NCBI GenBank assembly: GCA_016870325.1
Contig: VGBV01000006.1
Coordinates: forward strand, 1-42,216
DNA: 42,216 bases
Reading direction: 5' to 3'
Origin: Actinomycetota bacterium
GTDB taxonomy: Bacteria > Actinomycetota > Thermoleophilia > Solirubrobacterales > 70-9
The notes beneath the pieces were generated by a model. It was given only the letters and a program-made list of their open reading frames with translations. It had not been told where the DNA came from and ran no database searches. This document shows, piece by piece, positions 1-42,216 of the stretch (the first letter of the stretch is position 1; the number at the start of each line of letters is the position of its first letter). Both the position numbers and the translations under genes were made by a program.

Positions 1-123
1 GCCGCCGCCCCCGAGCCCGCGAGCGGGCGTCAGCCCCGGGAGCCCGCTCCGGCCGCGGACGAGCGCCTGCGCGCCGCCGCCAAGGCCCGGGCCCGGCTGC
101 GCCGCCAGAAGACGGCGAGCTAG
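1..123 (+). CDS. 3' end of an unidentified gene (partial)
   Basis: An open frame enters from the left edge and ends at TAG 121-123, giving about 40 residues rich in Ala, Arg and Pro and ending in ..LRRQKTAS. There is no recognisable domain, only a basic, probably disordered C-terminal tail. It converges on the sucD stop 14 bp away. Codon positions are GC-biased like a real gene, but the piece is too short to identify, and it could also be a chance open frame. Confidence 0.35.
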   Translation, partial: AAAPEPASGRQPREPAPAADERLRAAAKARARLRRQKTAS

Positions 124-137
124 GGGCGGAGGGGAAT

Positions 138-1010
138 CTAGGACCCGAGCACCTCGACCGCGATCTGGGCGGTCTCGGTGGGGCTCTTGCCGACGCGGAC
201 GCCCTTCGCCTCCAGCGCCTCCTTCTTCGCCTCGGCGGTGCCCGAGGAGCCGGAGATGATCGCGCCGGCGTGGCCCATCTGCTTGCCGGGAGGAGCGGTG
301 AAGCCGGCGATGTAGGCGACCACGGGCTTCGAGATGCTGGCGGCGATGTGCTCGGCGGCGCGCTCCTCGGCGTCGCCTCCGATCTCGCCGACCATCACGA
401 TCATCTCGGTCTCGTCGTCGGCCTCATAGAGGTCGAGGACGTCGATGAAGTCCGAGCCCACGATCGGGTCGCCGCCGATGCCGACGATCGAGGAGTTGCC
501 CTGGCCGGCCTGCTTCAGCTCGTTCCCGATCTGGTAGGTCAGCGTGCCCGACTTCGAGACGACCCCGATCGGACCGGGGTCGAAGAACTGCGCGGGGATG
601 ATGCCGACGTTTGCCTTGCCGGGGCTGAGCACGCCGGGGCAGTTGGGCCCGATCAGGCGCACGCCCCGCTCCCTCGCCTTCCAGTAGGTGCCGATCATGT
701 CGTGGACGGGGATGCCCTCGGTGATCGCGATCACCGTCGCGACCCCCGCGTCGATCGCCTCGTTGATCGCCGCCGCGGCGAAGCGCGCCGGCACGAAGAT
801 CATCGAGGTGTTGGCGCCCTTCTCGGCGGCGGCTTCGGCGATCGTGTCGAAGACCGGGATGCCCTCGACGTCCTGGCCGCCCTTCTTGGGGGTGACGCCG
901 GCGACGACGTCCGTGCCGTAGTCGCGGTTACGGAGACCGTGGAAGGTCCCCTCGCGGCCCGTCAGGCCCGAGATCACCAGCTTCGCGTCGTCGCCGACGA
1001 TGATCGACAT
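138..1010 (-). CDS. sucD: Succinyl-CoA synthetase (succinate-CoA ligase) alpha subunit
   Basis: Forms the CoA-binding, phosphohistidine-carrying half of succinate-CoA ligase, which interconverts succinyl-CoA and succinate with NTP synthesis in the TCA cycle. The 290 residues match the usual family length. Residues 1-125 are the Rossmann-like CoA-binding domain (SGLTGREGTFH near 14-24, GPNCPG at 121-126). The ligase domain follows, with the active-site histidine in QMGHAGAI (His247, equivalent to E. coli His246). The start lies 7 nt after the sucC stop, so the two genes are one transcriptional unit with beta first, the standard order. Confidence 0.97.
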   Translation of the reverse strand: MSIIVGDDAKLVISGLTGREGTFHGLRNRDYGTDVVAGVTPKKGGQDVEGIPVFDTIAEAAAEKGANTSMIFVPARFAAAAINEAIDAGVATVIAITEGIPVHDMIGTYWKARERGVRLIGPNCPGVLSPGKANVGIIPAQFFDPGPIGVVSKSGTLTYQIGNELKQAGQGNSSIVGIGGDPIVGSDFIDVLDLYEADDETEMIVMVGEIGGDAEERAAEHIAASISKPVVAYIAGFTAPPGKQMGHAGAIISGSSGTAEAKKEALEAKGVRVGKSPTETAQIAVEVLGS

Positions 1011-1017
1011 CAGCTCC

Positions 1018-2181
1018 TCACCTCTGCGAAGCCACCTCGACGACCTTGGCGGCGGCTCCGAGCATCGTCTTCTCGATGTGCAGGTCGGGCAGGGTCGCGT
1101 CGGCCAGCAACCCGAGTCCCTCTTCGGAGTTGGTGCCGTCGAGGCGGACGATCAGGGGAACGCCCAGGTCGATCCGGCCCGCCGCCTCGATGATGCCCTT
1201 GGCGATCTCGTCGCAGCGGGTGATGCCGCCGAAGATGTTGAACAGGATCGCCTTCACCTTCTCGTCCGAGGTGATCACCTCGAGCGCGGCGACGATCGCG
1301 TCGGCCTTGGAGCCGCCGCCGGCGTCGAGGAAGTTGGCGGGATCGCCGCCGGCCTGGGCGACGACGTCGAGCGTGGACATGCAGAGCCCGGCGCCGTTGG
1401 CGAGGATGCCGATGTCGCCGTCGAGCTTGACGTAGGTGAGGCCCTTCTCCTTGGCCATCCGCTCCTGCGGGTCCATCGCCGAGAGTTCCTCGAAGCCTGC
1501 GACGTCCTCGTGGCGGTAGAGCGCCGAGTTGTCGATCGTCGTCTTCGAGTCCAGGGCCACCACCCGGCGGTCCGAGGTGACGACGAGCGGGTTGACCTCG
1601 ATCAGGGTCGCGTCTAGCTCGTTGAAGGCGGTGTAGAGCTTGACCAGCATCTCCGCCGTCTCGGCGCGTGCGTCCTCGTCGACGCCGGCGTCGGCTGCGA
1701 TCTGGGCCGCCTGCTCGGGCCCGAAGCCCTCGGCCGGCTCGACGTGGCGGCGGACGAGCGCGTCGGGGTCCTTGTCGGCGATCTCCTCGACGTTCATGCC
1801 GCCCATCGTCGACAGCATCACCAGCAGCTTCTTGGCGGAGCGGTCGAGGATGATCGAGGCGTAGTACTCGGCGTCGATCTTCGACGCCTCCTCGATCCAG
1901 AGCTCGTGGACCTCGAACGGGCCCTCGCCGTGGGGGCCGGTGATCTGCATGCCGAGGATCGCGCTGGCGTGCTGCTCGGCCTCGTCGCGGTCCTCCGCGA
2001 CCTTGATGCCACCGGCCTTGCCGCGGCCGCCGATGTGGACCTGCGCCTTGACCACGCAGGGGTAGCCGATCTCCTCGGCGGCGGCCACCGCCTCTTCGAT
2101 CGTCTTGGCGTGTTTTCCGCTCGGCACGGGCACGCCGTGCCGAGCGAACAGCTGCTTTCCCTGGTATTCGAGAAGGTCCAA
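1018..2181 (-). CDS. sucC: Succinyl-CoA synthetase (succinate-CoA ligase) beta subunit
   Basis: Beta subunit of the TCA-cycle succinate-CoA ligase. It has an N-terminal ATP-grasp domain followed by the ligase domain, with GGGSKADA and FGGITRCD motifs in the C-terminal half. The frame stays open far upstream, but homology begins at LDLLEYQGKQLFARHG. That places the start at TTG 2181 and gives 387 residues, the normal family length; a start at 2814 would add about 210 residues of antisense translation. A TAGGCT -10 box ends 10 nt upstream of the TTG, so the mRNA probably has almost no leader. The opposite-strand HAD gene starts only 33 bp away. Confidence 0.95.
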   Translation of the reverse strand: MDLLEYQGKQLFARHGVPVPSGKHAKTIEEAVAAAEEIGYPCVVKAQVHIGGRGKAGGIKVAEDRDEAEQHASAILGMQITGPHGEGPFEVHELWIEEASKIDAEYYASIILDRSAKKLLVMLSTMGGMNVEEIADKDPDALVRRHVEPAEGFGPEQAAQIAADAGVDEDARAETAEMLVKLYTAFNELDATLIEVNPLVVTSDRRVVALDSKTTIDNSALYRHEDVAGFEELSAMDPQERMAKEKGLTYVKLDGDIGILANGAGLCMSTLDVVAQAGGDPANFLDAGGGSKADAIVAALEVITSDEKVKAILFNIFGGITRCDEIAKGIIEAAGRIDLGVPLIVRLDGTNSEEGLGLLADATLPDLHIEKTMLGAAAKVVEVASQR

Positions 2182-2191
2182 AAGCCGCGTG

Positions 2192-2201
2192 AGCCTATAC
2201 T
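2192..2201. promoter_or_regulatory. Overlapping divergent -10 boxes, sucC / HAD gene
   Basis: The + strand reads AGCCTATACT. TATACT (2196-2201) is a -10 box for the HAD gene starting at 2215. The reverse complement of 2192-2197 is TAGGCT, a -10 box for sucC starting at 2181. The two hexamers share 2 bp, so RNA polymerase should not be able to open both promoters at once. No convincing -35 hexamer is visible for either, which is common in actinobacteria. Confidence 0.55.
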
Positions 2202-2214
2202 GCGCGACCTCGCG

Positions 2215-2898
2215 ATGGCCCTTCCGAAGCTGAAAGAGATCAAGGTAGTCACCACTGACTGCTATGGCACCCTGATCGACTGGGAGAAGGGCATCGGGGA
2301 CGCCTTCAAGAAGGAGGCTGACAGGGACGGCCTCACCCTCGACCTGCCCGCGCTGCTGGGGCGCTTCTTCGAGGCCCAGGCGCAGATCATGTCGGGCTCC
2401 TACGAGCTCTACGCCGAGGTCCTGCGCCGCGCCGCGGTCAACGTCGCAGAGGAGATCGACTGGATGATCGAGCCCTCTCGCGCCCAGTTCCTGCCCGACA
2501 GCGTCGCCTCGTGGCCGCCCTTCCGCGAGTCGAACGCGGCCATGGAGCGGATCAAGGACCGCTACGAGATCGGGATCATCTCCAACATCGACGACAAGCT
2601 GCTCGGCATCTCGCGCCGCCACCTGCGCACCGAGCTGGACCTCGTGGTCACCGCCCAGCAGGTGCGCAGCTACAAGCCCGACGAGACACACTTTCGCGAG
2701 TGCGCGCGGCGCCTCGGCGGCAAGCAGGGCTGGGTCCACATCGGCTCCGGCTACGACGCCGACGTCGCGCCGTGCCTGAAGCGCAAGGTGCCCGTGATCT
2801 GGGTCAACCGCCACGGCGAGAAGCTCGACGGCCGCAAGCCCCCCGACGCGACCGTCAAGAACCTGCGCGAAGCCGCCGCCAAGCTCGGCGCGAAGTAG
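2215..2898 (+). CDS. HAD-family hydrolase, haloacid dehalogenase type II-like
   Basis: A cytoplasmic HAD-superfamily hydrolase of 227 residues. Motif I is TTDCYGTLIDWEKG near residues 13-26, with the nucleophilic Asp before CYGT, as in (S)-2-haloacid dehalogenases and related small-molecule phosphatases. An alpha-helical cap follows. Motif II is SNIDD, motif III is the Lys in SYKPDE, and motif IV is HIGSGYDADV followed by VPVIWVNR, the usual type II ending. ATG 2215 is chosen because homology starts there and a TATACT box lies 13 nt upstream. It is divergent from sucC and convergent with the biotin carboxylase gene. The substrate cannot be told from sequence; many members are not dehalogenases. 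Confidence 0.85.
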   Translation: MALPKLKEIKVVTTDCYGTLIDWEKGIGDAFKKEADRDGLTLDLPALLGRFFEAQAQIMSGSYELYAEVLRRAAVNVAEEIDWMIEPSRAQFLPDSVASWPPFRESNAAMERIKDRYEIGIISNIDDKLLGISRRHLRTELDLVVTAQQVRSYKPDETHFRECARRLGGKQGWVHIGSGYDADVAPCLKRKVPVIWVNRHGEKLDGRKPPDATVKNLREAAAKLGAK

Positions 2899-2923
2899 CG
2901 CCGGCGATCACGACTGCGCCCAG

Positions 2924-4693
2924 CTACTCGATCTTCGCCAGCAGGTCGCCGGATGAGACGGCCGCGCCGTCGCTGATCGGCAGCTCGGTGACCTTGCCGG
3001 CGCGGTGGGCGGTGATCTCGTTCTCCATCTTCATCGCCTCGATCACGCAGACCAGGTCGCCCTCGGCGACCTCGGCGTCCTTCTGCACGGCCACCTTCAG
3101 CACCGTGCCCTGCAGCGGCGAGGCCAGGTTCTCGCCCGCCGCGGCCGCGCCGCCCCCGCCCTTGCGCTCGCGCTTGGGCGGCGCCTTCAGGCCGGGCGAG
3201 CCGGCGCCGGCGCCCGCGACGGCCTCGCCGATCACCTTGACGTCGAAGAGCTTGCCGCCGACCTCGACCTGGTAGTCCCGCTCGGACTTCTCCGGGCCCT
3301 CTTCGGCATCCGCCGGTCGCGGACGCGAGGCGGACTCGGCGGGCTGTGTGCCCTTGAGCCACTTCTTGTCCTCTGTCAGGTCGCGGCAGGTCTCGCCGCC
3401 CGCCCACTGCTCGGTGGCCAGGATCGCCTGGTGGAAGGGGATCAGCGTGGTCAGCCCGCCGACCTCGTACTCGGCCAGCGCCCGCAGCATCCGACGCGTG
3501 GCGTGCTCGCGGTCGACGTCCCAGACGATCAGCTTCGCGACCATCGGGTCATACAGCGGCGTCACCTCGCCTCCGGCCTCGACGCCGGAGTCGACCCTGA
3601 CGCCCGGGCCCGCGGGCTCGCGGTAGGTCGTGATCCGGCCGGGGGCGGGGGCGAAGTTCTTGTGGGCGGCCTCGGCGTTGATCCGGCACTCGATCGCGTG
3701 GCCGCGCAGCTCGACCTCGTCCTGGCTGACCGAGAGCTCCTCGCCGGCCGCGATCCGGACCTGCTCGCGGACGATGTCCATGCCGGTGACCATCTCGGTC
3801 ACGCAGTGCTCGACCTGCACGCGGGTGTTCATCTCCAGGAAGTAGTAGTCGTCGCCCACCTGCAGACCCTCGATCGTGCCGGCGGAGCGGTAGCCGACCG
3901 CGGCGGCCGCCTCGGTGGCGATCTTGCCGATGCGCTCGCGCATCTCGGCGTCTACGTGCGGTCCGGGCGCCTCCTCGATCAGCTTCTGGTGGCGGCGCTG
4001 GATCGAGCAGTCGCGCTCGCCGAGGTGGATCACGTTGCCCTTGCCGTCGGCCAGCACCTGCACCTCGACGTGGCGCGGGTCCTCGAGGTAGCGCTCGAGG
4101 TAGACGGTCGGGTCGCTGAAGAACTTCTCGCCCTCGCGGGCGGCGCCCTCGAAGGCGTCTTCGAGGTCGTCGGGGCCCATCGCCACGCGGAAGCCCTTGC
4201 CCCCGCCCCCGCCCGCCGCCTTGACCGCGATCGGGTAGCCGATCTCCTCGGCCTTCTTGGCTGCCGCGGGCACGTCGGGCACGGGCTTCGTGTCGCCGGG
4301 GACGATCGGTACCCCCGCCTTCTCCATCAGCGCGCGCGACTCGGTCTTCGAGCCCATCGCCTCGATCGCCTTGGGCGGGGGGCCGATGAAGGTGATCTTG
4401 GCCTTCTCGCAGGCCTTGGCGAAGGGCGCGTTCTCGGCCAGGAAGCCGTAGCCCGGGTGGACCGCCTCGGCACCGCAGTCGGCGGCGACCTGCAGGATCT
4501 TCTCCACGTTCAGGTAGCTCTCGGCCGGGGCGGCGGGGCCCAGCAGGAAGGCCTCGTCGGCCTCGCGCACGTGCGGGGCCTCGCGGTCGGCCTCCGAGTA
4601 GACGGCGACCGACCCGATGCCCATTTCGCGCAGTGTCCGCATCACGCGGATCGCTATCTCGCCGCGGTTCGCGACCAGGACCTTCTCGAACAT
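2924..4693 (-). CDS. Acetyl/propionyl-CoA carboxylase alpha subunit (biotin carboxylase + BCCP)
   Basis: The 589-residue fusion carboxylates its own biotin with ATP and bicarbonate, then passes the carboxyl group to a carboxyltransferase beta subunit to make malonyl- or methylmalonyl-CoA. Residues 1-445 are biotin carboxylase (VANRGEIAIR at the N-terminus, ATP-grasp glycine loop GGGGGKGF at 161-168, EMNTRVQVEH motif). A Pro/Ala-rich linker follows, and residues 520-589 are the biotinyl domain with EAMKM, biotinylated at about Lys555. This is the actinobacterial AccA-type layout. The likely partners PccB (18.6-20.2 kb) and epsilon (17.5 kb) are in the window but not adjacent. An AATACT box ends 8 nt before the ATG. 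Confidence 0.95.
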   Translation of the reverse strand: MFEKVLVANRGEIAIRVMRTLREMGIGSVAVYSEADREAPHVREADEAFLLGPAAPAESYLNVEKILQVAADCGAEAVHPGYGFLAENAPFAKACEKAKITFIGPPPKAIEAMGSKTESRALMEKAGVPIVPGDTKPVPDVPAAAKKAEEIGYPIAVKAAGGGGGKGFRVAMGPDDLEDAFEGAAREGEKFFSDPTVYLERYLEDPRHVEVQVLADGKGNVIHLGERDCSIQRRHQKLIEEAPGPHVDAEMRERIGKIATEAAAAVGYRSAGTIEGLQVGDDYYFLEMNTRVQVEHCVTEMVTGMDIVREQVRIAAGEELSVSQDEVELRGHAIECRINAEAAHKNFAPAPGRITTYREPAGPGVRVDSGVEAGGEVTPLYDPMVAKLIVWDVDREHATRRMLRALAEYEVGGLTTLIPFHQAILATEQWAGGETCRDLTEDKKWLKGTQPAESASRPRPADAEEGPEKSERDYQVEVGGKLFDVKVIGEAVAGAGAGSPGLKAPPKRERKGGGGAAAAGENLASPLQGTVLKVAVQKDAEVAEGDLVCVIEAMKMENEITAHRAGKVTELPISDGAAVSSGDLLAKIE

Positions 4694-4701
4694 GGCGGCG
4701 C

Positions 4702-4707
4702 AGTATT
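4702..4707 (-). promoter_or_regulatory. -10 box for the biotin carboxylase gene
   Basis: On the minus strand AATACT ends 8 nt before ATG 4693, matching the short spacing seen at many other genes here. It suggests a leaderless or nearly leaderless mRNA. No ribosome binding site is visible between the box and the ATG. Confidence 0.4.
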
Positions 4708-4762
4708 GCGATTCGGCGCGGCTCAGGAGGCCAGGTCGCGCCCCGGCCGGCGCCAGGTTGCG

Positions 4763-5779
4763 CTAGCTGTCGCGGGTCAGAGCCGGCTCGCGCGCCGAGG
4801 GGGAGCTCCGCGCCAGCTCCGCCTCTAGGGCGGCGTCGCGCGGGATCTCGTCCCCGAGCACCGAGACCGCGATCGCGCGCTCGATCGCCGCCTGCTCGTC
4901 GGGGTCCTCCTCGACCTCTTTGCGCAGCAGGAACTGGATCCCGAACAGCGCGGCGAAGGAGACGCCCGCGACCGCGAGCGCGTAAGGCACCAGAGTCTGG
5001 TCGGCCTTCGAGAGCAGCGCGACGCCGGCCGCGATCAGAACGAGGCCGAGCGCGGTGCGCAGCAGGCCCTGCGGCCACTTCACCGACATGTTCGAGCCCA
5101 GGATCACGCCCGGCACCGAGCCCAGCAGGATGTTCCCCGCCAGTGCGAAGTCGACGTTGCCGCTGAAGATGTGGGCGACGCCGGCCGCCCAGAGCAGGAT
5201 CGCGGCGTGGAAGACGTCGGTGCCGACCACCTTCTGGGGGGTGAGGCGGTAGACGGCGATCAGCATGATCGCGATCACGGTGCCGCTGCCGGCCGAGGAG
5301 AGGCCGATCACGAAGCCGGTCGTGGCGCCGATCGCTACGGCCGCGATCTTGTGGCGCAGGTGTATCTCGAAGTCCTCGCGCTCGGTGATCTTGCCGGCCA
5401 GGAACAGGCTTCGCAGCAGGGTGATCGCGCCGACGACCAGGAGGCAGGCGGCGAGCATCGCGAAGACCGTCTCGTCGAGGTCGTCGCCGAGCCTCTCCTT
5501 GAGGATGTCGAGGACCCAGACGCCGGCGATCGCCGAAGGCACGCTGCCGGCCGCCATCCACCAGGTCAGCGGCATGTTCACCGTCTTCAGCTTGAGGTGG
5601 CGCCAGCCGCCGGCCGTCTTGGTCACGGCCGCGTAGAAGATGTCGGTCCCGATCGCGGTCACCGGCTTGATCCCGAAGACCAGGATCAGGAGCGGCGTCA
5701 TCAGGGAGCCTCCGCCCATGCCGGTGAGGCCGACCAGGAAGCCGACGCCGAAGCCGAAGAAGATGATTGCTGGATCCAC
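4763..5779 (-). CDS. TauE/SafE (TSUP) family membrane permease
   Basis: An integral membrane protein of 338 residues in the sulfite exporter TauE/SafE family, which moves sulfur oxyanions or organosulfonates. The family repeat is visible twice. It appears as GFLVGLTGMGGGSLMTPLLI at residues 12-31 with TDIFYAAVTKT, and again as GFVIGLSSAGSGT with GTDVFHAAIL in the second half. About eight hydrophobic segments are present, and the last 60 residues are a charged cytoplasmic tail. The start is GTG 5779. The sulfate-reduction genes 3-8 kb away make sulfate or sulfite the best guess for its substrate. Nothing in the sequence fixes the direction of transport. Confidence 0.85.
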   Translation of the reverse strand: MDPAIIFFGFGVGFLVGLTGMGGGSLMTPLLILVFGIKPVTAIGTDIFYAAVTKTAGGWRHLKLKTVNMPLTWWMAAGSVPSAIAGVWVLDILKERLGDDLDETVFAMLAACLLVVGAITLLRSLFLAGKITEREDFEIHLRHKIAAVAIGATTGFVIGLSSAGSGTVIAIMLIAVYRLTPQKVVGTDVFHAAILLWAAGVAHIFSGNVDFALAGNILLGSVPGVILGSNMSVKWPQGLLRTALGLVLIAAGVALLSKADQTLVPYALAVAGVSFAALFGIQFLLRKEVEEDPDEQAAIERAIAVSVLGDEIPRDAALEAELARSSPSAREPALTRDS

Positions 5780-5917
5780 GGACGAACTGGGGTTGGTGAA
5801 GCGGGGTGCCGCTGTGGGGACGAACGCGGCTTCGCTTCAGTCACGGGCCGCCTTCTCCACTTTGTGCTCTTTCTTGACCGAAAGAGTCCTAAATAGCTCT
5901 CGGCAGGGTAGCACGGG

Positions 5918-7576
5918 GTGGCCGTGGTCATAGGATTCCCACCTCGGATGGTGGCGGAAGCGACCAAAGGTGGATCGGCCCCGGCCCGGCAGGGGGCCGT
6001 GCTGGCGACGCTGATCCTCGCCGCCGCCGTCGCCAACCTCAACCTCGCCGTCGCAAACGTCGCTCTGCCCTCGATCGGCGAGGCCTTCAACGCCTCCCAG
6101 ACCTCGCTCGACCTGGTCGCCGTCGGCTACTCGCTCGGGCTCGCGACCTCGGTGCTGTGGCTGGGGGCGCTCGGGGACCGCTACGGGCGCAAGATGATGA
6201 TCGTGATCGGGATGGGGCTCTCGATCCCGGCCTCGCTGCTGGCCGGCTTCGCCCCGACGGTTGACGTCCTCTTCGTCGCGCGCGTGCTGGGCGGGTTAGC
6301 GGCGGGCATGGCCTTCCCGACGACGCTGGCGCTGATCACGGCCCTGTGGTCGGGACCGGCGAGGACGCGCTCGATCGCGCTCTGGTCGGGCATCGGCGGC
6401 GCCACCGCGGCGCTCGGGCCGCTGCTCTCAGGGGCGCTGCTGGAGGGGTTCGACTGGGGCTCGGTCTTCATCGCGACCCTGCCGCTGGCGCTGCTGGCGC
6501 TGCTGATGGCGATTCGCATCATCCCCTCCCACGTGAACGAGAACAGCGACCCGGTCGACAACCTCGGGGGCATCCTCTCGGTGCTGCTGGTGGGAGCCCT
6601 GGTGCTGGCGATCAACTTCTTTTCGATGCCGGGCAAGAGCACGCTCGCGATCGGCCTCGGGATCGTCGCCGCGGCCGCGATCGCCGCCTTCGCGATTCGG
6701 CAGCGCCGGCTCGGTAGGGCGCAGTCCGTCGGTGCCGAGACCGCAGCGGAGGGGTCCGCGAAGGACAGGCCCGAGCCGCTGTATAACCTGGAGGTGGCGG
6801 CGCGCCCGACCTTCTGGGTTGCCGCCTGCGCCGGGATCATCGTCTTCGGCTCGCTGATGGCGGCGATGTTCGTCGGCCAGCAGTTCATGCAGAACGTGCT
6901 CTCCTACTCGACCCTGGGCGCCGGCGCCGCAATCCTTCCGGGTGCGTTGATGATGGTGCTGGTCGCACCGCGCTCGGCGCGGATCGTCGAGGCGCGGGGC
7001 GCGCGGTTCACCCTGCTGCTGGGCTACTTCTTCTGCCTGCTCGGTTACCTGGCGATGCTGCTGCTCTGGGACCAGGGGACCCCCTATTGGCAGGTGGGCC
7101 TGGGCTACGCGTCGGTCGGGATCGGCGTCGGCTTCGCAGGCACCCCGGCCTCGCACTCGCTGACCGGATCGGTCCCGCTCAAGCGCGCGGGCATGGCATC
7201 GGCCACCGCCGACCTGCAGCGGGACCTGGGCGCGGCGATCATGCAGTCGATCCTCGGCTCGCTGCTCAGCGCCGGCTACGCCTCGTCGGTGGGCTCGCAG
7301 ATCTCGAACGCCCCGAACAGCGCCAAGATCAACGACGATCTCACCACGGCCCTCGAGACGTCCTTCTCCAGCGCCGCCGCCACGGCCGAGCGCTACCCGA
7401 AGTACGAGAGCGAGATCATCGCCGGCGCCAAGACCGCCTTCCTGCAGGGGGACGAGTGGGCCTGGACCGCCGGGATCACGGCGATCGTGATCGGGGCCGC
7501 GCTGGTCTTCTTCTGCTTCCCCAAGCGCGAGCGCGAGCGCGAGCTTCTCGAGGCCTACGCCGCGGCCGACGCCTGA
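5918..7576 (+). CDS. MFS drug/metabolite exporter, DHA2-like (14-TM)
   Basis: A major facilitator superfamily transporter of 552 residues with about 14 hydrophobic segments, the size of the proton-driven DHA2 drug exporters. Motif A is visible as GALGDRYGRKMM near residues 85-96. The N-terminal helix LATLILAAAVANLNLAVANVALPSIG contains the DHA2-like ANVALPSI sequence. The start is uncertain: GTG 5918, GTG 5924 (9 nt after a weak TAGCAC) and ATG 5948 are all in frame. The 138 bp shared with the divergent TSUP gene hold a TTGACC at 5874 and an imperfect inverted repeat (CCGAAAG..CTCTCGG, 5878-5903). The substrate is unknown. Confidence 0.88.
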   Translation: MAVVIGFPPRMVAEATKGGSAPARQGAVLATLILAAAVANLNLAVANVALPSIGEAFNASQTSLDLVAVGYSLGLATSVLWLGALGDRYGRKMMIVIGMGLSIPASLLAGFAPTVDVLFVARVLGGLAAGMAFPTTLALITALWSGPARTRSIALWSGIGGATAALGPLLSGALLEGFDWGSVFIATLPLALLALLMAIRIIPSHVNENSDPVDNLGGILSVLLVGALVLAINFFSMPGKSTLAIGLGIVAAAAIAAFAIRQRRLGRAQSVGAETAAEGSAKDRPEPLYNLEVAARPTFWVAACAGIIVFGSLMAAMFVGQQFMQNVLSYSTLGAGAAILPGALMMVLVAPRSARIVEARGARFTLLLGYFFCLLGYLAMLLLWDQGTPYWQVGLGYASVGIGVGFAGTPASHSLTGSVPLKRAGMASATADLQRDLGAAIMQSILGSLLSAGYASSVGSQISNAPNSAKINDDLTTALETSFSSAAATAERYPKYESEIIAGAKTAFLQGDEWAWTAGITAIVIGAALVFFCFPKRERERELLEAYAAADA

Positions 7577-7592
7577 GGCCCCCGAGGGCCTC
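7575..7592. terminator. Short hairpin between convergent MFS and Rrf2 genes
   Basis: GAGGCCC (7575-7581) pairs with GGGCCTC (7586-7592) across a 4-nt loop. It lies between the stops of the MFS gene and the Rrf2 gene and could end transcripts from both sides. There is no T tract on either side, as is usual in such GC-rich DNA. Confidence 0.45.
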
Positions 7593-7596
7593 CGGG

Positions 7597-8052
7597 CTAC
7601 CGGGTCTCGAAGGCCCCCTCGTCGCGGGTCAGCTCCATCACCTCGTCGGGGATGGTGCCGTCGCGCAGGTCGGCCACGGTGACCTCCTCCAGCACCCGCC
7701 GCAGGCTGGCGCGGACGGCGATCCAGACGTCGCGCAGGCGTTCGGCGTTGCCCGGGTAGCTGGTCGTCTCGGGCGCCAGGTCCTGGATGTTGGCGAGCGG
7801 GCCCTCGACCGCGCGGATCACGTCGGCGAGGGGGATCTCCTCGGGCGGCTTCGCGAGCCAGTAGCCGCCGCGGGCGCCGCGCCGCGCCCGCACCAGCCGC
7901 GCGTGCTTCAGCTCCAGCAGGATGTGCTCCAGGAACTGCAGCGGGATGTCCTGGGCCTCGGCGATCCTCTCGCCCTTGACCGGGTCCTCGCCGGCCGATG
8001 CCAGCTCGGCCGCGGCCCGGACGGCGTAATCCGCCTTTGCGGAGATTCTCAC
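7597..8052 (-). CDS. Rrf2-family transcriptional regulator without Fe-S cysteines
   Basis: A 151-residue DNA-binding protein of the Rrf2 family. The N-terminus MRISAKADYAVRAAAELA and the winged helix (QDIPLQFLEHILLELKHARLVRARRGARGGYWLA) are typical. The Cys cluster that binds an Fe-S centre in IscR, NsrR and RsrR, normally near residues 90-105, is absent; the protein has no cysteine at all. That resembles the cluster-free CymR type, which senses cysteine status through partner proteins. With the neighbouring sulfate assimilation genes, a sulfur regulon role is plausible but inferred. The start is GTG 8052, preceded by a strong AGGAGG. Confidence 0.9.
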   Translation of the reverse strand: MRISAKADYAVRAAAELASAGEDPVKGERIAEAQDIPLQFLEHILLELKHARLVRARRGARGGYWLAKPPEEIPLADVIRAVEGPLANIQDLAPETTSYPGNAERLRDVWIAVRASLRRVLEEVTVADLRDGTIPDEVMELTRDEGAFETR

Positions 8053-8125
8053 CCGCCACCTCCTCCGCTTCGCGTCCGGGGGTGCGGGGTGTGGGGCGCA
8101 AATGCCCTGGCAACCCTGGACGGCC

Positions 8126-8131
8126 TAGGAT
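8126..8131 (+). promoter_or_regulatory. -10 box for the PHP phosphoesterase gene
   Basis: TAGGAT on the + strand. It overlaps the in-frame ATG at 8130 and ends 10 nt before GTG 8142. If used, the mRNA would begin near GTG 8142, making that the true, near-leaderless start. Confidence 0.4.
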
Positions 8132-8954
8132 GCGCGCTCCCGTGATCGACCTGCAGAGCCATTCCACGGTCTCCGACGGCGAGCTGCCTCCGGCGGAGGT
8201 GGTGCGCGCCGCCGCCGATGCGGGGGTCACGACCCTGGCGCTGACCGATCACGACGCCGTGGACGGCATCCCGGAGGCGTCCGAGGCGGCGAGGGAGGCG
8301 GGCATCGCGCTGGTCCCGGCGGCCGAGATCTCCTGCATCCACTCCTCGATCGACGACCTCCACATGCTCGGCTACTGGATCGACATCGACGCGATGCGGC
8401 CGATCTGCGAGCGCGCCCAGCACGAGCGCGTGACCCGCGCCCGGGAGATCGTCGCCAACCTCAACTCGCTCGGCGTCGAGGTCGACTTCGACGACGCCAT
8501 CGCCCAGGCGGGCGACGCCTCCTCGGTCGGTCGGCCGCACATCGCCAAGGCCGCGGGCACCGAGCCCGACGAGATGAGCGCCTTCTTCGAGGAGTACCTC
8601 GTCCCCGGAGCCAAGGCCTTCGTCTCGCGGCGCTGGCCGACCGCAAACGAGGCCGTGCACCTGATCCGCGAGGCCGGCGGCACGCCGGTGCTCGCCCATC
8701 CCTTCTGGGACATCGACGCGCCCTCCGAGGTCGCAGCACTGATCGCGGACCTCGACCTGGACGGGGTCGAGGTCTTCTACCCCGCGCACGACCGGGCGCG
8801 GACCGAGTTCCTGCTCGGCGTCTGCTCCGAGCGCGGCCTCGCGGCCACGGGGTCCTCCGATTTCCACGGGCCTCATCACAAGATGTTCGACCGGTTCGGC
8901 TCCTATCCCACCTATGACCTCGGCGAGCCGGAGCTTCCGCGCCGGCCCGAGTGA
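8130..8954 (+). CDS. PHP-domain phosphoesterase (TrpH/YciV-like)
   Basis: A 274-residue metal-dependent phosphoesterase of the PHP family. The metal motifs are HSTVSDG near residues 11-17, LTDHD near 38-42, an AEISC block, LAHPFWD around 190 and GSSDFHG near the end. The first metal ligand of the usual HxH pair is Gln here (DLQSHS). Relatives include RNase AM (YciV) and 3',5'-nucleoside bisphosphate (pAp) phosphatases. The product converges on the APS kinase gene; APS kinase makes PAPS, and PAPS-dependent reactions release pAp, so a pAp phosphatase role would fit. That is inference. GTG 8142 is an alternative start favoured by the TAGGAT box at 8126-8131. Confidence 0.85.
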   Translation: MRAPVIDLQSHSTVSDGELPPAEVVRAAADAGVTTLALTDHDAVDGIPEASEAAREAGIALVPAAEISCIHSSIDDLHMLGYWIDIDAMRPICERAQHERVTRAREIVANLNSLGVEVDFDDAIAQAGDASSVGRPHIAKAAGTEPDEMSAFFEEYLVPGAKAFVSRRWPTANEAVHLIREAGGTPVLAHPFWDIDAPSEVAALIADLDLDGVEVFYPAHDRARTEFLLGVCSERGLAATGSSDFHGPHHKMFDRFGSYPTYDLGEPELPRRPE

Positions 8955-8967
8955 GCCGATCCCGATG

Positions 8968-8997
8968 CCGCGCAGCCCGCCTAGGCGGGCTGCGCGG
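8968..8997. terminator. 30-bp perfect palindrome, bidirectional terminator
   Basis: CCGCGCAGCCCGCC (8968-8981) is followed by TA and then its exact reverse complement (8984-8997). It sits between the convergent PHP and cysC genes. The TAG stop codon of cysC lies at its centre, so the last codons of cysC form one arm. A stem of up to 14 GC-rich pairs in RNA from either strand is expected to stop transcription, although there is no T tract. Confidence 0.7.
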
Positions 8998-9532
8998 CCG
9001 GGATCAGCTGGCGCTCCTCGAGCAGGGCGATCAGCTTCGCCGCCGACTCCTCTGCGCTCTCGTTCTCCGTATCGAGCGTGATCTCGGGGCTGAGCGGCTC
9101 CTCGTAGGGATCCGAGACGCCGGTGAACTCCTTGATCTCGCCCGCGAAGGCCTTCTTGTAGAGGCCCTTGACGTCGCGGTCGGCGCAGACCTCGACCGAG
9201 GCCTTGACGAAGACCTCGATGAAGCGGTCGCCCATCGTCTCGCGCGCCTCGTCGCGGATCTCGCGGTAGGGCGAGATGGCGGCGGTGATCACCGGAACGC
9301 CGTTGCGGCTCAGCAGGTCGGCCACGAAGGCGATGCGGCGGATGTTGGTGTCGCGGTCCTCCTTGGAGAAGCCGAGGCCCTTGGAGAGGTTCTCGCGGAC
9401 CACGTCGCCGTCGAGGATCTCGAGATTCGAGCCCCTGGCGCGCAGCTCGTCGGAGACGTGCTTGGAGATGGTCGTCTTGCCGGCCCCGGAGAGACCGGTG
9501 AACCAGAGGGTGAAGCCCTTGTCATTGCTCAT
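8981..9532 (-). CDS. cysC: Adenylylsulfate (APS) kinase
   Basis: Phosphorylates adenosine 5'-phosphosulfate to PAPS using ATP. The 183 residues cover the whole family. The P-loop is GLSGAGKT at 13-20, followed by LDGDVVRENL, the FSKEDRDTNIRR APS-binding segment, ISPYREIRDEAR and the DVKGLYKKAFAGEIKEFTGVSDPYE lid region. It is the last gene of the leftward sulfate assimilation run, 121 bp after sat, with a GAAGGAG about 12 nt before the ATG. Because the reductase here is an APS reductase, the PAPS made is more likely used for sulfation or as a side branch than for reduction (inference). Confidence 0.95.
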   Translation of the reverse strand: MSNDKGFTLWFTGLSGAGKTTISKHVSDELRARGSNLEILDGDVVRENLSKGLGFSKEDRDTNIRRIAFVADLLSRNGVPVITAAISPYREIRDEARETMGDRFIEVFVKASVEVCADRDVKGLYKKAFAGEIKEFTGVSDPYEEPLSPEITLDTENESAEESAAKLIALLEERQLIPAAQPA

Positions 9533-9653
9533 GGAAACGCGTTGCTCCTTCTCGTCTCAGTTGATCTGTGCAGTCCGAAACAAAATCCAGAAGTCTGTTG
9601 CGCGGGGCCTGGGGCGGGGGCAGTGGCGCCGCCGCCCGGTCGCGGGGTGCCGG

Positions 9654-10712
9654 CTAGGCCTTGCTGTAGGCGTCGATCAGGATCTGCGCGACCTCGGGCC
9701 GGCTGAACTCCTGCGGCGGGATCTCGCCGTTGTCGAGCATCTCGCGGACCTTGGTGCCGCTCAGGAAGACGTGGTCCTCGGCCCCGTGCGGGCAGGTCTT
9801 GCCCGAGCCCATTCCCTCGCACCTGTTGCACCAGAAGCTGTGCTCGAAGAACAGCGGCTGGATGCCGAGCTTGTCGATGTCGATCTCGTCGAAGATCTTC
9901 TGGGCGTCGTAGGTGCCGTAGTAGTCGCCGACGCCGGCGTGGTCGCGGCCGACGATGAAGTGGGTGGCGCCGTAGTTGCGCCGCGCGATCGCGTGCAGCA
10001 CGGCCTCGCGCGGGCCGGCGTAGTGCATCTTCGAGGGGAAGACGTTGAGGATCACCCGGTCGTCGGGGTAGTAGTCCTTCATCAGCACCTCGTAGCACTG
10101 CATGCGGACCTCGGCGGGGATGTCGCCCTCCTTGGTCTTGCCGATCAGCGGGTGGATCATCAGCCCGTCGGTGATCTCGAGCGCCGTCTTGGTCACGTAC
10201 TCGTGGGCCCGGTGGATCGGGTTGCGCGTCTGGAAGGCGACGATGCGCTTCCAGCCGCGCTCTGCGAAGGCCTTCTTGGACTCCTCGGGGGAGAGATAGC
10301 GCTGCATGAAGGCGTCCTCGTGGTCGGGCAGGGCCTTGACCTCGTAGCTGCCGGCGACGCAGCGGGCGCCCTCCTCGTGCAGTGCGGCGACCCCGGGGTG
10401 CTCGGTGTCCGTGGTCAGGTACACCCCCTCGGCCTCGGCGTTGATGTCGCGCTCGAAGATCTCGCTGACCTTCAGCGTGCCGAGCGCCATGCCCTCGTCG
10501 CTGGTGATCTCGACGGTGTCGCCCTCGGAGACCTCGGCGTCGGTCGCGAGGGTGATCGGGATCGGCCAGTACTCGCCGTTCTCGAGGGTCATCCTCTCGA
10601 CGACGCTCTTCCAGTCGGCGGAGCCCTGGGGGCCCGTCAGCGGCGCGAAGCCGCCGTTGCCGATCATCTCGAAGTCGGCGGTCTGTCGTTCGTTCAGTTG
10701 GAGGGATGGCAT
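9654..10712 (-). CDS. sat: Sulfate adenylyltransferase (ATP sulfurylase)
   Basis: Activates sulfate with ATP to give APS and pyrophosphate, the entry step of sulfate assimilation. This is the single-chain Sat type, not CysD/CysN. The 352 residues carry the PUA-like N-terminal domain, the nucleotide motif QTRNPIHRAHE at 161-171, the second motif GRDHAG at 255-260, and a zinc-type cysteine group (Cys295, Cys298, Cys307) in FWCNRCEG..KTCPHG. It lies 136 bp after cysH. It could have its own promoter there, but I see only a weak TACCCT 11 nt before the ATG. Confidence 0.96.
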   Translation of the reverse strand: MPSLQLNERQTADFEMIGNGGFAPLTGPQGSADWKSVVERMTLENGEYWPIPITLATDAEVSEGDTVEITSDEGMALGTLKVSEIFERDINAEAEGVYLTTDTEHPGVAALHEEGARCVAGSYEVKALPDHEDAFMQRYLSPEESKKAFAERGWKRIVAFQTRNPIHRAHEYVTKTALEITDGLMIHPLIGKTKEGDIPAEVRMQCYEVLMKDYYPDDRVILNVFPSKMHYAGPREAVLHAIARRNYGATHFIVGRDHAGVGDYYGTYDAQKIFDEIDIDKLGIQPLFFEHSFWCNRCEGMGSGKTCPHGAEDHVFLSGTKVREMLDNGEIPPQEFSRPEVAQILIDAYSKA

Positions 10713-10805
10713 CGAGCGCGAGAGGGTAGCGATTGTTGATCTCGTTGGTTTTCTTAGTCCAGCTTCGCCATCAGGCGGGGACGCCGGCGGCCGCCTGCAT
10801 CAGTC

Positions 10806-10823
10806 GCGGCCGCAAGCGGCCGC
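10806..10823. other. Perfect GCGGCCGC inverted repeat between cysH and sat
   Basis: GCGGCCGC, AA, GCGGCCGC. Each arm is itself a palindrome, so RNA from either strand can form a tight 8-bp hairpin. It sits 25 bp after the cysH stop inside the sir-cysH-sat-cysC run. It may weaken read-through into sat or protect the upstream mRNA end. It is not followed by a T tract. Confidence 0.45.
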
Positions 10824-10848
10824 TCCCAAGCCTGCGGCCTGGCGACCC

Positions 10849-11580
10849 CTAGCCGTGCAGCCCGCACTCGGTCTTCTCGAGCCCGGCCCAGCGGCCCGCC
10901 CTGGCGTCCTCGCCCTCGGCCGGCCTGCGGGTGCAGTGGGTGCAGCCGATCGAGGGATAGCCCTGGTCGTGCAGCGGGTTGTAGGGGATGTCGTGCTCGG
11001 AGATGTAGTTCCAGACGTCCTTCTCCGACCAGTCGGCCAGCGGGTTCAGCTTCCACAGGCCGAAGCGCTTGTCCCAGGCGAACTTGGGCGCGCCGGCGCG
11101 CGTCTGCGAGTCCTGGCGGCGGATGCCGGAGACCCAGCAGTCGACCGCCGAGAGCGCGGAGCGCATCGGGTCCACCTTGCGGATGCCGCAGCAGGCGTCG
11201 GGGTCGCGGGACCAGAGCTGGTCGCCGTAGAGCCCCGCCTGCTGCTCCAGGGTCATCGAGCTGTAGCGGTGGAAGCTGATCCCGTAGCGCTGCTCGAGCC
11301 GGTCCCTGGTCTCGTAGGTCTCGGGGAAGAGCACGTCGGTGTCGAGGTAGAAGAAGCGCACCTCGGAGTTGATGCTGCTGGCCATGTGCACGGTGACCGA
11401 GCTCGTCTTCTGGAACGAGGCGGCGATGTAGAGCCGCGGGTGGAAGCTGTCGATCGCCCAGGCGAGCGCCTCCTCGGCGCTGGCGTCCTCAAGGTCGGCG
11501 GCCACCGCCTCGGGGTCGAACTGCGGGGTCTCGAGCTCGCGGGTCGGCACGGAGCCGGTCAGTGTGGCAGGAGGGTGCAT
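10849..11580 (-). CDS. cysH: Adenylylsulfate (APS) reductase, [4Fe-4S] assimilatory type
   Basis: Reduces APS to sulfite and AMP with thioredoxin or a similar donor. The 243 residues have the PP-loop-like ATP-pyrophosphatase fold (IAASFQKTSS near 52-61, YLDTDVLFPETYE). They also have the cysteine pattern of the iron-sulfur APS reductases: Cys130-Cys131 in DACCGIRK and Cys213/Cys216 in GCTHCTR to hold the [4Fe-4S] cluster. The catalytic Cys239 lies in the C-terminal KTECGLHG. PAPS-specific enteric CysH proteins lack the four cluster cysteines. It begins 19 nt after the sulfite reductase stop, so the two are co-transcribed. Confidence 0.94.
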   Translation of the reverse strand: MHPPATLTGSVPTRELETPQFDPEAVAADLEDASAEEALAWAIDSFHPRLYIAASFQKTSSVTVHMASSINSEVRFFYLDTDVLFPETYETRDRLEQRYGISFHRYSSMTLEQQAGLYGDQLWSRDPDACCGIRKVDPMRSALSAVDCWVSGIRRQDSQTRAGAPKFAWDKRFGLWKLNPLADWSEKDVWNYISEHDIPYNPLHDQGYPSIGCTHCTRRPAEGEDARAGRWAGLEKTECGLHG

Positions 11581-11599
11581 GGAAATCGGTCGGGCGCCG

Positions 11600-13489
11600 T
11601 CAGACGGCGCACTCTCCTTCGCCGCGCTCGACCTTGTAGGGCTCCGAGCGGTTCCAGTCGATGAAGTGCGTCAGGTTCTCGGCGTTGAACTCGACCGGCA
11701 TCTTCAGGTCGGAGACCTTCTCCTCGAAGACGTCGGTGCCGACGCGCTCGACGAAGTCGTTGAAGGGCTCGCCCTCGTTGCGGTCGGACTCGTACAGGCG
11801 CAGCCAGCGCTCGACCGCGTCGGGAACCCGCTTTGCGGGCAGGCGCGCCTTCAGCCTGTGGCCGTAGAGGACCTCGCCGCCCTCGTAGTTGCCGCCCAGG
11901 TGGGCGATGTAGGCGGGGATCGTCTGCTCGCCGACCTTGATCGAGGCCCCGTAGAAGCCGATGTTGGCGATGTGGTGCTGTGAGCAGCCGTTGGGGCAGC
12001 CCGACATCTTGATGTGGACCCGGCGCGTCAGCGGGTCGTCGATCTCCATCCGCTCGATCCGCTCCTGCACGGCGCGGTTCAGGCCCATCGAGCTGGTGAT
12101 GCCGAGCTTGCAGGAGTCGGTCCCGGGGCAGCTGACGACGTCGGTGATCTCGTCGGCGCCCGGCGCGTTCAGGCCCAGCTCGCCGAGCCGGCGATAGACG
12201 TCGTAGAGGGACTCGTCGCGGACCCAGCGCAGCACGAAGTTCTGCTGCACGGTCGAGCGCGCGGTGTCGCCGCTGAGCTCGCGCATGATCTGGGCAAGAC
12301 CCCGGAACTGCTCGGGGGTGAGGTCGCCGCGGACGACGCGGACCTCGACGCTCGAGAAACCCTCTTGGCGCTGCGCGCGCACGCTGGACTGCTTCCAGCG
12401 CTCGAACTCGCTCGCGTCCCCGTTGGGGCTGCCGGCTGCCTCGGGCACGCCGGGCGCGCGCGCCTCCTCGTCGTCGTCGAACAGCATGTGCTCGACCGCG
12501 AAGTCGCGCTCGGCGACCCAGTCGCCCTGCAGCTCCTCCTCCACCATCTCGCGGAAGGCGTCGATGCCGATCTTGTCGATCAGCACCTTGATCCTGGCGC
12601 GGGCGCGGTTGACGCGCAGCCACTCCTGGCGGTCGAAGATGCGGAAGACGGCCTCGGAGACCTTCAGGTAGTCGCCGTTCTCGACCTCGACGAACTCGTA
12701 CAGCGTGGGGGCGACGCGCGGCATGATCGAGGTGCCGCCGCCGACCCGGATCTCGACGCCCTTGACCTCACCGCGGCCCTCGATCTGCTTGACCCGGGGG
12801 ATGAAGCCGATGTCGTGGATGCCGGTGATCGCGACGTCCTCGTCGGTCGCGGTGAAGGCGGTCTTCACCTTGCGCGGCATCAGCTGCGTGGTCGGGTGGC
12901 GGACGAAGTAGCGCACGTAGGCGACCAGCCAGGGCGTGATGTCGAACAGCTCGCCCTCGCTGACGCCGGCCCAGGGATCGCCGGTGACGTTGCGGACGGT
13001 GTTGCCGCAGCCCTCGCGCGAGGAGAGCCCGACCGAGCTGATCTCGCGGATCAGGTCGGCCATGTCGGCCAGCGGCACGTGGTGGATCTGGATGTTCTGG
13101 CGCGTGGTGATGTGGCCCTTGTTCAGGGGGGCCCAGCGCTCGACCACCTCGGCGAGCATCTCCATCTGCTCGGGGGTGACGCCGCCGAAGGGAAGCTTGA
13201 TCCGCACCATCTGCACGTCGGGCTGGCGCTGGCCGTAGACGCCCTGCTTCAGCCGGAACCCGATGAACTGCTCCTCGGACTGCTCCTCGCGCAGGAAGCT
13301 GGCGGCCTCGGTGTCGAAGTCGTCGAACTCGCGCTCGAGGATCGGGATCGCGTGCCCGGGGACGTTGTCGTAGACCTCGGGGTTCTCGAGCGAGCCGCGC
13401 CCGCGCTTGCCCTCCTGCTTCTTGGTCAGGTCCTGGTCGAGCTCGGGCTTCTTGCCCGCCTGCTGCTCGGGGGTGGAGACGGGCTCCAT
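11600..13489 (-). CDS. Ferredoxin-type sulfite (or nitrite) reductase, sirohaem/[4Fe-4S]
   Basis: A 629-residue sirohaem enzyme for the six-electron reduction of sulfite to sulfide. It has two half-domain repeats: GHITTRQNIQIHH and the RNVTGDPWAG segment in the first half, QQNFVLRW in the second. The cluster/sirohaem cysteines are Cys454 and Cys460 (SCPGTDSCKLG) and Cys498 and Cys502 (SGCPNGCSQH). Nitrite and sulfite reductases share this architecture. The immediate coupling to APS reductase argues for sulfite. It is the first gene of the leftward sulfate assimilation run, and a palindromic element lies about 80 bp upstream. No electron donor gene is nearby. Confidence 0.92.
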   Translation of the reverse strand: MEPVSTPEQQAGKKPELDQDLTKKQEGKRGRGSLENPEVYDNVPGHAIPILEREFDDFDTEAASFLREEQSEEQFIGFRLKQGVYGQRQPDVQMVRIKLPFGGVTPEQMEMLAEVVERWAPLNKGHITTRQNIQIHHVPLADMADLIREISSVGLSSREGCGNTVRNVTGDPWAGVSEGELFDITPWLVAYVRYFVRHPTTQLMPRKVKTAFTATDEDVAITGIHDIGFIPRVKQIEGRGEVKGVEIRVGGGTSIMPRVAPTLYEFVEVENGDYLKVSEAVFRIFDRQEWLRVNRARARIKVLIDKIGIDAFREMVEEELQGDWVAERDFAVEHMLFDDDEEARAPGVPEAAGSPNGDASEFERWKQSSVRAQRQEGFSSVEVRVVRGDLTPEQFRGLAQIMRELSGDTARSTVQQNFVLRWVRDESLYDVYRRLGELGLNAPGADEITDVVSCPGTDSCKLGITSSMGLNRAVQERIERMEIDDPLTRRVHIKMSGCPNGCSQHHIANIGFYGASIKVGEQTIPAYIAHLGGNYEGGEVLYGHRLKARLPAKRVPDAVERWLRLYESDRNEGEPFNDFVERVGTDVFEEKVSDLKMPVEFNAENLTHFIDWNRSEPYKVERGEGECAV

Positions 13490-13566
13490 TGGCTGCGGCT
13501 CTCCTTTCGTGCCCGGCGTCGCTGCGCGGAAGCGTAGTTACCCGGCGTGGGGCCACTCAATCTATC

Positions 13567-13582
13567 AAACCTGATCGAGTTT
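13567..13582. promoter_or_regulatory. Candidate operator upstream of the sulfite reductase operon
   Basis: Read on the minus strand, AAACTCGATCAGGTTT is an imperfect 16-bp dyad: AAAC, GATC and GTTT are symmetric, and only the two 2-bp spacers mismatch. It stands out as an AT-rich patch in otherwise GC-rich DNA, 78-93 bp before the sulfite reductase start, with TAGATT just downstream as a possible -10. It could be the site of a sulfur regulator such as the nearby Rrf2 protein. That link is unproven. Confidence 0.4.
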
Positions 13583-13589
13583 AGGGTGA

Positions 13590-15122
13590 TTATGCTGCGG
13601 CCGTGCCTGCGGCCACGTCCGCGGGCGCCGGGGCGGCGCGCCGGGCCGCGCGGTAGTCGCCGGGGTTGAGGCGGTGGGTGCGGCGCCGGTACTCGAGCCA
13701 GGGGCCGGGCCAGTTGTTGGTGTTGATGCCGGCCTCCGTCACGTACCAGCTGCTGCCACCGCCCCGCACCCACCTCGTGCGCTGCGAGCGCCGCTCGATC
13801 TCCTCGCGCCAGCGCGCCTGCACCTCCGGTCGCAGGTCGATGTAGCGCAGCCCCTGCTCGCGCAGCCGGCGGATGCCGTCGAGGATGTACCGCATCTGGC
13901 ACTCGAGGGTGAAGGGAACCGAGCCCGCGCCGTGGTTGGTGTTGGGGCCGTAGATCACGAACAGGTTCGGGAAGCCGGCCACCGTGATGCCCAGGTACGC
14001 CTCCGGGCGCTCGGCCCAGACCTCGTTCAGCTCGCAGCCGCCGAGCCCCTCGATCCGCATCGGGGCGACGAAGTCGTGGGTCGAGAAGCCGGTGCCCCAG
14101 ACGATCACGTCCGCGGGGCGCTCGACCCCGTCGGGGCCGACGACGCCGGCCTCGGTGATCCGCTGCACCTGGCCCGAGATCAGCTCGACGTTGTCGCGCT
14201 CGAGGGTCGGGTACCAGTCACTCGTGATCAGCACCCGCTTGCAGCCCAGCTCGTAGTCGGGGGTCGTCCGCTCGATCAGGTCGGGATCCGACAGCGCCGC
14301 GCGCCGGTAGTGGTCGCAGAGCCGCTCGAAGGACTCGGCCATCCACTCCGTCCCGGTGAAGGCGCGGGTCGCGAGCTCGTGAAAGGCCCAGGTGGCGTAC
14401 CGCGCCGCCGCGACCCGGGCCGGGAAGCGGCGGAACAGCTCGCGCTCGGCCTCGCTGTAGGCGCGGTCGTTCTTGGGCGCGATCCACGGGGCGGAGCGCT
14501 GGTAGATCGTCAGGCTCCTCACCTCGGGCGCGATCGCCGGCACGAACTGGATCGCGCTGGCGCCGGTGCCGATCACCGCGACGTCCTTCCCGCTGAGGTC
14601 GCAGTCGTGGTCCCACTCGGCCGAGTGGAAGGCCGGGGCCTCGAAGGAGTCCCTGCCGGGGATCGCGGGGACCTGCGGGTTGGTGAGCTGGCCGCAGGCC
14701 GTGATCAGGACGTCGAACTCGTGGCTCTCGCCGTCGGCGGTGGCGAGGGTCCAGCGGCCCGTCGGCTCGTCGAAGCTCGCCGAGTCGGCCTCTATGCCCA
14801 GGCGCAGGTGCGGCTCGAGCCCGAAGTCCCGCATCACCCCCTGTATGTAGGCCTGGATCTCGGCCTGCGGCGCGTAGCGCCGCGACCACTCGTGTCCCGG
14901 CGCGAACGAGAACGAGTAGAGGTGGGAGGGAACGTCGCAGGCGGCGCCGGGATAGGTGTTGGCCCTCCAGACGCCGCCGACCTCCTCGGCCCGCTCGAAG
15001 ATCGTGAAGTCCTCGATCCCCGCCTGCTGCAGGCGCACGGCCATGCCGAGGCCGCCGAAGCCCCCGCCGACGATGCCGACCGAGATCGGACTTCGGTCAC
15101 CGTTGCTGGAACTCGCGGCCAT
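13590..15122 (-). CDS. Flavin-containing monooxygenase, Baeyer-Villiger type
   Basis: A 510-residue FAD/NADPH monooxygenase that inserts oxygen into ketones (Baeyer-Villiger) or oxidises heteroatoms. The FAD-binding Rossmann motif is GIVGGGFGGLG near residues 16-26, followed by VGGVWRANTYPGAACD, typical of this group. The second, NADPH-binding motif is VIGTGASAI. The fingerprint FxGxxxHxxxW is nearly intact: F-E-A-P-A-F-H-S-A-E-W, with Ala for Gly. The start ATG 15122 has AGGAGG at good spacing. It reads in the same direction as the sulfite reductase gene 100 bp downstream. I see no functional link to sulfur metabolism, and the substrate is unknown. Confidence 0.9.
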   Translation of the reverse strand: MAASSSNGDRSPISVGIVGGGFGGLGMAVRLQQAGIEDFTIFERAEEVGGVWRANTYPGAACDVPSHLYSFSFAPGHEWSRRYAPQAEIQAYIQGVMRDFGLEPHLRLGIEADSASFDEPTGRWTLATADGESHEFDVLITACGQLTNPQVPAIPGRDSFEAPAFHSAEWDHDCDLSGKDVAVIGTGASAIQFVPAIAPEVRSLTIYQRSAPWIAPKNDRAYSEAERELFRRFPARVAAARYATWAFHELATRAFTGTEWMAESFERLCDHYRRAALSDPDLIERTTPDYELGCKRVLITSDWYPTLERDNVELISGQVQRITEAGVVGPDGVERPADVIVWGTGFSTHDFVAPMRIEGLGGCELNEVWAERPEAYLGITVAGFPNLFVIYGPNTNHGAGSVPFTLECQMRYILDGIRRLREQGLRYIDLRPEVQARWREEIERRSQRTRWVRGGGSSWYVTEAGINTNNWPGPWLEYRRRTHRLNPGDYRAARRAAPAPADVAAGTAAA

Positions 15123-15187
15123 CCGTCCTCCTTGGAACCTTCGGCGGGACGATGATCACCGTACCAGCGCCGCGGTCGACCCCGAAC

Positions 15188-15835
15188 TCAGAAGCAGATC
15201 GCCTGGGCCTGCAGCGTGAGCGGGCCCGAGCCACCGGGCGGGCCGCCGTTGACCACGGTGTCGACGAAGGTCCTGCCCACGATCCTGCTCTCGGTGTGGA
15301 CCGGGAGCACCGCGGTCCCGGGCGCGAAGGGACTGTAGAAGCCGCCGCCGGACAGCGCCCGCTTCGGCGTCTTCTTGCCCTTCTTCATGCGCCTTTGCGC
15401 CTTCGAACAGCGGGAGGACTCGCTCAAGGCTTCGAGGTGGGGAACAGTGGCCGTGACCTGGTTGTGCCTGAACGCGGGGACCGGGATATCGGTCGCGCAG
15501 TACGCGTGTGCCGTGATCGTCTGGGCGCCCGTTTTGCTGTTCTGGGCCACCACCCGCCAGTTGCGGACGGGCTTGTTCCCCCCGGAGAACGGGCCGCCTC
15601 CGATGCTCTGTTCGGGGATCGGCAGATGGCCCGCTGGCGGGCCGCTGGTCATCTCGAAGCCACCGCTGATCGCCACCGCCTTAGGGGCACAGGCGGCCTC
15701 GACCAGCACGCTCTGACCTTGCCCGCTGGCGAGGGTTGCTGTCGTCGTCACGTCCTTGACCGCGAGGTTCTTGTTGCGGCAGTACGCATATGCGGTCGCC
15801 GCCCCGCTCTCGGCGACGAGCGTCGCCGAGACGTG
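15188..15835 (-). pseudogene. 3' part of secreted beta-repeat protein, after in-frame TAG
   Basis: This frame is the direct continuation of 15836-16138, separated only by TAG 15836-15838. It holds the end of repeat 1 (..TAYAYCRN) and repeats 2 and 3 of a Cys-containing beta repeat of 80-100 residues. Each repeat runs from VTTTA/VTATV through a CP or CSK segment and (A/L)SGGGF to a W or T..VV stretch and (Q)TITAHAYC or LTLQAQAICF. Repeat 3 contains a Lys/Arg-rich insertion. With no signal peptide of its own it could not be exported if started at the internal GTG 15751. It is listed as a pseudogene piece; read-through or sequence error would restore one protein of 316 codons with 15836-16138. 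Confidence 0.6.
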
Positions 15836-16138
15836 CTAAGCCCGCTTGGAGATTCTGTATGACTCGTTCACCACTAGCGCCCCGCTCGCGCCGAAGGGGG
15901 CGGAGAACCCTCCGCTCACGGCCTGCTTGCGCTTCGGGCAGGTCGCGGTCGCCTCCGAGGTTGTGGCGAGAGTCGTGGCCACCGGGCCGATGGCCGTCGC
16001 GGTCACCACCGGCCCAAGCCCTTTCGGCTTGCGCTCGTGTTTCTCGGCCTGGGCGAGAGGGGCGAGGGCGAGCGCGATCGCGCTCACCGAAACCGCGCAA
16101 CACAGCGGACGCCTGCCGGCATGCTGCCCGCTAGCCAT
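15836..16138 (-). pseudogene. 5' part of secreted beta-repeat protein, ending at in-frame TAG
   Basis: 100 codons from ATG 16138 to TAG 15836. Residues 1-31 are a clear signal peptide: basic N-terminus, hydrophobic core AVSVSAIALALAPL, cleavage after AQA. Then comes the first beta repeat (VTATAIGPV..ATCPKRKQAVSGGFSAPF..VVNESYRISKRA). It stops where repeat 2 of the downstream piece has NWRVVAQ, so the TAG falls at the conserved Trp (TGG to TAG is one base). The start is supported by TATATT ending 6 nt before the ATG. The function of such repeats in actinobacterial secreted proteins is unknown. Confidence 0.65.
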
Positions 16139-16144
16139 GCACGG

Positions 16145-16152
16145 AATATACC
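16145..16152. promoter_or_regulatory. Overlapping divergent -10 boxes, repeat protein / cyclodeaminase gene
   Basis: AATATACC on the + strand. The reverse complement of 16145-16150 is TATATT, ending 6 nt before ATG 16138 on the minus strand. TATACC (16147-16152) could serve the gene starting at 16172. The two start codons are only 33 bp apart. Confidence 0.45.
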
Positions 16153-16171
16153 GATCGGCGCGTCTTCGAAT

Positions 16172-17131
16172 ATGAATCGCGGCGTGAGCGATCTGGCCGT
16201 CATCTCGGGCGAGGCCGTGCTGGCGGCGATCGAGCCGGCCACCGCGGTCGAGCGCACGCGGCACGCGTTCGAGCGCCACGCGGCCGGCGACTGGGCGATG
16301 CCCGCCAAGGTCTACCTCGACAGCCCTCCCCGCGGTGACTTCCGCGCGATGCCGGCGCGCGGGGACGGCCTCGCCCTGCTCAAGTGGGTGACCTCTTTCC
16401 CGTCCAACCTCGAGCGCGGCCTGCCCGCGGTGCGCGGGGTCGTCGTCCTCTCCGACGCCGGCGACGGCCGCGAGCTGGCGGTGATCGAGTGCGCCTCGGT
16501 CACCTCGCTTCGCACCGGCGGCGCCGCTGCGGTCTCGGCCCAGGCGCTGGCCCCCGAGGGCGCGCGCACGGTCGGCGTGATCGGCTGCGGGGTCAACGGC
16601 TCCTGGGCGGCGCGCTGCCTCGCGGCCTGCGGCTACGGACCGGGCGTCTGCTGCGACCCCCGCGCCGAAGCGGCCGAGGCGCTCGCCGCCGAGCTCGGCT
16701 GGGAGGCAGGCGACCGCCGCCGCGCGGCCGACCAGGACATCGTCGTCACCGTCACCCCGGGGGATGCGCCGGTGATCACCAAGGACGGGCTGCGCGAGGG
16801 CCAGCACATCGCCGCGCTCGGCGCCGACGCCCACGGCAAGGCCGAGGTCGAGCTGCAGGCGATCGCCTCCTGCCGGCTCTTCTGCGACGAGTGGGCCCAG
16901 GCGAGCGCCGGCGGCGAGCTCGCCCACGCCGTCGAGGCGGGCGCCGTCGGCCGCGACGACGTCACCCAGATCGGCGAGGTGCTGGCGGCCTCGGCCGACG
17001 GGCGCACCTCGGCCGAGGAGGTGACGCTGTTCGACTCGACCGGGCTCGCGATCCAGGACCTGGCGATCGCCCAGGCGGTGTATGAGGCCTGGCGAGACGG
17101 GGCGGTCGAGGCGCCCACGGTCAGCCTCTGA
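16172..17131 (+). CDS. Ornithine cyclodeaminase / mu-crystallin family protein
   Basis: A 319-residue NAD(P)-dependent enzyme of the ornithine cyclodeaminase, mu-crystallin and archaeal alanine dehydrogenase family. The substrate-binding Lys/Arg region (LLKWVTSFPSN) and the TSLRTGGAAAVSAQAL segment come first. The Rossmann motif VGVIGCGVNGSWAARCL follows near residues 133-149, then the VTVTPGDAPVI loop and the C-terminal LFDSTGLAIQDLAIA signature. Members act on cyclic imines or small amino acids; the substrate cannot be assigned. ATG 16172 is used, with GTG 16184 as an alternative. It is divergent from the interrupted repeat protein and convergent with dodecin. Confidence 0.87.
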   Translation: MNRGVSDLAVISGEAVLAAIEPATAVERTRHAFERHAAGDWAMPAKVYLDSPPRGDFRAMPARGDGLALLKWVTSFPSNLERGLPAVRGVVVLSDAGDGRELAVIECASVTSLRTGGAAAVSAQALAPEGARTVGVIGCGVNGSWAARCLAACGYGPGVCCDPRAEAAEALAAELGWEAGDRRRAADQDIVVTVTPGDAPVITKDGLREGQHIAALGADAHGKAEVELQAIASCRLFCDEWAQASAGGELAHAVEAGAVGRDDVTQIGEVLAASADGRTSAEEVTLFDSTGLAIQDLAIAQAVYEAWRDGAVEAPTVSL

Positions 17132-17156
17132 CCCGGCCCTCGCTCAGCGTGCTTTG

Positions 17157-17220
17157 AAGGGGCGGCGGGTTCGCTCACCGCCGCCCCTCAAGTGCGGCCG
17201 CCGTCGCCCGTGGCGGCCGC
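17157..17220. terminator. Tandem hairpins between convergent cyclodeaminase and dodecin genes
   Basis: The first hairpin has GGGGCGGCGG (17159-17168) against CCGCCGCCCC (17178-17187), extended by A/T pairs on each side (TTGA..TCAA). That gives short T runs usable in both directions. The second has GCGGCCGCC (17194-17202) against GGCGGCCGC (17212-17220). Together they form a good bidirectional terminator. Confidence 0.7.
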
Positions 17221-17235
17221 GCTCCTCCCTCGAGC

Positions 17236-17445
17236 TCAGTCGATCTCGCTGTTCTCGACCAGGAAGGCGACCCGCACGTGGGCGCGCCACTCGTCGAGGT
17301 TGTCGCCGCGCAGGCCCGTCGAGACCACGTCGATCGCGCGGATGTTCCGCAGCGAGCTCTGCGCCTGCTTCAGCGCCTGCTGCGCTGCGTCGTCCGAAGA
17401 CTTCTTGGAGCTGCCGACCAACTCGATGATCTTGACTACGGCCAC
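17236..17445 (-). CDS. Dodecin (flavin-binding small protein)
   Basis: A 69-residue dodecin, the small protein that forms hollow dodecamers and stores or quenches flavin. It has the family look throughout: VVKIIELVGSSKKSSDDA at the start, AIDVVSTGLRGD in the middle, and EWRAHVRVAFLVE at the end, with the conserved Trp that stacks on the isoalloxazine ring. The frame is open to 17478, but GTG 17445 gives the correct length and has GAGGAG 5 nt upstream. It is the last gene of the leftward pccB run, 84 bp after the epsilon subunit. Confidence 0.93.
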   Translation of the reverse strand: MAVVKIIELVGSSKKSSDDAAQQALKQAQSSLRNIRAIDVVSTGLRGDNLDEWRAHVRVAFLVENSEID

Positions 17446-17529
17446 TGGATCTCCTCGGGTCGCGAGCGCTGACTTCACCTTGGGTTCTATTACAAACGGA
17501 GCGAGCCCTCAAGCCCGGGTCGGATCGAA

Positions 17530-17769
17530 TCAGCGACCTACCGCGGGCCCCCAGCCGCTCGGCTCGATCATCCGCGAGGCGATCCCCTCGCGCAGCGCCG
17601 CGCGCTGCCACGGGTTGACCTGCACGGCGGCCTGCGGCGCGGGCGCCGTCTCGACCAGGAAGCGCTCCAGCGCCGCCGCGATCGCCGCGGCCTCCTCGGG
17701 GGAGGCGCTCGTCGCCTCGATCCGGATGCTGGGCCGCGGGGGCCTGTGCTTGCCGTTGGCGCTCGCCAC
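17530..17769 (-). CDS. Acyl-CoA carboxylase epsilon subunit-like protein
   Basis: A 79-residue soluble protein resembling the small epsilon subunits that stabilise and activate actinobacterial acyl-CoA carboxylases. The pattern is a disordered N-terminus, a beta strand (PSIRIEAT), an acidic Ala-rich helix (PEEAAAIAAALERFL), and a C-terminal NPWQRAALREG segment with Trp. Epsilon genes normally follow the carboxyltransferase gene directly. Here the gene lies downstream of pccB in the same direction, but a HEPN/nucleotidyltransferase pair separates them, 26 bp from each. The family is divergent and short, so the assignment leans on context. Confidence 0.7.
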   Translation of the reverse strand: MASANGKHRPPRPSIRIEATSASPEEAAAIAAALERFLVETAPAPQAAVQVNPWQRAALREGIASRMIEPSGWGPAVGR

Positions 17770-17795
17770 GGCCCAACCGTAGCCGGATCCCGCGA

Positions 17796-18155
17796 TCAGC
17801 CGGCGCCCGGCAGCTCACCGGCCACCGCCACGCCTGCGTCAACCGCCTCGCGGGCGAGCGGGTTGCCCTTGGCGAGGGCGGCCTCGAACTCGGCGGGCGT
17901 GAAGCCGACCGGCTGCACCCGGGCAGGCGCGCCGGCGATCAGCGCCAGCTCGCGGTCCGGGACGCGCTCGGGCAGATCCTCGGCGATGACGACGACGTCT
18001 ATGTCGCTCCAGACGTTGAAGTCCCCGCGCGCCACCGAGCCCGCGACCACCACCGCGCACAGGTCGAGTCGCTTCGCCAGCGCTCCGGCGTACTCGGTTG
18101 CGCGCGCGATCAACCGGCCGCGCTCTCGCCGCCGCTCTTCGACCGCTGCGATCAT
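17796..18155 (-). CDS. Minimal nucleotidyltransferase (MNT antitoxin-like)
   Basis: A 119-residue protein with the nucleotidyltransferase signature VVAGSVARGDFNVWSDIDVVVI (Gly-Ser, then Asp-x-Asp after Ser) near residues 35-56. In HEPN/MNT pairs such proteins adenylylate or otherwise block the HEPN ribonuclease. ATG 18155 overlaps the HEPN stop codon in an ATGA junction, showing translational coupling; a longer GTG-type start upstream is possible but less likely. The order HEPN then MNT is the usual one for this group. Confidence 0.85.
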   Translation of the reverse strand: MIAAVEERRRERGRLIARATEYAGALAKRLDLCAVVVAGSVARGDFNVWSDIDVVVIAEDLPERVPDRELALIAGAPARVQPVGFTPAEFEAALAKGNPLAREAVDAGVAVAGELPGAG

Positions 18156-18580
18156 GCCGCTCGAACCCTGTCCCACGACGCGTCCACGAAGGCCAGGACG
18201 GCCTCCGCATCGGCGATCGCCTCGCTCGACTCGGCCTCCTCGTACTGATCCCCGGCGCTCCCAGCCGCGTGCACGTCCGGATAGCGCGCCGGGATGTAGT
18301 GGCGGCCGAGGCGGCGGAGCCTGAGCGCGAGGTCGTCCGAGAGCTCGAGCCCACCCTGCTCGACCGCCTCGCCGAACCCCTTCAGATCGTGACCCCAGGG
18401 AGCCTTGCCGAGCCCGTGCAGCAGGCCCTTCATCGCAAGCTGGCTCGCCTGCTCGGCGGCGAAGCAGGCCCAGTTGTGTAGGCCCGCCTCGGCCTGCACG
18501 CGCGCACCCTGCAGGGCGCGGTCCGCCTCCCGGCGCCAGCGCGCGAACTCCTCCTCGTCAAGCGGGACCTCGGCACTCAC
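18152..18580 (-). CDS. HEPN-domain protein (toxin-like partner of MNT)
   Basis: A 142-residue all-helical HEPN domain. ACFAAEQASQLAMKGLLHGLG near residues 38-58 is the classic helix of this family, with the GHDL motif after it. LRRLGRHYIPARYPD carries an Arg-x4-His-Tyr arrangement like the catalytic motif of HEPN ribonucleases, followed by the YIPARYPD signature of the COG2250-type group. It starts at GTG 18580, 26 bp after the pccB stop, and overlaps the MNT start by 4 nt. An RNase toxin role is family knowledge for some members; others are not toxic. Confidence 0.83.
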   Translation of the reverse strand: MSAEVPLDEEEFARWRREADRALQGARVQAEAGLHNWACFAAEQASQLAMKGLLHGLGKAPWGHDLKGFGEAVEQGGLELSDDLALRLRRLGRHYIPARYPDVHAAGSAGDQYEEAESSEAIADAEAVLAFVDASWDRVRAA

Positions 18581-18606
18581 CCCGCAGACGGTAGTGCCTG
18601 CGCCGC

Positions 18607-20175
18607 CTACAGCGGGATGTTGCCGTGCTTGCGCTTGGGCTGCTCGACGCGCTTGGTCTGAAGGACCCGCAGCGCCTTGACCAGCTTCGGGCGCGTCTGG
18701 CGGGGCTCGATCACGTCGTCGATGTAGCCGCGCTCGGCCGCCGAGTACGGGTTGGCGAAGTGCACCTTGTAGTCGTCGATCAGCTTCGCGCGGCGCTCCT
18801 CGGGGGTCGGCGAGGAGGCGATGTCCTTGCGGTAGATGATGTTGACCGCGCCCTCGGGGCCCATCACCGCCACCTCCGCGGTCGGCCAGGCGAAGTTGAA
18901 GTCGGCGAGCATGTGCTTCGAGTTCATGACGTCATAGGCGCCGCCGTAGGCCTTGCGGGTGACGACGGTCAGCTTCGGCACGGTCGCCTCGGTGAAGGCG
19001 TAGAGCAGCTTCGCCCCGTGGCGGATGATCCCGCCCCACTCCTGCGAGGTGCCGGGCATGAAGCCGGGCACGTCGGTGAACGTCAGCAGGGCGACGTTGT
19101 AGGCGTCGCAGGTGCGGACGAACCGGGCCGCCTTCTCCGAGGACTCGATGTCGAGCACGCCGGCGAGGTGCTTGGGCTGGTTTCCGACGACGCCGACGGG
19201 GAAGCCGTCGAGGCGCGAGAAGCCGCAGATGATGTTCTGCGCGAAGTGCTCGTGGACCTCGAAGAACTCGCCGTCGTCGACGACATGCGCGACCACCTCG
19301 CGCATGTCATAGGGCTTCTGCGGGTCGTCGGGGACGAGCGTGTCGAGCTCGGGGTCCTCGCGATCGGGGTCGTCGCTGGGCTGCACCCGCGGCGGCAGCT
19401 CCAGGTTGTTGGAGGGCAGGAAGCTGAACAGGTAGCGCGCGTCCTCGAGGCACGCCTCCTCATCGGCCGAGGCGAAGTGCGCGACCCCCGACTTCGAGTT
19501 GTGGCTCATCGCCCCGCCGAGCTCCTCGAACTCGACCTCCTCGCCGGTGACCGTCTTGATCACCTCGGGGCCGGTGATGAACATGTGCGAGGTCTCCTTG
19601 ACCATGAAGATGAAGTCCGTCATCGCAGGCGAGTAGACCGCGCCGCCCGCGCAGGGCCCCATGATCAGGCTGATCTGGGGGATCACCCCCGAGCACTGCA
19701 CGTTGCGAACGAAGACGTCGCCGTAGGCGCCCAGCGAGACGACGCCCTCCTGGATCCGCGCGCCGCCCGAGTCGTTGATGCCGATCACCGGCGCCCCGAC
19801 CTCGGCGGCGAGGTCCATCACCTTGCACATCTTCTCGGCCATCACCTCGCCCAGGCTGCCGCCGAAGACCGTGAAGTCCTGGCTGAAGACGAACACAGTG
19901 CGGCCGTCGATCGTGCCGTAGCCGGTCACGACCGCGTCGCCGTAGGGACGGCGCTTGTCCATCTCGAACTCGTGGGTGCGGTGGCGGACGAAGGCGTCGA
20001 GCTCCTCGAAGGAGCCGGGATCCAGCAGCTTCTCGATCCGCTCGCGCGCGGTCAGCTTGCCCTTGGCGTGCTGCTTTTCGACCGCCTCCTCGGAGCCCGC
20101 GTGCACAGCCTGGTCGCGCAGCTCGCGCAGCTGCGCCAGCTTCTCCTCGTGGGTCTCGGGGAACTTCTCTCGCAC
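18607..20175 (-). CDS. pccB: Propionyl/acyl-CoA carboxylase beta subunit (carboxyltransferase)
   Basis: Transfers the carboxyl group from biotin on the alpha subunit to an acyl-CoA, most likely propionyl-CoA, giving methylmalonyl-CoA. The 522 residues have the N- and C-terminal crotonase-like halves. Visible marks are [24 protein letters not shown], the oxyanion-hole [12 protein letters not shown], and the second [11 protein letters not shown]. The Asp in AYDVM is the residue associated with propionyl preference in Streptomyces PccB. The C-terminus KRKHGNIPL is canonical. GTG 20175 lies 9 nt after TAGACT, so the mRNA is probably near-leaderless. The mutase downstream of this pathway is encoded 2 kb away. 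Confidence 0.94.
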
Positions 20176-20184
20176 GGCCGCGCA

Positions 20185-20190
20185 AGTCTA
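20185..20190 (-). promoter_or_regulatory. -10 box for pccB
   Basis: Minus-strand TAGACT ends 9 nt before GTG 20175. It is probably the promoter of the whole pccB, HEPN, MNT, epsilon, dodecin run. Confidence 0.45.
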
Positions 20191-20228
20191 GGCGGGCGCG
20201 CGATCGGGCGACGGGAAGCCCGAAACGT

Positions 20229-20256
20229 CGAGGGGCCGGCTCGCGCCGGCCCCTCG
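20229..20256. terminator. 12-bp stem hairpin between repeat protein gene and pccB
   Basis: CGAGGGGCCGGC (20229-20240), loop TCGC, GCCGGCCCCTCG (20245-20256): a perfect 12-bp stem with a tetraloop. It lies after the stop of the leftward gene at 20287 and before the pccB promoter. It probably insulates pccB from that gene. Confidence 0.75.
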
Positions 20257-20286
20257 CCCAATGCGTCCTGCTGTGCTCAGTACCGG

Positions 20287-20808
20287 CTAGGTGCCCGCCT
20301 TGACGCAGACGCCGGTGCCCTCGAGGGCCCAGTCGTCGCCGGGCGCGACCCCGCCGAGCGCCTCGGCCTGCAGGAACCACTGCCGCTTGCCGGGCCCGTC
20401 GTCCACGATCGGATGGTTGATCGTGAAGATGACGTCCTTGGCGCCCCCATCCCCGATGATGCGGCCACCGCCGCCGGTCATCTGGTACCCGCTCGGGCAG
20501 TTCGGGAAGGCCTGCTTGCTGGCCGTGTCCGTCTCGCCCGAATCCGGCTCCCGGTCGGTGACGATGATCATGTCCCGCAGCACGCCGTTGCCCGCCTTGG
20601 CCCCGGTCACGGCGCCGTCGGCGATCTTGCCGCTGGTCACGGCCGCCCCGGCGATCTTCGCCTCGGTGACGGCGTTGGAGGCGAGCTTGCTCGCCTTGAC
20701 CGCGCTGTTGGCGATGTTCCTGGTCTTGACCGCGTCCTTGCCCAGCTTGGTCGCCGCGAAGGCGGTGCCCAGCCCGAGCGCTGCGAACAGCGCCAGCGTC
20801 GCGACCAC
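20287..20808 (-). CDS. Secreted/membrane-anchored repeat protein, interrupted near its N-terminus
   Basis: From GTG 20808 the frame gives 173 residues: a hydrophobic segment (VATLALFAALGLGTAFA), then a run of short repeats of the form NSAVKASKL, SNAVTEAKI, AAVTSGKI, GAVTGAK, then a C-terminal Cys domain with CPSGYQMTGGGG, WFLQAEAL and GTGVC. The same frame extends upstream across TAA 20815-20817 to ATG 20847, giving MLKKISSKLT before the stop. From memory, relatives in this bacterial group begin with a similar basic segment followed by LTYANVVATLALF. The TAA would then replace that Tyr. GTG 20808 may be a restart. Function unknown. Confidence 0.6.
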   Translation of the reverse strand: MVATLALFAALGLGTAFAATKLGKDAVKTRNIANSAVKASKLASNAVTEAKIAGAAVTSGKIADGAVTGAKAGNGVLRDMIIVTDREPDSGETDTASKQAFPNCPSGYQMTGGGGRIIGDGGAKDVIFTINHPIVDDGPGKRQWFLQAEALGGVAPGDDWALEGTGVCVKAGT

Positions 20809-20814
20809 GTTCGC

Positions 20815-20847
20815 TTAGGTCAGCTTGGAGCTGATCTTCTTCAGCAT
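20815..20847 (-). other. 10-codon N-terminal fragment or leader ending in TAA
   Basis: ATG 20847 to TAA 20815 encodes MLKKISSKLT in frame with the repeat protein that follows. AAGGGGAAG lies 4 nt upstream of the ATG as a ribosome binding site. The GTG at 20808 is only two codons after the stop, close enough for termination-reinitiation. It is either a cut-off N-terminus or a real leader peptide. Confidence 0.5.
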
Positions 20848-20983
20848 GTTCTTCCCCTTGTCAGTCAAGGTCCCGGGTCGTCCGGGTCTGTTGATCGAGG
20901 TCGCGGCCAGCCTACTGCGACGACCGCCCCTCGCCAAGGCTGTCAACGAATAGGGTGCCGGGGATCGCCCTCGAAGAGCGCCG

Positions 20984-21274
20984 ATGAAGCTCTACGTCTG
21001 TTACACCCGCCGCGAGCTGCACATTCCGTTCAGGGGAGGCCACGCCTGCGCCAAGGCCTACGACGCCCTGCGGATGGCGGGCTGGGAGCCCGAGGTCGTC
21101 CACTCCTACGCCTTCGGGGGCCTGCCGGAGGTCCTGCAGACCCCCGCCCGCAAGCGGGTCAAGGAGCACACGGGCAGCTACTGGGTGCCCGCGCTCGAGA
21201 CCGAGTCGGGCGAGTGGATCAGCGGCACGAAGCAGATCATCGACTGGGCCGAGCGCCACCCGGCGGGGGACTGA
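20984..21274 (+). CDS. Glutathione S-transferase N-terminal / thioredoxin-fold protein
   Basis: A 96-residue single thioredoxin-like domain. KLYVCYTR is the first strand; GHACAKAYDALRMAGWEPEVVHSY is the first helix and second strand; GSYWVPALETESGEWISGTKQIIDWAE is the cis-Pro loop (VPAL) and closing helix, as in glutaredoxins and GST N-domains. The usual CxxC at the end of strand 1 is missing; two lone cysteines (Cys6 and the one in GHAC) flank the region, so the redox role is doubtful. TAGGGT at 20951 is a possible -10. It stands alone between a divergent repeat protein and the AbrB/PIN pair. Confidence 0.7.
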   Translation: MKLYVCYTRRELHIPFRGGHACAKAYDALRMAGWEPEVVHSYAFGGLPEVLQTPARKRVKEHTGSYWVPALETESGEWISGTKQIIDWAERHPAGD

Positions 21275-21320
21275 CGACCGGGGGCGACGGGGGAGCGCCA
21301 GAGCACGCGGGAACGAGGGT

Positions 21321-21326
21321 TATACT
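21321..21326 (+). promoter_or_regulatory. -10 box for the AbrB/PIN pair
   Basis: TATACT ends 6 nt before ATG 21333, so transcription should begin at or next to the ATG and the mRNA would be leaderless. Confidence 0.55.
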
Positions 21327-21332
21327 GGCGGT

Positions 21333-21614
21333 ATGACTTCCCCGGGAGAGAGAACCGTACGCGTCGGCCCTAAGGGACAGGTGGTGATTCCCAAGGCGAT
21401 ACGCGACCGGCTCGGCATCCGCCCGGGGGACCGGGTACAGGTGAGCGAGGCCGATGGCGAGGCGCGGGTGCGACGGACCCTGACGCTCGACGAGCTCGTC
21501 GGGATCTTTGGGCCGCCGAACGGGATGCAGGACTGGGAAGAGGAGAAACGCAGGGAGCGCGAGCTCGAGGAGCGAAAAGACAAGGCGCTCGAGGATTGGC
21601 TCGATCGGTCCTAG
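21333..21614 (+). CDS. AbrB/MazE-type antitoxin
   Basis: A 93-residue protein with an N-terminal SpoVT-AbrB swapped-hairpin domain: VRVGPKGQVVIPKAIRDRLGIRPGDRVQVSEADGEARVRR spans residues 9-48. The C-terminal 45 residues are strongly charged and probably unfold in free form and wrap the toxin, as VapB and MazE tails do. It overlaps the downstream PIN gene by 19 nt and should autorepress through the leaderless promoter in front of it (family knowledge). Confidence 0.88.
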   Translation: MTSPGERTVRVGPKGQVVIPKAIRDRLGIRPGDRVQVSEADGEARVRRTLTLDELVGIFGPPNGMQDWEEEKRRERELEERKDKALEDWLDRS

Positions 21615-21982
21615 ACGCTTGGGCTGTGCTGGCGCTGCTGCGCGGTGAGCCCGCTCGCCTGCGTGTGCGCGCGGCGATCGAGCGAGGCGCGATCTGCTCC
21701 TGGATCAACCTCGGCGAGGCGCTCTACAAGCAGGCCCGCGAGGCGGGCTGGGACCGGGCTGTTCAGGTGATCGACGCCTTCGCCGCCAACGTGACCGCCG
21801 AGCCCGCGGACGCCGAGATGGTCAGGGCCGCCGCGGCGATCAAGGCGGACGGAGGGGTTTCCTACGCGGACTGCTTCGCGATCGCGACCGCGGAGCGCCA
21901 TCGGGCTCCCCTGCTGACGGGTGACCCCGAGATTCTGAGTCTCTCGCGGCCCGGGCTGAAGCTGGTCGACCTCGGCGCTTAG
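21596..21982 (+). CDS. PIN-domain ribonuclease toxin (VapC-like)
   Basis: A 128-residue PIN domain, the endoribonuclease half of VapBC-type modules. The acidic metal-binding residues are visible: Asp in [12 protein letters not shown] (residue 7), Glu in INLGEALYK, Asp in SYADCFAIA and Asp in LTGDPE. Start TTG 21596 lies inside the antitoxin gene and is the only start that keeps the first catalytic Asp. The stop overlaps the stop of the convergent mutase gene, leaving no intergenic DNA. Confidence 0.88.
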
Positions 21983-23673
21983 AAGAACGCCCCGCCGCGG
22001 TACTCGCCGAAGACGTCTCGCATCGCGCCGCAGACCTCGCCGATCGAGCCGCCGGCGCGCAGCGCCTCCTTGATCGGCGGCAGCAGGTTGGCGTCGCCCT
22101 CGGCCGCTGCCCGCAGCTCTGCCAGGCGGGCGTCCACCTGGTCCTGGTCGCGGCCGGCCTTCCACTTCGCCAGGCGCTCGAGCTGGCGCCGCTCGGACTC
22201 GGGATCGACCTTGAGGATGTCCACGTCGTCTACGACGTCGGTCTCGTACTTGTTGACGCCGACGATGATGTCCTGGCCTGTGCGGTAGCGCTCGTGGTAG
22301 CTCGCGGCCGACTCCTCGATCTCGCGCTGCATGAAGTCGAGCGCGTTGACCGAGCCGCCCATCTCGGCGACCTTCTCCATCAGCTCCCAGGAGCGCTCCT
22401 CGATCTCGTCGGTAAGCGACTCGACGAAGTAGGAGCCGGCGAAGGGATCGACGGTGTCGGCGACGCCGGACTCGTGGGCGAGGACCTGCTGGGTGCGGAG
22501 CGCGATCCGGGCCGAGCGCTCGGTGGGAAGCGCCAGCGCCTCGTCGAAGCCGTTGGTGTGCAGCGACTGGGTCCCCCCGGCGACCGCGGCGAAGCCCTGC
22601 AGCGCGACGCGGATGATGTTGACCTCGGGCTGCTGGGCCTGCAGGGTGACGCCGCCGGTCTGGGTGTGGAAGCGGATCATCTGGGCCTTCTCCCCGGTGG
22701 CCCCGAAGCGCTCCTTCATGATCCTCGCCCACATCCGGCGCACGGCGCGGAACTTGGCGATCTCCTGGAAGACGTTGTTGTGGCCGTTGAAGAAGAAGGC
22801 CAGCCTCTTCCCGAAGCGGTTGACGTCGAGCCCCGCGGCGATCCCGCCCTCGACGTAGGCGATCGCGTTGGCGAGCGTGAAGGCGACCTCCTGCACGGCC
22901 GAGCAGCCCTTCTCGCGGATGTGGTACCCGCTGATCGAGATCGTGTTCCACTTGGGGACGTTGGCGTCACAGTAGGCGAAGATGTCGGTCGTCAGCCGCA
23001 TCGTCGGCTCGGGCGGGTAGATGTAGTTGCCGCGCGAGATGTACTCCTTCAGCACGTCGTTCTGGACGGTGCCGCGCAGCTCGGCGGCGGGGACGCCCTG
23101 CTCCTCGCCGACCAGCTCGTAGAGCAGCAGCAGGATCGCCGCCGGCGCGTTGATCGTCATCGAGGTCGAGACCTCGGCGAGGCTGATCTGGTCGAAGCAG
23201 ATCCGCATGTCCTCGAGCGTGTCGATGGGGACGCCGGTGCGCCCGACCTCGCCCTCGCAGAGCGGGTCGTCGGAATCGCGGCCGAGCTGGGTCGGCAGGT
23301 CGAAGGCCATCGAGAGCCCGGTCGAGCCGTGCTCGGTCAGGTAGCGGTAGCGCTCGTTGGTGTCCTCGGGGCTGGCGAAGCCCGCGTACTGGCGCATCGT
23401 CCAGAGCCGGTCACGGTACATGCGCTCGTGGATGCCGCGGGTGAAGGGATAGGAGCCCGGCTCACCGAGGCGCTCCTCGAGCCCGGGCGCGACGTCCTCG
23501 GCGTCGTAGAGCGGCTTGATCTCGATCCCCGAGTCGGTGATCACCCGCTCGTCGCCGGGGCCGACCGTGGGCGCTATGTAGCGGTAAAGGTCCTCCTCGA
23601 CGGCGTCCTCGGCGGAGCCGTCGCCGGAGCCGTCCGGATCGACCCTGGGCTTCTCGCCGGGACGCGTCGCCAT
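21979..23673 (-). CDS. Methylmalonyl-CoA mutase, catalytic subunit without B12-binding domain
   Basis: Isomerises (R)-methylmalonyl-CoA to succinyl-CoA by a cobalamin radical reaction. The 564 residues cover only the TIM-barrel substrate domain. The C-terminal B12-binding domain (DxHxxG) is missing, so a separate small subunit is needed; none is in the window. Substrate residues favour methylmalonyl-CoA over isobutyryl-CoA: Tyr96 in MRQYAGF and Arg226 in PEPTMRL (Phe and Gln in isobutyryl-CoA mutases). His251 in SISGYHI is the usual active-site histidine. TATGCT ends 6 nt before ATG 23673. It sits 2 kb from pccB, the preceding step. Confidence 0.93.
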
Positions 23674-23679
23674 GGGGCA

Positions 23680-23685
23680 AGCATA
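23680..23685 (-). promoter_or_regulatory. -10 box for the mutase gene
   Basis: Minus-strand TATGCT ends 6 nt before ATG 23673, again indicating a leaderless mRNA. Confidence 0.45.
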
Positions 23686-23759
23686 GATCGGCCGACCCCG
23701 ACGGGACGGCGGGACCCGCTCAGCCGACCCCGATCCGGGCGTCGGCGACTCGGGAGGGT

Positions 23760-24098
23760 TCAGACGACCCCGTCGAAGGGGCGCTTGGAGGGCATCGCGA
23801 GCTCGTCCATGACGGCCTCGAGCCAGCCCTCCAGGCGGGTGCCCTGGCCACCGTTCTCGGCCGCGAGCTGCACGCTGGTTCCCCAGCCCTTCTCAGCCAG
23901 CTCGATCTCGATCCAGGCGCCCTCGCCGCCCTCGCTCGCCTCCCAGCCCAGGCAGGCGCCGGGGTCGCGCTCGTAGACCTTGATCTCGGTCGCCCGGCCG
24001 AGCAGCGAGCACATCAGGCCCTGCATGCGCTCGGGCTGGTCCAGCAGCTCCCAGAGCTCGGGCGGTGACTTGACCAGCGTGCGCGTGGCGGATTCCAT
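23760..24098 (-). CDS. SRPBCC/START-like small protein
   Basis: A 112-residue cytoplasmic protein with the outline of the SRPBCC (START/Bet v 1) fold. An opening strand ([23 protein letters not shown]) with the ligand-pocket helix pattern is followed by beta strands ([40 protein letters not shown]) and a long closing helix ([17 protein letters not shown]). These bind hydrophobic ligands, but no catalytic motif is visible. It is upstream of and co-directional with the mutase gene, 86 bp away. The assignment rests on fold-like pattern only. Confidence 0.6.
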
Positions 24099-24109
24099 GC
24101 CCCGCCTTT

Positions 24110-24126
24110 CGCCCCCGGCGGGGGCG
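24110..24126. other. 17-bp GC hairpin upstream of the SRPBCC gene
   Basis: CGCCCCCG, one base, CGGGGGCG on one strand. It lies between the DUF2304 stop (24139) and the SRPBCC start (24098), both leftward, so it could act as a terminator for the wecB-GT2-DUF2304 operon. Confidence 0.45.
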
Positions 24127-24138
24127 CTCCTGCCCCTA

Positions 24139-24558
24139 TCAGGGAATGGGAGATTCCTGGCGCCCGCCCGTGCCTGCGGGCGTCTCGTCGCCCGAGCCGA
24201 CGCTCCGCTCGGCCTGCTCGCGCTCCCTGTTCAGGCGGGCGATCTCCTGGGCGAGCAGCTTGTTCTCGCGCGAGAGGCGCGAGATCACCGACGAGAAGCT
24301 CAGCAGCAGGATCAGCACGAAGCCGAACCCGACCACGAACAGCGCGTTGGCCGGGGTCTGGATGCCGAGCTCGTCGGCGAGGCTGTCGAGCAGGTCGTCC
24401 CAGACCGACAGCACCAGCAGCACCACCGACGCCGCCAACCAGAGGATCGCGTAGGGCTCGCCGAGGCGGCGCCGGCGCAGCAACTCGAGCACGAAGAAGA
24501 ACAGCAGCGCCGAGCCGACGATGGCGATGATCTGGACGCGGGTGTCGAGCGTGTCCAT
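24139..24558 (-). CDS. DUF2304 membrane protein
   Basis: A 139-residue membrane protein with three hydrophobic segments (about residues 9-25, 37-53 and 68-90), an Arg-rich loop (LLRRRRLGEPYAILWL) and a coiled-coil-like C-terminus (SRLSRENKLLAQEIARLNRERE) with a disordered tail. This is the DUF2304 layout. Such genes commonly sit beside GT2 polyprenyl-phosphate glycosyltransferases, as here (15 bp downstream of one), suggesting an accessory role in membrane glycan transfer. The molecular function is not established. Confidence 0.82.
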   Translation of the reverse strand: MDTLDTRVQIIAIVGSALLFFFVLELLRRRRLGEPYAILWLAASVVLLVLSVWDDLLDSLADELGIQTPANALFVVGFGFVLILLLSFSSVISRLSRENKLLAQEIARLNREREQAERSVGSGDETPAGTGGRQESPIP

Positions 24559-24573
24559 CGGCGGAGCGCGGCG

Positions 24574-25344
24574 CTAGCGGCGTGCGCCCTCGAGCGCCTC
24601 GGAGGGCGATGTCGCGAGCCAGTCGTCGCCCGGCGGCGGGATCGGGCGACGGCGGAAGAGGCCGACGAAGATCGCCAGCAGCACACGCACCATGTAGTAG
24701 CCGGCGTTGAGCATGTTGATCGAGGAGCGGCCCGTCTCGCGCTGGCGCATCGTCACCGCGACCTCGCTGATCTCGAGGTCGTGCGAGTGGGCCATCAGGA
24801 TCGCCTCGACCTCGGGATAGTCGTGGGGGTAGTCGCGCGCGAACAGCTCGATCGCGCGGCGGTTGGCGATGCGGAAGCCGCTGGTCGGGTCGGTGATCGG
24901 CTCGCGGGTGATCGCGCTGACGACCCGGGCGAAGACCACGCGCCCGGCGCGACGCAGCCGCGGCACCTGGTAGCCCGCGTGCTCGAGGAAGCGGCTGCCC
25001 CAGACCAGGTCGGCGCCGCTGCGCTCGAGGCCCGCCTCGAGCGTGGAGATCTGCCCGGGGTCGTGCTGGCCGTCGCCGTCCACCTGGACGGCGACCTCGT
25101 AGTCGCCGAGGAAGGCGAAGCGGTAGCCGGACTGCACGGCGCCGCCGATGCCGAGGTTGAAGGGGTGGGAGAGCACCTCGGCGCCGGCGGCGCGGGCGCG
25201 CTCGGCGGTGGCGTCGGTCGATCCGTCGTCGACCACCAGCACGTCGAAGCCCGGCGCCTGCGCGCGCAGCTCCTCGACCACGGCGGCGACCGACCCCTCC
25301 TCGTTCAGGGCGGGCACCATCGCGAGCTTTCGTCCCCTGCTCAT
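24574..25344 (-). CDS. Family 2 glycosyltransferase (polyprenyl-phosphate mannose/glucose synthase-like)
   Basis: A 256-residue GT-A glycosyltransferase like dolichyl/polyprenyl-phosphate mannose synthases, which load a sugar from a nucleotide donor on a lipid carrier. Motifs are VPALNEEGSV at 10-19, VVDDGSTDAT near 37-46, GIGGAVQSGY, the metal/donor VDGDGQHDP and SGFRIANR. A hydrophobic stretch (MVRVLLAIFVGLF) near the C-terminus may anchor it at the membrane. ATG 25344 overlaps the stop of the epimerase gene (ATGA), and DUF2304 follows closely: one three-gene operon. The frame extends upstream to 25464 but without homology. Confidence 0.9.
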   Translation of the reverse strand: MSRGRKLAMVPALNEEGSVAAVVEELRAQAPGFDVLVVDDGSTDATAERARAAGAEVLSHPFNLGIGGAVQSGYRFAFLGDYEVAVQVDGDGQHDPGQISTLEAGLERSGADLVWGSRFLEHAGYQVPRLRRAGRVVFARVVSAITREPITDPTSGFRIANRRAIELFARDYPHDYPEVEAILMAHSHDLEISEVAVTMRQRETGRSSINMLNAGYYMVRVLLAIFVGLFRRRPIPPPGDDWLATSPSEALEGARR

Positions 25345-26432
25345 CGGCGCAGGAAGGATAGGGCGGCAGCGGCCGCGCGCGCCCCCGCGCCACCGTCCCA
25401 GAGCGGGATCGCCGGCGGGCTTTCGGGGGGCTCTGTGGCCAGCGCCGCCAGCGCCGCCTCGCACAGCGCCGCGGGGTCGACACCGACGAGGGTGTTCGTG
25501 CCCAGCTCGACCGTGACCGGGCGCTCGGTGTTGTCGCGGTAGGTGAGGCAGGGCACCCCCAGCGCCGAGGTCTCCTCCTGCAGCCCGCCCGAGTCGGTGA
25601 TCACCAGGCGCGCCTCGGCCTCGAGCGCGATGAAGTCCGCGTACTCGAGCGGCTCGGCGAGCCTGACGCCCTCGGGGGCCTCGATCCCGGCCTCGGCCAG
25701 GCGCGCGACCGTGCGCGGGTGGGCGGGGAACAGGACCGGCAGCCGCGCCGCCAGCTCGCCCAGCACCGCCAGCACCTCGCCCAGCCTCGCGGGATCGTCG
25801 ACGAGCGCCGGGCGGTGCAGCGTGACCAGCACGAAGCGGCCGGCCTCGACGTCCTGCGCCGAGAGCACCGCGGCGCGGTCGGTCGCCTCGAGGATGCGGA
25901 AGAGGCTGTCGATCATCGTGTTGCCGACCAGCTCGACGACCTCCGTGATCCCCTCGGCGGCCAGGTTCTCGACCGCGTCGGCCGAGGTGCAGAGCAGCAG
26001 GTCGCTGACGCGGTCGGTGACGACGCGGTTCACCTCCTCGGGCATCGACCAGTCGCCCGAGCGCAGCCCCGACTCGACGTGGCCGACCGCGACGTTGAGC
26101 TTCGCCGCCGCCAGCGCCGCCGCCATCGTCGAGTTGACGTCGCCGGCGACCAGCACCAGGTCGGCGTGGTGCTCGCCGAGGTCGGCCTCGACCCCCTCCA
26201 TCACCGCCGCGGTCTGCTCGGCGTGGCTGCCCGAGCCGACGCCGAGGTCGCGGTCGGGGTCGCCCATCCCCAGGCGCTCCAGGAAGCTGCCGGCGAGCGC
26301 GCGGTCGTAGTGCTGGCCGGTGTTCAGCAGCCGCACCGAGACCCCATCGTGGGCCGCGAGCGCCTCGGTGATCGGCGCCATCTTCACGAAGTTCGGCCGG
26401 GCGCCGACCACGGCCAGAATGCGCGAGCTCAC
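25341..26432 (-). CDS. wecB: UDP-N-acetylglucosamine 2-epimerase (non-hydrolysing)
   Basis: Interconverts UDP-GlcNAc and UDP-ManNAc for cell-wall or surface glycans. The 363 residues have the GT-B-like fold: GARPNFVKMAPI near 10-21, NTGQHYD, VAGDVNSTMAAAL, HVESGLRSGD with PEEVNR, and the C-terminal ITDSGGLQEETSALGVPCLTYRDNTERP. GTG 26432 is 7 nt after TAGCCT. It heads the operon with GT2 and DUF2304, so all three probably serve one polysaccharide or glycolipid. The stop/start overlap with the next gene implies translational coupling. Confidence 0.94.
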   Translation of the reverse strand: MSSRILAVVGARPNFVKMAPITEALAAHDGVSVRLLNTGQHYDRALAGSFLERLGMGDPDRDLGVGSGSHAEQTAAVMEGVEADLGEHHADLVLVAGDVNSTMAAALAAAKLNVAVGHVESGLRSGDWSMPEEVNRVVTDRVSDLLLCTSADAVENLAAEGITEVVELVGNTMIDSLFRILEATDRAAVLSAQDVEAGRFVLVTLHRPALVDDPARLGEVLAVLGELAARLPVLFPAHPRTVARLAEAGIEAPEGVRLAEPLEYADFIALEAEARLVITDSGGLQEETSALGVPCLTYRDNTERPVTVELGTNTLVGVDPAALCEAALAALATEPPESPPAIPLWDGGAGARAAAAALSFLRR

Positions 26433-26483
26433 GGGGCGCAGGCTAGTCGGGCGGCAGGCGAGGGGCCGGGTTCCCGCACGGCC

Positions 26484-26903
26484 TCACGCGCCGCTCGAGC
26501 GCTCGGCCGCCTGCCGCAACCCCTCCTCGCGAGCCTCCTGCACGGTTCGGAACACGCCCCACCAGACCGCCAGCCCCTCCGGCGAGTAGATCACCTGCCA
26601 CATGTCCTGGCCGATCTCGACGCCGCTGACCTCGCCGACGACGCGGATCTTCGCGATCGCCACCCGGTCGTGCTCGGTCGGGATCGCCTCCACCGGGTCG
26701 AAACGGACCCCGCCGAGCGAGCCCTTCAGCATCGCCCACCACTCCCGCACGCCCTGGTGGCCGCGGAAGACGCCGGTGTCGGCCTCGGCCACGAGCGAGT
26801 TGAACTCGACCTCGGGATCGACCAGCTCGAGGAAGGCGTCGAGGTCGTCGCGGCTGAGCCCTTCGGAGGCGCGGCGGGTGGTCTCGATCACGTCGATCGT
26901 CAT
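26484..26903 (-). CDS. SnoaL-like / NTF2-fold protein
   Basis: A 139-residue protein of the SnoaL-like NTF2 fold. The first helix is MTIDVIETTRRASEGLSRDDLDAFLELVDPEVEFNSL, then comes FRGHQGVREWWAML. Strands IPTEHDRVAIAKIRVVGEVSGVEIGQDMWQVI and a final strand/helix complete the cone. Such proteins are isomerases, dehydratases or ligand-binding proteins, and nothing fixes the function. Upstream reading extends much further but only in antisense to the SDR genes; ATG 26903 fits the fold and the TAGATT box 11 nt before it. It is divergent from the first SDR gene, 36 bp apart. Confidence 0.8.
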   Translation of the reverse strand: MTIDVIETTRRASEGLSRDDLDAFLELVDPEVEFNSLVAEADTGVFRGHQGVREWWAMLKGSLGGVRFDPVEAIPTEHDRVAIAKIRVVGEVSGVEIGQDMWQVIYSPEGLAVWWGVFRTVQEAREEGLRQAAERSSGA

Positions 26904-26914
26904 CGCTGGCCGTG

Positions 26915-26932
26915 AATCTATCCCTGTAGGGT
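26915..26932. promoter_or_regulatory. Adjacent divergent -10 boxes, SnoaL-like / SDR genes
   Basis: The reverse complement of 26915-26920 is TAGATT, 11 nt before ATG 26903. TAGGGT at 26927-26932 on the + strand ends 7 nt before ATG 26940. The two boxes are 6 bp apart, so the open complexes would clash. Confidence 0.45.
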
Positions 26933-26939
26933 CACGGCG

Positions 26940-27824
26940 ATGGCTCGCAAGCAGAAGGGCGCGGTGGTCGTCACGGGGGCCTCGACCGGGATCGGCCGGG
27001 CGACTGCCCTTTACCTCGACCAGCTCGGGTACCGCGTGTTCGCGGGCGTGCGCAAGCAGGCCGACGCGAACAGCCTCAAGAAGGAGGCGAGCGGCGAGCT
27101 CACACCGGTCACCCTCGACGTGACCAAGCCGCGCTCGATCGCGGCCGCCCGCCAGAAGGTGCAGCGCGCCGTCGGCAAGGCCGGCATCGCGGGGCTGGTC
27201 AACAACGCCGGCGTCGCCAACGCGGGCCCGGTCGAGCACCTGCCCGTCGCCGACTTCCAGAAGGTGATCGACGTCAACCTGACCGGCCAGTACGCCGTCA
27301 CCCAGGAGTTCCTGCCGCTCGTGCGCCGGGGAGACGGCACGATCGTCTTCATCACCTCGATCGGCGGCCTCGTCGCCTCGCCGTTCTTCTCCCCCTACAA
27401 CGCCGCCAAGTTCGGCCTCGAGGGGATGGCCGACTCGCTGCGCCGCGAGATCAAGCCCTGGAAGGGCATGAACGTGGTCGTGGTCGAGCCGGGCTCGATC
27501 GCGACGCCGATCTGGGAGAAGGGACGCGGCAACAGCGCCGCCAGCGGCGCCAAGATGAGCGCCGAGGAGCGGCGGCTCTATGGCCCGCAGATGGATCGCA
27601 TTCGCGAGGTCACGGCCGAGGCCGAGGACCGCGGGCTCGAGCCGGTCGAGGTCGCGAAGGTGATCGAGAAGGCGATCCGCAAGCGCAATCCCCGCTCCCG
27701 CTACATCGTCGGCCGCGACGCGAAGATGATGGCCCGGATGCAGTCGCTGCTGGGCGACAAGCGCTTCGACCGGCTGATGCGCGGCTCGATGGACCTGCCG
27801 GACCACGCGCCGAAGGCGCGCTGA
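26940..27824 (+). CDS. Short-chain dehydrogenase/reductase (first of tandem pair)
   Basis: A 294-residue classical-type SDR using NAD(P)H. The nucleotide motif TGASTGIG is at residues 12-19, LVNNAGVANAG near 95-105, the catalytic Ser in ITSIGG, and the Tyr-x3-Lys pair in SPYNAAKFGLEGMADSLRREI. The C-terminal extension (about 60 residues ending RYIVGRDAKMMARMQ..) is the type seen in 17-beta-HSD/retinol-like SDRs. Likely substrates are hydrophobic alcohols or ketones (inference). TAGGGT before the ATG suggests a leaderless mRNA. Confidence 0.9.
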   Translation: MARKQKGAVVVTGASTGIGRATALYLDQLGYRVFAGVRKQADANSLKKEASGELTPVTLDVTKPRSIAAARQKVQRAVGKAGIAGLVNNAGVANAGPVEHLPVADFQKVIDVNLTGQYAVTQEFLPLVRRGDGTIVFITSIGGLVASPFFSPYNAAKFGLEGMADSLRREIKPWKGMNVVVVEPGSIATPIWEKGRGNSAASGAKMSAEERRLYGPQMDRIREVTAEAEDRGLEPVEVAKVIEKAIRKRNPRSRYIVGRDAKMMARMQSLLGDKRFDRLMRGSMDLPDHAPKAR

Positions 27825-27843
27825 GCCGACGGACTCGGCGGCC

Positions 27844-28728
27844 GTGCGCGGCTTCGTCCTGATCACGGGCGCCCGCAGCGGCATCGGCCGCGCCACGGCC
27901 CTGCACCTCGACTCGCTCGGGTTCGCGGTGATCGCCACCGACCTGCCCGGCGCCGACGCCGAGGGGCTCGCGCGCGAGGCGAGCGGGCGCCTGGCCTCGG
28001 TCGATCTCGACGTCACCGATGCGGACTCGATCGCGGCCGCCGCCGAGCGGGCCGCGGAGATCAGCGCCGGCGCCGGGCTCGCCGGGCTCGTCAACAACGC
28101 CGGCATAGCCATCGGCGGGCCGCTCGAGCACCTGCCGCTGGAGGACTTCCGCCACCAGCTCGAGGTCAACCTCGTCGGCCCGCTCGCGGTCAGCCAGGCG
28201 ATGCTGCCGCTGCTGCGCGACGGGCGCGGGCGCGTCGTCAACATCACCTCGCTCGCGGGCCGCGTCGGCGCCCCCTTCCTCGGTGCCTATGCGGCCTCCA
28301 AGCACGGGCTCGAGGGGCTGTCGGCATCGCTGCGCGCCGAGCTCCGCCCCTGGGGGATCCAAGTCAGCGCGGTCGAGCCGGGCTTGCTGCGCAGCTCGAT
28401 CTACGAGACCTCGCTCGGCCGCTTCCGCTCGCTGCGCGGACGGCTGCCCGAGCACGCCGAGCGCGACTACGGAGAGGTCTTCGGCGCCCAGGAGCCGGGG
28501 ATGGACCGGCTGCAGCGCCTCGCGCTCTCGCCCGACCGCGCCGCGAAGGCGGTCGCGAAGGCGCTGACGGCGAAGCGTCCCCGCGCCCGCTACCTCGTCG
28601 GGCCGGACGCGCGCATGAGCATCGCCCTGCACACGCTCGCCGGCCCCCGCGCCCAGGAACGCACGACGATGGCGATCATGGGCTCACCCAGGCGCTGGCG
28701 CCGCGGCGGCCCGCCGCCTCCGGGATAG
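27844..28728 (+). CDS. Short-chain dehydrogenase/reductase (second of tandem pair)
   Basis: Also 294 residues and clearly paralogous to the gene 19 bp upstream. It has TGARSGIG at 8-15, LVNNAGIAIGG, EHLPLEDFRHQLEVNL, ITSLAGRVGAPF and the catalytic GAYAASKHGLEGLSASL, ending in a matching RYLVGPDARMSIALH segment. GTG 27844 is the first start. The short spacing implies co-transcription with the first SDR. The last residues (RRWRRGGPPPPG) are basic and Pro-rich. Substrate unknown. Confidence 0.9.
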   Translation: MRGFVLITGARSGIGRATALHLDSLGFAVIATDLPGADAEGLAREASGRLASVDLDVTDADSIAAAAERAAEISAGAGLAGLVNNAGIAIGGPLEHLPLEDFRHQLEVNLVGPLAVSQAMLPLLRDGRGRVVNITSLAGRVGAPFLGAYAASKHGLEGLSASLRAELRPWGIQVSAVEPGLLRSSIYETSLGRFRSLRGRLPEHAERDYGEVFGAQEPGMDRLQRLALSPDRAAKAVAKALTAKRPRARYLVGPDARMSIALHTLAGPRAQERTTMAIMGSPRRWRRGGPPPPG

Positions 28729-28743
28729 ACCGCCCGCGACGGG

Positions 28744-29691
28744 CTAGCTCGCCTGGCCGACCAGGCGCTCGACGCCGGCCTCCTCGATCGTGCGCCGCAG
28801 GCCGTCGCGCAGCTCCACCTCGGGCTCCCAGCCGAGCAGCTCGCGCGCCTTCGAGATGTCGGGCTGGCGCACCTTGGGGTCGTCCACCGGCAGCGCCTCG
28901 AACACGATCTCCGAGCGCGAGCCGGCGACCTCGATCACCGTCTCGGCCAGCTGCAGCAGCGTGTACTCGTCGGGGTTGCCGATATTGATCGGCAGATGCG
29001 CGTCGGACTCGGCCAGAGCAACGAGGCCCCGAACCTGGTCATCGACGTAGCAGAAGCTTCTCGTCTGGCTGCCGTCGCCGAACACGGTCAACGGCTTGTC
29101 CTGCAGCGCCTGGCGCATGAAGGTCGGGATGGCCCGGCCGTCGTGCGGTCTCATTCTTGCTCCGTAGCTGTTGAACGTGCGGCTGATGCAGGTGTTGACG
29201 CCCTGCTGGCGGTGATAGGCCATCGTCATCGCCTCGGCGTAGCGCTTGGCCTCGTCGTAGACGCCGCGCGGCCCGATCGGGTTGACGTTGCCCCAGTAGT
29301 CCTCTGGCTGGGGGTGGATCTCGGGGTCGCCGTAGATCTCCGAGGTCGAGGCGAGCAGGAAGCGCGCCCGCTTCGACTTCGCCACCCCCAGCATGTGGTG
29401 GGTGCCGTAGGAGCCGACCTTGAGCGTCTGCAGCGGCAGCCGCTGGTAGTCGATCGGGCTCGCCGGGCTGGCGAGGTGGTAGACGAATTCCACCGGCTCG
29501 TCGATCGCCACGAACTCGGTGATGTCGTGGTTGGTGAAGGTGAACTCGCCCGAGCGCAGGTGGTCGATGTTCTCCAGCGACCCCGTCTCCAGGTTGTCCA
29601 CGCAGATGACGCGATGGCCGCGCTCGAGCAGCAGCTCGCACAGGTGCGAGCCGAGGAAGCCGGCCCCGCCGGTGACAACGCAGGTGCTCAT
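28744..29691 (-). CDS. UDP-glucuronate decarboxylase (UDP-xylose synthase)
   Basis: An NAD-dependent extended SDR that converts UDP-glucuronate to UDP-xylose for glycan synthesis. The 315 residues have [10 protein letters not shown] at 8-17, the [14 protein letters not shown] segment, [12 protein letters not shown] near 72-83, STSEIYGDP, catalytic Tyr145-x3-Lys149 (VYDEAKR), and the UXS signature [25 protein letters not shown] ends 9 nt before ATG 29691. It is close to, but not in one operon with, the epimerase/GT2 genes. Related UDP-sugar decarboxylases could fit, but the DYQ and RMRPHDGR segments favour UXS. Confidence 0.9.
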
Positions 29692-29749
29692 GGGCGAGCG
29701 AGGATAGTCGGGCCCGCCGGCGCCGGGGCAAGGCGCCGTGCGGGACGGC

Positions 29750-31369
29750 TCAGCGCCGGGCCGGGCGCTTGCGGCGCGCCGCCATGCGCAGGCGGGCCCG
29801 CACCGGGTGCCTCCGCCTCGCCCCGGCTTTCGGCTTCGGCTTCGCCCCGGCCTTCGCCCTTCGCTTCGGCTTCGCCGCCGCCCGCGGCTCCGCCCTGGTC
29901 TTCCGCTTCGACGCGGCCCCGGCCTTCGGCTTGGCCTTGGCCCTGCGCCTCGGCTTCGGCTTCGGCTCGGCCTTGGCCTTCGGCTTCGGCCGGCGCGGTG
30001 GCGCGGGCTGCTCGCGGATCGCGGCGCGCACCGAGGCCGCCAGCCCGTCGAGGTCGGGAACGACGTCGCGGTCGCCCGCGAGGCCGAAGAAGACGCGGCC
30101 GTCGTAGCTGATCAGCCCCAGCGAGACCGCGTGGTTCTGGGGGGAAAGCGGCACGTAGGGGTAGATCTCGCGGATGCGGCGCCCCAGCAGGTAGAGCGGC
30201 TGCTGGGGGCCCGGCACGTTCGAGACGACGAGGTTGAAGACGAGCGGTCGCGCCATCGCCGAGGAGAGCAGGCGGTTGATCGTCGGCGGCGTCCAGCCCG
30301 CCGCCTCGATGATCAGCGACGCGGCGCGGGCGTTCTCGGACTCCTTCAGCCGCGCCGTCACGTCGCGCAGTATCTCCAGCCGCCGCACCGGGTCGGGCTC
30401 GGCCATGGGCAGCGGCACCAGGATCGTCGAGATGCGGTTGCCGAGGTCGTGCTGCTCGCCCTCGCGGCGGATGCTGACCGGGACCAGCGCCACCAGGCTC
30501 GCCGGCGGCTTCTCGCCGCGCCCCTCGAAGCAGAGCCGCAGGGCCCCGGCGGCGATCGAGAGCACGACGTCGTTGACGGTCGAGCCCTCGACCGGGCGCC
30601 GCGCCCGCTTCAGCCGGTCGAGGTCGGTCTTGGCCCAGGCGACGAGGCGGTCGCGGCCGATCGGCACGTTGAAGGGGCTCTTCGGGCAGCTCGGGCCCCC
30701 CGACGCCATGCCGGTGAAGGCCTCGGCGGTGCGGATCACGCTGCCGGCGGTCCTGGCCGGCATCTTCACCGTGTTCTCGACCGCGCGGCCCGCCGCCTTG
30801 AAGGGCCGCTGCACCGCGTAGGCGGCCGCCTGGGCGAACAGCTCTCCGCGCTTGGGCGGCGCCGGGCTCCAGGGGTCCTTCGGCGGCTTGATCCGCATCG
30901 GGGTCGGCTTCGGGTCGAGCAGGATCATGCCGATGTCCACCGCCGCGACGCCGTCCACGAGCGCGTGGTGGGTCTTCGAGAGGTAGGCGTGGCGCCCGCG
31001 CAGCCCGTCGAACAGGTAGAGCTGCCAGAGCGGGTGCTGGAAGTCGAGCGGCTCGGACATGATCCGCCCGATCACGTCGCGCAGCTGGTCGAGGCGGCCG
31101 GGGCGAGGAACGCCCAGGTGGCGCACGTGGCGGCGGATGTCGAACTCGGGGTCGTCGGCCCAGACGGGGTTCTCGATCCCCAGCGGCACCTTGACGATGC
31201 GCTGGCGGAAGCGGGGAACGAGCTGAAGCCTGTTCTCGACGTGGGCGACAAGCTGCTCGTAGCTCGGCGCGGCGCCCTCGACGATCAGCTGCCCGCCGAC
31301 GTTGACGTGGATGCTGTCGCGCTCGGCGAACAGCGAGGACATGTCCGATGCGGAGAGCCTGTTGTCCAT
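29750..31369 (-). CDS. WS/DGAT-family acyltransferase with lysine-rich histone-like tail
   Basis: Wax ester synthase/diacylglycerol acyltransferase, which joins acyl-CoA to fatty alcohols or diacylglycerol to make storage lipid. The catalytic HHxxxDG motif is THHALVDG (His134-Gly140). The [11 protein letters not shown] segment precedes it, and the [16 protein letters not shown] family signature is in the C-terminal half. Homology ends near residue 458. Residues 459-539 are a Lys/Arg/Ala/Pro tail made of PKAK/KPKPK/RRAK units, like the tails of histone H1-like proteins. ATG 31369 lies 2 nt after the stop of the FMN oxidase gene, so the two are one operon. The frame continues upstream only in antisense. 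Confidence 0.88.
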
Positions 31370-31371
31370 GG

Positions 31372-32439
31372 CTAGGGGCGCCTGCGGCGAACGTGGGAGG
31401 AGTCCAGGGCGGCGAGGGAGGGGCAGCCGAGCAGCGCCAGCGCCAGCCGCAGCTCCTCGCGCAGGATCGCGAGCGCGCGCTCGGCCCCGGCCTGCCCGTC
31501 GGCCGCCAGGCCCCAGAGGCATGGGCGCCCGGCGAGCACGGCGTCAGCCCCCAGCGCGAGCGCGACGGCGACGTCTGTACCGCGCCGGATTCCCCCGTCC
31601 ACAAGCACGGGGATGCGGCCGGCGACCGCGTCGGCGACCTCCGGCAGCGCGTCGATCGTGGCGGGCGCGTTGTCGAGCTGGCGGCCGCCGTGGTTGGAGA
31701 CGACGACGCCCGCCGCTCCGTGCTCGACCGCCAGCTCGGCGTCGTCCGCGCGAACGAGGCCCTTGACCAGGATCGGCAGCTCCGAGGCCTCGGCGAGCTC
31801 GGCCAGGTCCTCCCAGCCGAGCGAGGGGTCCACCAGGGCGAAGACCTCCTGCACCGTCAGGTCCCGCCCGCCCGAGGCCTGCTTGACCGCGGGGGCGGTC
31901 ACCTCGGCGGGGACCTCGAAACCGGTCCGGAAGTCGCGCTCGCGCTTGCCGGCGTAGGAGGCGTCCACCGTCAGCAGCACGGCCTCGAAACCCGCCGCCA
32001 CCGCCTCGTCCAGCAGCGCGCGGGTGATAGCGCGGTCGCGGAAGCAGTAGAGCTGCATCCACTTGCGCCCGCCGCAGCTTCCCCCGACCTCGGTCGGGCC
32101 GCAGGTGGCGATCGTGGACAGGCACATCACGGTCCCCGCCGCCTCGGCCGCCCGCGCCATCGCCACCTCGCCCTCGGGGTGCGCGAGCTTCTGGAAGGCA
32201 ACCGGCGCGACCAGCACCGGCAGCTCCAGGCGCGCCCCCAGCAGCTCGACGCCGGTGTCGAGCTCGGAGACGTCCACCAGCACCCGCGGCCACAGCTCCC
32301 ACTCCGCGTAGGCCTCGACGTTGCGCCGCAGCGTGCGCTCGTCTCCGGCGCCCCCCGCGTAGTAGCCGTGCGGGCCCGGCTCGAGGCGCTCGGCCGCGAG
32401 CCGCTCGAGCTCGGCGAGGTTGACCGCCTCGCCGCTCAC
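31372..32439 (-). CDS. FMN-dependent alpha-hydroxy-acid oxidase/dehydrogenase
   Basis: A 355-residue (beta/alpha)8 flavoenzyme of the lactate/glycolate oxidase family, oxidising 2-hydroxy acids to 2-oxo acids. The N-terminal YYAGGAGDERTLRRN near residues 26-40 is typical. FMN and substrate residues are visible: Lys226 (PILVKG), catalytic His250 with Arg253 (SNHGGRQLD), and the phosphate site LVDGGIRRGTDV. Oxidase versus dehydrogenase and the substrate (lactate, glycolate, mandelate) cannot be told. Starts at GTG 32439. The next gene, WS/DGAT, follows after 2 nt. It is divergent from the FAD monooxygenase. Confidence 0.9.
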   Translation of the reverse strand: MSGEAVNLAELERLAAERLEPGPHGYYAGGAGDERTLRRNVEAYAEWELWPRVLVDVSELDTGVELLGARLELPVLVAPVAFQKLAHPEGEVAMARAAEAAGTVMCLSTIATCGPTEVGGSCGGRKWMQLYCFRDRAITRALLDEAVAAGFEAVLLTVDASYAGKRERDFRTGFEVPAEVTAPAVKQASGGRDLTVQEVFALVDPSLGWEDLAELAEASELPILVKGLVRADDAELAVEHGAAGVVVSNHGGRQLDNAPATIDALPEVADAVAGRIPVLVDGGIRRGTDVAVALALGADAVLAGRPCLWGLAADGQAGAERALAILREELRLALALLGCPSLAALDSSHVRRRRP

Positions 32440-32471
32440 CGTCGTGCGGAGGATGTGGCCGTCACCCCTCC

Positions 32472-32477
32472 TAGGCT
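32472..32477 (+). promoter_or_regulatory. -10 box for the FAD monooxygenase gene
   Basis: TAGGCT ends 8 nt before GTG 32486. It sits in a CCTAGG palindrome in the 46 bp between two divergent start codons. Confidence 0.45.
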
Positions 32478-32485
32478 ATTCGCCC

Positions 32486-33643
32486 GTGAGCCCGACAGCT
32501 CCATCCGCGCTCGTGGTCGGCGCCGGCGTAGGCGGCCTCGCGGCCGCGATCGCCACCGCCGAGGCGGGCTTCGACGTCGAGGTGCTGGAGCGCGCCGAGC
32601 TGCTGAGCCCGATCGGCGCCGGCCTGTCCGTGTGGCCGAACGGGGTGCGGGCGCTGCGCCGGCTGCGGGTGGCCGACTGGATAGACGCCGGCGGCACGCC
32701 CTTCGGCGACGCCGGCATCCACCGCGGGCGCGAGGGGACGCTGATCGCCTCGACCTCGCCCGAGCAGCTCCGCGCGCGCTACGGCGAGCCGATCGCTCTC
32801 GTCCACCGGGCCGAGCTGCTCGGGGCGCTGATCGAGCGGCTCGGCGCCGAGCGCGTGCGGCTGGGATCGCCCGTGCGCTCGGCCTCCGCCGACGGCACGG
32901 TCCGGCTCGAATCCGGCGAGGAGCTGCGCGCCGAGATCGTGGTCGGGGCCGACGGCATCGACTCGGCCGTGCGCGACTCGCTGCTCGGGGACGGCCCCGC
33001 CGAGCCCTCGGGGATCGTCGCCTACCGCGCCGTGCTCGGCTGGGGCTCGGCGCTGCCGGCGGGGGAGTACTGGGGGGTGGGCGAGGTCTTCGGCCTGGTC
33101 CCGCTCTCCGACGGGCGGCTCTATTGGTACGCGGCCTTCCGCGAGGACGAGCACGACGCCCGCGAGGGCCCGCCGCCGGATCCCGGGCAGCTGCTGGCGC
33201 GCCTGCGCGAGCGCTTCGGCTCCTGGGCGCAGCCGATCCCGGCCGTGCTGCAGGCGACCTCGCCGTCGGCGCTGCTGCGCCACCCGCTGCGCGACCGGCC
33301 GCCGGGCAAGCGCTGGGGGGCGGGCCGGGTGACGCTGCTGGGCGACGCCGCGCACCCGATGCTGCCGTTCCTCGGCCAGGGCGCGTGCTGCGCGCTCGAG
33401 GACGCCGTGGCGCTGGGCGAGTCCCTGATCGCGGCGGGCGAGCCCGAGCGGGGGCTGCGCGAGTACGAGCGGCTCCGGATCCCGCGGGCGCGGATGCTGG
33501 TCAAGCGCTCGCGCTCGGCGGCGCGGGCGGCGCTGCTGGCCCGACCCTTCCTCGCGGGCCTGCGCGACGACCTGCTGGGCTCGACGCCGGCGGCGCTGCG
33601 GCTGCGCCAGCTCGACCGCGTGATCGGCAGCCCGCTTCCCTGA
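32486..33643 (+). CDS. Class A FAD-dependent monooxygenase (UbiH/salicylate hydroxylase-like)
   Basis: A 385-residue single-component flavin hydroxylase. The FAD Rossmann motif is VVGAGVGGLAAAIA at 9-22, the ERAELLSPIGAGLSVWPNGVRAL segment follows, then the DG motif VVGADGIDSAVR near residue 155 and the GD motif LLGDAAHPMLPFLGQGA near 290. This pattern fits aromatic hydroxylases and ring-modifying tailoring enzymes; the substrate is unknown. GTG 32486 is chosen from the TAGGCT box and the start of homology; the frame extends to 32420 without homology. It converges on the broken MFS gene. Confidence 0.88.
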   Translation: MSPTAPSALVVGAGVGGLAAAIATAEAGFDVEVLERAELLSPIGAGLSVWPNGVRALRRLRVADWIDAGGTPFGDAGIHRGREGTLIASTSPEQLRARYGEPIALVHRAELLGALIERLGAERVRLGSPVRSASADGTVRLESGEELRAEIVVGADGIDSAVRDSLLGDGPAEPSGIVAYRAVLGWGSALPAGEYWGVGEVFGLVPLSDGRLYWYAAFREDEHDAREGPPPDPGQLLARLRERFGSWAQPIPAVLQATSPSALLRHPLRDRPPGKRWGAGRVTLLGDAAHPMLPFLGQGACCALEDAVALGESLIAAGEPERGLREYERLRIPRARMLVKRSRSAARAALLARPFLAGLRDDLLGSTPAALRLRQLDRVIGSPLP

Positions 33644-33659
33644 GCGGCGCCGGCGCTCA
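33641..33659. terminator. Weak hairpin spanning the two stop codons of convergent genes
   Basis: TGAGCG (33641-33646) pairs with CGCTCA (33654-33659) around GCGCCGG. The TGA stops of the FAD monooxygenase and of the MFS gene form the outer ends of the arms. A short stem, only a possible terminator. Confidence 0.35.
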
Positions 33660-35098
33660 GTCCACCGAACGCGCGGGCCGCCGCGCCCCGAGAGCGGCAA
33701 GCACCGCGGCGATCGGGACCGAGGCGATCGCGAGCGTCCGCAGGATCAGCTCGATCGCCTCGCCCTCGCTGCGGCCCGGTCCCGTCAGCACCTCGATCAG
33801 CGCCGCGGCGACGGCCACGCCCAGGCCCGCGACCCCGATCACGATCGCCAGCGAGACCCCCGAGGCGGCGCCGGCCTGCTCGGTCGGGACGACCGCCTGG
33901 GTGCCGACGCTCAGCATCGCCCAGCAGATCCCGTAGCCGAGCCCGAACACGACCAGCGCCGCGGCGAGGATCCCGACCCCGAGCCCCGCCGCGACCACCA
34001 CCAGCCCGATCGCGCCGACCGTGATCGAGATCGCCATCGTCCGCGGCACAGGGAAGCGCTCGGCGAGCCGGCCCGAGAGCGGGCCGGCGACGGCCTGCAT
34101 CACCGAGGTCGCGAGGAAGATGAAGCCGCCCTCCAGCGGCGAGTGGCCCCGCACGTCCTGCAGGTAGAGCGTGGCCGCGAAGGTGGAGAGGACGAAGACG
34201 ATGCTCGCGGTCATCCCGAGCAGGGTGATTGAGACGTAGGGCCGGTTGCGGAAGAGGCTGAGGTCGATCAGGGGCCAGGCCGCCCGGCGCTCGATCGCGA
34301 CGAAGGCGAGCAGCAGCAGCGCCCCCGCCGCGAACAGGCCGAGCGTCTGCCCCGAGGACCAGCCCCAGTCCTCGACGCGGTTGACGGCGAAGGTGAGCGC
34401 CGCGATCCCCAGCACGACCGCCGCCAGCCCGCTCCAGTCGATCTTGCCGCTCACCGTCTCGTCGCGGGACTCGGGCACGCTGCGCAGCATCAGCCAGATC
34501 GCGACGAGCGCGACAGGCGCGTTCACCAGCGGCACCCAGCGCCAGCTCAGCAGCTCGGTCAGCCCGCCGCCGACGAAGGGGCCGACGGCGGCAGCCGCGG
34601 CGGCGAGACCGTAGGCGTTGCCGATCGCGCGCTTGCGGCGCTCCTCGGGGAAGGTGTTGGTGATCACCGCGATCGCGAGCGGGAACAGGATCGCCGCGCC
34701 GACCCCTTGGAACAGGCGCGCCCCGACCAGGAAGCCCACCGAGGGCGCCAGCCCGCCGATCAGGGAGGTGACGCCGAACAGCGCCGTGCCCGAAGACCAG
34801 CATCCGGCGCCGCCCCAGCAGGTCCCCGGAGGCGCCCGCCGGGGATCAGGAATGCGCCGAGCGCCAGCATGTAGCCGCTGATCGCCCACTGCATGTCGGT
34901 GGTCGAGACGCCGAGATCGCGCGCCATCCCCGGGATCCCGAGGTTGAGCGCGAAAAAGTCGAGGTTGGTGGCGGACATCGCCAGCGCGCAGGCGGCCAGG
35001 ACCATCTTCAGCTTGGCCTCGCCAGGAGCCGACCCGCTCGGCGCTCCCCGCCGGATCCGGCCGATCAGGTCGAACGCGTGCCGGGGATGGGGCAGCAC
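33657..35098 (-). pseudogene. MFS transporter (DHA2-like) with two +1 frameshifts
   Basis: The N-terminal part (GTG 35098 through LALGAFLIPGGRL) is in one frame. The middle (GDLLGRRRMLVFG) is in a second. The remainder (GTALFGVTSLIGG.. to the end at 33657) is in a third. Removing one C at 34828/34829 and one G at 34789-34791 restores GGRLGDLLGRRRMLVFGTALFG, the expected MFS motif A, and one 479-residue protein with about 14 TM segments. The span is 1442 nt, two more than a multiple of three. It is either recent decay or two single-base sequence errors. If intact it would be a proton-driven exporter. TAGGGC ends 6 nt before the GTG. Confidence 0.8.
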
Positions 35099-35104
35099 CG
35101 CGGC

Positions 35105-35129
35105 GCCCTATCCGGCGCATCCATAGGAT
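35105..35129. promoter_or_regulatory. Divergent -10 boxes, MFS gene / KimA-like gene
   Basis: The reverse complement of 35105-35110 is TAGGGC, 6 nt before GTG 35098. TAGGAT (35124-35129) on the + strand ends 7 nt before ATG 35137. The first in-frame ATG (35128) overlaps the box, which argues for the start at 35137. Confidence 0.45.
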
Positions 35130-35136
35130 GCCCACC

Positions 35137-37236
35137 ATGAGCGAGGACGCACCGACGCAGACGACTGCGCTCCGCGAGCTCGGCCGGGAGTGGGAGAAGG
35201 CCGTCGGCGCCCGGGCCGGGGAGCTGCGGGCGCTGCCGGTCGATCCCGACCTGGGTGAGATGGCGCCCCCGCGCTGGCACCGGGAGCGGAGCCGGCTCAC
35301 GCCCGTCGACTTCGTCCGGGAGCCGACCCCCTCCGAGCTGACCGCGACGGCGCGGGCCGAGGCCGAGCCCTCGCGCTTCGAGGGGCCGATGCTGTGGGCG
35401 CGGCGCACGCTGCTGGGACCGCCGCTGGCCGCGGCGGCGATCGCCCAGGTGCAGATGCGGAAGCTGACGGCGCTGCCGATCCTCTCCTCGGACGCGCTCT
35501 CCTCGGTCGCCTACGGACCCGAGGCGATGCTGGTGGTGCTGGTGCTTGCGGGGGTAGGCGCGCTCGACATCTCGCTCTACCTCGGCGTCGCGATCGTGGT
35601 GCTGATGGTGGCCACCGGTCTCTCCTACCGCCAGGTGATCAAGGAGTACCCCGCCGGCGGAGGCTCCTACAGCATCAGCTCCGAGAACCTCGGCGAGAGA
35701 CCGGCGCTGCTGGCCGGCTCGGGTCTGCTGGTGGACTACGTGCTCACGGTCGCGGTCTCGATCTCGGCGGGGGTCGCGGCGATCACCTCGGCGCTGCCCG
35801 GCCTGGACGACGAGACGGTCGCGATCGGCCTCGCGGTGATCGCGCTGCTGCTGGTCGCCAACCTGCGCGGCATCCGCGAGGCCGGGCCGCTGTTCGCGAT
35901 CCCCACCTACGCGTTCGTCAGCGCCATGTTCCTGCTGATCGGGGTGGCGCTGGTGGACCTGGCGGGCAAGGGCTTCGAGGCCCAGCCACCGAGCTCCGAC
36001 CCCGCCGCGGTCGAGGGCGTGACCGCGCTCCTGGTGCTGCGCGCCTTCTCCTCGGGCGCCACCGCGATGACCGGGATAGAGGCGATCTCGAACGCCGTCC
36101 CCGTCTTCCGCCCGACGTCATGGCGCAACGCGCGCACCACGCTGACGGTGATGGTCTCGCTGCTGGTGACGATGTTCGCCGGCCTGATCGTCGTCATCCA
36201 CCTCGAGGGCATCGTCCCGGGGGGAAACGAGACGACGATCTCGGCCCTGGCCCACGATACGCTCGGATCCGGTGCCGGCTACGTCTTCGTGCAGGCCTCG
36301 ACGGCGCTGATCCTGCTGCTCGCGGCCAACACCGCCTTCAGCGGCTTCCCGCGGCTGCTCTCGTTGATGGCCGAGAGAGGCCACGCGCCGAAGCCGCTGA
36401 TGCGCCTCGGCGACCGCCTCGTCTACACGCGCGGGGCGATCGCGCTGGCGCTGGTCGCGGCCACGCTCTTCGCCGCCTTCGGCGGCGACACCAACTCGCT
36501 GGTGCCGCTGTACGCGATCGGGGTCTTCGTCGCCTTCACCTGCGCCCAGGCGGGGATGGTCGTGCACTGGCGCCAGCTGCGCTCGGGCCCGTGGCGCAAG
36601 GGCATCGCCGTGGCGTACGTGGGCGCGGCGCTCTCGGCCACGGTCGCGCTGGTCGCGGCGGTGACCAAGTTCACCGAGGGCGGCTGGGTCTCGGTGCTGC
36701 TGATCGGCGGCCTCTCCTGGATCGGCTGGCACATCCGCGGCCACTACGACGCGGTCGCGCGCGGGCTCGCGCTCGGCCCGGGCGATGAGGTTGCGCTGCC
36801 CGACCTGGAGCAGGTGCCCGAGGCCGCGGACGACGATGCCTTCGCCGTGGTCCCGGTACTGCACCTGGACCGCCTGCGCCTGAACGCGCTCGCCCAGGCG
36901 GCCTCGCTGGGGATGCCGGTGCTGGCGGTCCACGTCAGCACCGACCCCGAGGAGGCGAAGGAGTTCAAGCGCCGGTGGCGGGAGTGGGGGGACCACGTCC
37001 CGCTCGAGATCGTCGAGTCCCCCTACCGCGCGATCGTGGCGCCGCTGGTCCGCTACCTGCGCGCCCTGCACGCACAGCGCCCCGGGGCGCCGATGACGGT
37101 GGTGCTGCCCGAGCTGATCACCGGCAACGTGTTCCAACGCCCCCTCCACAACGGCATCGCCCGCCACCTGCGCCGCCTGCTCCGCGACGATCCGGGACTG
37201 ACCGTCGAGGAGGTCCCGTTCCGCCTTCCGGCCTGA
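35137..37236 (+). CDS. APC-superfamily transporter, KimA-like potassium importer
   Basis: A 699-residue inner-membrane transporter related to Bacillus KimA (a proton/potassium symporter) and the wider APC superfamily. Residues 1-95 are a charged cytoplasmic N-terminus. LPILSSDALSSVAYGPEAML near 107-126 is the first unwound helix region; EYPAGGGSYSISSENLG and LLVDYVLTVAVSISAG follow. About twelve TM helices run to near residue 545. The last 150 residues form a soluble domain (FAVVPVLHLDRLRLNALAQAASLGMPVLAVHV..) like the universal-stress-like tail of KimA. KimA is controlled by c-di-AMP in Firmicutes; no riboswitch is visible here. Amino-acid transport is the alternative. Confidence 0.85.
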   Translation: MSEDAPTQTTALRELGREWEKAVGARAGELRALPVDPDLGEMAPPRWHRERSRLTPVDFVREPTPSELTATARAEAEPSRFEGPMLWARRTLLGPPLAAAAIAQVQMRKLTALPILSSDALSSVAYGPEAMLVVLVLAGVGALDISLYLGVAIVVLMVATGLSYRQVIKEYPAGGGSYSISSENLGERPALLAGSGLLVDYVLTVAVSISAGVAAITSALPGLDDETVAIGLAVIALLLVANLRGIREAGPLFAIPTYAFVSAMFLLIGVALVDLAGKGFEAQPPSSDPAAVEGVTALLVLRAFSSGATAMTGIEAISNAVPVFRPTSWRNARTTLTVMVSLLVTMFAGLIVVIHLEGIVPGGNETTISALAHDTLGSGAGYVFVQASTALILLLAANTAFSGFPRLLSLMAERGHAPKPLMRLGDRLVYTRGAIALALVAATLFAAFGGDTNSLVPLYAIGVFVAFTCAQAGMVVHWRQLRSGPWRKGIAVAYVGAALSATVALVAAVTKFTEGGWVSVLLIGGLSWIGWHIRGHYDAVARGLALGPGDEVALPDLEQVPEAADDDAFAVVPVLHLDRLRLNALAQAASLGMPVLAVHVSTDPEEAKEFKRRWREWGDHVPLEIVESPYRAIVAPLVRYLRALHAQRPGAPMTVVLPELITGNVFQRPLHNGIARHLRRLLRDDPGLTVEEVPFRLPA

Positions 37237-37247
37237 CCCCGCGCCGC

Positions 37248-37253
37248 TAGGCT
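37248..37253 (+). promoter_or_regulatory. -10 box for tRNA-Arg
   Basis: TAGGCT ends 11 nt before the first base of the tRNA, so transcription should start just ahead of the mature 5' end. Confidence 0.5.
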
Positions 37254-37264
37254 GTCACGCGCAC

Positions 37265-37338
37265 GCGCCCGTAGCTCAGTTGGATAGAGCGTCGGTCTAC
37301 GAAACCGAAGGTCACTGGTTCGAGTCCAGTCGGGCGCG
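37265..37338 (+). tRNA. tRNA-Arg (anticodon ACG)
   Basis: A full cloverleaf folds by eye. The acceptor is GCGCCCG (37265-37271) with CGGGCGC (37331-37337) and discriminator G. The D arm is GCTC..GAGC. The anticodon stem is TCGGT/ACCGA with loop CTACGAA, giving ACG (37299-37301). The T arm is ACTGG, TTCGAGT, CCAGT. The variable loop is AGGTC. CCA is not encoded. The A at position 34 would be edited to inosine to read CGN codons. Confidence 0.96.
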
Positions 37339-37342
37339 TTTT

Positions 37343-37594
37343 CTAGTTTTGACGCCCCATCTCCAAGCCTTGAGGAGCCCTACTCGACCCCTCGCCAGGC
37401 TTCGCGCAGATCCCCCATGGGTCGCGCTCGATGCGGCATTCCTTATCGAGAATCATCACCCTGCGACCCTTAAGCTCATAGCGTGGCCACTCGGGAATCT
37501 CGCCTCCGCCGGGAGCGTCGCCCTTGATGAAGTTCACCCACGCTGCGTGCATCCGGTCGGCCATCTGCTGAGCGCCTGATGAGTCGCCAACCAT
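37343..37594 (-). pseudogene. Remnant of a type B carboxylesterase (C-terminal end)
   Basis: 83 codons matching the C-terminus of the carboxylesterase/para-nitrobenzyl esterase family: MADRMHAAWVNFIK, then IPEWPRYELKGRRVMILDKECRIERDPWG. Catalytic parts (GESAGG and the catalytic His) are absent, and no upstream frame continues the homology in the 100 bp I checked by eye. The DNA is less GC-rich than its surroundings. It lies directly after the tRNA-Arg gene, a classic integration spot, and looks like a leftover of transferred DNA. Confidence 0.65.
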
Positions 37595-38031
37595 TTGCTT
37601 CCCCTGTGGCGGGATCTCGCGGATAGGCTTCCAGCGAAAGGGCAGACGCCGAGATCACCTTGGTAGGCCACGCTGATGTCAGTGCTCGGTTGTCCCAACG
37701 AGATTCTCCATGACCGCGACGGGAATTGCGCTGTTGCCCTTCAGCGCTCCGAAATCTCAGCCGCCCGCAGGATCTTCAGGAGTCGATGACGCAGGGAGCC
37801 CGGCCCCGTGTGGACCCGTGAAGTGACACCCTTCGGGAGTGCGTACCACCAGGACGCATGTCAAGGCCGGTTGAAAAGTGGACCACCTGAGAGCGAGGTA
37901 GCCCACCTGCGGAGCGAGCCGTAGGCGGGGCCAGCCGGCTCGGCCCGCTCACTTGGTTCGACAGCGGGTAGGCTGGGTCTAGGACCGCCAACAGCGCCGA
38001 AGCGAGGCGCACCGCATCAGGAGGAGTGGAG
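37595..38031. other. Gene-free, lower-GC stretch with possible mobile-element scar
   Basis: No credible gene. A segment near 37870-37890 (GTTGAAAAGTGGACCACCT) resembles sequences I associate with the ends of IS21-like elements, from memory only. I see no transposase, terminal repeats or copy of the tRNA 3' end. TAGGCT and TCTAGGAC near 37967-37985 could be promoter elements for the aldehyde dehydrogenase. The region ends with AGGAGG before ATG 38032. Confidence 0.35.
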
Positions 38032-39399
38032 ATGAGCAGCTACGCAGTCGTCAACCCCGCAAGCGGCGAGAAGGTCAAGGAGTACCCGGAGGCTTCGGAC
38101 GCCGATCTGGCCGCGGCCGTGGCCGCGGCCGAGAAGGCCCACGCCGAGTGGTCGCAGACAAGCTCGGTCGCCGACCGCGCGGCCCTGGTCCAGAAGGTCG
38201 CGGACCTCCACGGCGAAAGGCGCGAGGAGCTCGCCGCCATCGCAGTCAAGGAGATGGGCAAGCCGATCGAGCAGGCCCTCGGCGAGCTCGACTTCTGCGT
38301 CGACATCTACGGCTACTACGCCGAGAGGGCCGAGGAGTTCATGAAGGACGAGCCGATCGACCTGCTCGCCGGCGACGGGTCGGCCCTGATTCGGAGGACC
38401 TCGATGGGCCCGCTGATCGGGATCATGCCGTGGAACTTCCCCTACTACCAGGTGGCCCGCTTCGCCGGCCCGAACCTGATCGTGGGCAACACGATCCTGC
38501 TGAAGCCTGCGCCCCAGTGTCCCGAGTCGGCCGAGGCGCTGCAGTCGATCTACCAGGAGGCCGGCTTTCCCGAGGGCGCCTACCAGACGATTCTCGCCTC
38601 GAACGACCAGATCGCGGAGATCATCGCCGACCCCCGGATCCGGGGCGTGTCGCTGACCGGCTCCGAGCGCGCCGGAGCGGCCGTCGCCGAGATCGCCGGG
38701 CGCAACCTGAAGAAGGTCGTGCTGGAGCTGGGCGGGTCGGACCCGTTCATCCTGCTGAGCGGCGACGTCGACGAGGCCGCCCAGGCCGGGATCGACGCCC
38801 GCCTGGACAACACGGGCCAGTCGTGCAACGCCGCCAAGCGGTTCATCGTGGCGGAGGATCTCTACGACGACTTCCTGGAGAAGTTCAGCGCGAAGATGAA
38901 GGAGGCCGAGCCGGCCGACCCGACGTCCGACGACGCCGCGATCGGGCCGCTGTCGTCCACCACAGCCACCGAGCGCCTGCAGGACCAGCTCGACCGTGCG
39001 ATCAAGGGTGGAGCCGAGGTCGTCGTCGGGGGGGATCGGAAGGACAACTTCTTCCCGACGACCGTGCTCACCGGCATCACGCCCGACAACGACGCCTACC
39101 GCGAGGAGTTCTTCGGCCCCGTCGCGGCGGTCTACAAGGTCGGCTCCGAGGAGGAGGCGATCCAGCTGGCGAACGACACCCCGTTCGGGCTGGGCTCCTA
39201 CGTCTTCACGGACGACTCCGAGCAGGCGCAGCGCGTCGCGAACAGCCTCGACACGGGGATGGTGTTCGTGAACGGCGTCGGCCTGGACGGGGCGGAGCTG
39301 CCATTCGGCGGCGTCAAGCGCTCCGGCTTCGGCCGGGAGCTGGGCCCCTACGGCATGGACGAGTTCGTCAACAAGAAGCTGATCCGCGTCCTCAAGTAG
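38032..39399 (+). CDS. NAD(P)-dependent aldehyde dehydrogenase, succinate-semialdehyde type
   Basis: A 455-residue aldehyde dehydrogenase, near the short length of the YneI/GabD-like succinate-semialdehyde dehydrogenases. Visible marks are the MPWNFPYYQ cofactor segment, LKPAPQCPES, VSLTGSERAG, the general-base Glu in LELGGSDPF, the catalytic Cys in NTGQSCNAAKRF and the C-terminal ELPFGGVKRSGFGRELG. It oxidises an aldehyde to an acid with NAD(P)+; succinate semialdehyde is the best guess by family. ATG 38032 is chosen over GTG 38026 because AGGAGG is well spaced for it. Unlike most genes here it has a strong ribosome binding site and a real leader, and it follows a scar, so it may be an acquired gene. 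Confidence 0.9.
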   Translation: MSSYAVVNPASGEKVKEYPEASDADLAAAVAAAEKAHAEWSQTSSVADRAALVQKVADLHGERREELAAIAVKEMGKPIEQALGELDFCVDIYGYYAERAEEFMKDEPIDLLAGDGSALIRRTSMGPLIGIMPWNFPYYQVARFAGPNLIVGNTILLKPAPQCPESAEALQSIYQEAGFPEGAYQTILASNDQIAEIIADPRIRGVSLTGSERAGAAVAEIAGRNLKKVVLELGGSDPFILLSGDVDEAAQAGIDARLDNTGQSCNAAKRFIVAEDLYDDFLEKFSAKMKEAEPADPTSDDAAIGPLSSTTATERLQDQLDRAIKGGAEVVVGGDRKDNFFPTTVLTGITPDNDAYREEFFGPVAAVYKVGSEEEAIQLANDTPFGLGSYVFTDDSEQAQRVANSLDTGMVFVNGVGLDGAELPFGGVKRSGFGRELGPYGMDEFVNKKLIRVLK

Positions 39400-39460
39400 G
39401 GCGGAGCGGCGGCTCCGGGGTGCCCGCGCGCCGCCGCTTCACGGGGGCGGGAATCGTTCA

Positions 39461-39466
39461 TACACT
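39461..39466 (+). promoter_or_regulatory. -10 box for first glycoside hydrolase-like gene
   Basis: TACACT ends 9 nt before ATG 39476. The third paralog has the same hexamer and the same spacing. Confidence 0.5.
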
Positions 39467-39475
39467 GCCGCTCGC

Positions 39476-40627
39476 ATGATCGAGAGATTGAAGAGCGGGG
39501 AGCCGCGGGCGATCGCGGCCGCGGCGGCGGCCGTGGTCGTGGTGCTCGTGCTCGGCACGCTGGCCGTTCGGGGGCTGGGCGGCTCCGACTCCAAGGCCTC
39601 GAGGCCGGCCGAGCAGACGGCCAAGAAGCTGATGTGGGGGCCCGCCTACATGCCCGACGGGGGCTCGGTGTTCCCGACGATGCGCGACCTCGGCGTCGGC
39701 ATCTTCGGAATCCAGGCGCGCTGGGAGGAGATCGCCCCGCGCGAGCCCGATGATCCGACCGACTGGCGGGACCCGGCCTACGAGTGGCCCCAGTACCTGG
39801 GGGACATGATCCGCGAGGCGCACGAGCACGGGATGAAGGTGCAGCTGATGCTGATGGGCGCCCCAAAATGGGCCAACGGCGGCCGGCCCTGGAACTGGGC
39901 GCCGCGGGACCCGCGGGACTTCGGCGACTTCGCCACGGCGATCTCGAACCGCTATCGCGACGTCCGCCTGTGGATGGTCTGGGGCGAGCCCAACCGGGAG
40001 CCCAACTTCAGCCCCCTGACGCCCGCCCCCGATGCGACCGCCCCCGACGACCCCCTCACCGCCGAGCAGCAGGTCGCCCCGCGCAACTACGCGCAGATGC
40101 TCGAATCCGCCTACGAGGCGCTGAAACGCCAGGACCCCGACAACCTCGTGATCGGGGGCAACACCTACACCTCGGCGGGACTCGACAACATCCGCCCCTA
40201 CCAGTGGATCCGCTACATGGTGCTGCCGGACGGCAGCCGGCCCCGGATGGACATGTGGGGCCACAACCCCTGGGGCAACCGCCGCCCGGACCTGAGCCAC
40301 GAGCCCTCCCCCAACGGCACCGTCAGCTTCTCGGACCTCGGCCGGCTGGCCGAGGCGCTGGACGAGGCCTTCCCCGGACGGCCGCTGAAGCTCTACCTGG
40401 CCGAGTGGGGCGTCCCGACGGGCTTCGAGGACGTCCACCTGGGCCAGGAGGAGACGCCCGAGACCGCGGACAAGTGGATCCGCTCGGCCTTCGCGATCGC
40501 CGACTGGAAGCGCATCTACACCCTCGGCTGGATCCACCTGCTCGACAAGGATGGGATCTCGACCGGGCTCTTGACGAAAGGCGGCGAGCGCAAGAGCACC
40601 TACGGGACCTACAAGCGCTCGGACTGA
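39476..40627 (+). CDS. Membrane-anchored clan GH-A-like glycoside hydrolase, paralog 1
   Basis: 383 residues: a basic start, one hydrophobic anchor (about 12-34), then a (beta/alpha)8 domain of the cellulase/GH39-like type. The region KKLMWGPAYMPDGGSVFPTMRDLGVGIF opens the barrel. LWMVWGEPN holds the likely acid/base Glu171, and LYLAEWGVP the likely nucleophile Glu310, about 139 residues apart as expected for clan GH-A. WGHNPWG and YTLGWIHLLD are shared with the next two genes. The family and substrate cannot be fixed; a glycan of the cell's own surface or a plant/soil polysaccharide are both possible. Confidence 0.83.
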   Translation: MIERLKSGEPRAIAAAAAAVVVVLVLGTLAVRGLGGSDSKASRPAEQTAKKLMWGPAYMPDGGSVFPTMRDLGVGIFGIQARWEEIAPREPDDPTDWRDPAYEWPQYLGDMIREAHEHGMKVQLMLMGAPKWANGGRPWNWAPRDPRDFGDFATAISNRYRDVRLWMVWGEPNREPNFSPLTPAPDATAPDDPLTAEQQVAPRNYAQMLESAYEALKRQDPDNLVIGGNTYTSAGLDNIRPYQWIRYMVLPDGSRPRMDMWGHNPWGNRRPDLSHEPSPNGTVSFSDLGRLAEALDEAFPGRPLKLYLAEWGVPTGFEDVHLGQEETPETADKWIRSAFAIADWKRIYTLGWIHLLDKDGISTGLLTKGGERKSTYGTYKRSD

Positions 40628-40713
40628 GCACCGCAGCCGGGGGCCGCGCCCGGCTACCGGATTTTCATGGATCGCGGCGCAACTCAGGGCATCCTGCTTG
40701 TTCCTACTATTCG

Positions 40714-41862
40714 ATGCGCTTGAGCGGAAGACTCCGATCCCGCGCCGGACTCGCGCTCGCCGGGATGATTGCCGTCCTCGCCGCGGGAGCGGGGTCGATC
40801 GCGGCCGAGACCCCCGACGATGAGCCGCAGACGCTGGCGAACTCGGCGCCGCAGACGATCAAGAAGGGTGTCTGGGGACCGCCGACCACGCTGCGCGGGA
40901 AGTCCCTGTTTCCCCACTACCGCCACCTCGGGATCGGCCTCTTCCAGATCCAGGCCCGCTGGGACTGGATCGCGCCCGAGCAGCGCCCGGCCGACCCCAC
41001 CGACCCCGATGACCCGGCCTACGAGTGGCCCGCCTACCTGACCGAGGCGATCGCCGAGGCCGAGGACTACGGGATGGAGGTGCAGGTGATGATCATCGGC
41101 GCCCCGGCGTGGTCCAACGGCAACCTGAGCTGGCGCAACCCGCCGACCGACCCCGGCGACTACGCCGAATTCGCACGCGCGATCGACCGCCGCTACCCGG
41201 GCGTCGATCTCTGGATGATCTGGGGCGAGCCCAACCGCCGGCCGAACTTCGGGCCTGTCACCCCGGGCCCGAAGAGCGGCCGGGGGCCGCTGAACGAGGC
41301 GCAGGCGCTGGCACCGCGGATCTACGCGCAGCTCCTCGATGCCGCCTACGGCGCGCTCAAGGACGAGAGCGCCGACAACCTCGTGATCGGCGGCAACACG
41401 TTCACCTCCGGCGGCTACGAGTCGATCCGCACCTATCAGTGGATCAACTACATGAAGCTGCCCGGCGGCGGGCGCCCGCGCATGGACATGTGGGGGCACA
41501 ACCCCTGGGGCTTCAGCAAGCCGAGCTTTAGGGATCCGCCCACGCCACAGGGCCTGGTCACGTTCTCAGACCTGAAGCGGCTCGCGCGCAAGCTCGACCG
41601 GGCCTTCCCCGGTGAGCAGCTGGAGCTCTTCCTCTCCGAATGGGGGGTACCGATCGGCCGCGAGGATCGCGACCTTCACTACCGGCTCAAGGCCAGGCAG
41701 GGCAAGAACTGGATCAGGGCGGCGCTGCGCATCGCGCGCCGCTGGGAGCGCATCTACACGCTCGGCTGGATCCACTCGGTGGACACCGAGCGCAACTCGG
41801 TCGGGTTCTTCAAGGCGAACGGCAGGCGCAGGCCTGCGTACAAGGTCTACAAGGCGGGGTGA
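40714..41862 (+). CDS. Secreted clan GH-A-like glycoside hydrolase, paralog 2
   Basis: 382 residues, clearly paralogous to the upstream gene along its length. A signal peptide (GLALAGMIAVLAAGAGSIAA, cleavage near residue 31) replaces the anchor. The barrel starts at KKGVWGPPTTLRGKSLFPHYR. LWMIWGEPN carries Glu172, LELFLSEWGVP the second Glu near 311, and WGHNPWGFSKP and YTLGWIHSVD follow. TACTAT at 40705-40710 is a possible promoter, but its 3-nt distance from the ATG is shorter than at other genes, so the start could be TTG 40720. Confidence 0.83.
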   Translation: MRLSGRLRSRAGLALAGMIAVLAAGAGSIAAETPDDEPQTLANSAPQTIKKGVWGPPTTLRGKSLFPHYRHLGIGLFQIQARWDWIAPEQRPADPTDPDDPAYEWPAYLTEAIAEAEDYGMEVQVMIIGAPAWSNGNLSWRNPPTDPGDYAEFARAIDRRYPGVDLWMIWGEPNRRPNFGPVTPGPKSGRGPLNEAQALAPRIYAQLLDAAYGALKDESADNLVIGGNTFTSGGYESIRTYQWINYMKLPGGGRPRMDMWGHNPWGFSKPSFRDPPTPQGLVTFSDLKRLARKLDRAFPGEQLELFLSEWGVPIGREDRDLHYRLKARQGKNWIRAALRIARRWERIYTLGWIHSVDTERNSVGFFKANGRRRPAYKVYKAG

Positions 41863-41906
41863 CGAGAGTGAGTGGCAATCGAGACGAACGAGCGAATCGC
41901 GATCCC

Positions 41907-41912
41907 TACACT
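41907..41912 (+). promoter_or_regulatory. -10 box for third glycoside hydrolase-like gene
   Basis: TACACT ends 9 nt before GTG 41922, the same box and spacing as at paralog 1. It supports GTG as the start. Confidence 0.5.
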
Positions 41913-41921
41913 GCTGCACTC

Positions 41922-42216
41922 GTGACTCGGCGGGCAGCACAGCGCAGGGACGGTTCAGCGAGCCGCAGGGGCGGCCGCCGCTCGCTCGTGCTCGCGATGG
42001 CGGCGCTCGCCGCCGTGGCGCTGGGCGCGATCGGCGCCGGCAGCGCCGCCGCCGCCCAGACCGTGAAGAAGGGCGTCTGGGGTCTCCCGACCACGCTCAA
42101 CGGGCGGTCGCTCTTCCCCACCTACAAGGACCTGGGCTTCGGCGTCTACAACATGCAGGCGCGCTGGGACGGGATCGCGCCGACCCAGCCCGCCGATCCG
42201 ACCGACCCCAACGACC
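41922..42216 (+). CDS. Secreted clan GH-A-like glycoside hydrolase, paralog 3 (cut by window end)
   Basis: The first 98 codons of a third paralog. The N-terminus is Arg-rich with a hydrophobic signal peptide (LVLAMAALAAVALGAIGAGSAAAA). Then comes the shared opening QTVKKGVWGLPTTLNGRSLFPTYKDLGFGVYNMQARWDGIAP, matching paralog 2 almost position by position. The catalytic Glu residues lie beyond the window. The spacing of 59 bp after paralog 2 and its own TACACT box suggest separate promoters for each copy. Confidence 0.8.
   Translation, partial: MTRRAAQRRDGSASRRGGRRSLVLAMAALAAVALGAIGAGSAAAAQTVKKGVWGLPTTLNGRSLFPTYKDLGFGVYNMQARWDGIAPTQPADPTDPND

What the first reader, a model, noticed from the sequence alone, without database searches (positions are those of the whole stretch)
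15188..16138. Secreted three-repeat protein split by one in-frame TAG at a conserved Trp
The frames 15836-16138 (signal peptide plus repeat 1) and 15188-15835 (rest of repeat 1, repeats 2 and 3) are the same frame, separated only by TAG 15836-15838. Aligning the repeats by eye puts the TAG exactly where repeat 2 has Trp in NWRVVAQ. TGG to TAG is a single change, and both sides keep clean coding character. That points to a very recent nonsense mutation, a sequence error, or amber read-through.
Basis: partly seen in the sequence, partly recalled or inferred. Interest (0 to 1): 0.6.

Follow-up and report, generated by a model that had tools for sequence, protein, structure and literature searches.

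The report
Nonsense-interrupted secreted β-prism gene copy
One of eight copies of a secreted three-repeat protein in an uncultured actinobacterium carries a premature stop where relatives have a conserved tryptophan; it is most likely an ordinary broken or polymorphic copy of a dispensable gene, with no sign that the organism reads this stop as an amino acid.

Summary
One frame (15188-16138, minus) encodes a signal peptide and three Cys-bounded repeats, and is broken only by TAG at 15836-15838. Relatives have Trp in that column in 39 of 42 repeats. The window lies in a metagenome-type assembly with eight paralogs. A second one (contig C78) also has one interior TAG, at a different place. Seventeen long relatives in other genomes have none.

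Genome-wide recoding is rejected. There are no in-frame stops in 18,180 frame-resolved codons compared with the sister species. Three intact paralogs end in TAG, RF1 is present, no CTA tRNA was found among 43, and no pyrrolysyl-tRNA synthetase passes its cut-off. Sequence error is disfavoured but cannot be excluded without reads.

The best reading is two independent nonsense alleles in a dispensable, lineage-specific family. The sister species has no members and has the two flanking genes directly adjacent. The TAG copies also have lowered GC3. Family-restricted leaky read-through is not excluded. The read-through product is predicted to fold like the pseudo-threefold β-prism of the PCSK9 C-terminal domain and the apicomplexan APCβ domain; this is the more interesting by-product.

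The parts
15188..16138 (-). whole interrupted gene (ATG 16138 to TGA 15190-15188), 316 codons plus stop, one interior TAG
16046..16138 (-). predicted signal peptide, residues 1-31 (cleavage after AQA inferred from sequence)
   Evidence: sequence; aligned with paralog signal peptides
15779..15940 (-). repeat 1, Cys67 to Cys120, contains the TAG
15836..15838 (-). in-frame TAG, codon 101, in the column that is Trp in 39 of 42 repeats of other proteins
15808..15831 (-). perfect 10-bp hairpin with a 4-nt loop, starting 4 nt after the TAG; significance doubtful
15497..15691 (-). repeat 2, Cys150 to Cys214 (contains NWRVVAQ)
15194..15409 (-). repeat 3, Cys244 to Cys315 (F instead of W)
13590..15122 (-). 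flanking flavin monooxygenase-like gene, 76% identical in the sister species
16172..17131 (+). flanking gene resembling ornithine cyclodeaminase, head to head with the interrupted gene; adjacent to the monooxygenase in the sister species

Best explanation
The gene is a real nonsense-interrupted copy (a young pseudogene or a strain-level null allele) of a small, secreted, disulfide-rich three-repeat protein in a dispensable multi-copy family. Translation stops at codon 101 inside repeat 1. The truncated exported fragment has only one of the six repeat cysteines and cannot complete even one repeat. The part after the TAG has no signal peptide. A second paralog (contig C78) has independently acquired the same kind of lesion. 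The intact paralogs probably still make the extracellular three-bladed beta-prism protein. Shown: the TAG, the conserved Trp column, intact paralogs, the second TAG paralog, absence from the sister species, lack of genome-wide recoding. Inferred: loss of function, the recent date, and extracellular location.
For: Conserved Trp column with TAG in it. Intact paralogs in the same genome: C2, three in tandem on C105, C12, C27. A second interior TAG in the C78 paralog, at another position. No in-frame stop in 18,180 frame-resolved codons compared with the sister species. Stops enriched in this family, Fisher p about 0.01. Family absent from the sister species by profile search, whose monooxygenase and cyclodeaminase-like genes lie directly head to head without it. 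The two TAG copies have the two lowest GC3 values of eight paralogs, 0.877 and 0.890 against 0.933 pooled for the others (p about 1e-4, post hoc). TAG takes about 67% of the single-step nonsense opportunity in these GC-rich genes under an assumed transition weight of 4, so two TAGs are not surprising. RF1 present, no CTA tRNA, and intact paralogs use TAG as their true end.
Against: Everything downstream of both TAGs is intact: no frameshift, no second stop, all cysteines kept. That would need recent lesions in both, or some continued selection. Two lesions of the same kind in one family of eight is mildly suspicious. No reads, strains or orthologs could be examined.
Confidence: 0.7

Rival explanations
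1. Sequencing, assembly or strain-mixing error: the true genome has a sense codon at 15836-15838.
For: The record looks like a metagenome assembly (247 contigs, 93% complete). One base makes the difference. A strong hairpin lies just after the site, and such places can cause errors.
Against: No false stop in 18,180 ortholog codons, so the stop-creating error rate is below about 1.7e-4 per codon (95%). Two stops fall in about 2,400 family codons (p about 0.01). The C78 site has no comparable hairpin (z 0.26).
Confidence: 0.12
2. Family-restricted leaky amber read-through: a small share of ribosomes reads through the TAG, giving low-level full-length protein, perhaps as expression control of redundant secreted paralogs.
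For: Two paralogs with interior TAG and completely intact downstream parts. Both TAGs are followed by C. A perfect 10-bp hairpin begins 4 nt after the window TAG (folding z -2.15). Precedent for short-lived in-frame stops under purifying selection in bacteria (PMC7918605).
Against: The two TAGs are at unrelated positions. The C78 TAG has no unusual downstream structure. Perfect hairpins of this size occur about once per 11 kb in this genome. Seventeen long relatives in other genomes have no interior stop. No suppressor tRNA or PylS.
Confidence: 0.12
3. TAG is a sense codon in this organism (suppressor tRNA, pyrrolysine or code change).
For: Two interior TAGs in one family.
Against: No in-frame stop in 18,180 codons. 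RF1 present. 43 tRNAs with no CTA anticodon, down to weak scores. PylS hits far below cut-off. Three intact paralogs end in TAG just after their last conserved region. A tRNA in the roughly 7% missing from the assembly cannot be excluded: His and one Arg tRNA were not found either.
Confidence: 0.02
4. The two parts are two separate functional genes, the second starting at an internal start codon.
For: An in-frame GTG at 15751 opens 187 codons.
Against: That product would have no signal peptide and would begin after Cys120, outside repeat 1. Relatives are single-chain three-repeat proteins.
Confidence: 0.02

Closest known systems
In-frame stop codons in otherwise intact bacterial genes (Belinky et al. 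2021, PMC7918605)
   Same: Single nonsense codon in an otherwise undamaged frame, TAG included; such alleles are described there as widespread and mostly short-lived.
   Different: That study required the stop to be shared by orthologs of two or more species; here no ortholog was found, so persistence and dN/dS cannot be tested.
PCSK9 C-terminal (V / Cys-His-rich) domain
   Same: Best Foldseek match of the predicted read-through fold: 7anq, E 8e-7, probability 1.0, TM 0.58 on the target; three repeats, pseudo-threefold beta-prism, disulfides.
   Different: About 15% identity; two cysteines per repeat here; free-standing secreted bacterial protein, not fused to a protease.
Apicomplexan perforin-like protein APCbeta domain (TgPLP1, PvPLP1; PMC6294395)
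   Same: Foldseek 7pln, 6d7a and 5ouo at E 5e-5 to 3.5e-4, and the only, weak, sequence-profile hits in the PDB (E 0.45 and 0.8). Three beta-rich repeats with pseudo-threefold symmetry and disulfides.
   Different: No MACPF domain here; two disulfides per subdomain there; no evidence of membrane binding; low TM (0.33-0.40).
Stop-codon recoding by pyrrolysine or suppressor tRNA
   Same: In-frame TAG.
   Different: No PylS above cut-off, no CTA tRNA, no TAG in conserved genes.

Membership tests
Nonsense-interrupted gene (young pseudogene or null allele) | in-frame stop inside a conserved domain, with intact homologs | tested here: met
   TAG in a column that is Trp in 39 of 42 repeats; six intact paralogs in the same genome
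Nonsense-interrupted gene (young pseudogene or null allele) | relaxed selection (dN/dS near 1) after the stop | tested here: inconclusive
   no ortholog, paralogs about 30% identical; only lowered GC3 against fully kept motifs
Nonsense-interrupted gene (young pseudogene or null allele) | stop present in the organism, not an error | tested here: inconclusive
   no reads held; error rate bounded by no stops in 18,180 codons
Amber recoding (code change, suppressor tRNA, pyrrolysine) | TAG inside conserved genes across the genome | tested here: not met
   none in 18,180 frame-resolved codons
Amber recoding (code change, suppressor tRNA, pyrrolysine) | tRNA with CTA anticodon or PylS/PylT; loss of RF1 | tested here: not met
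   no CTA among 43 tRNAs; PylS hits 23 bits against a cut-off of 178; RF1 at 467 bits
Programmed read-through | stop conserved in relatives, with a shared stimulatory signal | tested here: not met
   17 long relatives without interior stop; the two TAG sites share neither position nor structure
Programmed read-through | full-length product made | not testable with these tools
   needs reporter or mass spectrometry
PCSK9 V-domain / APCbeta type beta-prism | three tandem beta-rich repeats in pseudo-threefold arrangement with disulfides | tested here: inconclusive
   AF2 model pLDDT 81, pTM 0.80; Foldseek probability 1.0 but TM 0.33-0.58; three Cys-pair repeats; homology by sequence not shown

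The most novel reading that the evidence does not exclude
In this lineage a family of secreted beta-prism proteins keeps individual copies behind in-frame amber codons, so that rare read-through sets a low dose of particular paralogs, without any general recoding of TAG.
Probability: 0.08. Interest if true: 0.6.

Novelty: new member of a known kind. Interest (0 to 1): 0.25.

Why it matters
For genome reading it is a caution: a clean single in-frame TAG in a high-GC genome is expected to be the commonest form of nonsense lesion and is not evidence of recoding. The more useful by-product is a family of secreted three-repeat proteins in a group related to Solirubrobacterales, without a Pfam or NCBIfam model, whose predicted fold resembles the PCSK9 C-terminal domain and the APCβ domain of apicomplexan perforins. 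If confirmed, that would give free-standing bacterial examples of a fold so far described as an uncommon β-prism variant.

Tried and rejected
Interior stops reported by the search tool in relatives (L009, L012, L016, L020 and weaker hits) proved to be terminal stops read past the gene end or spurious matches; only C78 (L118) was real. A first survey of interrupted genes with a codon model was useless because antisense shadow frames dominated. Surveys by tblastn against the sister species also gave mostly shadow frames; the clearest cases had a better uninterrupted frame, a few stayed ambiguous; the window-by-window frame-resolved count replaced them. A tblastn run timed out. A first hairpin count left out the window by a script error and was repeated. 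A scan of public genome contigs with this protein found no relative. Pfam and NCBIfam gave nothing significant. No paper on stop codons in this class was found.

Full report
Observation. On the minus strand, 16138 to 15188 is one frame: ATG, a signal-peptide-like start, three repeats and a TGA, broken only by TAG at 15838-15836, codon 101. It is not a chance open frame. A search of the same genome with the whole read-through protein matches paralogs from residue 9 to residue 302, across the TAG. Aligning 45 repeats of 15 family proteins puts the TAG in a column that is W in 39 of 42 repeats of other proteins, and W and F in repeats 2 and 3 of this protein. All six repeat cysteines, the GG motifs and the C-terminal end are kept.

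Setting. The window is contig C6 of an assembly of 2.5 Mb in 247 contigs, 93% complete. The nearest named relative of a flanking gene is a Solirubrobacterales metagenome genome. The genome has eight copies of the family: the window copy, one on C2, three in tandem on C105, and one each on C12, C27 and C78. The same-genus species G001 has none by profile search. There the monooxygenase and the cyclodeaminase-like gene that flank the window copy are directly head to head. In the Baikal genome L086 a different gene, alpha/beta-hydrolase-like by eye, occupies the gap. The gene is therefore accessory.

A second case. The profile search flagged the C78 copy, and reading it shows one interior TAG at contig position 1739, between signal peptide and repeat 1, with three intact repeats after it. 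Other interior stops reported in relatives were terminal stops read past the end, or spurious matches. Seventeen long relatives in other genomes have none.

Is TAG recoded? About 1.15 Mb of this genome and 0.45 Mb of the sister species were compared. In windows where the coding frame could be decided by amino-acid identity, third-position bias and composition, 18,180 codons held no stop of any kind. RF1 is present at 467 bits. The 43 tRNAs include no CTA anticodon, and relaxing the threshold adds only two poor fragments. PylS hits are far below the cut-off. Paralogs on C2, C12 and C27 end in TAG at the expected place. Genome-wide recoding is rejected. A tRNA in the missing 7% of the genome cannot be formally excluded; tRNA-His and one tRNA-Arg were also not found.

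Is it an error? No reads are held. The absence of stops in 18,180 codons bounds the stop-creating error rate at about 1.7e-4 per codon. Two in roughly 2,400 family codons is an enrichment with p about 0.01, found after the fact. Error is disfavoured, not excluded.

Read-through or null allele? For read-through: both downstream parts are intact, and at the window site a perfect 10-bp hairpin begins 4 nt after the TAG, with folding z -2.15. Against: hairpins of that size occur about every 11 kb here, the C78 site has no unusual structure (z 0.26), the sites are at unrelated positions, and no relative in another genome has a stop. About 67% of single-step nonsense opportunity in these genes leads to TAG, under an assumed transition weight of 4, so two TAGs need no special cause. 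The two TAG copies also have the lowest GC3 of the family, 0.877 and 0.890 against 0.933 pooled (p about 1e-4, post hoc, with approximate limits for two paralogs), and the neighbouring genes have 0.96. That suggests weaker constraint or expression, or a foreign origin. It does not date the stop: decay long enough to move GC3 this far should have left more lesions (inference). Published work describes single in-frame stops in bacteria as widespread and mostly short-lived (PMC7918605). An ordinary nonsense allele in a redundant family is the most economical reading.

What the protein is. Pfam and NCBIfam have no model for it. The read-through sequence, with the TAG read as Trp and aligned to ten relatives, gives an all-beta model with pLDDT 81 and pTM 0.80. 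Foldseek's top matches are the PCSK9 C-terminal domain (E 8e-7, TM 0.58 on the target) and the APCbeta domain of perforin-like proteins. The latter is also the only, weak, profile hit in the PDB. The literature describes these two as a pseudo-threefold double-layered beta-prism with disulfides linking the layers (PMC6294395). The three Cys-bounded repeats here fit that plan. Each repeat would be one blade and the Trp lies at the start of a predicted strand (residues 100-107), so stopping there leaves less than one blade. Binding or membrane function is not shown.

Verdict. The explanation is ordinary: a nonsense-interrupted, probably non-functional copy in a dispensable secreted family, with a second such copy in the same genome. 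Leaky amber expression remains possible but unsupported.

Noticed in passing
L118 1240-1242 (G000 contig C78, position 1739): A second paralog of the same family has an interior in-frame TAG between signal peptide and repeat 1, at a position that aligns with Gln in repeat 2 of the C12 paralog.
   Followed up: yes
window 15188-16138; L002-L006, L118, L119: Secreted three-repeat family without a Pfam or NCBIfam model, with a predicted pseudo-threefold beta-prism fold like the PCSK9 C-terminal domain and apicomplexan APCbeta; eight copies here, none in the same-genus species.
   Followed up: partly
window 15123-16171; L082 around 3009-3036; L086 1857-2590: The gap between the monooxygenase and the cyclodeaminase-like gene holds different cargo in relatives: nothing in G001, an alpha/beta-hydrolase-like secreted gene in the Baikal genome, the repeat protein here.
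   Followed up: partly
L005, L004, L003 (G000 contig C105, 4866-7543): Three intact paralogs in tandem; two of them share an almost identical signal peptide, which suggests recent duplication.
   Followed up: no
window 8967-8998: Perfect 14-bp inverted repeat with a 4-nt loop, among the strongest hairpins in the window.
   Followed up: no
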